Shown: positions 1 to 64,000 of the stretch, piece after piece | Layout of the letters: each line of letters begins with the position of its first letter | Numbering within the stretch: the stretch's first letter is position 1 | DNA from: Pseudoalteromonas sp. UG3-2 | Lineage (GTDB): Bacteria > Pseudomonadota > Gammaproteobacteria > Enterobacterales > Alteromonadaceae | Direction: 5' to 3' | Assembly: GCF_037120705.1 (NCBI RefSeq) | Contig: NZ_JAWLJU010000002.1 | Location: 3,074,001-3,138,000 of the forward strand | Length of the DNA: 64,000 nt | Position numbers and translations under genes: made by a program | The notes under the pieces: model-generated | What the model was told of the DNA's origin: nothing | The model's database searches: none | What the model saw: the letters and a program-made list of their open reading frames with translations, nothing else

Positions 1-9
1 TTGCGTAAA

Positions 10-1347
10 TCACTTTAAACCGTCTACTCGAGATACAATCTCGCCATCACCAAGCTGGGTCACCAGCGGTTGGGTGCTATCCACCTCATTAATCGATTTA
101 ATTACCTTATCGCCTTGCTTGGCAATACTGTAACCGCGCGATAACACCGCCAGCGGACTCACGCCATCGAGCCTTGCACTGTTCACCGCTAATCGCTGTT
201 GCTGCTGAGCGAGGGTGTGCTTCATGCTGTGGTGTAATTTGCTCGACAATTGCACTAAGTGTTGTTGCAAGGCTGCGATTCTATGCTCTGGGTGGAGACG
301 GTTAAAGCGATGCTGTAGCACCTGCAGTTGCGATTGTTTTTGTTGTTGCTGAATAAAGTAACCACGGGTCAAGCGCTGTTGTAATTCATCAAGACGTTGG
401 CTTTGTTGCATCAACTGATTTTTAGGGTGTTGTAATTGCAACCGCGCAGCGAAGTTAGCGAGCTGCTGATCGGCTTGCTTTACTCGGCGCTGAAATGCTT
501 GGCGCAACTGCATGACCAGGTTAGTGGTTTGTTGTTTTAATGCCTCAGAGTCTGGGCTTACTAATTCCGCCGCCGCCGATGGCGTGGGGGCGCGAACGTC
601 GGCAACATAATCAGAAATAGTGGTGTCAATCTCATGGCCTACGGCACTGATCACGGGGAGCTGGCTGGCGAAAATAGCGCGCGCTACCGATTCTTCGTTA
701 AAGCACCACAGGTCTTCCAGCGAACCGCCGCCACGGCCAACGATCAACACGTCCACTTCGTTGCGTTGGTTGGCCAGTTGAATTTGCTTGCAAATATGCT
801 GTTGCGCTTCTTTGCCTTGCACCAGTGCAGGGTAGATAACCACCTCTAATTGTGGAGCACGGCGTTTCAGTACCGTTAAAATATCCTTGATGGCAGCACC
901 GGTGGCTGAGGTCACAACACCAATGCGATGGATGTGTTGCGGCAATGGTTTTTTATAGTGACTAGCAAATAACCCTTCGCCCGCTAGTTGCATCTTTAGG
1001 GCATCAAATTGTTGCTTTAGTAACCCCTCACCTGCGGGAGCCAGCTGCTCAACAATCAGTTGATAATCGCCACGAGGTTCATACACGGAAACCCGGGCTT
1101 GCACCATCACTTGCTCACCATTGCTCGGGCGGTGTTTGCAATAGCGATTATTGCCGCGCCACATGGCGGCTTTTATTTGTGCTTTGTCGTCTTTAAGAGA
1201 GAAATACCAGTGCCCTGAGGCGGGAGCGACAAAGTTGGAGACCTCGCCGGTGAGCTGTACGGAGGCAAAACCTTGCTCTAATAAAGTCCGAATTTCTCTA
1301 TTAAGCTTTGAAACTGAATAGGTTTTGTTATTGCTCGGGTATGCCAT
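10..1347 (-). CDS. xseA: Exodeoxyribonuclease VII large subunit
   Basis: Large subunit of exonuclease VII, the cytoplasmic nuclease that degrades single-stranded DNA together with XseB. The 445-residue product has the family layout: an N-terminal OB fold (LTGEVSNFVAPASGHWYFSLKD, about residues 30-100), the catalytic core with GVVTSATGAAIKDIL, DVLIVGRGGGSLEDLW and SAVGHEIDTTISDYVADVRA, and a long glutamine-rich coiled coil towards the C terminus ending in the usual LSRGYSI segment. I chose the ATG at 1347 because GGAGGT lies just upstream of it; the ATG at 1359 is itself upstream of that ribosome binding site. It is divergent from guaB, the same arrangement as in E. coli. Confidence 0.96.
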   Translation of the reverse strand: MAYPSNNKTYSVSKLNREIRTLLEQGFASVQLTGEVSNFVAPASGHWYFSLKDDKAQIKAAMWRGNNRYCKHRPSNGEQVMVQARVSVYEPRGDYQLIVEQLAPAGEGLLKQQFDALKMQLAGEGLFASHYKKPLPQHIHRIGVVTSATGAAIKDILTVLKRRAPQLEVVIYPALVQGKEAQQHICKQIQLANQRNEVDVLIVGRGGGSLEDLWCFNEESVARAIFASQLPVISAVGHEIDTTISDYVADVRAPTPSAAAELVSPDSEALKQQTTNLVMQLRQAFQRRVKQADQQLANFAARLQLQHPKNQLMQQSQRLDELQQRLTRGYFIQQQQKQSQLQVLQHRFNRLHPEHRIAALQQHLVQLSSKLHHSMKHTLAQQQQRLAVNSARLDGVSPLAVLSRGYSIAKQGDKVIKSINEVDSTQPLVTQLGDGEIVSRVDGLK

Positions 1348-1478
1348 CTCAACCTCCATAAAAAATTCATGCTTACTTTATCATATTTTTTGCTAAATTT
1401 TATTTACTCCCATAAGGAACGCTGATAAAATTCGCACGCAATTCCTTATACTCAGTCCATTTGAGAGAAGCCGCGAAC

Positions 1479-2948
1479 ATGCTAAGAATTGCACAAGAAG
1501 CCCTTACTTTTGACGACGTACTTTTAGTACCCGCTCATTCAACTGTTCTTCCTCACACAGCAAACCTGAAAACGCGTTTGACCAGTGAGATCGAATTAAA
1601 TCTACCGCTTGTTTCCGCTTCAATGGATACGGTAACAGAAGCCCGCTTGGCAATTGCCCTAGCGCAAGAGGGTGGCATGGGTTTTATCCATAAAAACATG
1701 ACCATCGAAGAGCAGGCTCGCAATGTCCGTAAAGTGAAAGCCTATGAAGCAGGCATTATTTCTTTCCCAGTGACCGTGACCTCTGACTTAACCATTGCTG
1801 ATGCTATGGAACTGGCCAGAGAAAAAGGCTTTTCGGGTTTCCCAGTTGTGGGTGCCAATAACCAACTGGAAGGCATTGTAACCAGCCGCGATATGCGTTT
1901 TGAAACTAAGCTGGAAAAGCCTGTAGCAACGGTAATGACCAAAAAAGAAGACTTGGTCACCGTGAAAGAAGGCGCATCACGAGAAGAAATTCTTGGCTTA
2001 ATGCACGAACACCGCATTGAGAAGATTTTGGTGGTTGATGACGCTTTTGCTCTTAAAGGCATGATCACTGTTAAGGATTACCAAAAGGCACAAGAAAAGC
2101 CAAACGCGTGTAAAGACGAGCAAGGTCGCTTACGCGTTGGTGCCGCAGTAGGTGTTGGCGCTGGTACCGATGAGCGTATTGCTGCTTTGGTTGAAGCGGG
2201 TGTTGATGTGCTTTTAATCGACACTTCACACGGTCACTCTCAAGGCGTAATTGACCGCGTTAAAGCAACCCGTGAAGCCTACCCAGATTTACAAATTGTT
2301 GCCGGTAACGTGGCCACTAAAGCAGGCGCTATTGCACTTGCCGATGCTGGTGTAAACGCCGTAAAAGTAGGCATTGGCCCAGGTTCAATTTGTACTACGC
2401 GTATTGTGACGGGCTGTGGGGTACCACAAATTACGGCCATTTCAGATGCGGTTGACGGTTTGCAAGGTCGCAATATTCCAGTTATTGCTGACGGCGGTAT
2501 TCGCTTCTCAGGCGACATCGTAAAAGCATTAGTGGCTGGTGCCTCGTGTGTGATGGTCGGTTCAATGTTGGCAGGTACTGAAGAATCTCCAGGCGAGGTT
2601 GAGCTATACCAAGGCCGTTACTACAAATCATACCGTGGTATGGGCTCGCTTGGCGCGATGAACCAAAAAGAAGGTTCTTCAGACCGCTATTTCCAAAAGA
2701 GCGATTCTGCTGACAAATTGGTACCGGAAGGTATTGAAGGACGTGTTGCCTATAAAGGACCAATCGCGACCATTATCCATCAGCAAATCGGTGGTATTCG
2801 CAGTGCCATGGGTCTAACTGGCTGTGCCACCATCGAAGAATTAAATACTAAGCCAGAGTTTGTACGAGTTACTTCTGCTGGTATGGGTGAGTCGCACGTT
2901 CACGACGTGCAAATCACCAAAGAGGCGCCTAACTACCGTATGGGCTAA
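1479..2948 (+). CDS. guaB: IMP dehydrogenase
   Basis: Oxidises IMP to XMP with NAD+, the first committed step of GMP synthesis, in the cytoplasm. The protein has 489 residues from the ATG at 1479; its start [16 protein letters not shown] matches the start of E. coli GuaB, so the earlier TTG in frame at 1461 is rejected. A TIM barrel is interrupted by a CBS-domain pair (about residues 95-200: [26 protein letters not shown]). The active-site loop [18 protein letters not shown] carries the catalytic cysteine, and the mobile flap with [10 protein letters not shown] is present. guaA follows 106 bases downstream on the same strand. Confidence 0.98.
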
Positions 2949-2964
2949 GCCTTAAAGCGTGTCG

Positions 2965-2989
2965 TTGGGCTAGCAAGTTGCTAGCCCAA
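2965..2989 (+). terminator. Hairpin between guaB and guaA
   Basis: An 11-bp perfect stem (TTGGGCTAGCA / TGCTAGCCCAA) with a 3-base loop lies 16 bases after the guaB stop, followed by TTTACTTTTG. The U-tract is interrupted, so it may reduce read-through into guaA or stabilise the guaB 3' end rather than stop transcription fully. Confidence 0.55.
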
Positions 2990-3054
2990 TTTACTTTTGA
3001 TAGAGGCGCATAGCGGCTTTATCCCTGTTTAGTTCCTAACTAACGAGATTATCA

Positions 3055-4629
3055 ATGAGCAAAGATATCCACGATTCCCGAATTTTGATCTTAGATTTTG
3101 GTTCGCAATACACCCAATTAATTGCACGTCGTATCCGTGAAATTGGCGTCTACTGTGAGCTATGGGCTTGGGATGTAACGGAAGAGCAGATCCGTGAGTT
3201 TAACCCACAAGGTATTATTCTTTCGGGTGGCCCTGAGTCGACGACACTGGAAGGAAGTCCAAAAGCACCAGAGTATGTCTTTGAAGCTGGCGTGCCGGTA
3301 CTTGGCATCTGTTACGGTATGCAGACCATGGCAATGCAACTTGGTGGACAAGTACACAGCTCAGATAAAAAAGAGTTTGGCTACGCCAAGGTGGAAAAAG
3401 TTGGGGACTGTAAATTATTCGAAGCCATCGAAGACCACATTGAAGACGGCGCAGGCTTCTTAGATGTGTGGATGAGCCATGGGGATAAAGTGGCTAAAAT
3501 CCCAGATACGTTCAAGACCTCAGCTAAAACAGACACTTGCCCACATGCTGCAATGTCGTGGGAAGAAAAGCGTTTTTACGGTCTGCAGTTCCACCCAGAG
3601 GTAACGCATACCCAGCAAGGTTTACGCTTGTTAGAGCGCTTTGCCATTGATATTTGTGGCTGTGAAAAGTTGTGGACGCCAGAGCAAATCATTGAAGATG
3701 CCGTTGAGCGCATCAAAGAAAAAGTCGGTGATGATGAAGTCATTCTAGGCCTATCTGGCGGTGTTGATTCGTCGGTTGTGGCCATGCTTATCCACCGTGC
3801 GATTGGCGACAAGCTAACGTGTGTGTTCGTTGATAATGGCCTGTTACGTTTAAATGAAGGTCAGCAAGTGATGGATATGTTCGGCGATAAGTTCGGCTTG
3901 AACATCATCAAAGTTGACGCTGAAGAGCGCTTCTTAAACGCACTAAAAGGGCTTAATGATCCGGAAGATAAGCGTAAAGCGATTGGTCATACTTTCATTG
4001 AAGTCTTTGATGAGCAAGCCAGTAAGCTTAGTAACGCGAAATGGCTAGCGCAAGGTACCATTTACCCTGACGTAATTGAATCTGCTGCATCTGCAACGGG
4101 TAAAGCCCATGTGATTAAGTCTCACCACAACGTGGGTGGCTTACCTGAAGACATGGAGATGGGCTTAGTAGAGCCGCTGCGTGAGCTGTTTAAAGACGAA
4201 GTACGTAAAATTGGCTTGGAGCTAGGCTTACCATATGACATGCTTTACCGCCACCCATTCCCGGGTCCGGGCCTAGGTGTACGTGTACTGGGCGAGATCA
4301 AAAAAGAATACTGTGACTTACTGCGTCGTGCTGATGCTATCTTTATTGAAGAGCTGCATAAAGCGGATCTTTACCACAAAGTATCACAAGCGTTTGCGGT
4401 ATTCCTACCTGTACGCTCTGTGGGTGTTATGGGCGATGCCCGTAAGTATGACTGGGTAGTGTCGTTGCGCTGTGTGGAAACCATCGACTTTATGACGGCT
4501 CGCTGGTCACACCTTCCGTATGAGTTGCTAGGCCAAGTATCTAATCGCATTATCAATGAGATTGATGGCATTTCTCGTGTGGTTTACGATGTTTCAGGCA
4601 AACCGCCAGCCACCATCGAGTGGGAATAA
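3055..4629 (+). CDS. guaA: GMP synthase (glutamine-hydrolysing)
   Basis: Converts XMP to GMP using ATP and glutamine. The 524-residue protein has a class I glutamine amidotransferase domain with the nucleophile in VLGICYGMQ (about residue 87) and the histidine in LQFHPEVTH. It is followed by an ATP-pyrophosphatase domain with the P-loop [11 protein letters not shown] (about residue 232) and the C-terminal dimerisation domain with [12 protein letters not shown], ending in the family-typical PPATIEWE. It sits behind guaB in the usual guaBA order and ends in front of a strong terminator. Confidence 0.98.
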
Positions 4630-4658
4630 TGCTATAAGCGCGTAAAGTAGCGTTTAAG

Positions 4659-4691
4659 AAAAGGGCGAATATGGTAAATATTCGCCCTTTT
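4659..4691 (+). terminator. Rho-independent terminator after guaA
   Basis: A 14-bp perfect stem starts AAAAGGGCGAATAT and closes over the 5-base loop GGTAA, ending in CCCTTTTG. It lies 30 bases after the guaA stop. The A-run on the 5' side makes it symmetrical, so it could also work on the other strand. Confidence 0.85.
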
Positions 4692-4734
4692 GCTTATTTT
4701 AAAAGCAGTTGAGCTGAAAAAGTGATTTTTTCGC

Positions 4735-4762
4735 TTTACCTTTATAAAAAGCTCATTATAAT
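4735..4762 (+). promoter_or_regulatory. Promoter of tRNA-Trp
   Basis: A consensus -10 TATAAT (4757-4762) lies 16 bases after a weak -35 TTTACC (4735-4740), with the GC-containing stretch GCGTCGTC directly after the -10. The mature tRNA starts 14 bases after the -10. Confidence 0.6.
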
Positions 4763-4775
4763 GCGTCGTCATTGC

Positions 4776-4852
4776 AGGGGCGTAGTTCCAATTGGTAGAA
4801 CAGCGGTCTCCAAAACCGATGGTTGCGGGTTCGAGTCCTGCCGCCCCTGCCA
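4776..4852 (+). tRNA. trpT: tRNA-Trp (CCA)
   Basis: A 77-base cloverleaf with encoded CCA end. The acceptor stem AGGGGCG pairs with CGCCCCT, the anticodon loop reads CTCCAAA (anticodon CCA), and the T-loop contains GGTTCGAGTCC. The sequence is close to E. coli trpT. It stands alone between guaA and the holD-like gene. Confidence 0.97.
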
Positions 4853-4915
4853 CTTCTTTTCTTTACAGCTTCCATTGTTTCACAGTACACTCACTAAAAA
4901 TCCTATTATAACGCT

Positions 4916-5209
4916 ATGAATCCTGTATACGCTGATATCCTTGATGTTGTGCCGGTTAAGCTCAATGCCGCATTTGCTCATTTAAATCCAAGCCATGCCA
5001 CCACAGAGTCAGATAACCTTCCTGCGCTGACATTAGCAAAACCGTTATTAGACGATATCCAGCTATGCGTTGAAGCGAGTATTCGTGTGCAGCAGAGCAA
5101 CACCATCGACTATCGCGACAATACCGTTTACTTGCCAAGTAACACCTTAAACGCAGCACAGAAAAGACAGCTGTGGCAGCAGATCTGGAGTGCACAAGAT
5201 GAACAGTAA
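4916..5209 (+). CDS. holD: Short HolD-like protein (DNA polymerase III psi subunit)
   Basis: Probably the psi subunit that links the clamp loader to SSB through chi. Two short stretches resemble E. coli HolD: LPALTLAKPLLDDIQLCVEA in the middle and a C-terminal LWQQIW. The gene overlaps rimI by 11 bases, as holD overlaps rimI in E. coli, and this context is the main support. At 97 residues it is clearly shorter than E. coli HolD (137), mainly through a shorter middle section. Psi is poorly conserved, so the call remains an inference. Confidence 0.6.
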   Translation: MNPVYADILDVVPVKLNAAFAHLNPSHATTESDNLPALTLAKPLLDDIQLCVEASIRVQQSNTIDYRDNTVYLPSNTLNAAQKRQLWQQIWSAQDEQ

Positions 5210-5657
5210 GCTCGCAGGCTTGTTGGATTTTACCTGTGACCAGATCATGGCGGTGGAAACCGCATGCCATGAGCATCCGTGGAGTGCCAATACCATGCTG
5301 TCGTGCTTGCATGGGCGTTACTTTAACGTGGCATTGAGCGAAGGCGAGCGACTCGTGGGCTTTTTTATTGTCGAGCGAGCCGGGCCTGATTTTACCTTAA
5401 TGGATATTTGTATTCATCCAGACTTCCAAGGGCAAGGTTTAGCAAAACAGCTCATGGCGGAGTTAGTCGCGCAGGCAAAACAACAGCAAGCGGAACATAT
5501 TTTTCTCGAGGTTAGAGCGTCCAATCATACTGCCATTGGTTTGTACAAAAGCGTTGGCTTTGTCGAGACAGGGGTGAGAAAAAACTACTACCCCAAGGGA
5601 GCCGAACGCGAAGACGCGGTACTGATGATGTTAGCCGATATCACCCCTGCGGGATAA
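5199..5657 (+). CDS. rimI: Ribosomal protein S18-alanine N-acetyltransferase
   Basis: GNAT-family acetyltransferase that acetylates the N-terminal alanine of ribosomal protein S18. The 152-residue protein carries the acetyl-CoA pyrophosphate-binding motif in HPDFQGQGLAKQLM (about residues 70-85), followed by EVRASNHTAIGLYKSVGF and RKNYYP, which are typical of RimI. The ATG at 5199 is preferred to the GTG at 5190 because GGAG lies 8 bases before it. It overlaps the end of the holD-like gene, suggesting translational coupling. Confidence 0.93.
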   Translation: MNSKLAGLLDFTCDQIMAVETACHEHPWSANTMLSCLHGRYFNVALSEGERLVGFFIVERAGPDFTLMDICIHPDFQGQGLAKQLMAELVAQAKQQQAEHIFLEVRASNHTAIGLYKSVGFVETGVRKNYYPKGAEREDAVLMMLADITPAG

Positions 5658-5658
5658 C

Positions 5659-8328
5659 TTATTGAATGGTTTCTGCGTTCTTGACGGCGAGGGTATAGCG
5701 AATAGCCTCGCAGAGCTTAAGCAGGTGGTAATGCTTTTTGCTATCGGCTGAGCGGCTTAAACTGCTTTCCAGTTCTCCTGCAGCCTCATGAATATTCATA
5801 AAACCAAAGCACCCTGAACTGCCTTTAATGCTGTGAGCCAGTGCTCTTAATTCATCCCACTCTTGAGTATCGTAAAGCCGTTGCAGTTGTTCTAGCTGTG
5901 CCGGCAATTTAGCCATGTAGTTATCACTTATCTGCTGAAATTTTTCACTTTGCAGTAATGTATCCCAAGCCGAGGCTTTATCATTTTGTAACTCGAGGTA
6001 TGTTACCAATAAATGCTCGAGCTGGGCTCGGTCTATTGGTTTGCCTAAAGTGGCATCACAACCTGCTGCAAGGTAATTATCAATGTCATGTTTCATAACA
6101 TTGGCGGTAAGCGCGATGATAGGGCCATCAAAAGCGGCGTGGCGTAGCATTTGTGTGGCTTCTTCACCACCCATCACCGGCATTTGCATATCCATTAATA
6201 TCAGTTGATAGTCATTAACCAAGGCTTTTTCTACCGCTTCGGCACCATTGTTGACGATGTCAGGAACGATCCCCCAGTTCGACAGCAACAAGGTAATGAG
6301 CTCTTGGTTATCGGGGTTATCTTCCGCTACCAATACGTGGGCATCAATGGCGGTGGCGCTCAGTTGGTTGGGGGGCGCAACTTGTTGTTGAGCTTGCTGA
6401 AGGGTGTTGAGCCAGTTGACGTTACGGCCTGCAAAATGGCCCGCCACTTCAACCTTAAACAGGCTGCCTGCACCTTGCTGACTGTCGACCAAAACGTCAC
6501 CGCCTAACAGCTGGGCTAAGTTTTTTGAAATACATAATCCTAGCCCTGTGCCGCCAAAACGCCTTGTGGTGGTGGCATCTGCCTGTTCAAACGGTTTAAA
6601 GACACGGCGGATCTCACCTTCAGACATGCCAATGCCGGTGTCTTTAATACTAAAGATAAACATCTCACGCTGCTGATCAAATGCTACGTGTAAGTGCACG
6701 CCACCATACTCGGTAAACTTAACCGCATTGGTGCCTATGTTTAACAGTATCTGCTTTAGTCTGGTGACATCGGTATATAAGGTGTCTGGCAGCGGTAATT
6801 CGAACTCAGTAGAGAAGGTGAGTAGCTTGTCATTGGTCATGGGCTCAATAATTGACTCAATGTCATTAACCAGAGGCAGCAAAGCAACGGCTTTTTCTTC
6901 CACTTTTAACTTCTCAGCTTCGATTTTAGAGAGGTCTAAAATATTATTAATGAGCTCTAATAGATGCTTAGAGTTGCGCAAAATGGTGTTTAAATGCTGC
7001 TTTGCATTATTGCTGTCAGGGTGTTCAATAAGTTGCTCGGTAAAACCCATAATGGCGGTAAGGGGGGTTCTTATTTCATGGCTCATATTGGCCAAAAAGC
7101 GACTTTTTAATTGGTTGGCTTGCTCGGCTTCAACAATGGCTCGCTCGAGTTGTTGATTGGTTTCCTCTAAAGCTCGAGTGCGGTTGTCGACTTTCTCTTC
7201 AAGGTGGGCTTTGTAATCTTCTAATTCCCGTTGGAAGGTGCGAATTTTTTCCACCATCAAATTAAAGTCTTTAAATAGCACGCCCACTTCATCGTTATTA
7301 TGTTGTGGTAGCGCCACCATTAAGTCACCTTCGCCCACTCTGTGGCTGGCCTCACCTAAAAGTTCTATGGGGTTAAGCAGAAGATTCCGCACCACGATAA
7401 AAATCATAATCGGCAAAGTAACAATCGATAAAATGACGATTAAGGCGGTAATCAGGCTAATGGTTTTACCCGAGCGATAGAGTAGCGACTTGGGGATGGT
7501 CGATATGTAGTAATAGCCGCCGCTCAATTGGGCACTGTAAGTCATGCGTTCAGAGTCATCGATGCTGTTGATCACCATCGACTGCAGTTGACCTAAATCT
7601 GCAATTTGACTAATTTCATCCACCTCACTGGCACTTAGATATAAACCGATAAGCTGGTTATTGGAGCTAAATAACACCTCGCCAGAATTACTCACTAACA
7701 GGTTGAGGGTATTGTCATAAGGCGCTTCTAAAATGCTGGTGCTTAATAAAGAAGGCGAGACCTGGACTACCACATAGCCCCGTTGTCGGGGTTGCTTGAG
7801 ATTAAAGTCGACACCAAACACCTGCTGCACAAAATAAAGCTGGGTGCCGGATGACGTTGGGATCATAAATTGGTGCTGTCTGAGGTTGCTGTTGAGCACT
7901 TGCTCAGTAAAAGGATAACGGCTGGGGGCTTGCCCAAGTACAGAAGAATAAAACGCATCGCTGCTGCCATCAGGGGTAAGCAGGTTGATACTGATAATAT
8001 CTGGGTAGGCCTCGCTGTAACTGGCGAAGACATCCATCAGAGCCCCAAGTTGCTGGGTCTTTTGCTGCTCTTGGCGACTATCAATGGCCAAATAATCGCT
8101 TAATACTGGAGAGGTAGACAGTAGCTTACTAGTGGATTGGTATACCTCAATGTAGTTAAACATCTTTTGTTGCTGTTGCTCGACAAAGCGGCTAACAATT
8201 AACTTGGCTTGCTTTTGTGTCGAGCTGGTCACATTGGTTAGAGTAAAACCACCAAGAAATAGCAGCGGTAAAATCACCAAAGGGGTGATAAACCACAGGA
8301 GTCTGACACTTAACTTGCTGGTTTTCAT
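5659..8328 (-). CDS. Tripartite hybrid sensor histidine kinase (BarA/ArcB-type layout)
   Basis: Inner-membrane sensor of 889 residues with a full phosphorelay. There is a first membrane segment (about residues 10-30), a periplasmic sensor region of some 250 residues with a PAS/Cache-like look, and a second membrane segment (about 290-315). A HAMP domain follows (VRNLLLNPIELLGEASHRVGEGDL), then a coiled coil. The HisKA domain carries the phospho-accepting histidine in FLANMSHEIRTPLTAI (about 417), and the ATPase has the boxes DTGIGM and RRFGGTGLGL. A receiver domain (AEDNPDN; acceptor aspartate in LILMDMQMP, about 710) and a C-terminal HPt domain (LAHSIKGSSG, about 830) complete it. The domain order matches BarA, but the periplasmic part does not let me assign a ligand or partner. 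No response regulator gene is adjacent. Confidence 0.9.
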   Translation of the reverse strand: MKTSKLSVRLLWFITPLVILPLLFLGGFTLTNVTSSTQKQAKLIVSRFVEQQQQKMFNYIEVYQSTSKLLSTSPVLSDYLAIDSRQEQQKTQQLGALMDVFASYSEAYPDIISINLLTPDGSSDAFYSSVLGQAPSRYPFTEQVLNSNLRQHQFMIPTSSGTQLYFVQQVFGVDFNLKQPRQRGYVVVQVSPSLLSTSILEAPYDNTLNLLVSNSGEVLFSSNNQLIGLYLSASEVDEISQIADLGQLQSMVINSIDDSERMTYSAQLSGGYYYISTIPKSLLYRSGKTISLITALIVILSIVTLPIMIFIVVRNLLLNPIELLGEASHRVGEGDLMVALPQHNNDEVGVLFKDFNLMVEKIRTFQRELEDYKAHLEEKVDNRTRALEETNQQLERAIVEAEQANQLKSRFLANMSHEIRTPLTAIMGFTEQLIEHPDSNNAKQHLNTILRNSKHLLELINNILDLSKIEAEKLKVEEKAVALLPLVNDIESIIEPMTNDKLLTFSTEFELPLPDTLYTDVTRLKQILLNIGTNAVKFTEYGGVHLHVAFDQQREMFIFSIKDTGIGMSEGEIRRVFKPFEQADATTTRRFGGTGLGLCISKNLAQLLGGDVLVDSQQGAGSLFKVEVAGHFAGRNVNWLNTLQQAQQQVAPPNQLSATAIDAHVLVAEDNPDNQELITLLLSNWGIVPDIVNNGAEAVEKALVNDYQLILMDMQMPVMGGEEATQMLRHAAFDGPIIALTANVMKHDIDNYLAAGCDATLGKPIDRAQLEHLLVTYLELQNDKASAWDTLLQSEKFQQISDNYMAKLPAQLEQLQRLYDTQEWDELRALAHSIKGSSGCFGFMNIHEAAGELESSLSRSADSKKHYHLLKLCEAIRYTLAVKNAETIQ

Positions 8329-8457
8329 GAATTAATAGCTACCTTGCTGCCGTGGGAAAATTGACCATTTAAACTCATAATCATATGTATAAGCACACCA
8401 ATATACAAGCTTATGCGGTGAACACAGCTGTGTATCGGTAAGCGACAGAAGACTTAA

Positions 8458-9564
8458 TTACTGACGACTTATTATGGCCTCAAGGCGCTGTTGTTGTAAT
8501 TGCTGTTGAATGGCCTTACCTTGAAAGCCTTGCTTGATAATGGCTTGAACGTCAACTGCCTTAGTGGCGCTAAAGTAATGCTGTAAAGTGGCGCTACGTT
8601 GCTGGCACAGGCTATTAATATGCCCACAAATAAAGCAAAAGCGCGTGAGCTTTTGTGGTCTTCGCCAAGCATCGAGATTTTGCATCAGCGCCAGCCAATC
8701 AGTAGCGTCCAGTTGCGGTTGACTGAGCAGCCCGACATTTGCCAGCAGATCGTCTGCACTGTCGAGAAATAAATTAGGAACTTTGAGCTGCTTTGCTTGG
8801 GTAAGCTGTGCCGTGGAGCTGCCAGCAAAGTGCATCGCTAAGGAAAACTGTGCCACCATTGCAAATTGTGCGTCATTATCCAATTGCGCAGTGGCGTTTT
8901 GATAGTCGCGTTCGCTATTGCTGTTCCACGCGCTTAAGTAAGGTGCCACATCAGCCGTTGCTTTAAGTGCAGTTAAGGTAGTTAAAAAGTGGCCAAGAGC
9001 GCCATCTGCCATGGTTTTTTCTATTTCAAGCCAGACTCGTTCTGCAGTGAGGGTGGTCAGTTCACCTTCCGCCACCATAGTTTGCATCAGTTGCCAGGTT
9101 TCAGGGGCGATGGTAAAACCATAACTGTGATAGCGAGCGGCAAAGCGTGCGACGCGAAGTACTCTTAATGGATCCTCACTAAAAGCATCGCTGACGTGGC
9201 GCAGAATACGACCTTCAATATCGGCAATGCCGCCATAGGGATCAATCAGGGTGCCGTCTTCATCTTTAGCAATGGCATTGACAGTTAAGTCGCGCCGTAT
9301 TAAGTCATCTTCCAAAGTGATGTCAGGGCCAAAGTCACAAATAAAGCCGCCATAGCCTTGGCCACTTTTTCTTTCCGTACGTGCTAAGGCGTGTTCCTCT
9401 TTGCTTTTAGGGTGTAAAAACACCGGAAAGTCTTTGCCCGCCTGTTGGTAGCCAAGCCGCTCCATTTCCTCAATACTGCTGCCAACCACAACATAATCTT
9501 GCTCTTTTACTGTGCGTCCAAGTAACTCGTCTCTGACGGCTCCACCAACTAGGTAGGTTTTCAT
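8458..9564 (-). CDS. cca: CCA tRNA nucleotidyltransferase
   Basis: Adds or repairs the 3' CCA end of tRNAs. The class II nucleotidyltransferase core starts at the N terminus with [14 protein letters not shown] and continues with [31 protein letters not shown] and [15 protein letters not shown], all closely like E. coli Cca. At 368 residues it is shorter than the E. coli enzyme (412), and I see no HD phosphohydrolase motif in the C-terminal part, so the 2',3'-cyclic phosphodiesterase/phosphatase activity of the E. coli protein is probably absent. Confidence 0.96.
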
Positions 9565-9654
9565 CGCTATACACCACTTTTATAACATTCAAGGTTTTAT
9601 CTTGAATGGGATTTTGCCATTATAGAGCGCATATTAACAATAAAGAGACAAGTC

Positions 9655-10575
9655 GTGTATTTACGCTATTTTGGCTTAACCGAAAAACCGTTTTCCATCG
9701 CGCCAAATCCAGAGTTTTTATTTCTAAGTGAGCGTCATAAGGAAGCACTTGCACACCTGACCTATGGTTTAGGAGACGCCGGGGGATTTGTTTTACTCAC
9801 CGGGGAAGTGGGTACGGGCAAGACCACCGTAACGCGCAGCATGTTGGCAGAGCTGCCAAGCTCGACACAAGTGGCGTTTATACTCAACCCCGCACTGTCA
9901 GAGTTAGAGTTGCTGGCGACCATATGTGACGAGTTAGAAATCGATTATGACGGCGATAACGCCACCTTAAAGTCATTGACCGATGTCATTAAGCGCCGCT
10001 TGTTAGATAATCATCAAGCCGGTGGTCATACGATGCTTATTATCGACGAAGCACAGCATTTGGCCCCTGAAGTACTGGAGCAGCTGAGACTGTTAACCAA
10101 CCTTGAAACGGACCATAAAAAGCTACTGCAAATTGTTTTGGTCGGTCAGCCTGAATTACAGCACCTACTGCAGCGCAATGAGCTACGCCAACTGGCACAG
10201 CGGATCACCGCACGCTACCACCTGCTGCCATTAACAGAGCCGCAAGTGTTTGCCTATATTAAACACCGGCTGGAAAAGGCGGGGTGTCAACAAGCTTTGT
10301 TTCATCATGATGCCGTCGCGTATATTCATCATATTACCGGTGGTATTCCGAGATTGATAAACCTACTGGCCGACCGCTGTTTGTTGGGGGCTTACTCGGC
10401 ATCACAGACCCAAGTAAGCAAAGCAATGGCAATGCAAGCCGCGCAAGAAGCGCTTCCCACCAGTATTGTGACACCGTCAACCACCACTAAGCGTCCTATG
10501 CCTTGGGCTTTTCTGGCGTGGTTATTGGCTTTATTTGTCGCCGGCTTTGGTGTGGCAAGATTGGGGGGGATATAA
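9655..10575 (+). CDS. gspA: GspA/ExeA-family ATPase (type II secretion assembly)
   Basis: AAA+ ATPase of the ExeA/GspA/MshM family, anchored in the inner membrane. The start YLRYFGLTEKPFSIAPNPEF is the family signature. Walker A is GEVGTGKTT (about residue 50), Walker B is MLIIDEAQHL (about 125), and GGIPRLINLLADR marks the sensor-2 region. A single membrane segment near the C terminus (AFLAWLLALFVAGFGVA) would place only a short tail outside. In Aeromonas, ExeA and ExeB together remodel peptidoglycan so the secretin can assemble. The start codon is GTG. gspB follows with no gap. The 306-residue length is shorter than ExeA; a periplasmic peptidoglycan-binding domain is missing. Confidence 0.85.
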   Translation: MYLRYFGLTEKPFSIAPNPEFLFLSERHKEALAHLTYGLGDAGGFVLLTGEVGTGKTTVTRSMLAELPSSTQVAFILNPALSELELLATICDELEIDYDGDNATLKSLTDVIKRRLLDNHQAGGHTMLIIDEAQHLAPEVLEQLRLLTNLETDHKKLLQIVLVGQPELQHLLQRNELRQLAQRITARYHLLPLTEPQVFAYIKHRLEKAGCQQALFHHDAVAYIHHITGGIPRLINLLADRCLLGAYSASQTQVSKAMAMQAAQEALPTSIVTPSTTTKRPMPWAFLAWLLALFVAGFGVARLGGI

Positions 10576-11535
10576 ATGTCTTATTTAACCAGCGCACTAA
10601 AACAGTCACAACAAAGCATGACCGCAGAGCAGGACTACCTGACGCAAAGGCAACATGCACAGCTGAATCGATATAAGAAAATAGCCACTATCACCGCCAC
10701 AGTGGTGCTATCAGCGGCTACGTTCGCATCCGGCTATTACATTGGTAAGTTAACCCAGCCCACAGCGGCTGAAATAACAAAGCCGCAGCCTACTGCAAAA
10801 GTGGCGCCAGAGTCACAACCTGAAAAGCAACCGCAGCCTAGCGAACCACAATTGGCTGCAGAGCCACAAGCAACGCAACCTGTGGCGACAGCGATTGCCC
10901 CAGACCCTGTTGCTAGCGCTGCACCTCAGCCTAGCCAGCAAAGCTCGGCATCGCAACAGCATTTTCAGTGGGTGTCAGTGCAAGTTGGCGTTGATAATCA
11001 GGGCCAGCCTCTATATCAACAACAGCTGGTTCCTGTGGACGCACTGACGCAAGCCCCTGTAGTGAGCAGCACACCACAAGCTAAGTCAGCGCCTGCGGAA
11101 ACTGAGGTCAGTGTGGGTGAACAAGGTGATGGTGACTATAGCGGTTATCGTGTGCTTGGTGCGCCATTGCAGCAACCAACCCAAGAGCTCGAGGGAGTGT
11201 CTGATGAGCTTAAAGAAGCGTTTGCCAATGCAGTGAAAGAAACGGAGCAAAAGCAAAGTGTTGATGTGATTGCAGCGAGCAAAACATCAGCCGCGGCTAC
11301 GCCTGTGGAGCTGTTGCCGAGTAGCCTGCAAGCCAGCATTCCTAGCTTACGTTATCAAGCGCACATTTACGCCACTGAAGCCAATAAACGTTGGATAAAG
11401 ATTAATAATCGGCCACTTTATGAAGGCGACAGCCTCGGCGCACTAACCGTGGTTGAGATCACACCAGAGCAAACACGGTTTGATTTCGATGGCATTGAGT
11501 TTAGCCTACAAGCGATGCAAGACTGGCTGCCTTAA
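10576..11535 (+). CDS. gspB: GspB-like general secretion pathway protein B
   Basis: Partner of the preceding ATPase. The 319-residue protein begins MSYLTSALKQSQQ, has one membrane segment (about residues 38-57), a long low-complexity periplasmic linker rich in Gln, Pro and Ala, and a C-terminal GspB domain (about 255-319: YATEANKRWIKINNRPLYEGDSL, then FDGIEFSLQAMQDWL). It starts directly after the gspA stop, so the two are translated together. Its stop overlaps the convergent HD-GYP gene by 4 bases. No other type II secretion genes are in the window. Confidence 0.8.
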   Translation: MSYLTSALKQSQQSMTAEQDYLTQRQHAQLNRYKKIATITATVVLSAATFASGYYIGKLTQPTAAEITKPQPTAKVAPESQPEKQPQPSEPQLAAEPQATQPVATAIAPDPVASAAPQPSQQSSASQQHFQWVSVQVGVDNQGQPLYQQQLVPVDALTQAPVVSSTPQAKSAPAETEVSVGEQGDGDYSGYRVLGAPLQQPTQELEGVSDELKEAFANAVKETEQKQSVDVIAASKTSAAATPVELLPSSLQASIPSLRYQAHIYATEANKRWIKINNRPLYEGDSLGALTVVEITPEQTRFDFDGIEFSLQAMQDWLP

Positions 11536-12743
11536 GGGAGCATGGACTGCTTAAAAAAGCGAATAAGATCGAGCTTGAACTCTTCCGGTTTAATGGCGGC
11601 TTCGAGCTCATCATTGGCTTTTTTTGACCCTAGGTCTATATCTTGCACTTCGGTGTAATGCATGTGCCGAGCGTGGTAAAACACTTTGATAACTGGCTGT
11701 AATGGTGCGCTAGGGTTACTTTTGGTGACCACACCAACCTTGCCGCTGCGCAGCTTCACCAGAGTACCTACCGGGTACACCCCAATACAGGCAATAAATT
11801 GACTCAGCAGTTGCTCATCAAAGTGGTGGGGGCAGGCTTCACGCATTAGTTTGAATGCTTTGATAGGGGTTAGCCCTTCTTTGTACACGCGTTCAGCGGT
11901 CAGGGCGTCATAGACATCTAATATTGCGACCATTCTTACATGTTGCGGCAGCTCGTCTGCGTTTTTACCATAAGGGTAGCCCGAACCATCGAGGCGCTCA
12001 TGGTGGTAGCCTGCAATTTCACACGCCGCCATACCGAGCCCTGCATTAACTAAAATATCGAAGCTGTATTTAGCGTGAGACTTCATTATTTTGTATTCTT
12101 GCGCCGTCAACGCCGAGGGCTTATGTAAAATGGTATCGGGAATTTCAATTTTGCCAATGTCGTGTAGTAGCGCGCCAGTGGTGAGCTCTTCAGTAAACTC
12201 ACGAGAATAACCGAGGTGCTTACAGAAGATAGCCATTAACACCGCAACATTAATGGAGTGCTCAAGAAGATAAGCATCTTTTTCACGGATCCTGGCAATA
12301 CAAGAGAGAGCGTCTTGATTGCGAAAGACCGAATCAATGAAGCCACTGGCCACTTCTTTAAAGGGAGCGACGTCAATATTGCGTCCTGCTTTTATGTCTT
12401 CAAACGCTTTTGATTGAATGTTTCTCGCTTCTTGATGAAGTTTAACCGCTTGTTGCATCTCGACTTCGACGCTGCAGCTGGTTTGCCAAGGGTTATGGGT
12501 TGGCTTACTCGGCTCCTCGATGCTGTCGTCATGAGGGGCACTTTCATGGGGATCATGCTCCGAAAGACGCTTACTCGGGTCGACACTGACCTCAAGCACA
12601 CCGCGACGCTTAAGCGCAGCAATGCTGTCTTTGGTTCTTACCCAACCTTTGCTTTTTATGGCCACTTTACCTGTTTGCTTAACGACCCCAATGACAAACA
12701 TACCAGGCTCTAACTCATTGATTTTTAGGTTTACCGCTGACAT
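11532..12743 (-). CDS. HD-GYP cyclic-di-GMP phosphodiesterase with DUF3391 N-terminus
   Basis: A soluble 403-residue protein expected to hydrolyse c-di-GMP. The N-terminal 100 residues (VNLKINELEPGMFV, VAIKSKGWVRT) fit the DUF3391 domain often fused to HD-GYP domains. The catalytic domain has LLHDIGKIEIP (HD pair) and GYHHERLDGSGYPYG (HHxxxDGxGYP), and continues with RMVAILDVYDALTAERVYK, so all signature residues are present. It has no membrane segment or receiver domain. It converges on gspB with a 4-base overlap of the stop codons. Confidence 0.9.
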   Translation of the reverse strand: MSAVNLKINELEPGMFVIGVVKQTGKVAIKSKGWVRTKDSIAALKRRGVLEVSVDPSKRLSEHDPHESAPHDDSIEEPSKPTHNPWQTSCSVEVEMQQAVKLHQEARNIQSKAFEDIKAGRNIDVAPFKEVASGFIDSVFRNQDALSCIARIREKDAYLLEHSINVAVLMAIFCKHLGYSREFTEELTTGALLHDIGKIEIPDTILHKPSALTAQEYKIMKSHAKYSFDILVNAGLGMAACEIAGYHHERLDGSGYPYGKNADELPQHVRMVAILDVYDALTAERVYKEGLTPIKAFKLMREACPHHFDEQLLSQFIACIGVYPVGTLVKLRSGKVGVVTKSNPSAPLQPVIKVFYHARHMHYTEVQDIDLGSKKANDELEAAIKPEEFKLDLIRFFKQSMLP

Positions 12744-12871
12744 AACGACTCCTTTAACTGTGTCTTTAAGGCTAGCAAAAGTTAGCTAAATAGAAAGTTA
12801 AAATAGCGCAATATGGTTGCTTTTTCACCGGCATAGCCGCATGCTGATAAAAACAATAAGGAGTGTATCTT

Positions 12872-14185
12872 ATGCGCATATCAGCCATCGCCTTAGCTCT
12901 TGCAGTGACCATGTCTTTGCCCAGCCAAGCCAATTTAGAACAACAAGTGGCCGAGACCATGCCTAAATTAGAGTCTCTGTATCGTCACCTGCATCAAAAC
13001 CCAGAGCTGTCTTATCAAGAAAAAGAAACCGCAAAAAAACTGGCTCAAGAAATGCGCCAGCTCGGTTATCAAGTAACGGAAAACGTCGGTGGCTACGGCG
13101 TAGTGGGGCTGCTTAAAAATGGTCCTGGGCCTACGGTGATGATCCGTGCTGATACCGACGCCCTGCCCATAGTAGAAGAAACCGGTAAGCCCTATGCATC
13201 TAAAGTCAAAGTAAAAGACGACAGTGGCAACACCGTTGGGGTGATGCATGGTTGTGGCCATGATATTCATATGACCAGCCTCATTGGTACTGCCGAGCAG
13301 CTAATGCAGCAAAAAGACGACTGGCAAGGTACGTTAATGTTAGTAGCGCAACCGGCTGAGGAAGTGGGGGGTGGAGCCAAAGCCATGTTAAAAGAAGGGC
13401 TTTACACAGAATTTGCCAAACCAGATCATGTGCTGGGTTTGCATGTCAGTGCGTCAGTACCGGCGGGTAAAGTCGCCATTGCTCCAGGCTATGCCTTGGC
13501 CAATGTTGATTCAGTGGATATTATTGTTAAAGGCAAAGGTGGCCATGGTGCCTACCCCCATACGACGATAGACCCTGTGGTATTGGCATCACGCATCGTT
13601 TTGGCTTTACAAACCATCACGGCCAGGGAGATCTCGCCGTTGGAGCCATCGGTGATCACCGTAGGCTCCATTCATGGAGGTTCAAAACACAACATTATTT
13701 CCAATGAAGTAAAATTACAACTGACCTTGCGCTCTTATAACCCCGATGTGCGCAATCAACAAATTGCAGCCATTCAGCGTTTGACTGCGGGGATCGCCAA
13801 AAGCGCCGGCTTAGACGATAGCTTAATGCCTGAAGTCATCGTCCATGAAAGTGAAAGTATTCCATCAACGTACAACGACCCAGAGCTTGCTAATTTTGTC
13901 ACCACTGCGATAACACAAGAAGTGGGCAGTGAAAACGTAATGGCATCAGAACCAGTGATGGCTGGCGAAGACTTTGGTTTATACGGTCGCACCGCAGAAG
14001 ACGTTCCTATCACTATTTTTTGGCTAGGGGGAGTGAATCCCGCAACCTATGAGGCTGCTAAGCAGTCGGGAGAGCCATTGCCATCGCTGCATTCGAGTAA
14101 GTTTGCACCGGATTACCCTGTAGCAATAGCAACAGGCGTAAGGGCCATGACCCAAAGTGCTGTGGCACTGTTTAATAAACAATAA
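12872..14185 (+). CDS. Exported M20-family amidohydrolase
   Basis: Metal-dependent amidohydrolase of the hippurate / N-acyl-amino-acid hydrolase group (M20D). The ATG at 12872 is preferred to the GTG at 12863 because AAGGAG stands 8 bases before it; the 437-residue product then starts with a clean signal peptide (MRISAIALALAVTMSLPSQA). Metal and catalytic residues are visible in IRADTDALP, MHGCGHDIHM, PAEEVGGGAKAML and LGLHVS. The dimerisation lid has GHGAYPHTTIDPV, and LHSSKFAPDY closes the site. The signal peptide implies a periplasmic or secreted enzyme; the substrate cannot be told from sequence. Confidence 0.9.
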   Translation: MRISAIALALAVTMSLPSQANLEQQVAETMPKLESLYRHLHQNPELSYQEKETAKKLAQEMRQLGYQVTENVGGYGVVGLLKNGPGPTVMIRADTDALPIVEETGKPYASKVKVKDDSGNTVGVMHGCGHDIHMTSLIGTAEQLMQQKDDWQGTLMLVAQPAEEVGGGAKAMLKEGLYTEFAKPDHVLGLHVSASVPAGKVAIAPGYALANVDSVDIIVKGKGGHGAYPHTTIDPVVLASRIVLALQTITAREISPLEPSVITVGSIHGGSKHNIISNEVKLQLTLRSYNPDVRNQQIAAIQRLTAGIAKSAGLDDSLMPEVIVHESESIPSTYNDPELANFVTTAITQEVGSENVMASEPVMAGEDFGLYGRTAEDVPITIFWLGGVNPATYEAAKQSGEPLPSLHSSKFAPDYPVAIATGVRAMTQSAVALFNKQ

Positions 14186-14202
14186 CAGCAATACACAAAC
14201 AT

Positions 14203-14231
14203 AAAAAAAGGAAGCCTCGGCTTCCTTTTTT
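14203..14231. terminator. Bidirectional terminator between M20 and M23 genes
   Basis: A perfect stem (AAAAAAGGAAGCC / GGCTTCCTTTTTT) with a 2-base TC gap at the tip lies between two convergent genes. A-runs and T-runs on either side let it act in both directions. Confidence 0.85.
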
Positions 14232-14245
14232 CATCATCTACTTAC

Positions 14246-15586
14246 CTAGTCTTTAACGTTTGCTACTAACATCAGCTCTCTGTTGCGTTGTAGCTTGGCA
14301 AGCATGGTATCTGCAATGGGCTTAAACTTGGCCAGCTCGCTTTTAGGCAGAGGAACTGATTTAGGTAATTCCACCGTTTTTGGATTACGGTGTACGCCGT
14401 TAACTAAAAACTCATAATGTAAGTGAGCGCCAGTTACTCGACCTGTAGCACCAACAGTACCAATCTTTTGCCCTTGTTTGACTTTTTGACCCGTCTTCAC
14501 ATGGCGCTTGTGTAAGTGTAAATACTTAGTGATGTATTTACTGCCATGCTGAATAAAGACGTAATTACCATTGAGTCGGTTGTAACCTGACTTAATGACC
14601 TTGCCTTTACCAGAGGATACCACTGGCGTGCCAACACGGGCTGCGTAGTCTATACCTCGGTGTGCCGATACCCGACCTGTAACAGGGTGAAGACGTCGCG
14701 GGTTGAAGCTGGAACTAATGTATTTAAAGTTAACCGGTGCCCGCAAGAAGGCTTTTTTCATGCTGCGACCTTCCGGAGTATAAAACTCACCGTCGGTATG
14801 GCGAATGGCGCTGTAGCGTTCGCCTTGGTTAACAAACTCGGCGGCGACTATTTTTCCGGTGCCAATTTCTTCGCCATCAACGTAATGACTTTCATAGATT
14901 AACGCGAAGGTATCGCCTTTTCTGATCTCATTGGCAAAGTCGACATCCCAACCAAAGATATCAGCAAAGTTCATGATCTGGCGTTCGCTTAGGCCTGCTG
15001 AAATACCAGCACTCCAGAAACTGGAGTTGATTTTACCGCCGGCTGACTTTTCCCGGGTTTCGATTTCTTTACTTTCGATTTTAGTATGGTATTGGCCATC
15101 AGGATTAAGCGTAACAAACAAGGTGTCTGTTTTTGAAAGCACGTATTTTAATTGGGCTAATTCACCTTCGGCATTGCTGGCGAAGCTGAGTACTTCTCCT
15201 GGATGAATTTTTGTTAGCTTACGCGTTTCTGCGTTGGTATTGACCAGATTGTGTAACGTTTTGGCAGAATAACCTGCGCGTTTAAAGATCAAAGCTAGGT
15301 TATCACCGGATTTGACTTTATGATCTTTAAACTGAAATTCAGGCTGTTTCGGTGCAGCAGCCACAGGAACCTCTGGCGCGGCATCTAACTCAGTAAGCTG
15401 CTCTGTTTTTTCTGATATTTTTACTGGCAGCTCGTAACGCTTCCCAACTTCAAGGGCTTTACCGTCATTATCTTTCGATGCGGTTGCTTTTTCGGATGGG
15501 ATCAGGGCAATTCCGACCATTGCAGAGAGTAAGCCGACGATAAGCATTTTATGCTTTTTGGGGAGCTTATGAACAACGTGAACCAT
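14246..15586 (-). CDS. mepM: M23 murein DD-endopeptidase (MepM/YebA-like)
   Basis: Periplasmic, membrane-tethered peptidoglycan endopeptidase of 446 residues that cuts cross-links so new murein can be inserted. There is an N-terminal signal anchor (about residues 14-30) and an OapA/LysM-like segment (HKVKSGDNLALIFKRAGYS, about 110). The C-terminal M23 domain has the zinc ligands in HRGIDYA (HxxxD) and AHLHYEF (HxH), about residues 310-400. The layout matches E. coli MepM. It is divergent from tyrS. Confidence 0.88.
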   Translation of the reverse strand: MVHVVHKLPKKHKMLIVGLLSAMVGIALIPSEKATASKDNDGKALEVGKRYELPVKISEKTEQLTELDAAPEVPVAAAPKQPEFQFKDHKVKSGDNLALIFKRAGYSAKTLHNLVNTNAETRKLTKIHPGEVLSFASNAEGELAQLKYVLSKTDTLFVTLNPDGQYHTKIESKEIETREKSAGGKINSSFWSAGISAGLSERQIMNFADIFGWDVDFANEIRKGDTFALIYESHYVDGEEIGTGKIVAAEFVNQGERYSAIRHTDGEFYTPEGRSMKKAFLRAPVNFKYISSSFNPRRLHPVTGRVSAHRGIDYAARVGTPVVSSGKGKVIKSGYNRLNGNYVFIQHGSKYITKYLHLHKRHVKTGQKVKQGQKIGTVGATGRVTGAHLHYEFLVNGVHRNPKTVELPKSVPLPKSELAKFKPIADTMLAKLQRNRELMLVANVKD

Positions 15587-15671
15587 AATGCGCCTTTTCT
15601 GCTGTCAAGAATTATTCGATATATTATTGCAGGATATACGTAATAAAGCCGTAATACCAGCGTTTTGTGCA

Positions 15672-15700
15672 TTTAAACTCGGATAAATATAGGCTAGAAT
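15672..15700 (+). promoter_or_regulatory. Candidate tyrS promoter
   Basis: TTTAAA (15672-15677) and TAGAAT (15695-15700) are separated by 17 bases and lie 38 bases before the tyrS start. Both hexamers deviate from consensus, so this is a sequence-based suggestion only. Confidence 0.4.
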
Positions 15701-15737
15701 CGAGCGACTACAAGTTATAGCTGTTGGAGTGAGAATA

Positions 15738-16937
15738 GTGGATTTAGAAACTGCATTTGCAGAGATTAGCCGTGGTGCAGAAGAGATTTTGTTACAAGAG
15801 GAACTGAAAGAAAAACTAAAGTCAGGTAAAAAACTGCGGATTAAGGCTGGTTTCGATCCAACCGCTCCAGATCTACATTTGGGCCACACGGTGCTTATCA
15901 ATAAAATGAAAACCTTTCAGGACTTAGGTCATGAGGTGATTTTCTTAATTGGTGATTTTACCGGAATGATAGGCGACCCAACGGGAAAAAATGTCACCCG
16001 TAAACCACTTACTCGTGAAGACGTTCTAGCCAACGCTGAAACTTACAAAGAGCAAGTATTCAAAATTCTTGATCCGGCAAAAACCACCATTGCCTTTAAC
16101 TCTGAATGGATGGAAAAAATCGGTGCTGCGGGGATGATTAAACTAGCTGCTCGTCAGACGGTTGCTCGTATGCTGGAACGGGATGACTTTAAAAAGCGCT
16201 ATGCCAATGGTCAATCTATTGCCATCCATGAATTTTTATACCCGCTGGTACAAGGCTGGGATTCAGTGGCGTTAGAGGCCGATGTTGAGCTAGGGGGCAC
16301 CGATCAACGCTTTAACCTACTGATGGGCCGTGAGCTGCAAAAAGAAGAAGGCCAAAAACCACAAACGGTACTTATGATGCCGCTGCTCGAGGGCACCGAT
16401 GGCGTTCAAAAGATGTCGAAGTCTTTGGGCAATTACATTGGCATTACCGACAAACCGAATGACATGTTCGGTAAAGTGATGTCGATTTCTGATGACTTAA
16501 TGTGGCGCTACTATGAGCTGCTGAGCGCTAAGTCGTTAGAAGAGATTGCGCAATTAAAAGAAGCCGTCGCTGGTGGCCGCAACCCTCGCGATATTAAGAT
16601 TGAATTCGCAAAAGAAATGATTGCCCGTTTCCACAGTGAAGCCGAAGCAGAGGCGGCACATCAAGACTTTATTAAGCGTTTCCAAAAAAATGCTCTGCCA
16701 GATGATATCCCAGAAGTCACGGTAAGCATTGATGGCGACAGCATTTTCATCGCTGGTTTATTGAAAGAAGCAGGCCTGGTTGCCAGTACGTCTGAAGCCA
16801 TGCGCATGATTAAGCAAGGCGCGGTAAAATTAAACGGCGAAGAAAAAGTCACAGATAGCAAACTTGAGGTGGCTAAAGGAAGCTGCGAAGTGTATCAGGT
16901 AGGCAAACGCAAATTTGCCAAGGTGACGGTTAACTAA
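15738..16937 (+). CDS. tyrS: Tyrosyl-tRNA synthetase
   Basis: Class I aminoacyl-tRNA synthetase that charges tRNA-Tyr. The 399-residue protein has the HIGH-type motif in PDLHLGHTV (about residue 45), the KMSKS loop in [11 protein letters not shown] (about 230) and a C-terminal S4 RNA-binding domain ([18 protein letters not shown], about 335-399). Its type is that of the shorter TyrZ-like enzymes. I chose the GTG at 15738 because GGAG stands 8 bases upstream; the alternative GTG at 15729 overlaps that site. Confidence 0.95.
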
Positions 16938-16954
16938 TCGCGTCACCGACTCAT

Positions 16955-16980
16955 AAAAGGCCAGTTTAACTGGCCTTTTT
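16955..16980. terminator. Terminator between tyrS and the cbiB-like gene
   Basis: A 10-bp stem AAAAGGCCAG / CTGGCCTTTT followed by T lies between convergent genes; nearly the whole element is palindromic, so it can serve both strands. Confidence 0.85.
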
Positions 16981-16985
16981 GCTAT

Positions 16986-17942
16986 CTAGAACATGGCAAA
17001 AAGGAAATTGGTTGATACCCACAGTAATGTTGTGGTGGCGATAAACAACCAGCGCATTTGCTGAATAAGGGTTAACATTTGCACAATATGCTCTGCTTGC
17101 GGCTGAGACTTCGCGCCAATTCGCATGGCGTTAAAACGCGTACCGTGATAGAAGCGTGGGCCGGCCAGTTGGGTCGAGAGGTTGGCGGCAAAAAAGCTCA
17201 ATGTCCAGCCAGAGTTAGTTTGTGCTACATGGCGGCCATAGTGCTTGATATAGTGCCAAGTTTGCTTGGGACTCAACAACAGCATGAACAAACAAACCAG
17301 CATTCGCATTGGTATGAACTCCAACAGCCAAATCAAGCGCTGCAGAGGTTTTATAAACCGCGCATCTGGAGTAAGCACTTGACGCCAAGCATGGTCGCAT
17401 AACAGCAGTAACTTGTATGTCAGCACTAAGAATGGGCCTTGTAGCAGGTATATTAATGCCATAACAAAAAATTGGCGCATGGTATTTAAGGCGGTGCTGT
17501 CGAGGGTCGCTTTTGCTATTCCCATGCTGCTTAACGGTTCCACATCTCTGGCAACCATGCCCTTTAATACCGCCCGAGCGGTGACCTTTTGCTCTGATTT
17601 TAGCAATTGGCTAATGTGCTTGGCGCGTCCTTCATGACGGCTATCAAGGCATAAGAACAGCACTAGACCGCCTAACCAGTCGGGGTAAAAGGCTAAGCTA
17701 ATAATGGCATATGTGAGCACCACAATGGTGGTGATTGGCAGGACAAATCCGAGAGTGCCCGAAAGGGTCTGATAGCTGGCACCGGCTTTAGCACGATAGA
17801 CGCGTTGAGCAATGGCTTTGAATATGAGCGTTAAGATGAGGTTGGGGTGGTAAAGCGTAGAGAGCTTCACCAGCATACTGGCCATCACGGCCAGTAAAAA
17901 GATGATTAGGCCCTGGTGGGCCCAAAACAACTCTTGCAGCAC
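16986..17942 (-). CDS. Divergent CobD/CbiB-family membrane protein
   Basis: A 318-residue protein with about six hydrophobic segments that resembles adenosylcobinamide-phosphate synthase (CbiB) in layout. The position normally occupied by the family's VGRD...L...GI.RA..ES.AEN..D motif reads MVARDVEPLSSMGIAKATLDS followed by TALNTMRQ, so the E-N-x-x-D part is replaced. Its GTG start shares one base with the mtnN stop. In Vibrio, mtnN is also followed by a cobD/cbiB gene, but no other cobalamin gene is in this window. It may be an altered member of the family with another role; the enzymatic call is uncertain. Confidence 0.65.
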   Translation of the reverse strand: MLQELFWAHQGLIIFLLAVMASMLVKLSTLYHPNLILTLIFKAIAQRVYRAKAGASYQTLSGTLGFVLPITTIVVLTYAIISLAFYPDWLGGLVLFLCLDSRHEGRAKHISQLLKSEQKVTARAVLKGMVARDVEPLSSMGIAKATLDSTALNTMRQFFVMALIYLLQGPFLVLTYKLLLLCDHAWRQVLTPDARFIKPLQRLIWLLEFIPMRMLVCLFMLLLSPKQTWHYIKHYGRHVAQTNSGWTLSFFAANLSTQLAGPRFYHGTRFNAMRIGAKSQPQAEHIVQMLTLIQQMRWLFIATTTLLWVSTNFLFAMF

Positions 17943-18649
17943 TAAAGCGTAACCTTATCCAGCTTTGCCAGTAATGCCATCACCATCTTCGAAGAGTTTA
18001 CCGAAGCCACTTCAAGGTATTCTTCAAAAGAGTGTGGTGACTCTTTGCCGGCAATGTCAGAGAGCGAGCGGATCACTACAAACGGCGTATTCAATGAGTG
18101 ACAAGCCTGAGCGATGGCGGCACCTTCCATTTCCACTGCTAGCATGGTTGGGAAGTCAGCACGGGCTTTGTCGATACGCACGGGATCGCACATAAAGGTG
18201 TCGCCAGTACACACTAAGCCAACCATGGTTTGAATGCCTTCAAGGGCATCAACACTTTGTTTTGCGGCTTCAACTAACTTGTCGTGGGAAGTAAACGCTG
18301 CTGGCATTTGTGGCACTTGGCCAATTTCATAACCAAATGCAGTAACGTCAACATCGTGATGGCGAACCTCGCTAGAGATCACCACATCACCGACATTGAG
18401 TGAGGGTTCAAATCCACCTGCGGAACCGGTATTAATGACACAATCGGGGGCAAAGTTATCAATTAATAATGTGGTTGCAACGGTCGCTGCCACTTTGCCA
18501 ATGCCTGATTGCACTAGCGTAACATCGTGGCCGGCTAATTTGCCTGAGTAAAAAGTAAAACCGCCTTTGCTGGTGGTTTGAGGGTTTTCCATGGTGTTGC
18601 GTAAAATGGTTACTTCCTGTTCCATTGCACCGATAATGCCGACTTTCAT
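17942..18649 (-). CDS. mtnN: 5'-methylthioadenosine/S-adenosylhomocysteine nucleosidase
   Basis: Cleaves methylthioadenosine and S-adenosylhomocysteine to adenine and the ribosyl thiol, part of methionine salvage and of the autoinducer-2 precursor route. The 235-residue protein starts [13 protein letters not shown] as in E. coli, has the phosphorylase-family glycine-rich INTGSAGGF, and [10 protein letters not shown] plus VIRSLSDIA at the active site. The ATG at 18649 is chosen over an upstream one at 18676 because it gives the family start. It is coupled to the cbiB-like gene downstream. Confidence 0.96.
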
Positions 18650-18722
18650 TACTAAGTTCCTAATCTGGCGTGTCAAAAATTAGTCTTATTATACGCAAAG
18701 CCGCTTTAATTGGTAAAACAAA

Positions 18723-18742
18723 AAACGGGCTTACGCCCGTTT
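18723..18742 (-). terminator. Terminator of the DUF2726 gene
   Basis: An 8-bp stem AAACGGGC / GCCCGTTT with a 4-base loop; read on the minus strand it is followed by a T-rich run (TTTTTTGTTTT). It lies just after the DUF2726 stop and upstream of mtnN. Confidence 0.8.
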
Positions 18743-18744
18743 GG

Positions 18745-19335
18745 TTATATTTCTGCCAACTGTGTTGATTGGGCTTTTGCTTGAGAGGGGGATAGCACCG
18801 CCGGTTTAAAGGTGCGGTTGCGGGTTTTCTTCGGCGGCTCCACTTTTTGTCCCAGCTTAAATAGAATGGCTGCGCGCACTTCCGCGCTTTGATAGCCACT
18901 TTTTATCTTCATGCGAATGTGCGGAATGCCAGCAGACTCTAGAGCACCGTTCACAAACCAATCTTTTTGTGCTTTATGGCCGTTTTTATTGGCATTGTTA
19001 ACCAAGTCCACCGCGGCGACAATTTTTAGCGACTCTTTATCCACTAATACAAAATCGAGTTGTTTGTTCTTCGCTTTGGTTACTGCGGCACGGCGCGCTT
19101 TTGCTGAAATGCCAGGTTTGCACTCCAGTACATCGTTAAGCTTAATGCGGCTAACAATTTTATATTTATCACCCACAGCGCGTTCCAGTAACTGCAAAAA
19201 CGACGCTTCAACGGTAGTAAAAACCGATTCTTTACGATTAAAAGGATAAGGATTGCCACCGACATCGGTGTACTTAGAAGCCACTACGGCGGCGACCACC
19301 ACCAAAGCCAATATAGCAAGTAACGCGAACTCCAT
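18745..19335 (-). CDS. DUF2726 membrane-anchored protein
   Basis: A 196-residue protein with one N-terminal membrane segment (MEFALLAILALVVVAAVVA) and a cytoplasmic DUF2726 domain (about residues 45-165; LDFVLVDKESLKIVAAVDL and ESAGIPHIRMK). DUF2726 has a fold suggested to be related to restriction-endonuclease-like/topoisomerase-associated proteins, but no function is established. The C-terminal tail is basic. The ATG at 19335 has GGAG 6 bases upstream; an earlier ATG at 19392 would put a poorly conserved leader before the membrane segment. It stands between lactate permease and mtnN with its own terminator. Confidence 0.75.
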   Translation of the reverse strand: MEFALLAILALVVVAAVVASKYTDVGGNPYPFNRKESVFTTVEASFLQLLERAVGDKYKIVSRIKLNDVLECKPGISAKARRAAVTKAKNKQLDFVLVDKESLKIVAAVDLVNNANKNGHKAQKDWFVNGALESAGIPHIRMKIKSGYQSAEVRAAILFKLGQKVEPPKKTRNRTFKPAVLSPSQAKAQSTQLAEI

Positions 19336-19452
19336 AACAAACTCCAAATCAAAAAAATGACATCTGCATACATAAAGCAATAGCTGTGCCATAAATAGAG
19401 TTGAATGTAGTTTTGCAGTAGACGATTATTTAGTTAATACAGCGATCCCGTT

Positions 19453-21033
19453 TTAACTAAACCACAACCAGGCAACAGTGCTTGCGGCCAGGCAATAGTA
19501 AAGCATTGGTAAAAGAGTATAGCGAATGATATCACCTTCTTTGCCCTGTAATCCTACGACACTGGCCGCGGCCACCACATTCACCACTGCTATCATGTTG
19601 CCGCCATTAGCCCCAAGCATTTGTAATGCCAACACCAACTGCTGCTCTATGCCTGCTTGGGAAGCTAACGCCTGCTGAAAGCTGGCAAACATTAAGTTTG
19701 AAAAGGTTGCCGAGCCGGCAATAAAAGCGCCCAGTGCCCCAACCAAAGGGGCAATAAATAGCCAGATATGGCTAAGATGAGCGGCAACTAACTCCGCTAA
19801 TGCCAATGGCATGGCCGGCAGGTTTGCGTGGTTTACCTCAGAGAAGAGAAAAATGCGTACCATAGGAACGGCTGCAGCAAGTGATATAAGAGAAGGGAGT
19901 AGCATGGTAGTGGTTTGTTTTAATGCGGCACCAAACTGTTTACTCGTACCTGCTTGTAACCAAATGGCAAGGGCTGCCGTTAAAACAAAGACGCTCCCTG
20001 GGATATACAAAGGCATCACGGTGACCGAAATAGTAGAGCCAAAAATATGACTCCAACTCATATTGATACTTTGGAGTAAGGCTTTGAAGGGCAGTTCAGG
20101 AAGCCGAGTAAGCACCAATAATAGCGCCACTAAGATATAAGGTGCCCAAGCACGATAAATAGTTAAACCTTGCTTGGTTGTCGTTTCGAGTGGCTCACTA
20201 TCTGGTGTAGGTGTTCTGGGTAACAGCATGCCTTTACGAGCCATTGGACAAATAATAGCAAGACCAATCATGGCACCTAATATTGAAGGAAACTCAGGAC
20301 CAAATAGCCACGCCACGCAGTAAGCTGGCAGGGTAAAGGCAAATGCGCTGAGGATGGCAAACGGCGCAATAACAAAGCCGTTACGCCAACTTGGTTGAGA
20401 GCTAAAAAAGCGACTATACATTAACACCATTATCAGCGGCAGCATGGCTGCAACAAAAATGTCGATGGCAATCGCTTTGACAGCAATACTGGCCACTTCA
20501 GATGCGCTCACACCAATGGCACCTTGACCAATGCCAACAATGGCTGGTGTACCGACTGCGCCAAAAGACACGGCACTGGAGTCGGCGATAAGTGCCAATA
20601 CCACGGCACTAAGGGGTGAAAACCCCAGAGCGACCAGTAACGGAGCGGCGATAGCCGCTGGAGTGCCAAAGCCGGCTGCACCTTCTAAAAAGCTGCCAAA
20701 TAACCAAGCAACAATAATAAGTTGCACCCGCTTATCTGGGCTAATTTCAGCAAAACCTTGTTTGATAACCAAGGTCGCGCCAGTTTGTTGCAACACTTTA
20801 AGCAGCAAAATAGCACCGAATACTATCCATAAAATAGTCAGTGCTATGATCAGACCTTCCATTGTCGCTGCAGCAATTTGTACCCCAGGCACTTGCCAAA
20901 CACTATAAGCACTAGTAGCGGTTAACAATAAGCTGATTGGCATCGCCGTTTTCGCGGGAAGGCGCAGCAAGACTAAGAATACAAATACACTCAGGATCGG
21001 AACCAAAGTGGTGATTAATTGCAACAAGTTCAT
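19453..21033 (-). CDS. L-lactate permease (LctP family)
   Basis: Polytopic inner-membrane transporter of 526 residues with 12 or more hydrophobic segments, of the lactate permease family. Diagnostic stretches are [16 protein letters not shown] (about residues 112-128), [15 protein letters not shown] and the C-terminal [22 protein letters not shown]. It presumably takes up L- and D-lactate or glycolate with protons. No lactate dehydrogenase gene is beside it. It is divergent from the dksA-like gene, from which it is separated by a region holding a candidate Zur operator placed close to the other gene. Confidence 0.9.
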
Positions 21034-21130
21034 GGTAGCGAAGTCCGTTTTATAATGCGTTTAGGTTAGCAGGTCAGCGCCGCCTTGGGTATGTTATTTA
21101 CGCAGTATGCATTTACCGTATTTGGCAAAG

Positions 21131-21153
21131 AGAGTGTTATGGTATAACATTTC
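21131..21153 (+). promoter_or_regulatory. Candidate Zur operator
   Basis: The core GTTATGGTATAAC matches the 13-base centre of the gammaproteobacterial Zur box (GTTATA-N-TATAAC) with one change, and the right flank ATTTC is the full consensus; the left flank matches at only 2 of 5 bases. The site ends 17 bases before the dksA-like ATG and overlaps a possible -10 (TATAAC, 21143-21148) with TTGGCA at 21122-21127 as a -35. Zur with zinc would repress the downstream genes. Confidence 0.75.
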
Positions 21154-21170
21154 TTTTTGTTTCAGGCTCG

Positions 21171-21614
21171 ATGGAATCTAGTATGCAAGATAATGCCAAG
21201 ACAGTAGACATACCCAGTGAAGAAGATATTCGCAATGCCCCCGATTCTGACTATATGAATGATGCACAACTTGCGTTTTTCAAAGCCTACCTCATTGAAT
21301 TACACGATATCACCCGAGCACATATCCGAAACGCCAAACAGGAGATGGCAAACCGACCGGAGTTAGCTGACCCCAGTGATTTAGCTTCTTGGGAAGAACA
21401 GTGCGCCATTTTGCTGCGGATTGTTGATAGAGAACAAAAGCTACTACCAAAAATTCAGCAGGCACTCGAACGAATCAGGTTAGGTGAATACGGGTATTGT
21501 GAAGAAACTGGAGAGCCCATTGGTATCCCGCGTTTATTGGCAAGACCGACTACCGAGTATTGCGCTGACGTAAAGCTCTGTCAAGAACTTAAAGAGCATG
21601 TGTACAGCGGTTAA
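21171..21614 (+). CDS. Zinc-independent DksA paralogue (DksA2-like)
   Basis: RNA polymerase secondary-channel regulator of the TraR/DksA family, 147 residues, with the coiled coil (about residues 35-105) and the C-terminal globular end. In canonical DksA four cysteines bind zinc; here the positions read C-E-E-T (GYCEETGEP) and C-A-D-V (YCADVKLC), so two are replaced. The same Cys/Thr pattern is known in Pseudomonas aeruginosa DksA2, which works without zinc and is made under zinc starvation. The candidate Zur box upstream and the DUF1826 neighbour fit this role. The ATG at 21171 may be replaced by the one at 21183; both are plausible. Confidence 0.85.
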   Translation: MESSMQDNAKTVDIPSEEDIRNAPDSDYMNDAQLAFFKAYLIELHDITRAHIRNAKQEMANRPELADPSDLASWEEQCAILLRIVDREQKLLPKIQQALERIRLGEYGYCEETGEPIGIPRLLARPTTEYCADVKLCQELKEHVYSG

Positions 21615-21683
21615 GAGGGTGATGGTTTACCAAAAAGGTAACAAAATTCCATTGTCATCATTGCAAGTAAATTGAGAGTTACC

Positions 21684-22394
21684 ATGCAAAAAACATCAAA
21701 TTTATTACCAGATCCGTTTTCTGGTTGGGAGAGTGAATCAATGTTGGCCAGTTCAGCAGCACCAGCGGCTTCATGGGAAGCAGGAACAAGTCCTGTTTCA
21801 TTAGGCGAAATCGTATCTGCAGAGAAAAGTGTGGCGGTATGGCAACGTCAAGTTGATAAAACCATTGCAACCTATTTTGAAAACACCTTTGAATCACTGG
21901 GTTTAGGTATACGTAGTGTGTTCTCAATGGCGTCACTTAAAAATAACCTTAATGAACTGCTGCCGGAAGCTAATGGTAAAACGGCAGCCATCAATGATGT
22001 CTATTTATTAGCCGATATGTTGACCTGTTTATTTGACTGCGATGGCGTTGGTTTACGACTTGCCCCTCTCTGTGAGGCTATGTGTCCTAAACTTCATGTC
22101 GATAAAATTGCGGTTCGTATGGTTAGCACTTATTTAGGCGAGGGCACCGAGTGGCTTCCCAATGAAAAAATAGTTCCAGCAGCTCAGGCGGGTACTGGTA
22201 AAGTTATTAAAACCGCAGTGCATCAAGGTTATTACAACAGTAAAGACATCAAACAACTTAATGCCTTTGATGTCGCATTGCTGAAAGGCAGCGCGTGGGG
22301 AGACAATGAAAGTATGTCTGCTATTCACCGCTCGTGCCAAGTGCCAAGCAATAGCAAACGCGTTTTATTGACCCTTGATCCACTTCAAAGTTGA
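21684..22394 (+). CDS. DUF1826 protein
   Basis: A 236-residue soluble protein of the DUF1826 family, recognised from CPKLHVDKIAVRMVSTYLGEGTEWLPN (conserved C-P-x-x-H-x-D, Arg and G-x-x-T-E-W) at about residues 130-160. Biochemical function is unknown; the His/Asp/Cys pattern suggests metal or substrate binding. In pseudomonads DUF1826 genes occur with COG0523 metallochaperones and dksA2 in Zur-controlled clusters, so its place 69 bases after the DksA2-like gene supports a role in low-zinc growth. The ATG at 21684 is used; a TTG at 21672 is less likely. Confidence 0.75.
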   Translation: MQKTSNLLPDPFSGWESESMLASSAAPAASWEAGTSPVSLGEIVSAEKSVAVWQRQVDKTIATYFENTFESLGLGIRSVFSMASLKNNLNELLPEANGKTAAINDVYLLADMLTCLFDCDGVGLRLAPLCEAMCPKLHVDKIAVRMVSTYLGEGTEWLPNEKIVPAAQAGTGKVIKTAVHQGYYNSKDIKQLNAFDVALLKGSAWGDNESMSAIHRSCQVPSNSKRVLLTLDPLQS

Positions 22395-22605
22395 TAAAAA
22401 ACGGCTGCAACTCATGGCGACTGAAAAAACGTCAAACTTGTTTAATCCTGCTTCGAGGAGCAGTTGCATTTCATTATGCGTTGCCAAACCTCATTGCTAA
22501 GACATAGGTGTGGTTCGCTGCATGCTTGCGTTGAATAGAGGTTGTTTTGCGGTATTGCGTTGCTCACACCTTAACAGCGCGTATGAGCAACCAAACTTGC
22601 TGTGA

Positions 22606-23238
22606 TCACTCTGTTTTCTCTTTAAACTCGCACAGGTCTTCAATAATACAGCTGCCACACTTTGGTTTACGCGCGGTACACACATAGCGGCCGTGGAGAA
22701 TAAGCCAGTGGTGAACGTCCACTTTAAACTCTTTTGGTACCACCTTTTCTAGCTTTTGCTCTACAGCAACCACGTCTTTACCCATAGCAAATTTGGTGCG
22801 GTTAGACACGCGGAAAATATGGGTGTCGACGGCAATGGTGGGCCAGCCGAAGGCGGTGTTGAGTACTACGTTTGCGGTTTTGCGACCCACACCTGGAAGG
22901 GCTTCTAAGGCTTCGCGATTTTCGGGCACTTCAGAGCCATGTTTATCCACCAGGATTTGACACATTTTATAGACGTTGTTGGCTTTGGAGTTAAATAGGC
23001 CAATGGTCTTGATGTAGTCTTTTAAACCCTCAAGTCCTAAAGCCAATATTTTTTCTGGTGTATTGGCCACAGGAAATAGCTTACGAGTCGCTTTATTAAC
23101 CCCGACATCGGTGGCCTGGGCTGATAAGGTGACGGCGACGAGCAGCTCAAACGGTGAGGAATATTCAAGCTCAGTTTCTGGATTCGGGTTTTCATCCCGT
23201 AGCCGTGTGAGTATTTCTATGCGTTTTTGTTTATTCAT
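22606..23238 (-). CDS. nth: Endonuclease III
   Basis: DNA glycosylase/AP lyase for oxidised pyrimidines in base excision repair. The 210-residue protein matches E. coli Nth in length and has the helix-hairpin-helix EALPGVGRKTANVVLN with the catalytic lysine, the catalytic aspartate in AVDTHIFRVSNR, and the 4Fe-4S cluster cysteines in CTARKPKCGSCIIEDLC. It follows rsxE on the same strand, the conserved rsx-nth order. Confidence 0.97.
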   Translation of the reverse strand: MNKQKRIEILTRLRDENPNPETELEYSSPFELLVAVTLSAQATDVGVNKATRKLFPVANTPEKILALGLEGLKDYIKTIGLFNSKANNVYKMCQILVDKHGSEVPENREALEALPGVGRKTANVVLNTAFGWPTIAVDTHIFRVSNRTKFAMGKDVVAVEQKLEKVVPKEFKVDVHHWLILHGRYVCTARKPKCGSCIIEDLCEFKEKTE

Positions 23239-23308
23239 ACGGTTTACTTGCTTGTTGTGGCGGGGCGTATTGGTGACGGCAATAGCACCCCTTACGTGTT
23301 ATAAATCG

Positions 23309-24007
23309 TTAATCGAGATTGGTCACTCGAGCCCTAGGGCCTTTTACTTCTTCGGCGCTAGGAGCTGCCTTGGCTTTGATTTGCTCATCGATAATGTTTT
23401 TGGCAGCAATTAAAAACCCTAAGCCTAAGAAGGCACCAGGTGGCAAAATCGCGACTAAAAATTGATGGTCAAAGGTAAATACTTCTATTCTAAGCGCCTG
23501 TGCCCAGTCTCCTAGTAATAGCTCAGCACCGTCAAATAGCGTGCCTTGGCCCAGCAATTCGCGCATGGCCCCAAGTACCACCAATACCAGTGCAAAGCCA
23601 AACCCCATCATCAGGCCATCCCACACCGACAGCAGTGGTGTGTTTTTTGAGGCAAACGCTTCGGCGCGACCGATAATGGCGCAGTTAGTAACAATCAGAG
23701 GAATAAAGATCCCCAGAGATTGATATAAGCCAAAGGTGTAAGCGTTCATCAACAGTTGCACAATAGTAACGAACGCGGCAATGATCATAACAAAAACGGG
23801 GATTCGAATGTCTTTAGGAACCCAATTTCTCACCACCGACACGGTTAAATTCGAACCCACCAATACCAGTAAGGTTGCGATACCCAAACCTAAGGCATTG
23901 GTAATGGTTGAGGTTACCGCGAGTAATGGGCACAGCCCTAAAAGCTGCACTAGGGCAGGGTTATTTTGCCAGGTGCCTTCTTGAAATAATGACTTCCACT
24001 GACTCAT
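23309..24007 (-). CDS. rsxE: Rsx/Rnf electron transport complex subunit E
   Basis: Integral membrane subunit (232 residues, about six membrane segments) of the Rsx/Rnf ferredoxin:NAD+ oxidoreductase, homologous to NqrD/NqrE. Signature stretches are [20 protein letters not shown] and [18 protein letters not shown], the latter with the conserved cysteine of the NqrDE pair. The start ATG overlaps the rsxG stop in an ATGA, pointing to coupled translation. Confidence 0.95.
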
Positions 24008-24639
24008 GGTGTCACCTCGCAGGTATTTTCGGCGCTAAACAAGACATCAAAGTGTGTTTGAGCATACCAAGCCGCTTGATTTACCGAGGTGACCACCGCC
24101 CGTGGCGTGATAGTGGCACCGGTAAAAGAATCGAACTGGCCGCCATCTTTTTTAACTTGGAATTGAGTGTCTTCGCCACTGGTCACTTGGGTGCCATTGA
24201 AGCTGGTGATCCAATCTGATTTAGCTAACTCGACCTTGTCACCAAGCCCTGGCGTTTCTTCGTGACGAGTAACTCGCACGCCACTAATATTGCCTGAGCT
24301 ATCTACTGCAGTCAGAATATCTATGTTACCGCTGTAGCCATTGGGTGTCACATGGCGTACTAACAAAGCAGAAGGCTCTCCGTTGCGTGTTGCACGATAA
24401 ATCGTGTGTGGGCCTCCTGGACCTAATGCATCTGCATCGCTGGTGGTGCAGTCTAAATAAAGTTGGTTGTCATAAGCCTCAGGTGCTACCACTTGAGTGA
24501 GCAGCTTCATTAAATGGCGTTGCTCCTGATTGGCAATTTCGCCTTTGGTGAGGTCATTGACCAATGCCACGGCGCCGGTGGTCACCAACGCAAAGGCGGT
24601 TAAGATAAGGCCGTTCTTTTGCATCGACTGTAAAATCAT
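24004..24639 (-). CDS. rsxG: Rsx/Rnf complex subunit G (FMN-binding)
   Basis: A 211-residue subunit with an N-terminal membrane segment and a periplasmic FMN-binding domain. FMN is attached covalently to the threonine of the S/T-G-A-T motif, here [13 protein letters not shown] (about residue 175). [14 protein letters not shown] is also typical. Both ends overlap neighbouring rsx genes by ATGA. Confidence 0.95.
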
Positions 24640-25697
24640 GATTTAGCTCCATGACCGTATGTGCGCGGTTGTGTGTAGTGATCGATTAAAGGCACTGCCA
24701 TGTTCATCATCACCACGGCAAACGCCACCGCATCTGGGTAGCCACCAAACTGACGGATAACGTAAACAATTAACCCTATCGCGGCACCATATATCAACCG
24801 GCCGCGGTCAGTGGTCGAGGCAGAAACCGGATCGGTGGCAATAAAAAATGCCCCTAACATGGCGCCACCACTGAGTAAGTGGAATAACATGCCCGGCTCT
24901 GACTGGGGCGCAACAATATAGCCAATGGCGCTGGCGAAGGCCAAAGTGGCGATAAAAGCAACCGGAATATGCCAGTTGATTATTTTGTTTTTAAGCAAGT
25001 ACAAGCCACCTAATAAGAAGGCCAAATTAACGTATTGCCAACCCTTGCCTGCGTATTCAGAAAAGCTGGGGCCTTGCATCGCTTCGCTTACTGTTAATCC
25101 CTGAGCCGTAGCGGTTTTCACGCTGTCTAGCGGCGTTGCTGCTGTGGCGCCATCGACTACGGCGGTGCGCCACGCTTCTAAGCTTTCACCTTGGCTTGTA
25201 ACTTCGGTAAAAATTAACGCCACTTGGTCAATTATGCTGGGCTCAGTCAACATTAACGTTTGTACTGGAGACCATGAAGTCATTTGCACCGGGAAGGAGA
25301 TCAGCAGCAAAACATAGCCTGCCATAGCTGGGTTAAACAGGTTAAAGCCCAAGCCACCGTAAAGCTGCTTAACAATAGCAATGGCAAAGAAACAGCCAAT
25401 CACAATAACCCACCAAGGCGCTAGCGGCGGAATGCTAATGGCTAGCAGTAACCCCGTTAGCCAAGCACTGCCATCACTTAAACTGGGCCAGACTGCGCGT
25501 CCTCGCAGTTTTAATACTAAGGCCTCAGATAGGCTTACTGTAATAAGCGCCAGCAGCAGCTGCACTAGCACTCCTATACCAAAAAAGTAAGTTTGTACTA
25601 ACACACCAGGTATGCAGGCTGCCATAACGGTTAGCATTAAGCGGCTAACGGATTTATGGCTGTGGTTATGCGGTGATGAAGCCATGGTTAATTTCAT
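24636..25697 (-). CDS. rsxD: Rsx/Rnf complex subunit D
   Basis: A 353-residue membrane subunit homologous to NqrB, with ten or so hydrophobic segments. The flavin attachment region VDGATAATPLDSVKTA lies at about residue 185, and GLGFNLFNPAMAGYVLLLISFP and FFIATDPVSASTTDRGRLIYG are family signatures. The start overlaps the rsxC stop in ATGA. Confidence 0.95.
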   Translation of the reverse strand: MKLTMASSPHNHSHKSVSRLMLTVMAACIPGVLVQTYFFGIGVLVQLLLALITVSLSEALVLKLRGRAVWPSLSDGSAWLTGLLLAISIPPLAPWWVIVIGCFFAIAIVKQLYGGLGFNLFNPAMAGYVLLLISFPVQMTSWSPVQTLMLTEPSIIDQVALIFTEVTSQGESLEAWRTAVVDGATAATPLDSVKTATAQGLTVSEAMQGPSFSEYAGKGWQYVNLAFLLGGLYLLKNKIINWHIPVAFIATLAFASAIGYIVAPQSEPGMLFHLLSGGAMLGAFFIATDPVSASTTDRGRLIYGAAIGLIVYVIRQFGGYPDAVAFAVVMMNMAVPLIDHYTQPRTYGHGAKS

Positions 25698-28234
25698 GAC
25701 GGCTCATTTCCTTCTTGTTCTTGCGCTTGTTTCTTTGCTTTTGCACGTGCTATAGCGGCTTTGACAGCAGCCTTTTTCTTGTCTTCAGGGCTTTGCTGTG
25801 GCGCCTCTTGAGTCGAGCTTTGTGGCTCAGAAGTCGCGCTTTGGTCGTCGTCTAACTGTTGCTGCTGTTGTTTTTCTGCCTTTTTTGCCTTTGCTCGGGC
25901 AATGGCGGCGGCCACCGCGGCTTTGCGCGGATCTTCTGGCTCATCAGCGGCAGTTTCAGACGGTGCTGTGCTTGGTTCATCGGTATTGCTATCTGTTGCC
26001 TCGGCTTGTTCCTTGGCTGCCTTTTTCGCTTTAGCGCGGGCAATGGCGGCGGCAACGGCGGCTTTGCGCGGATCTTCTGGCTCGTCAGCGGCAGCTTCAG
26101 ATGGTGCTGTGCTTGGTTCATCGGTATTGCTATCTGCTGCCTCGGCTTGTTCCTTAGCGGCTTTTTTCGCTTTGGCGCGGGCAATGGCGGCGGCTACCGC
26201 AGCTTTACGTGGATCTTCTGGCTCTTCGGACGTGGTTTCAGGCTCTGCTGGTTCGTCTTGTTCCTTGGCCGCTTTTTTCGCTTTAGCACGGGCAATGGCG
26301 GCGGCTACCGCAGCTTTACGTGGATCTTCCGGCTCTGCAGATGCTGCTTTACTTGGTTCTCGCGTTTCGCTGTCTGCAGCCTGGTCTTGCTCCTTCTCTG
26401 CCTTTTTCGCTTTAGCGCGAGCAATAGCGGCAGCCACGGCGGCTTTTTTATCGTTAGGCTCAGCAGTGCTGTCCGCGTTGCCATCGGATTGTGCGGCCGC
26501 TTTTTTGGCCTTGGCACGGGCAATGGCGGCAGCAACGGCGTCTTTTTTATCACTCGGCTCTTGTTGCTCAGCTTTGGCTTCTTTGTACTTTCGAGCTTGC
26601 TCTTTGCGTTTGGCGCGCTCTGCCGCCACGGCGCTGTTATCCGGCTCCAGTTCACCTTCTTGATTGCGCTTGGCTTTGGCTCGCGCAATGGCGGCTTGCA
26701 CTGCAGACTTGTCGTTTTGTTTATCTTTTACACGCGACAGCGCTTCTTGCACTTTATCTTTGTCAGCGGCTTTTGGCTTAGCACCGGCGGCACGGCGCTT
26801 ATGTTTGTTCTGGCGCTCTTCTTGCTCGCGTTGTAGCCGTTCTTTACGCGCTTCAAAGCGCTCTTTGGCGCGTTCAGCTTTGACTTTTTCGAGCTTTTGC
26901 TCACGAATATCGGCTTTGGCTACGCGGTAATATTGTACCAGTGGAATTTCACTGGGGCAGACGTACGAACAGGCACCGCACTCAATGCAGTCAAATAGGT
27001 TGTATTCTTCCAGTTTGTCGTACTCTTTGCCCTTAGCAAACCACTGCAACTGTTGCGGCAGTAGGCTTTGTGGACAGGCGTCTGCGCAGGCGCTGCAACG
27101 GATGCAGGCTTTTTCGTCGCCTGGAGCTGCCAGTTCTTGATTGTCTGGCGCTAAAATACAGTTGGTGGTTTTTACCACGGGAATACGCACCGATGGCAAG
27201 GTAAAGCCCATCATGGGGCCGCCCATTATCACTCGCTGCGCAGGCACTGGCGAAAACCCTTGGCAATCCAGCAGGTGCTTAATTTCCGTGCCCAGTAAGG
27301 CCCAGACATTATTTGGCTTGGTAATGGTATTTCCGGTTACGGTCACCACGCGTTCAATTAATGGTTTACCCTCAAAAATCGCTTGCCAAATGGCATACAA
27401 GGTACCGACATTTTGCACTAACACGCCAATATCAGCGGGAATGCCAGGGCTGGGGACTTCTTTTGATGTCAGCACTTTGATGAGTTGTTTCTCACCACCA
27501 GAAGGGTATTTAGTGGGCACGGCACGAACCAAAATGTCTTGGTTGTGTTGCGCCGCAGCGCTGATGGCTTGAATGGCTTCTGGTTTGTTATCTTCAATGC
27601 CGAACAGTACTTTTTGGGGCTTCAGTATGCGTTGCAATACTTCGATGCCGGCCACAATTTCTTTAGCATGCTCACGCATTAAGCGGTCATCGGCGGTGAT
27701 GTAAGGCTCACATTCAACGCCATTCACCACTAGGTATTCAATTGCTTTAGGGCTGTCGGCTTTAACGTAGGTTGGAAATCCAGCACCACCCATACCCGCA
27801 ATACCTGACTGGTGAATGATCTCGATGATTTCTTTATTTTCCAGCTTGCTCAAGTCGCTGATTGGCGTTAAAGGTGCCCACTTGTCGGCGCCATCAGGAC
27901 GTAAAATAATGCTCAGCTCAGGCAGTGCCGATGGGTGTGCTGAGGGCATGGATCTAATGTCTTCAATGGTGCCTGAAGTTGGGGCATGCACAGGTAATGA
28001 CCAGTTAGTACCAGGGGCGGTAAGTGCTTGGCCCTTTAATACGCTGTCGCCTGCTTGCACCAGCAAGCTGCCGTTGGCACCAATATGCTGTTTAAGCGGT
28101 AAAATTAATTTATCCGGCAGCGGCAAGCGTGTCAGAGCGCCCTGATTTGACAGTGTCTTTTGTTCCGGTGGGTGAATGCCCCCTGGAAATTGCCACAGCT
28201 TACCGTTTTCTATCTGTTCAAGTAATGTGTCCAC
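25694..28234 (-). CDS. rsxC: Rsx/Rnf complex subunit C with expanded repeat tail
   Basis: An 846-residue peripheral subunit that takes electrons from NADH. The N-terminal part has the NqrA/Nuo51-like domain (GMGGAGFPTYVK, VVNGVECEPYITADDRLM) and two 4Fe-4S motifs (CIRCSACADACPQS and CIECGACSYVCPS, about residues 375-430). From about residue 450 it is highly charged and contains eight copies of an AAIARAKAKK-type unit separated by acidic linkers. It is longer than the E. coli protein (740) because of this tail. At the DNA level two neighbouring copies (starting near 25920 and 26061) are almost identical with a 141-base period. Confidence 0.95.
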   Translation of the reverse strand: MDTLLEQIENGKLWQFPGGIHPPEQKTLSNQGALTRLPLPDKLILPLKQHIGANGSLLVQAGDSVLKGQALTAPGTNWSLPVHAPTSGTIEDIRSMPSAHPSALPELSIILRPDGADKWAPLTPISDLSKLENKEIIEIIHQSGIAGMGGAGFPTYVKADSPKAIEYLVVNGVECEPYITADDRLMREHAKEIVAGIEVLQRILKPQKVLFGIEDNKPEAIQAISAAAQHNQDILVRAVPTKYPSGGEKQLIKVLTSKEVPSPGIPADIGVLVQNVGTLYAIWQAIFEGKPLIERVVTVTGNTITKPNNVWALLGTEIKHLLDCQGFSPVPAQRVIMGGPMMGFTLPSVRIPVVKTTNCILAPDNQELAAPGDEKACIRCSACADACPQSLLPQQLQWFAKGKEYDKLEEYNLFDCIECGACSYVCPSEIPLVQYYRVAKADIREQKLEKVKAERAKERFEARKERLQREQEERQNKHKRRAAGAKPKAADKDKVQEALSRVKDKQNDKSAVQAAIARAKAKRNQEGELEPDNSAVAAERAKRKEQARKYKEAKAEQQEPSDKKDAVAAAIARAKAKKAAAQSDGNADSTAEPNDKKAAVAAAIARAKAKKAEKEQDQAADSETREPSKAASAEPEDPRKAAVAAAIARAKAKKAAKEQDEPAEPETTSEEPEDPRKAAVAAAIARAKAKKAAKEQAEAADSNTDEPSTAPSEAAADEPEDPRKAAVAAAIARAKAKKAAKEQAEATDSNTDEPSTAPSETAADEPEDPRKAAVAAAIARAKAKKAEKQQQQQLDDDQSATSEPQSSTQEAPQQSPEDKKKAAVKAAIARAKAKKQAQEQEGNEPS
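25919..26330 (-). repeat. Tandem in-frame repeats in rsxC
   Basis: The region encoding the AAVAAAIARAKAKKA units plus linkers. Copies beginning at 25920 and 26061 are 141 bases apart and nearly identical; two shorter, more diverged copies follow at about 26202 and 26310. All spacings are multiples of three, so the frame is kept. Confidence 0.85.
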
Positions 28235-28243
28235 TTAAACCTC

Positions 28244-28798
28244 TTAATCAATCTGTGTCACTGGAATAGCGTCTAGTTGCCACTTCCAAGTTTGTTTCGT
28301 TTGCTCCACGGGTACCATGTCAATGCAGTCAACAGGGCAGGGCTCAACACATAAGTCGCAACCGGTACATTCTTCAATTAACACCGTGTGCATTTGTCGG
28401 GTGGCGCCAACGATGGCATCCACAGGGCAGGCTTGAATACACTTGGTACAGCCAATACATTCATCTTCGCGAATGTAGGCCACCTTTTTCACTGGATCGG
28501 CTTCTTCACCGCCGGCCAGAGGCTTGGCTTCCACGCCCATCAAATCGGCTAGTTTTTTTACTGTCGCTTCACCGCCAGGAGGGCACTTATTGACCTCGTC
28601 ACCATTGGCAATGGCTTCAGCATAAGGACGACAGCCAGGGTAACCGCACTGGCCACATTGTGTTTGCGGTAAAATAGCATCAATTTGGTCGACAATGGGG
28701 TTGCTTTCTACCCGGTATTTAACCGCGGCAAAGCCTAAAATAATGCCAAAGATTAAGGCCAGCGCGCCGAGCGCTAACAATGCATAAAGTAACGTCAT
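28244..28798 (-). CDS. rsxB: Rsx/Rnf complex subunit B (ferredoxin-like)
   Basis: A 184-residue iron-sulfur subunit with an N-terminal membrane anchor, a four-cysteine Fe-S domain ([16 protein letters not shown], about residues 47-65) and two bacterial ferredoxin motifs ([16 protein letters not shown] and [15 protein letters not shown]). It passes electrons between the ferredoxin side and the membrane flavins. It lies 13 bases after rsxA and 9 before rsxC. Confidence 0.97.
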
Positions 28799-28811
28799 AA
28801 ATTACACTTCA

Positions 28812-29393
28812 TTAAAACTTAACCAAACCAGAAAAGCCCATAAATGCCAGCGACATTAGCCCAGCTGTGATCATGGCAATGGAAGCTCCTTTAAACGGAG
28901 TGGGCACATCGGCAACGGCGAGGCGTTCACGTAAAGCAGCAAATAGCACCAACACCATGGAAAAACCAACAGCGGCGCCGAAGCCATAAACGGCCGACTC
29001 TAAAAAGGTATGATCTTTTTTGATGTTTAACAGCGCCACACCGAGTACCGCACAGTTCGTGGTAATAAGCGGTAAGAATATACCGAGTAGACGATACAGC
29101 GTGGGGCTGGTTTTTCTTACTACCATTTCAGTAAATTGAACCACCACGGCTATCACTAAAATAAAGCTCATGGTGCGCAAAAATGTCAGCTCTAATGGCA
29201 ATAAAATATATTGATTAACGAGATAGCTGGTTACCGACGCTAAGGTCAAGACGAACGTCGTCGCTAATGACATGCCTACCGCTGTGTCTAACTTGCCAGA
29301 CACCCCCATAAACGGGCACAGGCCTAAAAACTGTACTAAGACAAAGTTATTTACCAACACGGTGCCGATAAGTAACAAAATATATTCGGTCAT
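28812..29393 (-). CDS. rsxA: Rsx/Rnf complex subunit A
   Basis: First gene of the rsxABCDGE operon. A 193-residue integral membrane protein with six segments, homologous to RsxE/Nqr[21 protein letters not shown] and [17 protein letters not shown] are the conserved half-sites with the cysteine thought to hold an Fe-S cluster together with RsxE. In E. coli the complex also keeps SoxR reduced; in marine bacteria it is commonly an ion pump. Confidence 0.96.
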
Positions 29394-29931
29394 TATTGCC
29401 TCTAAAACTATCTCGCTTAAGCTCGGTTTACACTGCCTCTTTAGCGAACGATGAACACTGTTAGTACGGTTGAGCTAGAAACAACGATTTGTTGCCGCGC
29501 GTATTGCTACTCAATTGAAACTCAACGCAATATTGTATAAGAAAGTTGGCACTTTGTACCGTCAGCAAGGTGCCTGAGCTGTGCCTGTGATCTAAGTATT
29601 GTAACGCCGAGCTGACAGTGAAGGCATAGCAGACTATCAACGTCAGAGCTGTAAGTAGGCAGTGATACCAATCCGCATTAATCGTTGCGCAATTTGAGGG
29701 AGTAAACTTGACGCTAACCGCGTTCAAAGTTCCTTTTTAGAACAACCAAGTAGCAAAACTTTTGCCTGGTTATCAAGAGGGTTATCTTGCCTCAAATAGA
29801 GCACTGAATTAAGCGCATTAGTATGATTTGGCGCTCACGCACTAGGTGGCAATAATAACACAGATTAACGCCACTGTGGCAGTGCTTCGTGCTGCTTGGT
29901 GGGACTAAAGTAACAGCGCTCTGACGAGCGC
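29394..29931. other. Intergenic region between rsxA and the csrD-like gene
   Basis: 538 bases without a convincing gene. It contains the upstream region of the rsx operon and an imperfect hairpin around 29744-29777 (AACCA...TGGTT enclosing GCAAAA/TTTTGC). An 88-codon frame on the minus strand (29461-29727) has only a TTG start with a badly spaced ribosome binding site; it has one hydrophobic segment and I do not recognise it. Confidence 0.5.
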
Positions 29932-31884
29932 TTATATTTCTTTGGGCTTTTCGATGTAATAGCCTTGCACACCATCGAGGCAGAGTGTTTCAACGATGTG
30001 TTTTTCTTCTTGGCTCTCAACGCCTTCGGCAAATACATTAACACCAATACGGTGCGCAAGGTCGACCATTAAGCGCATAAAGTATTGATTGTTTTTATCT
30101 TCTTCTAAGCCACGCGTATAGCTGGCATCCATTTTGATGTAGTCAGGTTTCAAGTCGCGGAAAAACTTGAACGAGGTGAGGCCAACACCAAAACGTTCTA
30201 CGGTGATCCGGGCACCAACTCGGTGCACCATATCAATAAAGCGCTTACTGGCTTTAATATTTTGCTGTAAGCCAAACTCACTGACTTCAAAAACCAACTT
30301 AGAAGCTAGATTGGTTTCTTTTAGTAGGCGCCTCTCTAACCAAATGACAAATTGATCGTTATGGGCACTGGATGCGGTGACATTAATACCAAAGTATTTT
30401 TCATTGAAATTGCGTGTTTTGATTAGCTCCAATGAGGTATCAATAATAAGCTGATCAATTTCAATCGCCATTTCTAGCTTTTCCGCCATGGCTAGGAATG
30501 AAGCGGTGGGTAGCATTTGTCCTTCTTCGGTTTTAAAACGCGACTGGATCTCGGCGTAGGCTTTGGAGTTTTTACCAATCGGCATGATGTTCTGCATCAT
30601 TAGACTGACACGTTTACTGCTAATCACATCACGGATCACCCGACGCCAGTTTTGGTTTCCGAAGCCGGCACTGACATTGTTAACCAAATCCGATTCACGT
30701 TGAATATGCCAAGCGTTGGCTTGCTTACTCTGCGCCATGCTCATGGCGTTATCGACCACGGAAAGCAATTCGCCTAATGGTTTACCATTTTCATAAGGCA
30801 CTATACCGGTGTTTGCTACCGAAGACAGTTCCTGGTTTTGTTGGAACTGGGTGAAGCGTGACTGCAGTGTTTCGCCAAACTCTTCAGCTTCTTTACTGGG
30901 AACATTGGGCAAGATCACCGCAAAGTCGGAACTGTTGAGACGAAATACCTTACTACCGGCGTAGGTGCCAGTAACATGTTTGATAATGTCGGCAACGGCT
31001 TTGATGTATTCATCGCCTTTTTGATAGCCCCGAGTTTGGTTGATCACTTGTAACTCTGAGCAGCGGATCATTGCCAAAGAGCCAAACGCCTTTTTGTTTG
31101 ATGACTCAATATATTGTTCATAATGCTCAACAAACATATTGCGGTTACCTAAGTCAGTAACTACATCTTTATAAGCCTCTTGCTTAATCGAGTGCGCAGC
31201 ATTTTTGATGTCGTCCTGTTTGGAGCGTAAAAAACTCGCTAGGCGCTTAAAAGAGGGGAGTAGCTCATGACTTAGCTCAGAGACTTTACCGTCGTCAAAA
31301 TCGAACTCAAGATTGTCACTGGATTGGTTTTGGGTAATATAAGTGTCAACGGCATTGGCCACCGTGATGCTGACATTGCGGTTAAGCTTTTTATATACGC
31401 CTTGCATAAAAAACACTGGAATAAATGCAACCAAGGCAGAAATAACAATCAATAACAGTAGTGCCTGTTGTAAAATTTCGGCTTGGCTTTGGGCATTTAA
31501 TAAAAATTCAATCTTGATGTCTTTACTGTCATTGACGGCAAACTGCGGACGAATGGCGTTCATGGTCGATTCAATAAAGTCAGCAACAAAAGGAAGCTGA
31601 CTAGGCGTATTGACCTGCAATATCGTATTACCGTCGAAATCTCTAACAATAAAGGTAGAAAAAACATCGCCACTGTTTAGCGCTTGGCTAATATGCTCAG
31701 GAGTGACTTCTTGCAGTGTTTTATCTTTTATATACTCCGTCACCATTGCATGTGCGCTTTGTTGTGCTTGGTTTACTGCGGAGTCAAAACTTGTAGCAAT
31801 AAAAAAGCTACCAACGAGTGAGAAGATAAGCCAAGAAAGGGCTTGGAGCACGATGAGTTTTTTAAAACCAGCCATAGTACGCAT
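29932..31884 (-). CDS. csrD: CsrD-like degenerate GGDEF/EAL protein
   Basis: A 650-residue inner-membrane protein with two membrane segments (about 10-30 and 140-160), a HAMP-like region, a GGDEF domain (about 235-390) and an EAL domain (about 405-650). Both signatures are lost: GGDEF reads SSDF (RLNSSDFAVIL) and EAL reads EIQ (YAEIQSRF). In E. coli, CsrD has equally degenerate domains, does not make or break c-di-GMP, and promotes RNase E decay of the CsrB/CsrC small RNAs. The same family is called MshH where it stands next to the MSHA pilus genes; no such genes are here. Start uncertain between 31884 and the ATG at 31875. Confidence 0.8.
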   Translation of the reverse strand: MRTMAGFKKLIVLQALSWLIFSLVGSFFIATSFDSAVNQAQQSAHAMVTEYIKDKTLQEVTPEHISQALNSGDVFSTFIVRDFDGNTILQVNTPSQLPFVADFIESTMNAIRPQFAVNDSKDIKIEFLLNAQSQAEILQQALLLLIVISALVAFIPVFFMQGVYKKLNRNVSITVANAVDTYITQNQSSDNLEFDFDDGKVSELSHELLPSFKRLASFLRSKQDDIKNAAHSIKQEAYKDVVTDLGNRNMFVEHYEQYIESSNKKAFGSLAMIRCSELQVINQTRGYQKGDEYIKAVADIIKHVTGTYAGSKVFRLNSSDFAVILPNVPSKEAEEFGETLQSRFTQFQQNQELSSVANTGIVPYENGKPLGELLSVVDNAMSMAQSKQANAWHIQRESDLVNNVSAGFGNQNWRRVIRDVISSKRVSLMMQNIMPIGKNSKAYAEIQSRFKTEEGQMLPTASFLAMAEKLEMAIEIDQLIIDTSLELIKTRNFNEKYFGINVTASSAHNDQFVIWLERRLLKETNLASKLVFEVSEFGLQQNIKASKRFIDMVHRVGARITVERFGVGLTSFKFFRDLKPDYIKMDASYTRGLEEDKNNQYFMRLMVDLAHRIGVNVFAEGVESQEEKHIVETLCLDGVQGYYIEKPKEI

Positions 31885-32047
31885 CTTAAAGAGGATTATT
31901 CCATAATATCGGGTGTGTTGCTGATAACTTTATCTGCGGTATTTATTTTGATAGCAACAGATGTCAGGTTATGTTCAGCAATAGCACTGAAAATAATGCT
32001 TGTAGAGTAGTGTAATTGGTTGAAAAAGTCTAATAATTTCGTGTAAT

Positions 32048-32124
32048 TGGCTCCCCCTCCCCGACTCGAACGGGGGACCTGCGGATTAACAGTCCGTCGC
32101 TCTAACCAACTGAGCTAAGGGGGA
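32048..32124 (-). tRNA. tRNA-Asn (GTT), copy 4 of transcript
   Basis: A 77-base tRNA with encoded CCA; acceptor TCCCCCT, anticodon loop CTGTTAA (anticodon GTT). It is identical to the other three copies and last in the transcribed order. No clear terminator follows. Confidence 0.98.
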
Positions 32125-32149
32125 ACAATATAAGAAGGGTTCTATGAAG

Positions 32150-32226
32150 TGGCTCCCCCTCCCCGACTCGAACGGGGGACCTGCGGATTAACAGTCCGTC
32201 GCTCTAACCAACTGAGCTAAGGGGGA
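32150..32226 (-). tRNA. tRNA-Asn (GTT), copy 3 of transcript
   Basis: Same 77-base sequence as the other copies, separated by 25 bases from the next one in the transcript. Anticodon GTT read from CTGTTAATC. Confidence 0.98.
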
Positions 32227-32258
32227 ACTTCAATAGATTTTGACGCAGCCAATAAATT

Positions 32259-32335
32259 TGGCTCCCCCTCCCCGACTCGAACGGGGGACCTGCGGATTAA
32301 CAGTCCGTCGCTCTAACCAACTGAGCTAAGGGGGA
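32259..32335 (-). tRNA. tRNA-Asn (GTT), copy 2 of transcript
   Basis: Same 77-base sequence, 32 bases from copy 3. The spacers between the four genes differ in sequence although the genes are identical. Confidence 0.98.
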
Positions 32336-32355
32336 ATAGTCAAAGATGAGAAAGT

Positions 32356-32432
32356 TGGCTCCCCCTCCCCGACTCGAACGGGGGACCTGCGGATTAACAG
32401 TCCGTCGCTCTAACCAACTGAGCTAAGGGGGA
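32356..32432 (-). tRNA. tRNA-Asn (GTT), copy 1 of transcript
   Basis: First of four identical tRNA-Asn genes, 20 bases before copy 2. It is preceded by a near-consensus promoter at 32456-32484. Confidence 0.98.
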
Positions 32433-32455
32433 AGCGTGTCTCTCAACGGGGCGAA

Positions 32456-32484
32456 ATATTAATGACGACATTGCAAGGTGTCAA
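32456..32484 (-). promoter_or_regulatory. Promoter of the tRNA-Asn operon
   Basis: On the minus strand a perfect -35 TTGACA (32484-32479) and -10 TAATAT (32461-32456) are spaced by exactly 17 bases. A GC-rich discriminator (CGCCCCG) follows, as in stringently controlled stable-RNA promoters. The first tRNA begins about 23 bases after the -10. Confidence 0.85.
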
Positions 32485-32768
32485 CCACTAAAATCATAGA
32501 AACGTAAAAAACTGCATTAAGCGATGAAATTCTGTGCTAATTGCTGCCTTTTTAGCTTACGCTTGGGAGTAAGACGATTATTAGCGTGACTCACGTGCAT
32601 GCAGAGTATCACTATAAAGAGTGCAATCAAGCCCCCATTCAAGCAGCTTAAGTATCGCACTTCATCATTACTAGCCTAATTAGGGTCATTTTATTCACTG
32701 AGAGAAACTGGTGGATACTGTGTAAAAGCCTTCTGATGTGTATAAAAACGTCTATATATTTATATTCA

Positions 32769-32784
32769 CTGTATTTCTAACCAG
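32769..32784. promoter_or_regulatory. LexA-like SOS box
   Basis: The 20-base palindrome CACTGTATTTCTAACCAGTG contains CTG-N10-CAG with a TA-rich interior, close to the E. coli LexA consensus. It lies about 840 bases upstream of the MATE gene that is coupled to uvrB, with no gene directly beside it, so its target is unclear. Confidence 0.35.
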
Positions 32785-33088
32785 TGGTTTGGCGGGTTTT
32801 TTGTAATTTTTGAGCGTTTTGTTTGAAATATGTGCTTAAAGTGGTGTTTTTCGATGTTTAATTTTGATCTTTGTGACCACAAGTAAACTTCCCAGAAAGG
32901 ATCTCAGGTTGGGTTTGCTAAGGCAGGATAGTGGTGCAGAACCACATTGGCTTATTGCTAGCGATAGGCTAGTACAGTACGGGCTGTTTAGTTGGGTGCT
33001 GCTAAAACTCCTTGTTTTTCATTGTGCTATACATTCCTTGTGACTGAGTGAGACAAACGCTGAAAAAATCTGCCCATCTAGATTAGTC

Positions 33089-33150
33089 GATCGATCTCAA
33101 TTGATCCAGTTTATTTTTGCGTGCTGATCAGTCACTCGATTAGCTCGATC
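33089..33150. promoter_or_regulatory. Cluster of five GATC (Dam/SeqA) sites
   Basis: GATC occurs at 33089, 33093, 33103, 33126 and 33147. Five sites in 62 bases is far above the one per 256 bases expected by chance. SeqA binds closely spaced hemimethylated GATC sites. The cluster ends 48 bases before the DnaA-box pair. Confidence 0.5.
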
Positions 33151-33197
33151 GTCGCTAGAGGTTGTTACAGGCCTTTATTTTATTGGCTTAGAGAGAC

Positions 33198-33220
33198 TTA
33201 TCCACGGAATCTGTGGATAA
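33198..33220. promoter_or_regulatory. Inverted pair of DnaA boxes
   Basis: TTATCCACG (33198-33206, one mismatch to the consensus TTATCCACA) faces TGTGGATAA (33212-33220, perfect on the minus strand) across 5 bases. A weaker box (TGTTGATAA, 33472-33480) lies 250 bases downstream. The arrangement recalls the paired boxes in E. coli DnaA-control loci. Confidence 0.6.
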
Positions 33221-33316
33221 CATTGTTTATTAATATTTAAGAAGTATTGCAAGACTATGAAATCTGGGCGCTGCAGCGGTTTCAAGTAAAAAATGGAAAA
33301 TTTTTTATATCATAAA

Positions 33317-33329
33317 AATCAACGGTTTA
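33317..33329 (+). promoter_or_regulatory. IHF consensus site
   Basis: AATCAACGGTTTA fits the IHF consensus WATCAANNNNTTR at every fixed position. It is next to an AT-rich run, as is common for IHF sites, and lies 97 bases downstream of the DnaA-box pair. Confidence 0.5.
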
Positions 33330-33623
33330 AGTTGAAATGGATAATTTAGTTTATTTGTTACTCAGTATGAAGCTTTTATGAACTTTTCGCCCTAGGTCTG
33401 TGCAAAAAACATGCTACTTTAGGTTGGTATTACCACAATTTTGTCAAAATTGCTCAGTTGGTGATGAGATCTGTTGATAACCCAGCTCAAATCGGTATTC
33501 CACTGTTATTTTAGGCCCTCAGCAACCGCTTCAGATTTATCTTCTTCACTTGGCTTAGTTAATAGCAACGAGATATTGAATAGACTACAATGGCTCGCTC
33601 CTAAGTATCCGAAATAGGTTGTT

Positions 33624-35000
33624 ATGAATCAAGCCAAGCCACATTCTAATGGTAACGATATCCTTCATGGCGATATTGGCGCGACGTTAAAGCGAATGAC
33701 TGTACCCATGATATTCGGCATGATCACGCTGATGATGTTTAATCTTGTCGATACCTTCTTTATTAGTATGTTGGGTACGGCACCTCTGGCTGCCATTAGC
33801 TTTACCTTTCCTGTTACCTTTACTGTTATTAGTCTTGCCATTGGCTTAGGAATTGGCACATCAGCGGTGATAGCCAAAGCTTTGGGTAGTGACCGCCTCG
33901 AAGAAGCGAAGTTTGACGCGGCTGTTTCATTAATTAATTCGGCACTGCTGGTATTACTGCTTTCAATATTTGGCTACCTATTTACTCAACCTATCTTTGT
34001 ATTACTTGGTGCCAACCAAGAAGTTATGCCTTATATCAATGACTACATGTCGGTGTGGTTCCTCGGCTCAGTGTTATTGGTCACGCCTATGATTGGCAAC
34101 TCGGTATTACGTGCCAGCGGCGATACCAAAACCCCAAGTATCGTTATGGGGCTTGGCGGGCTGGTGAACGCCATACTCGACCCTGTTTTAATTTTTGGTT
34201 GGGGGCCGATTGCGCCAATGGGCGTAAAAGGGGCGGCAGTGGCCAGTGTGATTTCCTGGAGTTTAGGCGTAGGCATCATTTTATACTTGCTGATAATAAA
34301 GAAGGGGTTAGTGTCACTGAGTGCACGCTATACTTCATTTATCGGTGCAACGAAAAAAATCTTCACCATTGGCTTGCCTGCTGCAGGTGCAAATATGTTA
34401 ACCCCCTTAGCGATGGCGGTAATGACAGCCATGATTGCAAGCTTTGGCCCGGAAGCGGTGGCGGCTTTTGGTGTTGGTAGTCGCATTGAGTCTATTGCTA
34501 GCTTAGTGGTGCTGGCGCTGTCCATGACCTTACCTCCGTTTATTAGTCAGAACTTTGGGGCCAACTATTTTAACCGAGTATCCGATGCTTATACGCAAAC
34601 GCTGAAGTTTGTTATGGCGTTTCAATTCATCATTTATGTGTTGTTGGTACTTTGTGCACAATTTATTAGTCATATATTTGGTCAAGAGCCAGCAGTGGTA
34701 CAGACCATTGAACTGTTTATATACATTATGCCGCTAGGGTATGGCTTACAGGGGGTGATTATTCTTACTAACTCCTCCTTTAATGCCTTACATAAACCAC
34801 TAAAGGCATTAGTGTTGAGTGTCATCCGTTTGTTTGTATTTTACGTACCTATGGCGTACTTGGGCTCGCAGCTGGCTGGCCTAACTGGATTATTTGTTGG
34901 TGCCGCGCTGGGTAATTTATTTACTGCGGTGTTGGCCTATAAGTGGTTTAAAAAAGTGATAGATGATATTGCTGTCAACGCTGCTAATGAGGAAGTGTAA
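33624..35000 (+). CDS. MATE-family efflux transporter
   Basis: A 458-residue inner-membrane antiporter with 12 hydrophobic segments in two MatE halves; the N-terminal half has [20 protein letters not shown] and [14 protein letters not shown], the second half [20 protein letters not shown]. It would export cationic drugs or metabolites in exchange for Na+ or H+. The type is nearer to VmrA/DinF-like proteins than to NorM, but substrate is not readable from sequence. Its TAA stop shares a base with the uvrB ATG (TAATG), so the two are co-transcribed and likely translationally coupled. Confidence 0.88.
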
Positions 35001-37003
35001 TGGAAGATAAATTTCAATTGGTATCTGAATTTCAGCCAAGTGGTGATCAGCCGACCGCCATCGCTCAACTGTGTGATGGTTTAGAGGCGGGCCTGGCGCA
35101 TCAAACCTTATTAGGAGCAACAGGGACAGGTAAAACTTTTACTATGGCCAACATAGTGAATAATCTTAATCGCCCGACCATTATAATGGCGCATAACAAA
35201 ACATTAGCAGCGCAACTATATGGAGAAATGAAAGAGTTTTTCCCACACAATGCGGTGGAATACTTCGTTTCTTATTATGATTATTATCAACCCGAAGCCT
35301 ATGTGGTTGCCAGCGATACCTTTATAGAAAAAGACGCCTCGATAAATGATCACATTGAACAAATGCGTTTATCAGCCACAAAAGCCTTATTAGAGCGTCG
35401 CGACACCATTATAGTGGCGTCGGTGTCTGCTATTTATGGTTTGGGCGACCCTGATTCTTATATGAAGATGATGCTATTACTGAAGGTGGGCGAAACCATA
35501 GATCAAAGAGATATGCTGCGTCGCCTTGCTGAACTGCAGTACACCCGCAACGACATGGACTTCAGCCGAGGCACTTACCGTGTCCGCGGTGAAGTGATTG
35601 ATATCTTCCCAGCAGAATCGGAAACCATTGCGGTGCGGGTTGAAATGTTTGATGATGAAATTGAACGATTAAGTTTGTTTGATCCCCTAACAGGGGCTGT
35701 GGAGAAGCACTTAGTACGGGCAACGATCTATCCAAAAACCCACTATGTTACGCCAAGAGAAAAGATCCTCGATGCCATAGAAAAGATCAAAAAAGAGCTT
35801 AAAGAGCGTCGCGCACAATTGCTGGATAAAAGCCGCCTGGTGGAAGAGCAGCGGATTGCGCAGCGCACTCAGTACGATATTGAAATGATGACAGAGCTGG
35901 GTTATTGCTCAGGAATTGAAAACTACAGTCGTTACCTCTCTGGGCGAGCGCCTGGCGAGCCACCGCCAACATTACTCGATTACCTTCCTGACGACGCCTT
36001 AATGATAATTGACGAGTCTCACGTCACCGTCTCGCAAGTCGGCGCCATGTATAAAGGCGATCGCAGCCGAAAAGAAAACCTAGTGGAATATGGTTTTAGA
36101 TTACCTTCAGCGCTGGATAATCGGCCACTCAAATTTGCCGAGTTTGAGGCGATTTCGCCACAGACTATTTATGTGTCGGCGACACCTGGTGATTATGAGC
36201 TAGAAAAATCCAATGGCGACGTAGCTGAGCAGGTGATCCGTCCAACTGGGTTACTAGACCCCGAGGTAGAAGTACGTCCGGTAGCCACACAGGTAGACGA
36301 CTTATTATCGGAAATTTATCGCAGGGTAGAGGTTAATGAGCGAGTACTGGTCACCACATTAACTAAGCGCATGGCGGAAGACCTTACCGATTACCTCAAT
36401 GACCACAATGTCAAAGTACGCTATTTGCACTCTGATATCGATACCGTAGAACGCATGGAGATCATCAGGGATTTGCGAAAAGGGGTTTTTGATGTGTTAG
36501 TTGGCATCAACCTGTTAAGAGAAGGCTTAGACATGCCAGAAGTGTCGTTAGTGGCGATATTAGACGCGGACAAAGAAGGCTTCTTGCGCTCCACTCGCTC
36601 TTTGATCCAAACCATTGGTCGTGCAGCACGCCACCTTCATGGTAAAGCCATTTTATATGGTGATCGTATAACTAATTCAATGCGTCAGGCAATTGATGAA
36701 ACGCAACGACGCCGTGAAAAGCAGCAAGCCTATAACGAAGAACACGGCATCACGCCAACGGCATTAAAGAAGAAAATCACTGATGTCATGGACTTAGGTG
36801 AAGAAGTTGATAATGAACAATTAGCGAGTATTGACGATAAATTCAAACCGGGTATGCCTGCATTGGATGCCAAAGAAATTGCTAAAGAAATCGACCGCCT
36901 GGAAGGGGAAATGATGAAGTTAGCCAAGGAGCTCGAGTTTGAAAAAGCTGCCCAGGTTCGTGACCAAGTGCAGCTGTTGCAGAAAAAACTGATTAAAGCC
37001 TAG
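35000..37003 (+). CDS. uvrB: Excinuclease ABC subunit B
   Basis: Damage-verification helicase of nucleotide excision repair, 667 residues. Walker A is [15 protein letters not shown] (about residue 40), the beta-hairpin that probes DNA contains [11 protein letters not shown] (about 93-105), and helicase motifs include [19 protein letters not shown] and QTIGRAARH. The UVR domain that binds UvrC closes the protein ([27 protein letters not shown] region). In E. coli uvrB is SOS-induced; I see no LexA box directly upstream, only the distant one at 32769. Confidence 0.98.
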
Positions 37004-37011
37004 ATGCAAAC

Positions 37012-37605
37012 TCAAAAACGGTAACTGACACCAAGGGTAAAGCCGGAGATATCCAAATCTTGCATACCTTGGTGTCGGTAACCGGCATTTACAGCCATGC
37101 CGTTATTCCAATCATACTGCCAACCGGCTTCCAGCACATAGCCAATACCATTATCATGTCCTAATTTGTTTCCATCGCGGAAAAACTTATAGCCAAAATA
37201 GGTTAAGCCGAGTTTACCGTACAAATAGCTATTTTCTGTTACCGGATAATAGCTCTTGGCGGCAAATGTGACATTGGCGTATTCCAGTTCGTCGGCACCA
37301 AGGCCAAATAAAGACTTATTATTTTGGTTGCAGGTGAATTGGCGGTCGTTATCGTCTTTGCAATGCCAGTCGTCGAGATCAGCACCATTGGTATAGCCAA
37401 GCTCAAAAGTGAGTTTCGGCATAACCTGATAATTATAATAAAGGTAAGCTTGGCCAACTCCGTCACCGTCGAGACTGGAGCCGCGATAAGAGGCACTTGC
37501 TGCAGAAAAGTCGACACCAAGGCGGTGTAGCTCGTTATTTTGTTTAGCCTGGCCCGATAAACTCACGGCCAGCAGAGTGACACATCCTAAGGTTATTTTT
37601 TTCAT
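37012..37605 (-). CDS. Outer-membrane beta-barrel protein
   Basis: A 197-residue protein with a signal peptide (MKKITLGCVTLLAVSLSGQA) and alternating hydrophobic/polar strands ending in the outer-membrane C-terminal signature with final phenylalanine (TLGVSYRF). The size fits an eight-stranded OmpA-/OmpW-like barrel. One loop carries two cysteines (DWHCKDDNDRQFTCNQ) that could form a disulfide. No specific function can be given. It converges on uvrB with an 8-base gap. Confidence 0.75.
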   Translation of the reverse strand: MKKITLGCVTLLAVSLSGQAKQNNELHRLGVDFSAASASYRGSSLDGDGVGQAYLYYNYQVMPKLTFELGYTNGADLDDWHCKDDNDRQFTCNQNNKSLFGLGADELEYANVTFAAKSYYPVTENSYLYGKLGLTYFGYKFFRDGNKLGHDNGIGYVLEAGWQYDWNNGMAVNAGYRHQGMQDLDISGFTLGVSYRF

Positions 37606-37734
37606 CTTTTAATTCCATTGTGAAAACACAGCAAAAGTGTACTGCTTGGTATAACCTTGGTCTGTTAGCTAACGTTTAAGAACGGTAAGTAAGCGTTACT
37701 TAAGCGCTATATTCACTTACAAAATACTACAGAG

Positions 37735-38109
37735 TCATGCGCTTATTTTTTCTGATGGGCGCAGTAAATGGTAGTTACTTAGGGTCAATACGGTTAACAG
37801 TAAAGCGGTTAAGCCGCACCAAACATGGTGAATAACGATATGACTGGCTATAAACATGGGTATGTCCTGCCAGCCTTGCAGCAACAATAACTTTATGATT
37901 AAAGCCAGGTAAGCGAGAAGGTGCGCGACCATGGCTATGGTAAAAAGTTGCCGAAGTTTTTTGGTGACGTTGGCATCAAAACGCCTAGATAACAATCGCA
38001 GCAGGACACTAAAACCAGCGGCCAACGCAATGGTTACCATGCCCAGCCCCAACAGCGAAGTTTTAATTAATATCAGTGCCAATAACAATGGCAGAAAAGC
38101 CATAGACAA
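37735..38109 (-). CDS. Small four-helix membrane protein, unknown
   Basis: A 124-residue hydrophobic protein with four predicted membrane segments (about 3-20, 20-40, 55-78, 85-112) and a basic cytoplasmic loop (LLSRRFDANVTKKLRQ). I do not recognise the family. A second in-frame ATG at 38103 is an alternative start. It stands between an outer-membrane barrel gene and the divergent winged-helix gene. Confidence 0.5.
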   Translation of the reverse strand: MSMAFLPLLLALILIKTSLLGLGMVTIALAAGFSVLLRLLSRRFDANVTKKLRQLFTIAMVAHLLAYLALIIKLLLLQGWQDIPMFIASHIVIHHVWCGLTALLLTVLTLSNYHLLRPSEKISA

Positions 38110-38352
38110 CCATTAACTGTGTCAATAAAAGCAAAAGCTTATAATTAACTTGGTTGTTCGTCCAGACGATTAATTCTGCCCCTAGAGTAGAGATTTTCTG
38201 ATGTTTAACTTTATACTAGGCTGCACTTTTAGGTATTTTGTAAATTAGTATTATAAATGGCTATATTTTCCGCTGGTGTTTCGCTATAAACACTAAGTGC
38301 ATTGCATAATCAACAGATAAAATAATAACGAAAAGGTTAGGAACTAGGGAAA

Positions 38353-38817
38353 ATGAAATATGCTTTTAAGGATTTTTTGTTCGACAGCAAAGAATTGACA
38401 CTCCACAAAGACGATAAAAAGCTCAATTTAAAACAGAAGCCGGCTAAGATTTTAGCCCTGTTTTTAGCGGCTCCTGAAACCATCCATTGCAAAGAAGATA
38501 TCCTGCATAGCGCGTGGCCCGAACGCAAGGTGACCGATCAGGTGGTGTTTCAAAATATTGGCCATCTGCGAGCGCTATTTGGTGATGACGCCATTAAAAC
38601 GTTTTCACGTAAGGGCTATCAGTGGCAAATTCCTTGCTCAGTGGTATCAGAGCAAGCACACAGCGACCCAGCACCAGCACAAAGTACAGAGGGTGATACA
38701 CAGCCCTCAGTGAAGGCTGAAGAGGCTCCAGTAAAAGGGGAGAACAAGTTGCCACTATTGGGCTTGGCTGGCGCTGCATTAGCCCTTGCAGCAGCGGTTT
38801 ACTTTAGCGTTTCTTAA
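38353..38817 (+). CDS. Membrane-anchored winged-helix regulator lacking a periplasmic domain
   Basis: A 154-residue protein with an N-terminal OmpR/PhoB-type winged helix (about residues 1-95; LKQKPAKILALFLAAPET, DQVVFQNIGHLRALFGDD, KTFSRKGYQWQIP) as in CadC and ToxR. An acidic, proline-containing linker follows, then one C-terminal membrane segment (LPLLGLAGAALALAAAVYFSV) with nothing after it. CadC/ToxR-type regulators normally carry a periplasmic sensor domain, so sensing would have to use the membrane segment or a partner. A sirtuin gene starts 4 bases after its stop. Confidence 0.75.
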   Translation: MKYAFKDFLFDSKELTLHKDDKKLNLKQKPAKILALFLAAPETIHCKEDILHSAWPERKVTDQVVFQNIGHLRALFGDDAIKTFSRKGYQWQIPCSVVSEQAHSDPAPAQSTEGDTQPSVKAEEAPVKGENKLPLLGLAGAALALAAAVYFSVS

Positions 38818-38821
38818 TGCC

Positions 38822-39544
38822 ATGAAGACACTCTACATCACCGGAGCCGGGGTAAGCGCACAAAGTGGTATACCGACATTTCGTGGTGAAGATGGTTATT
38901 GGACTATTGGCTCGGCGAATTACACGCCGCAGCAAATGGCTACACGGGCCATGTATAAACAGCACCCCAGTGAGTTTTTACAGTGGTATTATCAGCGTTT
39001 TGTCCGCTATCGCCACCATGGCCCCAACCGCACGCATCTGTGGTTAAAAGATAAATGCCTGATCACCCAAAATATTGATGGCTTAGATGGCAAAGCTGAC
39101 AATCGAGATTACATCGCCATTCATGGTCGAGTTGATCAGGTGACGCCATTTCACACTCAGGGTGAGATGGTGACACCGCAACCAGCGCCTTGGGATGAAG
39201 TGGACGACAGTGCACTGGCCTCATCACTGCTTGAGCTGTTTAAAATTGGCGCTAAAGGACCGCAAAAGGGCGTCTCTTTGAAGCCTTATGTGCTGTTATT
39301 TGATGAGTTCTATACCGATTTATATCGCATTTCTGAAGCCCAAGCACAGATGCACAATGCCGATAAAATGGTGTTTATGGGCACGTCGTTTAGTGTCAAT
39401 ATCACCCAAATGGCACTGGAAATTGCTAGGCTAAATGACATTGCCATCGAAGTCGTAGACCCTCACCCAGCGGCGATTATGCACAATAAGGTCACTTACC
39501 ATCGTATGACGGCCAACGACTACATCGATAGTCTTGGTGGTTAA
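38822..39544 (+). CDS. Sirtuin-family protein without zinc cysteines
   Basis: A 240-residue NAD+-dependent deacylase-like protein. The NAD-binding GAGVSAQSGIPTFRGEDGYW is at the N terminus, the catalytic region is TQNIDGLDG followed by IHGR (histidine retained), and MVFMGTSFSVN and VVDPHP correspond to the later Rossmann motifs. The two C-x-x-C pairs of the zinc ribbon are absent. The usual FGE motif reads LLFDEFY. The ATG at 38822 gives the family start MKTLYITGAGVSAQSG; an earlier start at 38786 would overlap the upstream gene. Four bases separate it from the regulator gene, so they form one operon. Activity and substrate unknown. Confidence 0.8.
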   Translation: MKTLYITGAGVSAQSGIPTFRGEDGYWTIGSANYTPQQMATRAMYKQHPSEFLQWYYQRFVRYRHHGPNRTHLWLKDKCLITQNIDGLDGKADNRDYIAIHGRVDQVTPFHTQGEMVTPQPAPWDEVDDSALASSLLELFKIGAKGPQKGVSLKPYVLLFDEFYTDLYRISEAQAQMHNADKMVFMGTSFSVNITQMALEIARLNDIAIEVVDPHPAAIMHNKVTYHRMTANDYIDSLGG

Positions 39545-40203
39545 AGACTCGCTTCAGCGCTGTAGTAGGTGGTCAATAAAAAGCGTTTATAACTACTTAA
39601 TCGTTGTTGTTGTTTTAAGTGTGACTCAATAACACTGGCGTTATGGTTCATTAGCGTATGTGGGCCGCGGCGCTCAATTTCTATTAACCCCAACAAAGCA
39701 CTCAGCTCCTGAATGGCTAACGCGTCGGTGTTTGGGTTTAATGCTAGGTAGCACTCTAGCGGGGTTAACTGCTTATTATTTCTTTGCCACAAAGCCTGTT
39801 GCAGCTGTTCTTTACTCTCAAAGTGCAACAGTGTCCTCAAGTAGTTCAGGCCATTATCTTCGGCACTGAGTGTCGCCAGCAGCGTATGTAATATATTGTT
39901 GCCTTGTTGATTTTGCCGGGTAACTTGCTCAGTTTGGAGCAGTGGGGCGCTAAAGAATGCGAATTTTTCCAATGAATTAATCGCCCCGATCATGGTGTCG
40001 GGGAAATTCGCAGCTTGTAAACACACAGTGGCGATATCTTGATAGTGGCCATACAACTTATCGTTGCTTTGAGTACTTTGAAAAAGAAACTTCAGCGCTT
40101 CGACTTGCGCGGCAATGTCGCCAGATGAGAAAGCCGTTTTGATTTTATCGACATCTGCGCTTTTTAAGGCCACTAAGAAGTGGGTTAAACGGTTATTAGA
40201 CAT
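39541..40203 (-). CDS. Hypothetical protein, ankyrin-like helical repeats
   Basis: A 220-residue soluble protein without signal peptide. The central segment GNNILHTLLATLSAEDNGLNYLRTLL and NNKQLTPLECYLAL resembles ankyrin-type helix pairs, though too little for a firm call. It has no motif pointing to an enzyme. Its stop overlaps that of the convergent sirtuin gene. The ATG at 40203 is preferred over one at 40215. Start and family are inferred. Confidence 0.55.
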   Translation of the reverse strand: MSNNRLTHFLVALKSADVDKIKTAFSSGDIAAQVEALKFLFQSTQSNDKLYGHYQDIATVCLQAANFPDTMIGAINSLEKFAFFSAPLLQTEQVTRQNQQGNNILHTLLATLSAEDNGLNYLRTLLHFESKEQLQQALWQRNNKQLTPLECYLALNPNTDALAIQELSALLGLIEIERRGPHTLMNHNASVIESHLKQQQRLSSYKRFLLTTYYSAEASL

Positions 40204-40320
40204 AAACCAAGCCATGCGTTAACAAATATGCAGTTATGATAGCCTATTATGTACTGTTTTGGCATGCTTTTAGGGTTGGGATAAACTTATGCTTCAGCCT
40301 ACTTGGAAACCCTAAGACCA

Positions 40321-41901
40321 CTACAGAAAGTTACGCTCAAATTTACTTAGCAGGTAAGGCTTAAGCCGAGCACCACCTAGCGCTATCAGTATCATTGTCA
40401 GCAATAGCCAAATCGGGCGATTACCTTGCTCGGCATACCAACTGACGCCAGAGATAAGCTGTACGTCGGTCTTCAAAACGTTGGCGGCAAATTGTGGGAT
40501 GGTTTGCTGAGAGTGGGCAATCGGATCATAAACACCAGTTACCCCATTGTTGGTAACTCTCACCAGCGGGCGTTGCAGCTCCAGAGCACGCATTCTGGCA
40601 ATCTGCATATGTTGATGAGGGCCATGAGAGTCGCCAAACCAGGCATCGTTACTGACTGTGAATAACAGATCTGATTGTGCCTTAAAATTGCCTCTGACCA
40701 GCTCGCTAAAGGCAATTTCATAGCAAATGGCAGGCAATACATGCAAACCATTGGCAAGTAAGTTAGGTTGTACTTCTGCGCCGCGAGTAAAAGATGACAT
40801 GGCTAAGTTAAACAGCGGAGCGATGGGGCGTAACAGCGCTTCAAATGGCACAAACTCACCAATTGGCAGTAATTGATGCTTTTGATAACGATTCTTGTGT
40901 AAGTAGTGGTATTGTCCTTCGCTGTCCAGCTTTTCTTTTTTGCCCAAAGTAATTAGCGTGTTGTATGCGGTTTTAGTGGCAAACTGATAATCGGGGATAC
41001 CTGTGATCAAGGCGGTATCATTAAATGCGGCGGCTTTATCAAGTCCTTCTAAAAACGGGTAGGCGATGTCCTCAAATTCAGGGATAGCGGCCTCAGGCCA
41101 CACCACTAAATCGACGTTTTGCCAATGTTTACGAGTCATATCGCGGTATTTCGACATGGTGGGCCAAAACTGTTCAGGCTGCCAACGCAGACTTTGTTTA
41201 ATGTTGCCTTGCACCAGCAAAGTGGTAATTGAGTGGCCAGAATAATGGGTGGGCGATTGACTGAAATAGGGCACACTGAACAAGCCCAGTAACACAGCAA
41301 CGCCGGCCACGGCAAAGTGAAATGCTCGCTTAAGCAGCAAGTAATACAGAACACAGGCCATAAATACGGTGATTAAAGTTAAGCCAAACTCACCCACCCA
41401 AGGGGCCAATACATTCAGCGGCGAATCGGTGAGTGAATAACCAAAACTCAGCCAAGGGAAACCCGTTAATAGGTGGCCTCGTAGCCATTCAGTCACGGCA
41501 AAGCCAATGACTAGTGCACCACTGCGCTGCCACGGCGAATGCCTAAAGTAATGACCAAATAACAGTGCCAAAGTCGGGTAAATAGCAAGGTAAGCACAAA
41601 GTAGTGCCATTAATAGTATGGAAATCGGCAGCGGTAGACCGCCGAATTCAGCAATGGACACGTGGACCCAGCTGATCCCCGCTGCAAACCAGCCAAAAGC
41701 AAATAAAAATGCGTATTTAGCAACGTGTTTGGCATGGCCATTATCAGTAAGCCACAATGCCAAAGTAAGGCAAAGAATGGTCAGCGGCCACAGGCCAAAC
41801 GGGGCGTATGCAAAGGTAAGCACACAGCCAGCCAACAAGGCCAGCCATGCAACTTTATCTTGTGCTAAAGCGCTTAACTTAGAAGCTAGAGTCTTCAACA
41901 T
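40321..41901 (-). CDS. lnt: Apolipoprotein N-acyltransferase
   Basis: Inner-membrane enzyme that adds the third acyl chain to outer-membrane lipoproteins. The 526-residue protein has about six to eight N-terminal membrane segments and a periplasmic nitrilase domain (about residues 225-490). The Glu-Lys-Cys triad is visible as VVWPEAAIPEFE, HKNRYQKHQLLPIGEFVPFE and PAICYEIAFSELVR. The start overlaps the corC end by 23 bases. Conserved order miaB-ybeZ-ybeY-corC-lnt. Confidence 0.96.
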   Translation of the reverse strand: MLKTLASKLSALAQDKVAWLALLAGCVLTFAYAPFGLWPLTILCLTLALWLTDNGHAKHVAKYAFLFAFGWFAAGISWVHVSIAEFGGLPLPISILLMALLCAYLAIYPTLALLFGHYFRHSPWQRSGALVIGFAVTEWLRGHLLTGFPWLSFGYSLTDSPLNVLAPWVGEFGLTLITVFMACVLYYLLLKRAFHFAVAGVAVLLGLFSVPYFSQSPTHYSGHSITTLLVQGNIKQSLRWQPEQFWPTMSKYRDMTRKHWQNVDLVVWPEAAIPEFEDIAYPFLEGLDKAAAFNDTALITGIPDYQFATKTAYNTLITLGKKEKLDSEGQYHYLHKNRYQKHQLLPIGEFVPFEALLRPIAPLFNLAMSSFTRGAEVQPNLLANGLHVLPAICYEIAFSELVRGNFKAQSDLLFTVSNDAWFGDSHGPHQHMQIARMRALELQRPLVRVTNNGVTGVYDPIAHSQQTIPQFAANVLKTDVQLISGVSWYAEQGNRPIWLLLTMILIALGGARLKPYLLSKFERNFL

Positions 41902-42757
41902 GTTCAGATTTAGGTATACTTACTTGAATTTGTAAGATCCTCCGGTTGTCGGAGTTAGTTACCTTAAACTGAAGGGGATCTATATCTATGGTTTCACCGC
42001 GGCTAGGCATATGACCAAAGGCATGCAAAATAATACCGCCAATGGTGTCAGCTTCTTGGGTGTCATAATTGGTATTAAAGAACTCATTAAATTCATCCAG
42101 CGGCGTTAAGGCTTGCACGGTATAAACGTGCTTTGACAGCTGGCGAATATCTTGTTGATCTTCATCATCATCGTGTTCGTCTTCAATCTCACCGACGATG
42201 GTTTCTAAAATGTCTTCGATGGTAACGAGACCAGAAACACCACCGTATTCATCGATTACGATGGCCATATGGTAGCGCTTCTGACGAAACTCATTCAGTA
42301 GCGTATCAACCCGTTTACTTTCTGGAACCACAACGGCTGGGCGCAGGTATTCACGGATCGCAGGGAGCTCGGTTTCATCGCGTAAAATAAGAGGGAGCAG
42401 ATCTTTAGCCAGCAAAATGCCTTCGACGTGATCTTTATCTTCACATATCACCGGAAAGCGTGAGTGCGAAGACTCCACCATCATGGGTAATTGCGCAGCC
42501 AGAGACTGATCAACATCAAGGGTGATCATTTGCGAACGCGGGATCATAATATCGCGTACTTTCAGTTCAGAGACACTCAGTACACCTTCCATCATGTCCT
42601 TGGTTTCAGGATCGATAAGCTGGCGCTCTTGCGCATCAGCAATGACCTCAGCCAGTTCTTCTTTGTTTTGGGGTTCCCCTTGCAGCATCTGTGTGATGCG
42701 TCCCAGCCAGGTCTTGCTAGAAGAACCCTGACTACTTTGCGAGTTATCGTCGCTCAT
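41879..42757 (-). CDS. corC: CorC/YbeX CBS-domain protein
   Basis: A 292-residue cytoplasmic protein with a CBS-domain pair ([15 protein letters not shown] to [20 protein letters not shown], about residues 70-195) and a C-terminal CorC_HlyC transporter-associated domain. It was linked to Mg2+/Co2+ efflux with CorA, and more recently (as YbeX) to ribosome metabolism in this operon. Start ATG lies 21 bases after the ybeY stop. Confidence 0.94.
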
Positions 42758-42778
42758 TAGTTATGTCTGCTCCGTTTA

Positions 42779-43237
42779 TTAACAATCGTCTCTGTAAGGA
42801 TCGGCGATATCCAAAGTGGCAAGTATTTGCTTCTCAATGGTTTCCATTTCTACCGCGTCCTGTTCATTTATATGGTCAAATCCGAGTAAATGCAAGCAGC
42901 CATGGATCACCATGTGAGCAAAATGGTCATGAAACGTCTTTTCTTGCTCTTGTGCTTCTTGTAGTACCACTGCCGGAGCAATAATTAAATCACCAATAAG
43001 TGGCAATTCAATTCCCGGTGGGGCATCAAATTCAAAGGATAAAACATTGGTTGGCTTTTCTTTGCCACGGTATTGGCTATTAAGCTCTTGGCTTTCGGCG
43101 TTTTCGACTAAGCGAATGGTCATCTCTGCTTGTTCGCGAAAAGAGCTTAGCGCATGCTCAGCCCAGCGTTGAAACTGCGCTTCTGAAGGTAAGTTGGCAA
43201 ACTCGCAGGCCAGTTGTAAGTCTAGGGTTAGTTGCAA
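42779..43237 (-). CDS. ybeY: Endoribonuclease YbeY
   Basis: Zinc-dependent rRNA-processing endonuclease acting in 16S rRNA 3'-end maturation and ribosome quality control. The 152-residue protein has the three-histidine zinc motif [15 protein letters not shown] (about residues 110-125) and the preceding conserved arginine and loop ([15 protein letters not shown]). It starts directly before the ybeZ stop region, within the same operon. Confidence 0.96.
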
Positions 43238-44275
43238 CTACTTATCCTCGGTTGATTGCTGCTTTGCCTGATATTTGGCAGCTTTGGCTTGACGTTCTTG
43301 TTCTTCTTTTTTCTCGTAGGCTTCTACGATTCTAGCCACCACTGGGTGTCTGACCACATCATGAGACTTAAAGAAGTTGAAAGAAATTTCATCCACTTCA
43401 CTTAATACTTCTACCGCATGACGCAAGCCTGAGCGAGCACCTCGAGGTAGATCGATTTGCGTGATATCACCGGTGATAACGGCTTTGGAATTAAATCCAA
43501 TCCGAGTCAGAAACATCTTCATTTGTTCTGTCGTGGTGTTTTGGCTTTCATCAAGAATAATAAAGGCATCATTAAGAGTACGACCACGCATATAGGCCAG
43601 TGGTGCCACTTCAATCACGTTTTTTTCGATTAGCCTTTCCACTTTCTCAAAGCCCAGCATTTCAAACAAGGCGTCGTAAAGTGGTCGTAAATAGGGATCG
43701 ATTTTCTGGGTTAAATCACCTGGTAGAAAACCCAGTTTCTCACCAGCTTCAACCGCTGGACGGGTAAGCAAAATACGGCGTATTTCTTGGCGTTCAAGGG
43801 CATCAACTGCTGCGGCAACGGCAAGGTAGGTTTTACCGGTACCTGCAGGGCCAACACCAAAGGTAATATCGTGGTTTAAGATATTTGCCACATATTGGCT
43901 CTGATTTGGGTTGCGTGGCTTGATCACGCCACGGCGAGTTTTAATGTAAACCTCTTTGTCCCATACCGAAGGAGCTTCTTGCTCTAAGACATTCGCTTCT
44001 GTAATGGCAAGGTGCACCTGATCTGGCTCAATTTCATGCATCTTTCCTTTAACAGGCTGAGTTTCAACATATAAAGATTTTAGAATGTCTACAGCGGCTT
44101 TAGCAGTAACCACTTGACCGGTTACTTTAAACCAGTTGTCACGATGGGCAATCTCCACCCCTAAGCGTCGCTCTATTTGTTTTAAGTTTTCGTCGAACGG
44201 GCCACACAGGGAGGAAAGTCGATGGTTATCGGCGGGTTCTAAGTAAATTTCTATATTCTTTAACTGATTACTCAA
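43238..44275 (-). CDS. ybeZ: PhoH-family ATPase YbeZ
   Basis: A 345-residue PhoH-like P-loop ATPase, partner of YbeY in RNA processing. Walker A is GVGPAGTGKTYLAV (about residue 140) and Walker B AFIILDESQNTT (about 245), followed by MFLTRIGFNSKAVITGDITQIDLP. The N-terminal KH-like region precedes the ATPase. The charged C-terminal tail is typical for this position in the operon. Confidence 0.95.
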   Translation of the reverse strand: MSNQLKNIEIYLEPADNHRLSSLCGPFDENLKQIERRLGVEIAHRDNWFKVTGQVVTAKAAVDILKSLYVETQPVKGKMHEIEPDQVHLAITEANVLEQEAPSVWDKEVYIKTRRGVIKPRNPNQSQYVANILNHDITFGVGPAGTGKTYLAVAAAVDALERQEIRRILLTRPAVEAGEKLGFLPGDLTQKIDPYLRPLYDALFEMLGFEKVERLIEKNVIEVAPLAYMRGRTLNDAFIILDESQNTTTEQMKMFLTRIGFNSKAVITGDITQIDLPRGARSGLRHAVEVLSEVDEISFNFFKSHDVVRHPVVARIVEAYEKKEEQERQAKAAKYQAKQQSTEDK

Positions 44276-44294
44276 AATGTCTTCCTATATAAAT

Positions 44295-44316
44295 CACGCT
44301 AGCCGAAGCTAGCGTG
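44295..44316 (-). other. Hairpin between miaB and ybeZ
   Basis: A 9-bp perfect stem (CACGCTAGC / GCTAGCGTG) with a 4-base loop sits in the 51-base gap after the miaB stop. No T-run follows on the minus strand, so it is more likely an mRNA processing or stability element than a terminator. Confidence 0.45.
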
Positions 44317-44326
44317 TAATGTAAAG

Positions 44327-45760
44327 CTAAGGGGTAAAAGTCGCAACGCCTATGGCGTTGGCTTCAGGCTCTTGTGGCGCTTTGTTTAAGATGTCTGAAG
44401 GTTTAACATCGCGACGTAGGTCCATCTCTGCCTCGGTGCGAATGAGTTCGCCGCGCAATGAATTAGGTAGCGCCTCGGTAATACGTACATCAACGAATTG
44501 ACCGATCACAGAATGTGGACCTTCAAAGTTTACTACGCGGTTATTTTCAGTACGGCCACGCAGCTCCATAGGATTTTTCTTCGACGGGCCTTCTACTAGG
44601 ATGCGCTGTTCGGTGCCGTGCATCTTACGGCTAATATCTTGCGCCATTTGATTAATACGGTTTTGCAAAATATATAAGCGTTCTTTTTTCTCAGACTCAG
44701 CAACATCGTCAGGTAAATCCGCTGCTGGGGTACCTGGACGCGCTGAATAGATAAAGCTAAAGCTCATGTCAAAACCAATGTCGTTAATCAGGTTCATGGT
44801 TGCTTCAAAGTCGGCATTGGACTCACCAGGGAAGCCGATAATGAAGTCTGACGACATACTTAGGTTAGGGCGGATCTTACGCAGCTTACGAATGGTAGAC
44901 TTGTACTCAAGCGCCGTATGACCACGCTTCATCAGATTCAAGATACGGTCCGAGCCACTTTGTACCGGCAGGTGTAAATGATCGACCAACTCTGGCACAT
45001 CGGCATAGGCTTCGATGATATCGGGAGTAAATTCCACAGGGTGTGAAGTGGTGTAACGAATACGGTCAATACCATCAATGGCAGCCACATAACGTAATAA
45101 ATCAGAGAAATAACAGATTTCACCATCGTGCATTTCACCGCGGTAGGCATTAACGTTTTGACCCAGTAAGTTAACTTCACGTACGCCTTGCTCAGCAAGC
45201 TGAGCCACTTCTAAAATCACGTCATCCAATGGCCGGCTTACTTCTTCACCGCGAGTGTAAGGCACCACGCAGAAAGTACAGTATTTCGAGCAGCCTTCCA
45301 TAATAGAAACAAACGCCGTTGGCCCTTCCGCTTTTGGCTCTGGCAAACGGTCGAACTTTTCAATTTCAGGGAATGAAATATCAACCACTGACCCTTCTTT
45401 ATCTTGCACTTGACGGATCATTTCTGGCAGGCGGTGTAATGTTTGCGGACCGAAAACAATATCAACAAAAGGCGCACGTTGACGAATAACATCGCCTTCT
45501 TGTGAAGCCACACAACCACCAACGCCAATCACTAGATTTGGGTTGGTGTCTTTTAATAGCTTCCAACGACCAAGTTGGTGGAAAACCTTTTCTTGCGCTT
45601 TCTCACGTATCGAGCAAGTGTTGAGTAGGATCACATCAGCCTGCTCAGCTGCTTCAGTAAGCTGATAGCCATTTGTAGAATCCAAAAGATCCGCCATTTT
45701 CTGGGAGTCGTATTCATTCATTTGACAACCCCAGGTTTTAATATGCAGTTTTTTACTCAT
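44327..45760 (-). CDS. miaB: tRNA-2-methylthio-N6-dimethylallyladenosine synthase
   Basis: Radical-SAM methylthiotransferase that modifies A37 of tRNAs reading UNN codons. The 477-residue protein has the N-terminal cluster domain ([38 protein letters not shown]), the radical-SAM motif [15 protein letters not shown] (about residue 157) and a C-terminal TRAM domain. Lies at the head of the ybeZ-ybeY-corC-lnt block and divergent from ubiF, as in E. coli. Confidence 0.97.
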
Positions 45761-45990
45761 TTAAATATTGCCTCGTTTACAACTCGGTATTTAGCACTAC
45801 GCGTTTCTCGTGTGGGCGATGCTGAATTGATATCATTATGCCTAAAGGACGCGTATTTTATATGACCTATCTTGTCTAGCCAAGTATAGATTTTAACTTT
45901 CAAAATGTGGATCAACAGATGGGGTTTTAAGCCAACATCAAGTTTGATATAGGTTACAATGCACTAGGACTCAAAAAAGTGGAATATGGC

Positions 45991-47157
45991 ATGAAAAACA
46001 AAGCACTGATTGTTGGCGGCGGTATGGTTGGCGCGGCCGCTGCGGTAAAACTGGCAAAACAAGGTATTAAGGTAACAGTGATCGAACAAAACCCCATTTC
46101 TGCTGAGCAAGTGCTTAACAGTAATGAAGTAGATATTCGTGTTTCAGCCATTAATCGCTTTTCTGAGCAGTTACTTGATGAGCTCCAGGCAATGCCTTTG
46201 TTGAGAAAGACCAGAGCAGCGCAATACAAACAACTTGAAGCCTATGAATCGAAACCAGGTCAGTTGGTGTTTGATTGCCAAGAGCTGAACAGTTCACACT
46301 TAGGGCATTTAATTGAAAACAAGCTGATCCAGGCGGCATTGTGGCAGCAGTTTGCGGCGTTAGACATTGATGTGGTATCACCCCAAGGCTTACCTGTGGC
46401 GATCACTCGAGACAGTGATAGTATTACCGTTTCTTACTCTACTCAGCAGTTTACTGCTGATGTATTGATTGCCGCAGACGGTGGCCGCTCCATAATACGG
46501 CAAATGGCTGGCATTGGTGTCACCGGCTGGCAGTACGATCAGCATTGTATGGGGGTGTTAATTAAACTGGATGCGCCGCAACAAGAAAAAACTTGGCAGC
46601 AGTTTAAACCTTCAGGTCCCATTGCGTTCTTGCCTATGCAATATCCTTACGCCAATCTCATTTGGTATGACAACGGCAATAAGTTAAAGCAACTCAAGCA
46701 GCTCGATCACAAGGCCCTAAAGGAACAAATCAAGGACACGTTTTTTGAGCTGCCTGGCGACTTTGATATTGAACAAGTGGCTGTATTCCCTCTTGCCCGC
46801 CAACATGCCAACACCTATGTAGCCGAGCGCTTAGTATTAGTAGGTGATGCGGCACACACCATTAACCCGTTAGCAGGGCAGGGGGTTAACCTTGGCTTTA
46901 AAGACGTACAGGCATTAGCTCAAGCGTTAGAAAGCCAGGAAGATATTGGCAGTTTAAAAGCGTTAAAAACTTATGAGTCTGAGCGCAGGAAAGGTAACTT
47001 ATTGATGATGAGCATGATGGATGCCTGTTATTTTGGTTTCTCTAATCAGCTGGGGCCGTTAAAACATCTAAGAAACCTTGCGTTAAACCTTGGAAACAAG
47101 GCCGGCCCGATTAAAAAGCAAGTGCTAAAACATGCCATGGGTGGCGTGGGGTTCTGA
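45991..47157 (+). CDS. ubiF: UbiH/UbiF-family FAD monooxygenase
   Basis: Flavoprotein hydroxylase of ubiquinone synthesis, 388 residues. FAD-binding motifs are IVGGGMVGAAAAVKLAKQG at the N terminus, LIAADGGRS (about residue 160) and LVGDAAHTINPLAGQGVNLGFKD (about 285). The position next to miaB and the Met/Leu/Gln tRNA operon is that of ubiF in E. coli (C6 hydroxylase), which is the reason for the symbol; the ubiH/I/F paralogues are hard to tell apart by motif. The ATG at 45991 is used; an upstream GTG at 45979 is possible. Confidence 0.82.
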   Translation: MKNKALIVGGGMVGAAAAVKLAKQGIKVTVIEQNPISAEQVLNSNEVDIRVSAINRFSEQLLDELQAMPLLRKTRAAQYKQLEAYESKPGQLVFDCQELNSSHLGHLIENKLIQAALWQQFAALDIDVVSPQGLPVAITRDSDSITVSYSTQQFTADVLIAADGGRSIIRQMAGIGVTGWQYDQHCMGVLIKLDAPQQEKTWQQFKPSGPIAFLPMQYPYANLIWYDNGNKLKQLKQLDHKALKEQIKDTFFELPGDFDIEQVAVFPLARQHANTYVAERLVLVGDAAHTINPLAGQGVNLGFKDVQALAQALESQEDIGSLKALKTYESERRKGNLLMMSMMDACYFGFSNQLGPLKHLRNLALNLGNKAGPIKKQVLKHAMGGVGF

Positions 47158-47227
47158 TTGCAGTTTAAGTAAATAGTAATGTCGATTAATACTAGCAATA
47201 AATCCGCAAAGTATACCCTACCGCCGC

Positions 47228-47782
47228 TTACCCTGGCGGCGGATTAAATTCTAATCTATTCACCTGTGACATAAGCTCACCGATTTCAAATTGGCCTTCA
47301 ATTTTGAGCAGCCAGCGGCTATCGGCATTTAAAATATACGCGGTTTGATTTCCTGAAGCCCTGATTGAAGAAAAAACATGATTCCCTTTGTCGCTAGCGG
47401 TGAACAGGTTAGCTTCGTCAATTAAGCCGAATACCCGATGTAATTTCTCTCTGTCGTTGCTGTGTATATCAACGTTTTCATTTAATAGCTGATTCAAGAA
47501 GGTTAAGGGCTGTAAATCGTATTTTTTTGGCAAACCGGCTAAAGCGCTTGAGCTAGACATTAGGCTTAACCTCAACTTTTCTTGCTCACCATTGATTAAT
47601 ATAGAGTAGGAGCCATTAGCAAAGGTATTAAATGAAATTTTGTCCACCTGGCTTTGAGAAAGGCAATAGCTAAAGTGTGTCAGCGAGAGTTCGATTTGAG
47701 GTGGTAAGCAGGCATTATTCGCAGCATAGGTTGTATTCGATGCTAATGCACAGGTAAGTAAGAGAAAAAGACGCTTTAACAC
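47228..47782 (-). CDS. Hypothetical exported protein
   Basis: A 184-residue protein with a signal peptide (MLKRLFLLLTCALASNTTYA) and two cysteines in the N-terminal part of the mature chain (CLPPQIELSLTHFSYC) that could form a disulfide. I recognise no family. A GC-rich inverted repeat (CCGCCGC / GCGGCGG) covers its last codons and stop region. It lies between ubiF and the tRNA operon. Confidence 0.55.
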   Translation of the reverse strand: MLKRLFLLLTCALASNTTYAANNACLPPQIELSLTHFSYCLSQSQVDKISFNTFANGSYSILINGEQEKLRLSLMSSSSALAGLPKKYDLQPLTFLNQLLNENVDIHSNDREKLHRVFGLIDEANLFTASDKGNHVFSSIRASGNQTAYILNADSRWLLKIEGQFEIGELMSQVNRLEFNPPPG

Positions 47783-47876
47783 GGTTATTCCTTGCAGCGA
47801 TAAAACTTAAGAATAACGGATACAACATTAGCCTGAGATGAACGAATGAAATATAATTAGAAAGGATGATAATAAA

Positions 47877-47961
<85 letters not shown>

Positions 47962-48039
47962 ACATTATTTCGCATCTGTGTAAGGGAACCTAAATCCAGC
48001 GTCTACTTCAAGACATCTGGCCAATTCCGTCACTTCCGC
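47962..48039 (-). pseudogene. Degenerate tRNA-Leu unit 1 (5' half)
   Basis: A 78-base unit directly upstream of the intact tRNA-Leu. It keeps the acceptor 5' strand, D-arm region and anticodon loop but has about 15 extra bases after AATTGG and lacks the variable arm, T-arm and acceptor 3' strand. Confidence 0.8.
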
Positions 48040-48117
48040 ACATTATTTCGCATCTGTGTAAGGGAACCTAAATCCAGCGTCTATTTCAAGACATCTGGCC
48101 AATTCCGCCACTTCTGC
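48040..48117 (-). pseudogene. Degenerate tRNA-Leu unit 2 (5' half)
   Basis: A second 78-base unit in tandem with unit 1, with few differences. The insert forms the same hairpin with CCAG/CTGG outer pairs. Confidence 0.8.
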
Positions 48118-48160
48118 ACATTATTTTGGTGTATATAACTATATTGCATCTCAAAAGAGA

Positions 48161-48235
48161 TGGCTGGAGTACCAGGATTTGAACCTGGGAATGGCGGGAT
48201 CAAAACCCGCTGCCTTACCGCTTGGCGATACTCCA
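48161..48235 (-). tRNA. tRNA-Gln (TTG)
   Basis: A 75-base tRNA with CCA; acceptor TGGAGTA / TACTCCA, anticodon loop TTTTGAT (anticodon TTG). Corresponds to glnU-type genes of the E. coli metT operon. Confidence 0.97.
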
Positions 48236-48265
48236 GCAATAGAGGTAAGCTCAAAACAAATTTTT

Positions 48266-48360
48266 AACCCAGTATTTGAATCTGAGGTGGATGAGTGAGG
48301 GATCAAAACCTCTCTCTTCTCTGCCTTACCGCTTCCACTTCGTGTCGAGACGATACCCAG
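48266..48360 (-). pseudogene. Degenerate tRNA-Gln unit A
   Basis: About 95 bases related to tRNA-Gln, with an insert in the D-arm (CACGAAGTGG region), an expanded anticodon stem (GAGAGAGG / CCTCACTC around the TTTTGAT loop) and a changed acceptor. The flank GCAATAGAGGTAAGCTCAA is shared with the neighbouring intact gene, showing duplication. Confidence 0.75.
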
Positions 48361-48403
48361 CAATAGAGGTAAGCTCAATGTTTTAGTTCTGATTGAAAGA
48401 ACA

Positions 48404-48488
<85 letters not shown>

Positions 48489-48566
48489 ACAACTTTTTGC
48501 ATCTGTGTAAGGGAACCTAAATCCAGCGTTTATTTCAAAACATCTGGCCAATTCCGCCACTTCAGC
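48489..48566 (-). pseudogene. Degenerate tRNA-Leu unit 3 (5' half)
   Basis: A 78-base unit touching the intact tRNA-Leu. In its insert hairpin a C-G pair of units 1 and 2 is replaced by U-A on both sides. Confidence 0.8.
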
Positions 48567-48640
48567 ACAACTTTTTGCATCTGTGTAAGGGAACCTAAAT
48601 CCAGCGTCTATTTCAAGACAACTTCCAATTCCAACATTAC
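48567..48640 (-). pseudogene. Degenerate tRNA-Leu unit 4, decayed
   Basis: Keeps the anticodon-loop half but has lost the outer CCAG of the insert and the acceptor sequence; the most decayed of the five units. It adjoins the tRNA-Met gene. Confidence 0.65.
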
Positions 48641-48648
48641 CAGAAAAA

Positions 48649-48725
48649 TGGTGGCTATGCCCTGATTTGAACAGGGGACCCCATCATTATGAGTGATGTG
48701 CTCTAACCAGCTGAGCTACATAGCC
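48649..48725 (-). tRNA. tRNA-Met (CAT), elongator
   Basis: A 77-base tRNA with CCA; acceptor GGCTATG / CATAGCC, anticodon loop CTCATAA (anticodon CAT). Closely like E. coli metT/metU, so an elongator. One base separates it from the preceding tRNA-Gln. Confidence 0.96.
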
Positions 48726-48726
48726 A

Positions 48727-48801
48727 TGGCTGGAGTACCAGGATTTGAACCTGGGAATGGCGGGATCAAAACCCGCTGCCTTACCGCTTGGCGATACTCC
48801 A
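48727..48801 (-). tRNA. tRNA-Gln (TTG)
   Basis: 75 bases, same sequence as the other tRNA-Gln copies; anticodon TTG. Its CCA end is one base from tRNA-Met. Confidence 0.97.
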
Positions 48802-48825
48802 ACGAAAATTTCAAATCAATAACTT

Positions 48826-48925
48826 GTTGAACCCAGGATTTGAAGCTGGGGGTGGATGAGTGAGGGATCAAAACCTCTCTCTTCTCTGCCTTACCGCTTC
48901 CACTTCGTGGCGAGGCGATACTCCA
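48826..48925 (-). pseudogene. Degenerate tRNA-Gln unit B
   Basis: About 100 bases. The 5' acceptor strand (TGGAGTATCGCC) and T-loop (TTCAAAT) are kept, but the 3' acceptor strand is lost. The D-arm insert forms a perfect small hairpin CCAC-GAA-GTGG and the anticodon stem is expanded as in unit A. Confidence 0.75.
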
Positions 48926-48965
48926 ACGAAAATAAAATCTGTTTTAATTCTGATTTAAAAGAATA

Positions 48966-49050
<85 letters not shown>

Positions 49051-49051
49051 A

Positions 49052-49126
49052 TGGCTGGAGTACCAGGATTTGAACCTGGGAATGGCGGGATCAAAACCCG
49101 CTGCCTTACCGCTTGGCGATACTCCA
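49052..49126 (-). tRNA. tRNA-Gln (TTG)
   Basis: 75 bases, anticodon TTG; part of the 201-base tandem duplication. Confidence 0.97.
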
Positions 49127-49166
49127 ACGAAAATAAAATCTGTTTTAATTCTGATTTAAAAGAATA

Positions 49167-49251
<85 letters not shown>

Positions 49252-49252
49252 A

Positions 49253-49327
49253 TGGCTGGAGTACCAGGATTTGAACCTGGGAATGGCGGGATCAAAACCC
49301 GCTGCCTTACCGCTTGGCGATACTCCA
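49253..49327 (-). tRNA. tRNA-Gln (TTG)
   Basis: 75 bases, anticodon TTG; second copy within the 201-base tandem duplication. Confidence 0.97.
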
Positions 49328-49351
49328 ACGAAAATTTCAAATCAATAATTT

Positions 49352-49437
49352 GTTGAACCCAGGATTTGAATCTGGGGGTGGATGATTGAGGGATCAAAAC
49401 CTCTCTCTTCTCTGCCTTACCGCTTGGCGATACTCCA
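49352..49437 (-). pseudogene. Degenerate tRNA-Gln unit C
   Basis: About 86 bases. It has the expanded anticodon stem but no D-arm insert (normal GTATCGCCAAGCGG), so it may represent an intermediate. The 3' acceptor strand is lost. Confidence 0.75.
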
Positions 49438-49477
49438 ACGAAAATAAAATCTGTTTTAATTCTGATTTAAAAGAATA

Positions 49478-49562
<85 letters not shown>

Positions 49563-49640
49563 ACAACTTTTTGCATCTGTGTAAGGGAACCTAAATCCAG
49601 CGTTTATTTCAAAACGTCTGGCCAATTCCGCCACTTCCGC
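49563..49640 (-). pseudogene. Degenerate tRNA-Leu unit 5 (5' half)
   Basis: A 78-base unit between tRNA-Met and the first tRNA-Leu. The insert hairpin has the U-A pair of unit 3 and in addition a C-G pair where the other units have a U-G wobble. Confidence 0.8.
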
Positions 49641-49686
49641 ATTTTTGAATCAACTAAATTGATGAGTTTTGGTAGTAATTAAAGCA

Positions 49687-49763
49687 TGGTGGCTATGCCC
49701 TGATTTGAACAGGGGACCCCATCATTATGAGTGATGTGCTCTAACCAGCTGAGCTACATAGCC
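49687..49763 (-). tRNA. tRNA-Met (CAT), first gene of operon
   Basis: 77 bases, anticodon CAT, identical to the copy at 48649. It heads the operon as metT does in E. coli and lies about 37 bases after the -10 of a good promoter. Confidence 0.96.
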
Positions 49764-49800
49764 ATCTCTTTAATTTCTCATCATTGCTGATGCGGGGCGT

Positions 49801-49829
49801 ATTATGCGTATATGCCCCGAAGCCGTCAA
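49801..49829 (-). promoter_or_regulatory. Promoter of the Met-Leu-Gln tRNA operon
   Basis: On the minus strand TTGACG (49829-49824) and CATAAT (49806-49801) are 17 bases apart, followed by the GC-rich discriminator ACGCCCCGC, typical of stable-RNA promoters under stringent control. Confidence 0.8.
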
Positions 49830-49971
49830 CACCTTTTTTGCAAAATTTCCGCTAACATAGTTTGTTTGCAGATAAATTAAGCGAAACGGCCTGTTTTTAT
49901 ATCAAACCCACATACCTACTTGCAACTATTTCACATCAGTTTAGCAAATCCAGTCTTGATTTGATGAAAAC

Positions 49972-49997
49972 AAAAAAGGAGCTGGCGCTCCTTTTTT
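49972..49997 (-). terminator. Terminator of ychF
   Basis: A perfect stem AAAAAAGGAGC / GCTCCTTTTTT with a 4-base loop. It lies 44 bases after the ychF stop and is followed on the minus strand by a T-run. Confidence 0.88.
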
Positions 49998-50040
49998 AAT
50001 TAAATGGTGTGTTATGCTTTGCGCTTACTGCTAGCAATAC

Positions 50041-51132
50041 TTACACATTAAATAAGAAGTTCATGACATCGCCGTCTTTAACGATGTAGTCTTTGCCTTC
50101 TTGGCGCATCTTGCCAGCATCTTTAGCGCCAGCTTCACCACGGTATTCAATGTAGTCTGCAAAGCCAATGGTTTGAGCACGAATAAAGCCACGTTCAAAA
50201 TCGGTGTGGATTTTACCAGCGGCCTGTGGTGCTGTAGCACCAATTGGAATAGTCCAAGCACGTACTTCTTTTACGCCAGCCGTAAAGTAAGTTTGTAACT
50301 TAAGTAGCTCATAGCCGCCGCGAATAACAAGGTTTAAGCCAGGCTCTTCTAAGCCTAAGTCATCCATAAACTCTTTTTTGTCTTCGTCTTCAAGTTCTGA
50401 AAGCTCAGCTTCAATTGCAGCACAAACAGGAATCACCACGGCATCTTCTGCAGCCGCAATTTCACGCACTTTGTCTAGGTAAGGGTTATTTTCAAAACCA
50501 TCTTCATTGACATTAGCAATGTACATGGTTGGTTTAATCGTTAAGAAGTTAATGTAGTCAATGGCTGCTTTTTCTTCTTTGCTCAGCTCTAACGAGCGTA
50601 GCGTCAACCCTTCATCTAAATGCGCTTTTACTTTATCCAATACTGTCAGTTCAAATTTGGCATCTTTGTCGCCACCTTTGGCTTTTTTGGCATTACGCTG
50701 CATAGCACGATCCGCGCTGTCCATATCCGCTAGCACTAGCTCAGTGTTAATAACATCAATGTCTTCTGCAGGGTCTATTTGACCAGCTACGTGAACAATA
50801 TTTTCATTTTCAAAGCAGCGAACTACGTGGCCGATGGCGTCGGTTTCACGAATATTAGCAAGGAATTGGTTACCCAGTCCTTCACCTTTTGATGCGCCTT
50901 TTACTAAGCCTGCAATATCTACAAACTCCATAGACGTTGGAATAACGCGCTGTGGATTGACGATCTCAGCAAGCTGATCAAGACGTGCATCTGGTACAGG
51001 GACGACACCAGTGTTTGGTTCGATAGTACAAAAAGGAAAGTTTGCGGCTTCAATACCCGCCTTCGTCAATGCATTAAATAATGTAGATTTACCAACATTT
51101 GGTAAACCAACAATGCCACATTTAAAACCCAT
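50041..51132 (-). CDS. ychF: Redox-regulated ATPase YchF (Obg family)
   Basis: A 363-residue P-loop protein that binds ATP rather than GTP and associates with ribosomes; a negative regulator of the oxidative stress response in E. coli. G1 is [14 protein letters not shown] at the N terminus, G3 is DIAGLV, and the NKxD position reads NVNE, which explains the ATP preference. A coiled-coil insertion and a C-terminal TGS domain ([13 protein letters not shown], then [12 protein letters not shown]) follow. It is downstream of pth as in E. coli. Confidence 0.97.
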
Positions 51133-51231
51133 AGTGTTTATTCCTAAATTTTACCCAGCCGATATTAAGTCGTTTAACTGCCATGCAAGGCAATCGCTGG
51201 GTTAACTCAATCAATCGCAGCAGTGAACCTG

Positions 51232-51816
51232 TTACGGTTTAAAAGAATGTAGTCTATTTTGCGCTTTTAACACGCCATCTTTAGCCAAAATTTCCATACA
51301 ACGAACTGCTTCGTCAATGGCATCTTCAATTTTCTGCTGATCTACTTGCGGTGCCTTACCTAGCACCCAACCTGTGACCTTATCGCGATGTCCTGGGTGG
51401 CCAATGCCGATCCTAAGGCGCATAAACTCTTTGTTATTAGCCATTTTAGCGATGATGTCTTTTAAGCCATTGTGGCCGCCGTGACCACCGCCTTTTTTTA
51501 GTTTAGCGATACCGGGATCTAGATCCATTTCATCATGCGCAACCAGAATATTCTCCACAGGGATCTTATAGAAGTTGGCAAGACTAGCCACTGCTTTACC
51601 ACTTAAATTCATATAAGTTGTGGGGATTAATAATTTGAATTCTTGATTGTTAATAAGCACTTTGCCAGTGAGGCCGTGATGCTTAGAGTCCGGTTTGAGA
51701 AGGCAGTTGTAACGTTTGGCGAGTTCTTCGATGAACCACGCACCAGCATTATGACGGGTGTTTGCGTATTCGGGGCCTGGATTAGCCAGGCCCACAAGCA
51801 TTTGAATAGTACTCAA
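51232..51816 (-). CDS. pth: Peptidyl-tRNA hydrolase
   Basis: Recycles peptidyl-tRNA that has dropped off the ribosome. The 194-residue protein has the catalytic histidine in [19 protein letters not shown] (about residue 22), [10 protein letters not shown], the catalytic aspartate in [11 protein letters not shown] (about 95) and [12 protein letters not shown]. It lies 19 bases after rplY. Confidence 0.97.
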
Positions 51817-51835
51817 GGTGCTAACACCTTAACTA

Positions 51836-52447
51836 TTACTCAGCTTCGTCTTCAGCAGACTCTTCTTCAGCAGGAGCTGCTTTAGGAGGGTTTACTGTAA
51901 CAACAGCTTGGTCGTGGTCTGCACCTTTAGCAAGCTCAACTGATGCAACACCAGCTGGGAATGTGATATCTGTTAGGTGAAGTGTTTGACCAACTAGTAG
52001 TGAAGACACGTCAACTTCGATGAACTCAGGAAGTCTTGCAGGAAGACAAGTGATTTCAATTTCAGTTAGTTGGTGAACAATAGTGTTACCCGCTTTAGTG
52101 ATAGCTTCTTCGTTGATGAAGTGTACTGGCACCTTAGTGTGGATCTTCTGACTAGCATCAACACGTTGGAAGTCTAAGTGAGTGATCTTAGGCTTGAACG
52201 GGTGGCGTTGAATGTCTTTAAGGATAGCTTCAACAGCATCATCACCAATGTTTAGTGTAAGAATGTGAGTGTAGAAACCCTCATCTTCTTGCATCTTAAG
52301 TACTTTGTTGTGATCAAGTGTTAGAGAAACTGCATCTTTACCTGCACCGTATAGGATAGCAGGAACTTTATCAGCGCGACGTAGGCGGCGGCTCGCACCA
52401 GTACCTAGGTCATTACGTACTTCAGCGTCTAGTTTGTATACAGACAT
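51836..52447 (-). CDS. rplY: Ribosomal protein L25, long (Ctc) form
   Basis: 5S rRNA-binding protein of the large subunit. The 203-residue product has the L25 domain ([24 protein letters not shown], about residues 8-95) and the extra C-terminal domain of the Ctc/TL5 type, ending in an acidic tail ([10 protein letters not shown]). E. coli L25 has only the first domain. Placed between prs and pth. Confidence 0.96.
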
Positions 52448-52564
52448 GGATTGTCTCCAAATAATTTAAGTTAATGTGTCAGAGAGTTCGCGACCAAACT
52501 CCCTGCCTAAAAAAGGCGCGCTAATATAACACTAACCCACCACTAATGAAACCTTATAAACAAA

Positions 52565-52588
52565 AAAAGCACCATAACAGGTGCTTTT
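52565..52588 (-). terminator. Terminator of prs
   Basis: A 9-bp stem AAAAGCACC / GGTGCTTTT with a 6-base loop, followed on the minus strand by a T-run. It lies 25 bases after the prs stop, ahead of rplY. Confidence 0.85.
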
Positions 52589-52612
52589 CCACATCGGCTT
52601 ACTGGTCAACGC

Positions 52613-53560
52613 TTAGTGTTGAAACATCGCCGAGATAGATTCTTCATTACTGATGCGACGGATTGTTTCAGCCATCATATCGGCAAGCGTTAATACTTTG
52701 ATGTTATCAAGCGCTTTAAGCTCATCAGAAAGTGGAATAGAGTCAGTGACGATCACTTCGTCGATAACTGAATTGCGTAGATTCTCTGCCGCATTTCCTG
52801 ATAACACTGGGTGGGTAGCATAAGCAAATACGCGTTTTGCACCATGTTCTTTCAGTGCTTCAGCTGCTTTACATAAGGTACCGCCAGTATCAATCATGTC
52901 GTCAACAATAATACAGTCACGACCGGCTACATCACCGATAATATGCATTACTTGCGAGACATTCGCTTGTGGGCGACGCTTATCAATAATTGCCAGGTCT
53001 TTGTCGTCGAGTAGCTTAGCGATTGCACGAGCGCGCACCACACCACCAATATCAGGTGATACCACCACAACGTCTTCGAACTGACGTTCTTTCATGTCTT
53101 CAATCAGCACAGGGCTGCCGAAAACATTATCAACTGGCACATCGAAGAAACCTTGGATTTGTTCAGCATGTAGGTCGACAGTTAGAACACGGTCAACGCC
53201 CACGCTAGAAAGGAAGTCCGCCACTACTTTTGCAGTAATTGGCACACGCGCAGAGCGTACACGGCGGTCTTGGCGAGCATAGCCGAAGTATGGAATAACG
53301 GCTGTAATACGGCCAGCAGATGCACGACGTAGCGCATCAACCATGACGATTAGCTCCATTAGGTTATCATTAGTCGGGGCACAGGTTGATTGGATGATAA
53401 AGACATCTGAGCCACGTACGTTTTCGTTGATTTGTACGCTAATTTCACCGTCGCTAAAACGGCCAACAACGGCATCACCTAACTCAATAAACAGACGTTT
53501 TGCAACTTTTTGAGCTAACTCGGGTGTTGCGTTACCAGCGAAGAGCTTCATGTCGGGCAC
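52613..53560 (-). CDS. prs: Ribose-phosphate pyrophosphokinase
   Basis: Makes PRPP from ribose 5-phosphate and ATP for nucleotide, histidine, tryptophan and NAD synthesis. Starting at the GTG at 53560 gives 315 residues, the same length as E. coli Prs, and the start (V/M)[16 protein letters not shown]. An upstream ATG in frame at 53626 would add a non-conserved leader. Motifs include [16 protein letters not shown], the [13 protein letters not shown] region and the PRPP loop [14 protein letters not shown] (about residue 215). Confidence 0.97.
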
Positions 53561-53652
53561 GGTAGGGTTCCTCAGGCACTGAATTTTTTGGACTAACATG
53601 CAATGACAATGAACTGACAAAGTCAAAACAAGCTAACTTAAACAATCTACTT

Positions 53653-54501
53653 CTAGTTTTTCCAAGCGCGTAACTGTCGATGACAGATTGACTCACTTGT
53701 ATTTTGGGCAACAAAGCCTCGCCAAGATGATGGTAGTAATTCGAGCACACGCAGCGCTGCCTCGCGCGTTTCAAATTCCGCGAAACAACAAGCTCCAGTA
53801 CCAGTCATTTTGGTTGGTGCATATTTTAGCAACCACGAGAGGGTCTTTTCAACCTCGGGGTAAAGCTTTTTGACAAGAGTTTGACAGTCGTTACCAGTCT
53901 CCTCGAGGCGCCAAGTACTGGAAAGTTTAGGCGTATTGCGAGGAAGATCTGGGTGTGTAAACACCGCCGCGGTGCTGACATGCACCGCTGGAGCCACCAC
54001 CAAATACCACTTCTGTGGTATTTCAACCGCTTCAAGTTGTTCGCCAACACCATGGGCAATGGCCGTTTTACCGGCAATGAAAACCGGCACGTCGGCACCG
54101 AGTTTAAGGCCTAACTTTGCTAGATCAGTAAGCGATAAATTACATTGCCAGAGCTGATTCAATGCTAATAACGTGGTGGCTGCATCCGAAGAGCCTCCGC
54201 CGACGCCACCTCCCATAGGCAGGTTTTTGGTCAGCTGGATGGCAACACCGGCGCTGGTTTGCTTGAAAGGCTCCAGCGTTTTAGCCGCCTTGTAAATAAG
54301 GTTATCGGCAGTGGCAATACCTGCAACATCCCCGCTTAGTTGAATATCCTCTGACGCTTCTGTGCGCGTAAAGGTGAGTTCATCGCCATAGTCTAAAAAC
54401 GTAAAAAGCGTCTCCAGTTCATGGTAGCCATCAGCACGGCGACCGTTAATGTGTAAAAATAAATTCAGCTTAGCAGGGGCGTTGAGTGTTACTGTGGTCA
54501 T
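53653..54501 (-). CDS. ispE: 4-diphosphocytidyl-2-C-methylerythritol kinase
   Basis: GHMP kinase of the MEP isoprenoid pathway. The 282-residue protein has APAKLNLFLHINGRRADGYHEL at the N terminus (catalytic lysine) and the ATP loop MGGGVGGGSSDAATTL (about residue 95). The ATG at 54501 overlaps the lolB stop as ATGA, which favours it over the in-frame ATG at 54513. Order lolB-ispE-prs is the same as in E. coli. Confidence 0.96.
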   Translation of the reverse strand: MTTVTLNAPAKLNLFLHINGRRADGYHELETLFTFLDYGDELTFTRTEASEDIQLSGDVAGIATADNLIYKAAKTLEPFKQTSAGVAIQLTKNLPMGGGVGGGSSDAATTLLALNQLWQCNLSLTDLAKLGLKLGADVPVFIAGKTAIAHGVGEQLEAVEIPQKWYLVVAPAVHVSTAAVFTHPDLPRNTPKLSSTWRLEETGNDCQTLVKKLYPEVEKTLSWLLKYAPTKMTGTGACCFAEFETREAALRVLELLPSSWRGFVAQNTSESICHRQLRAWKN

Positions 54502-55103
54502 GAAAACTGCCATGAAGTGATTAATACTTTGACCTTAATACTGGCCGATGAAAGCACCATGCGACTGGGAAGCCACATGCCGTCTTGCATTTTATATTGT
54601 TGGTATTGGATTTGCCAAATTCGACCCTGCGGACTTTGCCATTGGGCCTGTTTAAGTCGGCCTTGCTCGTCTACTTCGCTGGTTTCGCTCGCCATTAAGC
54701 CTGTTAACCATTGTGGCGCCTGGTTTACTGGTAACGATAAGCCACTTAAGCGTCTGACTAAGTCGCTGCTATCCATGCCTTTGTGGGTTTTATCTTCAAA
54801 CGTCAGTTGCGAATGACTGGAAAGCTCCTTTAATTCAAAAATACGCGTGCCAACAAAACTAGTTAAAATTAAATTTTGTTTATTATCATTGAAATACCAA
54901 TTAAAGTTAGTGGACTGGCGGTTGTCTGGGGCGATAAAGGCAAGTTTTCCCCTTGCTTGCCAGTTTTGCTGTTGTTGTAACTTAGTTTGCCACTGTGAGG
55001 TAGGCTTTTGCTCCGCTAAACGTTGAGCACAACCCCCTAAAACAAATAAAAATATGAGTAAAATCAAATGAAGTTGTTTCAAAGGCTTTTCCTTACTTTC
55101 CAT
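54498..55103 (-). CDS. lolB: Outer-membrane lipoprotein receptor LolB
   Basis: Receives lipoproteins from LolA and inserts them in the outer membrane. The 201-residue precursor from the ATG at 55103 has a short basic start and the lipobox in LFVLGGCAQ (lipidated Cys about residue 25). The mature part has the LolB beta-fold (WQARGKLAFIAPDNRQSTNFNW). An ATG at 55163 in frame would add 20 residues before the signal peptide and nearly abut the divergent hemA start, so it is not used. Confidence 0.92.
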   Translation of the reverse strand: MESKEKPLKQLHLILLIFLFVLGGCAQRLAEQKPTSQWQTKLQQQQNWQARGKLAFIAPDNRQSTNFNWYFNDNKQNLILTSFVGTRIFELKELSSHSQLTFEDKTHKGMDSSDLVRRLSGLSLPVNQAPQWLTGLMASETSEVDEQGRLKQAQWQSPQGRIWQIQYQQYKMQDGMWLPSRMVLSSASIKVKVLITSWQFS

Positions 55104-55165
55104 ATTCGATTGATTTTTGGTAAAATTGCCGGCTTTAAAGCAGGGCTCGAGCAACACTGGCATCT

Positions 55166-56422
55166 ATGACCATCATCGCACTTGGTATTAATCACAAAAC
55201 CGCGTCTGTAGAATTACGTGAAAAAGTCGCGTTTTCTCCAGAGCAGCTTACTGAAGCATTGCATCAACTCCAACATGCGCCGCAGTTTAACGAGTCTGTG
55301 ATCGTATCGACCTGTAATCGCACCGAAATCTATTGTAGCCTTGAGACTGCAGATCCCCAAGCCTTACTAAACTGGTTATCTGAATTTCATCACGTTGCTG
55401 AGCAAGATTTGGCCGAAAACGTGTATGTACATATGAATCAAGACGCGGTCAATCATTTAATGCGGGTGGCCTGTGGCTTGGATTCTCTGGTATTAGGTGA
55501 GCCGCAAATTTTAGGGCAAATTAAGCAAGCCTTTAATACCGCTAAACAACATCATGCCATTCAGCCGACCTTTGAGCGCTTGTTTCAAAAAACCTTTTCA
55601 GTTGCCAAGCAAGTCAGAACAGAGACCGATATTGGCGCCAGTGCGGTATCGGTTGCCTATGCGGCGGTGAATTTGGCCAAGCACATTTACGGCCAGTTAG
55701 ATAAAACCCAAGTATTATTGATAGGCGCCGGTGAAACCATTGAGTTGGTGGCCAAGCATTTGTCTCAGCACAACCCAAAATCGATCACGGTGGCCAACCG
55801 TACCATTGAGCGCGCACAAAATCTGGCGCAAGAGGTAGGAGGCTGCGTTATTTCGTTAGCGCAGTTACCCGATGCACTGCCCAATGCTGATATTGTCATT
55901 AGTTCTACCGCCAGTACTCTGCCCATTATCGGCAAAGGGGTGGTGGAGCAAGCACTTAAAAAACGTCGTCATAAGCCGATGTTATTTATCGATATTGCGG
56001 TGCCCCGAGATATAGAAAACCAAGTCAATGAGCTCGACGCCGCTTACTTGTACTCGGTGGACGACTTGCAAGCCATCGTTAATGAAAACCTGGCCAGCCG
56101 AGAACAAGCAGCCAAAGACGCACAGCAAATTATTGACTTACGCACCCAAGAATTTTCTCAGTGGCAGCGCTCACTGCATTCTGTTGATGTGATTAGGCAA
56201 TACCGCCAAAGTGCGCAAGAAATAAAAAATGAACTCGTGGAAAAAGCCCTTAATCAGCTACAATCGGGCAAAGATGCAGAAAAAGTAATAAACGAATTAG
56301 CAAATAAGTTGAGTAATCGCTTAACTCATGCACCGACTCGCGCCATTCAAGAAGCCGCCAAAGAAGGTGATGTCGATAAGTTAGCACAACTCAAACAAAC
56401 ATTAGGAATTGAGCAGGAATAA
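55166..56422 (+). CDS. hemA: Glutamyl-tRNA reductase
   Basis: First step of C5 tetrapyrrole synthesis: reduces glutamyl-tRNA to glutamate-1-semialdehyde. The 418-residue protein has GINHKTASVELREKV, the catalytic cysteine in STCNRTEIYC (about residue 50), LDSLVLGEPQILGQ, an NADPH-binding region (VLLIGAGETIELVAKHL) and IDIAVPRDIE. It heads hemA-prfA-prmC and is divergent from lolB, as in E. coli. Confidence 0.97.
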   Translation: MTIIALGINHKTASVELREKVAFSPEQLTEALHQLQHAPQFNESVIVSTCNRTEIYCSLETADPQALLNWLSEFHHVAEQDLAENVYVHMNQDAVNHLMRVACGLDSLVLGEPQILGQIKQAFNTAKQHHAIQPTFERLFQKTFSVAKQVRTETDIGASAVSVAYAAVNLAKHIYGQLDKTQVLLIGAGETIELVAKHLSQHNPKSITVANRTIERAQNLAQEVGGCVISLAQLPDALPNADIVISSTASTLPIIGKGVVEQALKKRRHKPMLFIDIAVPRDIENQVNELDAAYLYSVDDLQAIVNENLASREQAAKDAQQIIDLRTQEFSQWQRSLHSVDVIRQYRQSAQEIKNELVEKALNQLQSGKDAEKVINELANKLSNRLTHAPTRAIQEAAKEGDVDKLAQLKQTLGIEQE

Positions 56423-56429
56423 ATATTAG

Positions 56430-57518
56430 ATGAAAGAGTCTATATATCGTAAGTTAGAAACCTTGGTAGAGCGCTACGAAGAAGTGCAAGCCATGCTAAG
56501 CGATCCCGAGGTGATTGGCGATCAGAACCGCTTTCGCGCCTTATCAAAAGAGTTTTCAGAGCTAGAAGATGTGGTAAAGGCCTTTACCGCGTATCAGCAA
56601 GCACAAGAAGATGTAGCTACATCGGAAGAGATGCTAAAAGACTCAGATCCTGATATGCGTGAAATGGCGCAAGAAGAATACAAAGAGGCGAAAGCGGCAA
56701 TCACTGCCCTTGAAGACGACCTTCAAGTGTTGATGCTGCCAAAAGACCCTAAAGACGACAACAATGTGTTTTTAGAAGTGCGTGCTGGTACGGGTGGTGA
56801 TGAAGCGGCTATTTTTGCCGGAGATTTATTCCGCATGTACAGCCGCTATGCTGAAACGCAAAAGTGGCGCGTAGAAGTTGTCAGCGCCAATGAAGGTGAA
56901 CATGGCGGCTACAAAGAAGTGATTGCCCATATTAGTGGTGACGGCGTTTACGGTAAGTTGAAGTTTGAGTCTGGTGCGCACCGGGTTCAGCGTGTGCCAG
57001 AGACGGAATCGCAAGGTCGGGTTCACACCTCAGCATGTACCGTCGCGGTGATGGCGGAAATTCCAGAAGCCGAAGCCATTGATATCAATCCGTCTGATTT
57101 GAAAATTGATACCTTCCGCGCCTCGGGTGCCGGTGGTCAGCACGTTAACAAAACGGACTCTGCTATTCGTATTACCCACATTCCAACCGGTGTAGTGGTG
57201 GAGTGTCAAGATGAGCGTTCGCAGCATAAAAACAAGGCAAAGGCTTTGTCAGTGTTGGGCGCGCGATTACAGCAAGCCGAAGATGAAAAGCGCGCTGCAG
57301 CAGAGGCTTCAGAGCGTCGTAACTTGGTGGGCAGTGGTGACCGCTCAGAGCGTATCCGCACCTATAACTTCCCACAAGGGCGGATCACTGATCACCGTAT
57401 TAACTTGACCTTATATCGTCTAAATGAAGTGATTGCCGGAGAGCTGGGGGCGGTCATCGATCCCTTGGTGATTGAATACCAGGCTGACTTGCTTGCGGCC
57501 ATGAGTGAAGACGAGTAA
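56430..57518 (+). CDS. prfA: Peptide chain release factor 1
   Basis: Recognises UAA and UAG and triggers peptide release. The 362-residue protein has the catalytic GGQ in [19 protein letters not shown] (about residue 235) and the codon-recognition P-x-T-type region ([17 protein letters not shown]). Its stop TAA overlaps the prmC ATG (TAATG). Confidence 0.98.
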
Positions 57519-58360
57519 TGTCCGTATTAACCGTTGCTCAAGCGCTTGCTTGGGCAACTACACAGATAACCCCCCACTCAGACTCTGCCAAGCTGGATGC
57601 CGAAGTACTGCTATTAAAGGTATTAGATAAAACCCGCACTTATCTGTTTACTTGGCCTGAAGCTGAACTCACCAGCGCACAACAACAGCAATTTGAGCAA
57701 GCTGTTGCAAGGCGTATCACGGGCGAGCCGGTGGCACACATTACCGGTGAAAGAGAATTTTGGAGCCTGCCTTTAGAAGTCAATGCCAGCACCCTAATTC
57801 CAAGGCCAGACACCGAAACACTGGTTGAGCATGTACTGAGTATGACACTGCCTGATACTGCTGCAGTGTTAGACTTAGGCACCGGAACCGGCGCGATTGC
57901 GCTGGCACTGGCCAGCGAGTACCCAAGGTGGCAAGTTACCGCTGTGGACGCATCTACAGAGGCGGTGGCACTTGCCAAGCGCAACCAAGCTCGGCTGGGG
58001 TTCAGCAACGTCACCATTTTACACAGTGACTGGTTTAGTGCCGTTGGCGAGCAACAGTTTGATCTTATTGTCAGTAACCCGCCGTATATTGATCCCACTG
58101 ATGAGCATCTTTCTCAGGGTGATGTAAGATTTGAACCGCAAAGCGCCTTAGTGGCAAACCAGCAAGGGTACGCTGACATCTATCATATTATTGAAAGTGC
58201 AAAGCCCTATTTGCGTTCGGGCGGTTATTTATTATTGGAGCATGGCTTTGAGCAAGCCGATAAGATCCGTCAGTTTTTTGCACAAATGGCGTATATTAAT
58301 ATACTTACCATAAAAGATATGGCAGGGTGTGATAGGGTAACCTTGGCAATGATGCCGTAA
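57518..58360 (+). CDS. prmC: Release factor glutamine methyltransferase
   Basis: Methylates the glutamine of the GGQ motif in RF1 and RF2 using SAM. The 280-residue protein has an N-terminal helical domain and a Rossmann methyltransferase with VLDLGTGTGAIALALA and the NPPY motif in LIVSNPPYIDPTD (about residue 185). One-base overlap with prfA shows coupled translation of enzyme and substrate genes. Confidence 0.97.
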   Translation: MSVLTVAQALAWATTQITPHSDSAKLDAEVLLLKVLDKTRTYLFTWPEAELTSAQQQQFEQAVARRITGEPVAHITGEREFWSLPLEVNASTLIPRPDTETLVEHVLSMTLPDTAAVLDLGTGTGAIALALASEYPRWQVTAVDASTEAVALAKRNQARLGFSNVTILHSDWFSAVGEQQFDLIVSNPPYIDPTDEHLSQGDVRFEPQSALVANQQGYADIYHIIESAKPYLRSGGYLLLEHGFEQADKIRQFFAQMAYINILTIKDMAGCDRVTLAMMP

Positions 58361-58407
58361 AAGGTATCCTCCACACACAGGTTTAGCGCTTCAATAGGAT
58401 CCTAAAT

Positions 58408-59949
58408 ATGGATGATTTTTTGTTTTCAGATGAACTCACCGACGTAACTGAGCCCGATAAAATCGGGACTTGGAAAGTCATCATTGTTGACGATGAGCCT
58501 GAGGTTCATGCCGTTACTAAGTTGGCACTCAGTGATTTTGAATTTCAAAAAATGCGCTTAGAGTTCCTCAGTGCTTACTCGGGTGAAGAAGCGAAAAAAG
58601 TCATCGATGCCAATCCCGATGCCGCGGTGGTATTACTTGATGTCGTCATGGAGACCGACGACGCTGGTTTGCAAGTGGCAAAATACATTCGTGAGACGGC
58701 AAAAAATAATCACATACGTATCATCTTACGTACCGGTCAGCCTGGTCAGGCACCTGAGCGTCAAGTAATTGTTAATTATGATATTAATGATTACAAATCG
58801 AAAACGGAACTGACCGCTCAAAAGCTCTTTACTGTGGTGATGTCAAGTTTACGTTCTTATCGCGATATTTTGGCAATTGAGCAATCTCGCCAAGGTTTAG
58901 AAAAAATCATCACGGCATCACGCGACATTTTCGCCACGCACTCCATTGAAAGCTTCATCGAAGGCGTATTACAACAGCTCACATCCCTCATTGGCACCGT
59001 TGATCAAGCGATATACGCCACCTCGTTGGCTGCTGGTAAAGAGCCCGGTCAAGAAACAGACCAGCTGGTTGTGTTTGCTGGCCGGGGAGACTTCGAGAAG
59101 AGTGAGGGTAAGCCCATTTCCGAGGTCCTAGACCCGGATCAAATGTCAGCTTGCACCAAGGCATTGGAAGACAAAGACATTGTTTATAAAGACAATTACC
59201 TTTTTGCTTACTGCTCTAGCGATTACAACCACGCGTCTATGTTGTTTGTCTCGGGGATCCCGGATTTCTTAACCGACACTCAACGTCATCTGATTGATAT
59301 TTTCGCTCAGAATATGCAGCTAGCTTACGAAAATGTACAGCTTCAGGCTGAAATTGAAGACACTCAGCAGGAGCTAGTGATACGGCTAAGTGAAGCACTG
59401 GAACTGCATTCGACCAACACCGGGAATCACGTCAAACGCGTTGCCCACTTGTGTCATTTATTGGCCAGAGAAATGGGGCTTTCAGAGCGCGAGGCTGAGC
59501 TTATCAAAATGGCTTCACCACTTCATGATGTCGGTAAAGTGGGGATCCCTGACGCCATTCTTAACAAGCCGAGCAAACTCGATGATGACGAGTGGCAGGT
59601 GATGCAAACCCATGCTGATAAAGGCTTTGAGTTATTAAAAGACTCACGTCGTGAAATCGTTAATGCTGGGGCGTTAATCGCTCGTGATCACCACGAAAAA
59701 TGGGATGGTACAGGTTATCCTAAAGGCAAAAAAGGCCAAGAAATTCATTTATATGGTCGTATTGTCGCGTTGGCTGATGTTTATGATGCACTGCGCCACA
59801 AACGCTGTTATAAAGAAGCCTGGAGCAAAGAAGACGCGCAACAAGAAATTGTTGCCCAAAAGGGCAAGCACTTTGATCCTGAACTCGTTGATGTGTTCAA
59901 CCAATGCATTGATGAATTAGAATTAATTTTACAACGTTTCCCAGACTAG
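58408..59949 (+). CDS. Response regulator with DUF3369 and HD-GYP output
   Basis: A 513-residue cytoplasmic regulator. The receiver (about residues 20-145) has VIIVDDEPEVH and the phospho-acceptor in AVVLLDVVME. A middle DUF3369 domain (about 165-310) is followed by a catalytic HD-GYP domain with ASPLHDVGKVGIP and ARDHHEKWDGTGYPKG, so c-di-GMP hydrolysis is expected. No kinase gene is adjacent. It is inserted in the hemA-prfA-prmC-sirB2-sirB1-kdsA block that lacks it in E. coli. Confidence 0.92.
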   Translation: MDDFLFSDELTDVTEPDKIGTWKVIIVDDEPEVHAVTKLALSDFEFQKMRLEFLSAYSGEEAKKVIDANPDAAVVLLDVVMETDDAGLQVAKYIRETAKNNHIRIILRTGQPGQAPERQVIVNYDINDYKSKTELTAQKLFTVVMSSLRSYRDILAIEQSRQGLEKIITASRDIFATHSIESFIEGVLQQLTSLIGTVDQAIYATSLAAGKEPGQETDQLVVFAGRGDFEKSEGKPISEVLDPDQMSACTKALEDKDIVYKDNYLFAYCSSDYNHASMLFVSGIPDFLTDTQRHLIDIFAQNMQLAYENVQLQAEIEDTQQELVIRLSEALELHSTNTGNHVKRVAHLCHLLAREMGLSEREAELIKMASPLHDVGKVGIPDAILNKPSKLDDDEWQVMQTHADKGFELLKDSRREIVNAGALIARDHHEKWDGTGYPKGKKGQEIHLYGRIVALADVYDALRHKRCYKEAWSKEDAQQEIVAQKGKHFDPELVDVFNQCIDELELILQRFPD

Positions 59950-59961
59950 ATAGAGAAGTAT

Positions 59962-60336
59962 ATGGATTACATGGCTTTAAAGCACACACATTTGCTGTTT
60001 GTGGTACTTAGTATTGTTTTATTTTATACCCGTGCTGTGTCGCGCTTAAATAGTGGCAAATTGGCTAAACACAAAGGAGTTTTTATTTCCAGCCACAGTG
60101 TCGATACCTTGTTGCTGGTTACTGCGGTAATACTCGCCGTTTCGGCCGGGCTTAAGCCATCTGAGCAACCTTGGCTAATGCAAAAAATCGTCTTGGTGTT
60201 TGGCTACATTGGCTTAGGGTTTGTGATTGCTAAATCCACTGCCAAGAAAACTAAAATTGCAGCACTGGCAGTGGCCACCACGGTGCTTTTAGCAATTGGT
60301 CATTTAGCCGTGAGTAAACAAGCCTTTTTTAGTTAG
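59962..60336 (+). CDS. SirB2-family membrane protein
   Basis: A 124-residue inner-membrane protein with four membrane segments of the SirB family (LKHTHLLFVVLSIVLFYTR, VDTLLLVTAVILAV, KIVLVFGYIGLG). It corresponds to ychQ in the E. coli prfA-kdsA block. Biochemical role unknown. Confidence 0.85.
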   Translation: MDYMALKHTHLLFVVLSIVLFYTRAVSRLNSGKLAKHKGVFISSHSVDTLLLVTAVILAVSAGLKPSEQPWLMQKIVLVFGYIGLGFVIAKSTAKKTKIAALAVATTVLLAIGHLAVSKQAFFS

Positions 60337-60348
60337 ACACCTCAACAT

Positions 60349-60371
60349 TGGCACTCTTACTCTGAGTGCCA
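60349..60371 (+). terminator. Weak terminator after the sirB2 gene
   Basis: An 8-bp stem TGGCACTC / GAGTGCCA with a 7-base loop, followed after six bases by a short T-run. It suggests partial separation of sirB2 from sirB1. Confidence 0.5.
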
Positions 60372-60477
60372 CAGTCTATTTTTATCCGGTCGATTTTCGC
60401 CCTAACTTCAGCCACTTTGCCCCGAACTTGTTTTCCCCTCTTGGGAATATGACAAAAAGTGGTAAACTAGTCGTTCT

Positions 60478-61335
60478 ATGACCGAAGCAACTCAAGAGAA
60501 ATCAAGTCCTATGAATGATATCTGGTTAGATGAGAAAGACGTATCTCTCGATGACAATACAGATGCATTTTCCTATCCGCCTTTATTGAGATGCATAAAG
60601 GCAGAGCAATATTGGGATGCCCAAGCCGACACCAACAAAACCTTGTGTCAGCTTGCAGAGCTCGAGTTTGCGGTGGACGAGATTTATCACGCAAACCGTG
60701 ATCGCCACGAGCGTTTAGATAAAATTCTAGACACGTTTTATACCGACTGGCTGTTCAGTGGCAGTAGCCAAGATGTCTCTGAGCACAAGCTCAATAGCGT
60801 GTGTTATGCCCTAGCAATGCGCAGCGGCACCAACACAGCGTTAGGGTTAATCTTGGTGCACTTACTTGAGCGCGCTAAACTCGATGCCAGTTTGGCGTTA
60901 AACCAAGGTGACATTGCTGTGCACGTTGCTTTTAGTGATGACGAAGGCTACTTAATTGAGCCAAGCTCAGGTCACCAAAGCTGGTACTTGATACCGGAAA
61001 ATGAAACTAAAGAAGAAAGCAAAGAGGCCGAGCCGCTGGAGCTTATTTTCAATGAAGAGTCATTAAAACTGTATTTATCACAACAAAAGTGGGCCTTTAT
61101 TGCGGCAGAAAAGTTTGGTCATGCACTCAGTTGTGTAGAACAGTTAATGGATATCCTAGGTGATGATCCCTACGAACGTCGCGACAGAGGGTATCTGCTA
61201 AATCAATTAAACTGCCCAAAAATGGCAAAAGACGATTTGCAGTTTTTTGTGGATGAATGTCCAGACGATCCCACCATTGAAATGATCCAGCATCAGATCA
61301 AAGAACTGGCTGACCATAACAACATATTACACTGA
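60478..61335 (+). CDS. SirB1-family protein (transglutaminase-like and TPR)
   Basis: A 285-residue soluble protein. The middle has the SirB1 transglutaminase-like region (LNSVCYALAMRSGTNTALGLILVHLLERAKL, then VAFSDDEGYLIEP) and the C-terminal part TPR-like helices (CVEQLMDILGDDPYERRDRGYLLNQL). It corresponds to ychA next to kdsA in E. coli. The family's role is not established. The ATG at 60511 is a possible shorter start. Confidence 0.82.
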   Translation: MTEATQEKSSPMNDIWLDEKDVSLDDNTDAFSYPPLLRCIKAEQYWDAQADTNKTLCQLAELEFAVDEIYHANRDRHERLDKILDTFYTDWLFSGSSQDVSEHKLNSVCYALAMRSGTNTALGLILVHLLERAKLDASLALNQGDIAVHVAFSDDEGYLIEPSSGHQSWYLIPENETKEESKEAEPLELIFNEESLKLYLSQQKWAFIAAEKFGHALSCVEQLMDILGDDPYERRDRGYLLNQLNCPKMAKDDLQFFVDECPDDPTIEMIQHQIKELADHNNILH

Positions 61336-61356
61336 TAATAATAATAGCGAGGACAT

Positions 61357-63472
<2,116 letters not shown>

Positions 63473-63498
63473 TCTTATCGAGTAACTTGATACATTCT

Positions 63499-63520
63499 GC
63501 CCGCATACAGCGGGCTTTTT
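63499..63520 (+). terminator. Rho-independent terminator after kdsA
   Basis: A 6-bp GC stem GCCCGC / GCGGGC with loop ATACA followed by TTTTT, 26 bases after the kdsA stop. Confidence 0.88.
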
Positions 63521-63534
63521 ATAGGCATGAATGA

Positions 63535-64000
63535 ATGTCACGAAGACTACCACCATTAAATGCATTAAAAGCCTTTGAGGCAGCAGCACGACATTTGAGC
63601 TTTACCAAAGCAGCAGAAGAGTTGTATGTTACTCAGGCCGCGGTGAGTCATCAAATAAAAACCCTCGAAGAGCACTTGGGTCTAAAGCTTTTTTTACGTA
63701 AAAACCGCTCCTTGCTTCTAACCGAAGAAGGCCAGGGTTACTTTTTAGATATTAAAGACATCTTCTCGCAGTTAGTGGATGCCACTGAAAAGTTGTTAGC
63801 GCGAGGCGCGAAAGGGTCATTAACGGTAAGTCTCACACCAAGCTTCGCAATTCAATGGTTAGTGCCTAGGCTCAGTAAATTTAACGAGCTTCACCCAGAA
63901 ATAGATGTCCGAATTAAAGCACAAGACTACGATGATAACTCGCTGACTGACGACGTTGATGTTGCCATTTATTATGGCCGTGGTAACTGGAATGGGGTGC
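63535..64000 (+). CDS. gcvA: LysR-family regulator GcvA (cut by window end)
   Basis: The first 155 codons of a LysR-type regulator; the 3' part lies outside the window. The start MSRRLPPLNALKAFEAAARH, the helix-turn-helix FTKAAEELYVTQAAVSHQIK and the stretches NRSLLLTEEGQGYFLDIKDI and DDVDVAIYYGRGNW follow E. coli GcvA nearly residue for residue. GcvA switches the glycine cleavage operon gcvTHP between repression and activation. The ATG at 63535 is fixed by this match. Confidence 0.9.
   Translation, partial: MSRRLPPLNALKAFEAAARHLSFTKAAEELYVTQAAVSHQIKTLEEHLGLKLFLRKNRSLLLTEEGQGYFLDIKDIFSQLVDATEKLLARGAKGSLTVSLTPSFAIQWLVPRLSKFNELHPEIDVRIKAQDYDDNSLTDDVDVAIYYGRGNWNGV

Follow-up and report, generated by a model that had tools for sequence, protein, structure and literature searches.

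The locus examined here raises the question of what a DUF1826 gene does behind a dksA paralogue and an apparent Zur operator, and whether the two gene products work together. The whole stretch of DNA that was analysed (hereafter, the window) is 64 kb long and corresponds to C2:3074001-3138000 of a genome of 4,162,065 bases in two contigs. We consider it quite probable that the locus is a Zur-repressed two-gene low-zinc operon in which DksA2 and a DUF1826 Fe(II)/2-oxoglutarate (2OG) oxygenase have independent functions, that is, a dksA2-zigA-DUF1826 row minus zigA.

The two-gene unit and its DksA paralogue

Direct reading of the forward strand gives the operator (21136-21153), 17 bases, dksA2 (21171-21614), 69 bases and DUF1826 (21684-22394). 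A divergent lactate permease gene (19453-21033) lies upstream of the operator, and nth (22606-23238) follows DUF1826 on the opposite strand, a layout agreeing with the two-gene module between lactate permease and nth described in an earlier note on this DNA. Co-transcription of dksA2 and DUF1826 is suggested by the 69-bp gap. The DUF1826 start is likely the ATG at 21684, which has GAGAG just 5' of it; a mechanical ORF call gives the alternative TTG at 21672. The features are as follows.

21122..21150, + strand: weak sigma-70-like promoter TTGGCA-17-TAACAT (9/12 matches), overlapping the operator
21136..21153, + strand: putative Zur operator GTTATGGTATAACATTTC, one mismatch to the 18-mer consensus from DUF1826 promoters of other species, best site of the genome
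21171..21614, + strand: dksA2, putative zinc-independent DksA paralogue, 147 aa (Pfam, NCBIfam and PDB matches)
21498..21572, + strand: degenerate zinc site of DksA2, C110-x2-T113 ... C131-x2-V134 (sequence, cysteine-motif comparison)
21684..22394, + strand: DUF1826 gene, 236 aa, predicted Fe(II)/2OG oxygenase fold (PF08856, AlphaFold2 model, fold matches)
22095..22103, + strand: DUF1826 H138-x-D140, proposed iron ligands (residue conservation)
22326..22328, + strand: DUF1826 H215, proposed third iron ligand (residue conservation)
22359..22361, + strand: DUF1826 R226, proposed 2OG-binding arginine (residue conservation)

The 147-aa product of the first gene matches the Pfam families DksA_N (E = 1.3e-14) and zf-dskA_traR (E = 3e-10), and scores 109.9 bits on TIGR02420 (dksA), below the cut-off of 115.5. 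Among solved structures it is closest to 4ijj (E = 5.2e-28); E. coli DksA (1tjl) matches less well (E = 9.6e-23). The molecule in 4ijj is named a putative C4-type zinc finger protein of the DksA/TraR family; we take it to be P. aeruginosa DksA2. The zinc site reads C110-x2-T113 and C131-x2-V134, where canonical DksA (L001) has C-x2-C twice, in keeping with the earlier description of the gene as a dksA paralogue without two of the four zinc cysteines; a second, four-cysteine dksA, sought in the genome, is present as L001. The pattern C-x2-T/S ... C-x2-V recurs in 16 of the 20 dksA2 loci, window included, with L137 and L141-L143 outside it. These sequence comparisons support the assignment of the window gene as a zinc-independent DksA2. 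The genome further encodes a third DksA/TraR-like protein of 119 aa (L003, C2:162334-162432), with cysteines arranged as FGYCCDCEQ...RCGGC.

In P. aeruginosa, DksA2 is reported to be able to replace DksA (PMC10393844). According to one proteome of that species, DksA2 goes from 0.7% to only 1.3% of the DksA pool (P = 0.42), and PA5534 is up without strong statistics (P = 0.056) (PMC11761036); another proteome is described as showing persistence of DksA without zinc (PMC8531726). The protein-level results on the share of DksA2 and the persistence of DksA slightly lower our confidence in the overall reading.

The operator and predicted Zur control

Published papers, taken together, already place dksA2 and DUF1826 genes under Zur or zinc control and describe DksA paralogues without a zinc finger behind Zur sites (PMC5786701, PMC2770081, PMC9431628, PMC11761036, PMC10393844, PMC13083405, PMC4542158, PMC8531726). 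The statement in the earlier note that Pseudomonas carries dksA2 and DUF1826 in Zur-controlled clusters with COG0523 is matched by accounts of PA5536-PA5534 of P. aeruginosa, a Zur-controlled dksA2-zigA-DUF1826 row (PMC9431628, PMC10393844, PMC4542158). The DksA2 is of the same type there as in the window; unlike that row, the window has no zigA, and no COG0523 was found in the host genome. The window unit is thus a variant of the known Pseudomonas order without zigA. Francisella novicida FTN_1758 resembles the window in having DUF1826 under Zur, and its induction in zinc starvation is reported as shown; the main text of that paper does not mention dksA (PMC5786701). A Zur box and DUF1826 are also common to the window and the zigA-DUF1826 pairs of marine gammaproteobacteria, which hold the nearest DUF1826 relatives in the genus sample (61-62%); in those pairs zigA precedes DUF1826, whereas in the window dksA2 does. 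Two of the nearest named DUF1826 relatives come from Pseudoalteromonas, which is probably the genus of the host.

The near-consensus operator that had been proposed 17 bases before dksA2 is seen on direct reading, with the core GTTATGGTATAAC at 21136-21148, the right flank ATTTC up to 21153 and, 17 bases on, the ATG at 21171. To judge it independently of the host genome we used the 18-mer GTTATGTTATAACATWWC, the recurring form at DUF1826 promoters of other species, taken from named loci in which a DUF1826 relative is encoded (the best 80 of at least 582 confirmed). The core GTTATNNNATAAC occurs with zero mismatch 5' of the DUF1826 unit at 43 of 76 of these loci (one upstream window per locus; L021, L030, L036 and L067 dropped for short flanks), and 5' of other genes in the same loci in 29 of 670 windows, or 14 of 540 for genes outside the named clusters. 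If each locus is instead allowed its best window out of one to five, a procedure biased towards the observed side, the figures are 45/79 versus 29/700 (L030 dropped). Seven zinc-linked clusters were named from their representatives (COG0523, MerC, Zur, DUF2796, DUF3299, PyrC and FolE2), the names COG0523 (ZigA, NCBIfam E = 2.6e-204) and MerC being confirmed on members from other loci. Twenty-five named loci have none of the seven in their flanks, and 24 of these 25 carry the exact core.

Could the operator be a chance palindrome and the two genes without zinc control? The motif counts would allow it. Genome-wide, the bare core GTTATNNNATAAC shows no excess (9 sites vs 13 for the reversed control), and the 18-mer at up to three mismatches shows no clear one (8 and 7 sites per strand vs 3 and 9 for the control), a result that rules out genome-wide motif counting as proof of a regulon. 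Within the 64-kb window, the two matches at up to three mismatches are the operator itself read on both strands; shuffling gives a mean of 0.21, and 6 of the 100 shuffled sequences also reach two or more such matches. Scans of the region for sigma-70-like promoters (4 sites vs 3.3 expected) and for terminators were at chance level. What speaks for the operator is how highly the site ranks and where it lies, not how many sites there are. It is the sole one-mismatch match to GTTATGTTATAACATWWC in the whole genome, the runner-up having two, for a consensus learnt from other species. A site with up to three mismatches lies at 17 of 19 dksA2 promoters (18 genes of the genus sample and one of a sister genus), or at 16 of the 18 others once the window's own is set aside; by contrast, none of 133 control windows from the same dksA2 loci, mostly coding, has one even at up to four mismatches.

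Against chance stands also the presence of the regulator. Two Fur-family matches were found in the genome, a putative Fur (L004) and L005. The latter is identified as Zur by NCBIfam (E = 2.2e-48; 164.2 bits, just below the curated cut-off of 167) and matches the E. coli Zur structure 4mtd (E = 1.2e-38), so that the zur gene on which the earlier proposal of Zur control hinged is encoded. We regard a chance palindrome as very improbable, and Zur control of dksA2 and DUF1826 as supported at the level of sequence.

Other Zur-like sites were seen in the host genome. Two of them, 23 bp apart, precede the gene of a histidine-rich relative of the zinc chaperone AztD (L167, C1:457553-457598; NCBIfam E = 5e-23, below cut-off; PDB 6cmk, E = 7.8e-15). 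Three-mismatch sites lie 5' of a GTP cyclohydrolase II (ribA) gene (L175, C2:3287911-3287928) and of a TonB-dependent siderophore-type receptor gene (L166, C1:348405-348422); these two may be further Zur targets or chance matches.

DUF1826 as a predicted oxygenase

The statement that DUF1826 has no known function holds in part. Induction of DUF1826 genes in zinc starvation has already been reported (PMC5786701, PMC9431628, PMC11761036, PMC4542158), whereas a role, that of a Fe(II)/2OG oxygenase, is so far only predicted. The P. aeruginosa gene is given as 57.5-fold up in zinc depletion, among the strongly induced genes (PMC4542158), and in F. novicida DUF1826 is described as one of only three genes confirmed to be directly Zur-controlled (PMC5786701). 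The link to succinylglutamate desuccinylases made by the F. novicida authors (PMC5786701) is not supported by the fold predicted here.

The window protein matches PF08856 (E = 2.8e-46; 158.4 bits vs a Pfam cut-off of 22). Its AlphaFold2 model (pLDDT 92.4) is predicted, by fold matches, to adopt the double-stranded beta-helix of Fe(II)/2OG oxygenases; normalised by query length, the TM-scores from Foldseek are low, at 0.29-0.45. The matches comprise protein hydroxylases as well as small-molecule oxygenases and do not choose between the two substrate types. They include the HIF prolyl hydroxylase PHD2 and the P. putida prolyl hydroxylase (4j25), with which DUF1826 would share the fold, the HxD...H motif and a downstream arginine. 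Unlike PHD2 and 4j25, DUF1826 has a nearly invariant CP before HxD and HRS at the second histidine, and no sequence similarity to oxygenases of this type was detected. The iron triad HxD...H and the 2OG arginine are intact in 239 of 248 distinct DUF1826 sequences, and in 214/222 and 160/164 after clustering at 90% and 70% identity; the count leaves out ORFs shorter than 170 aa (2 of 147 matches), database proteins shorter than 180 aa and identical rows.

In the remaining nine sequences, D140, H215 and R226 are lost together, C134 is lost too and H138 is kept. All nine belong to one clade, so the loss may be a single event. Zur-like sites (2 to 4 mismatches) lie just 5' of such degenerate paralogues in relatives from the genus (L178-L186), which are probably Zur-controlled pseudo-oxygenases.

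A sequence-level proof of the oxygenase link was sought as well, and the comparisons did not support it. A Pfam scan of 58 DUF1826 members with E up to 10 gave no match to a 2OG oxygenase family, and DUF1826 is therefore not filed in any existing Pfam 2OG family. Twelve members scanned against PHROGs matched unnamed families only (E = 0.09 or worse), and a search of PDB sequences gave no 2OG link, its one weak match being a designed Rossmann protein (E = 0.57). The hhalign probability against an alignment for E. coli YbiX, a narrow template (Neff 1.5), was 0.8%. In the open literature we found no statement of DUF1826 as an oxygenase; subscription journals, other databases and the Pfam clan table lay outside that search, and an earlier assignment is possible. 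The new point is the predicted Fe(II)/2OG oxygenase fold with its conserved triad and 2OG arginine.

An alternative is that DUF1826 is a zinc-binding protein (a store, a metallochaperone or a zinc enzyme) holding Zn(II) at C134, H138, D140 and H215, and not an iron oxygenase. The CPxxHxD motif is invariant in the 58-member alignment, and C134 is gone from the same nine proteins that lack D140 and H215. PA5534 has been called an annotated metallochaperone of unknown function (PMC13083405), and a Zn-sparing paralogue or Zn-chaperone has been suggested (PMC11761036). In addition, 43 of the 80 named loci (best 80 of at least 582) have a same-strand COG0523 gene immediately 5' of DUF1826. However, the model predicts a 2OG oxygenase fold, and 234 of 248 distinct sequences have arginine or lysine 11 residues past position 215, which fits a 2OG site and is needless for zinc storage. 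The host genome, moreover, keeps the gene with no COG0523 found, which sets DUF1826 apart from the zinc-chaperone idea. We therefore judge zinc binding unlikely, and a Fe(II)/2OG-dependent oxygenase to be most likely on the predicted model. More speculatively, and in our estimation doubtful, the enzyme could be a metal-switch oxygenase. Zn(II), when available, would occupy and silence the site by means of the near-invariant cysteine (the C134 type) that precedes the iron histidine by four residues, so that the protein would be Fe(II)/2OG-active only in zinc starvation and would hydroxylate a target of the low-zinc programme, with the Zur-boxed dead paralogues as non-catalytic partners or decoys.

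The operon with a DUF1826 oxygenase, which we prefer, rests on the sequence for the operator, the genes, Zur, the COG0523 search and the residue conservation, and on a predicted model for the fold; from these we infer Zur binding, induction, co-transcription, the metal, the co-substrate, catalysis and the loss of zigA. With zinc present, Zur-Zn would sit on 21136-21153 over the promoter and block transcription; with zinc absent, DksA2 and DUF1826 would be made together. DksA2 would then serve on RNA polymerase without structural zinc, as homology to P. aeruginosa DksA2 suggests. DUF1826, with H138, D140 and H215 as iron ligands and R226 binding 2OG, would oxidise a protein or small molecule with Fe(II), 2OG and O2 during zinc starvation, either replacing a zinc enzyme as a zinc-free substitute or modifying a target required in low zinc. 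The two genes would share their regulation but serve separate low-zinc functions, and would not encode a DksA2-DUF1826 complex. If true, DUF1826 is an iron enzyme inside a zinc-sparing programme, and the predicted iron/2OG site gives the family a first testable role, a direct enzymatic one.

Neighbourhoods, co-occurrence and likely history

The adjacency of the two genes had been read as a hint that DUF1826 works with DksA2 alone. A pair of this kind, for example with DUF1826 modifying or assisting DksA2 in low zinc, could appeal to their position under one operator in the window, to the PA5536-PA5534 unit as described in P. aeruginosa (PMC10393844) and to the genus sample of 60 genomes including the host, in which DUF1826 is present in 40 and dksA2 in 17, and 16 of those 17 also carry DUF1826 (Fisher P = 0.005, kinship not corrected). 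Yet an active-site-complete DUF1826 is present in only 9 of the 17 (P = 1.0), 24 of the 40 DUF1826-bearing genomes have no dksA2, and the order sample of 247 genomes yielded dksA2 in 2. Besides the window, dksA2 is a neighbour of DUF1826 in one of the 80 named loci (best 80 of at least 582), namely L043, in the order COG0523-dksA2-DUF1826, and in none of 29 genus loci, 12 further genus matches and 19 class-level loci, the genus and class flanks being mostly 1.5 to 4 kb. In 18 genus loci, dksA2 is followed by COG0523 in 12, by DUF1826 only in the window and by neither within ~1.5 kb in five. Because adjacency is rare, it provides no argument for joint function, and the hint did not hold up. An obligate DksA2-DUF1826 pair is rejected on these neighbourhood and co-occurrence counts, and a functional pair in the wider sense appears quite improbable.

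We next consider COG0523, the usual neighbour. With all 51 candidates scored, the only cobW-family match in the host genome is a 457-aa protein (E = 1.5e-4), which we read as Ffh, and no COG0523 was found at E 1e-15. This agrees with the earlier view of a reduced module without COG0523 and leaves no candidate for a COG0523 partner elsewhere in the genome; since none was found, DUF1826 would seem not to need a COG0523 chaperone. Across the genus sample, 31 genomes have a ZigA-type COG0523 (E = 1.2e-53 or better) and 34 have a COG0523 of any type at E 1e-15, with at most 46 candidates scored per genome. DUF1826 and ZigA-type COG0523 co-occur in 30 genomes (Fisher P = 1.7e-7, kinship not corrected). 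Ten genomes, host included, have DUF1826 without the ZigA type; two of them (G002 and G009) carry another COG0523, and in a third (G031) DUF1826 has internal stops. A degenerate DUF1826 is the only copy in 7 of the 40 DUF1826 genomes.

The neighbourhood of nth was compared in 14 of the 60 genomes. Three relatives have dksA2, zigA, lactate permease and nth in this order, their dksA2 being 71-75% identical to that of the window, and in two others lactate permease directly adjoins nth. The window DUF1826 is 61-62% identical to the copies of G024 and G050, which lie behind zigA, ~7 and 8 kb from nth. No match to lactate permease, dksA2 or DUF1826 turned up in ~8.5 kb at nth in four genomes whose nth is 97-98% identical. 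The simplest history would start from the P. aeruginosa arrangement, a dksA2-zigA-DUF1826 operon, with later loss of zigA. A three-frame translation of the 69 bp between dksA2 and DUF1826, compared by eye with the ZigA C-terminus, gave no remnant, and with no visible trace between the genes the loss is proposed by inference only.

Gene content 3' of nth is strongly variable and looks like an insertion hot spot, in which the window unit sits too. Extra partial nth matches occur up to several kb past the 3' end of the intact gene (L198, L199, L200, L201, L206 and L207). In several relatives (L190, L194 and L195; Pfam-checked on L190), a MerC-family gene lies directly before DUF1826.
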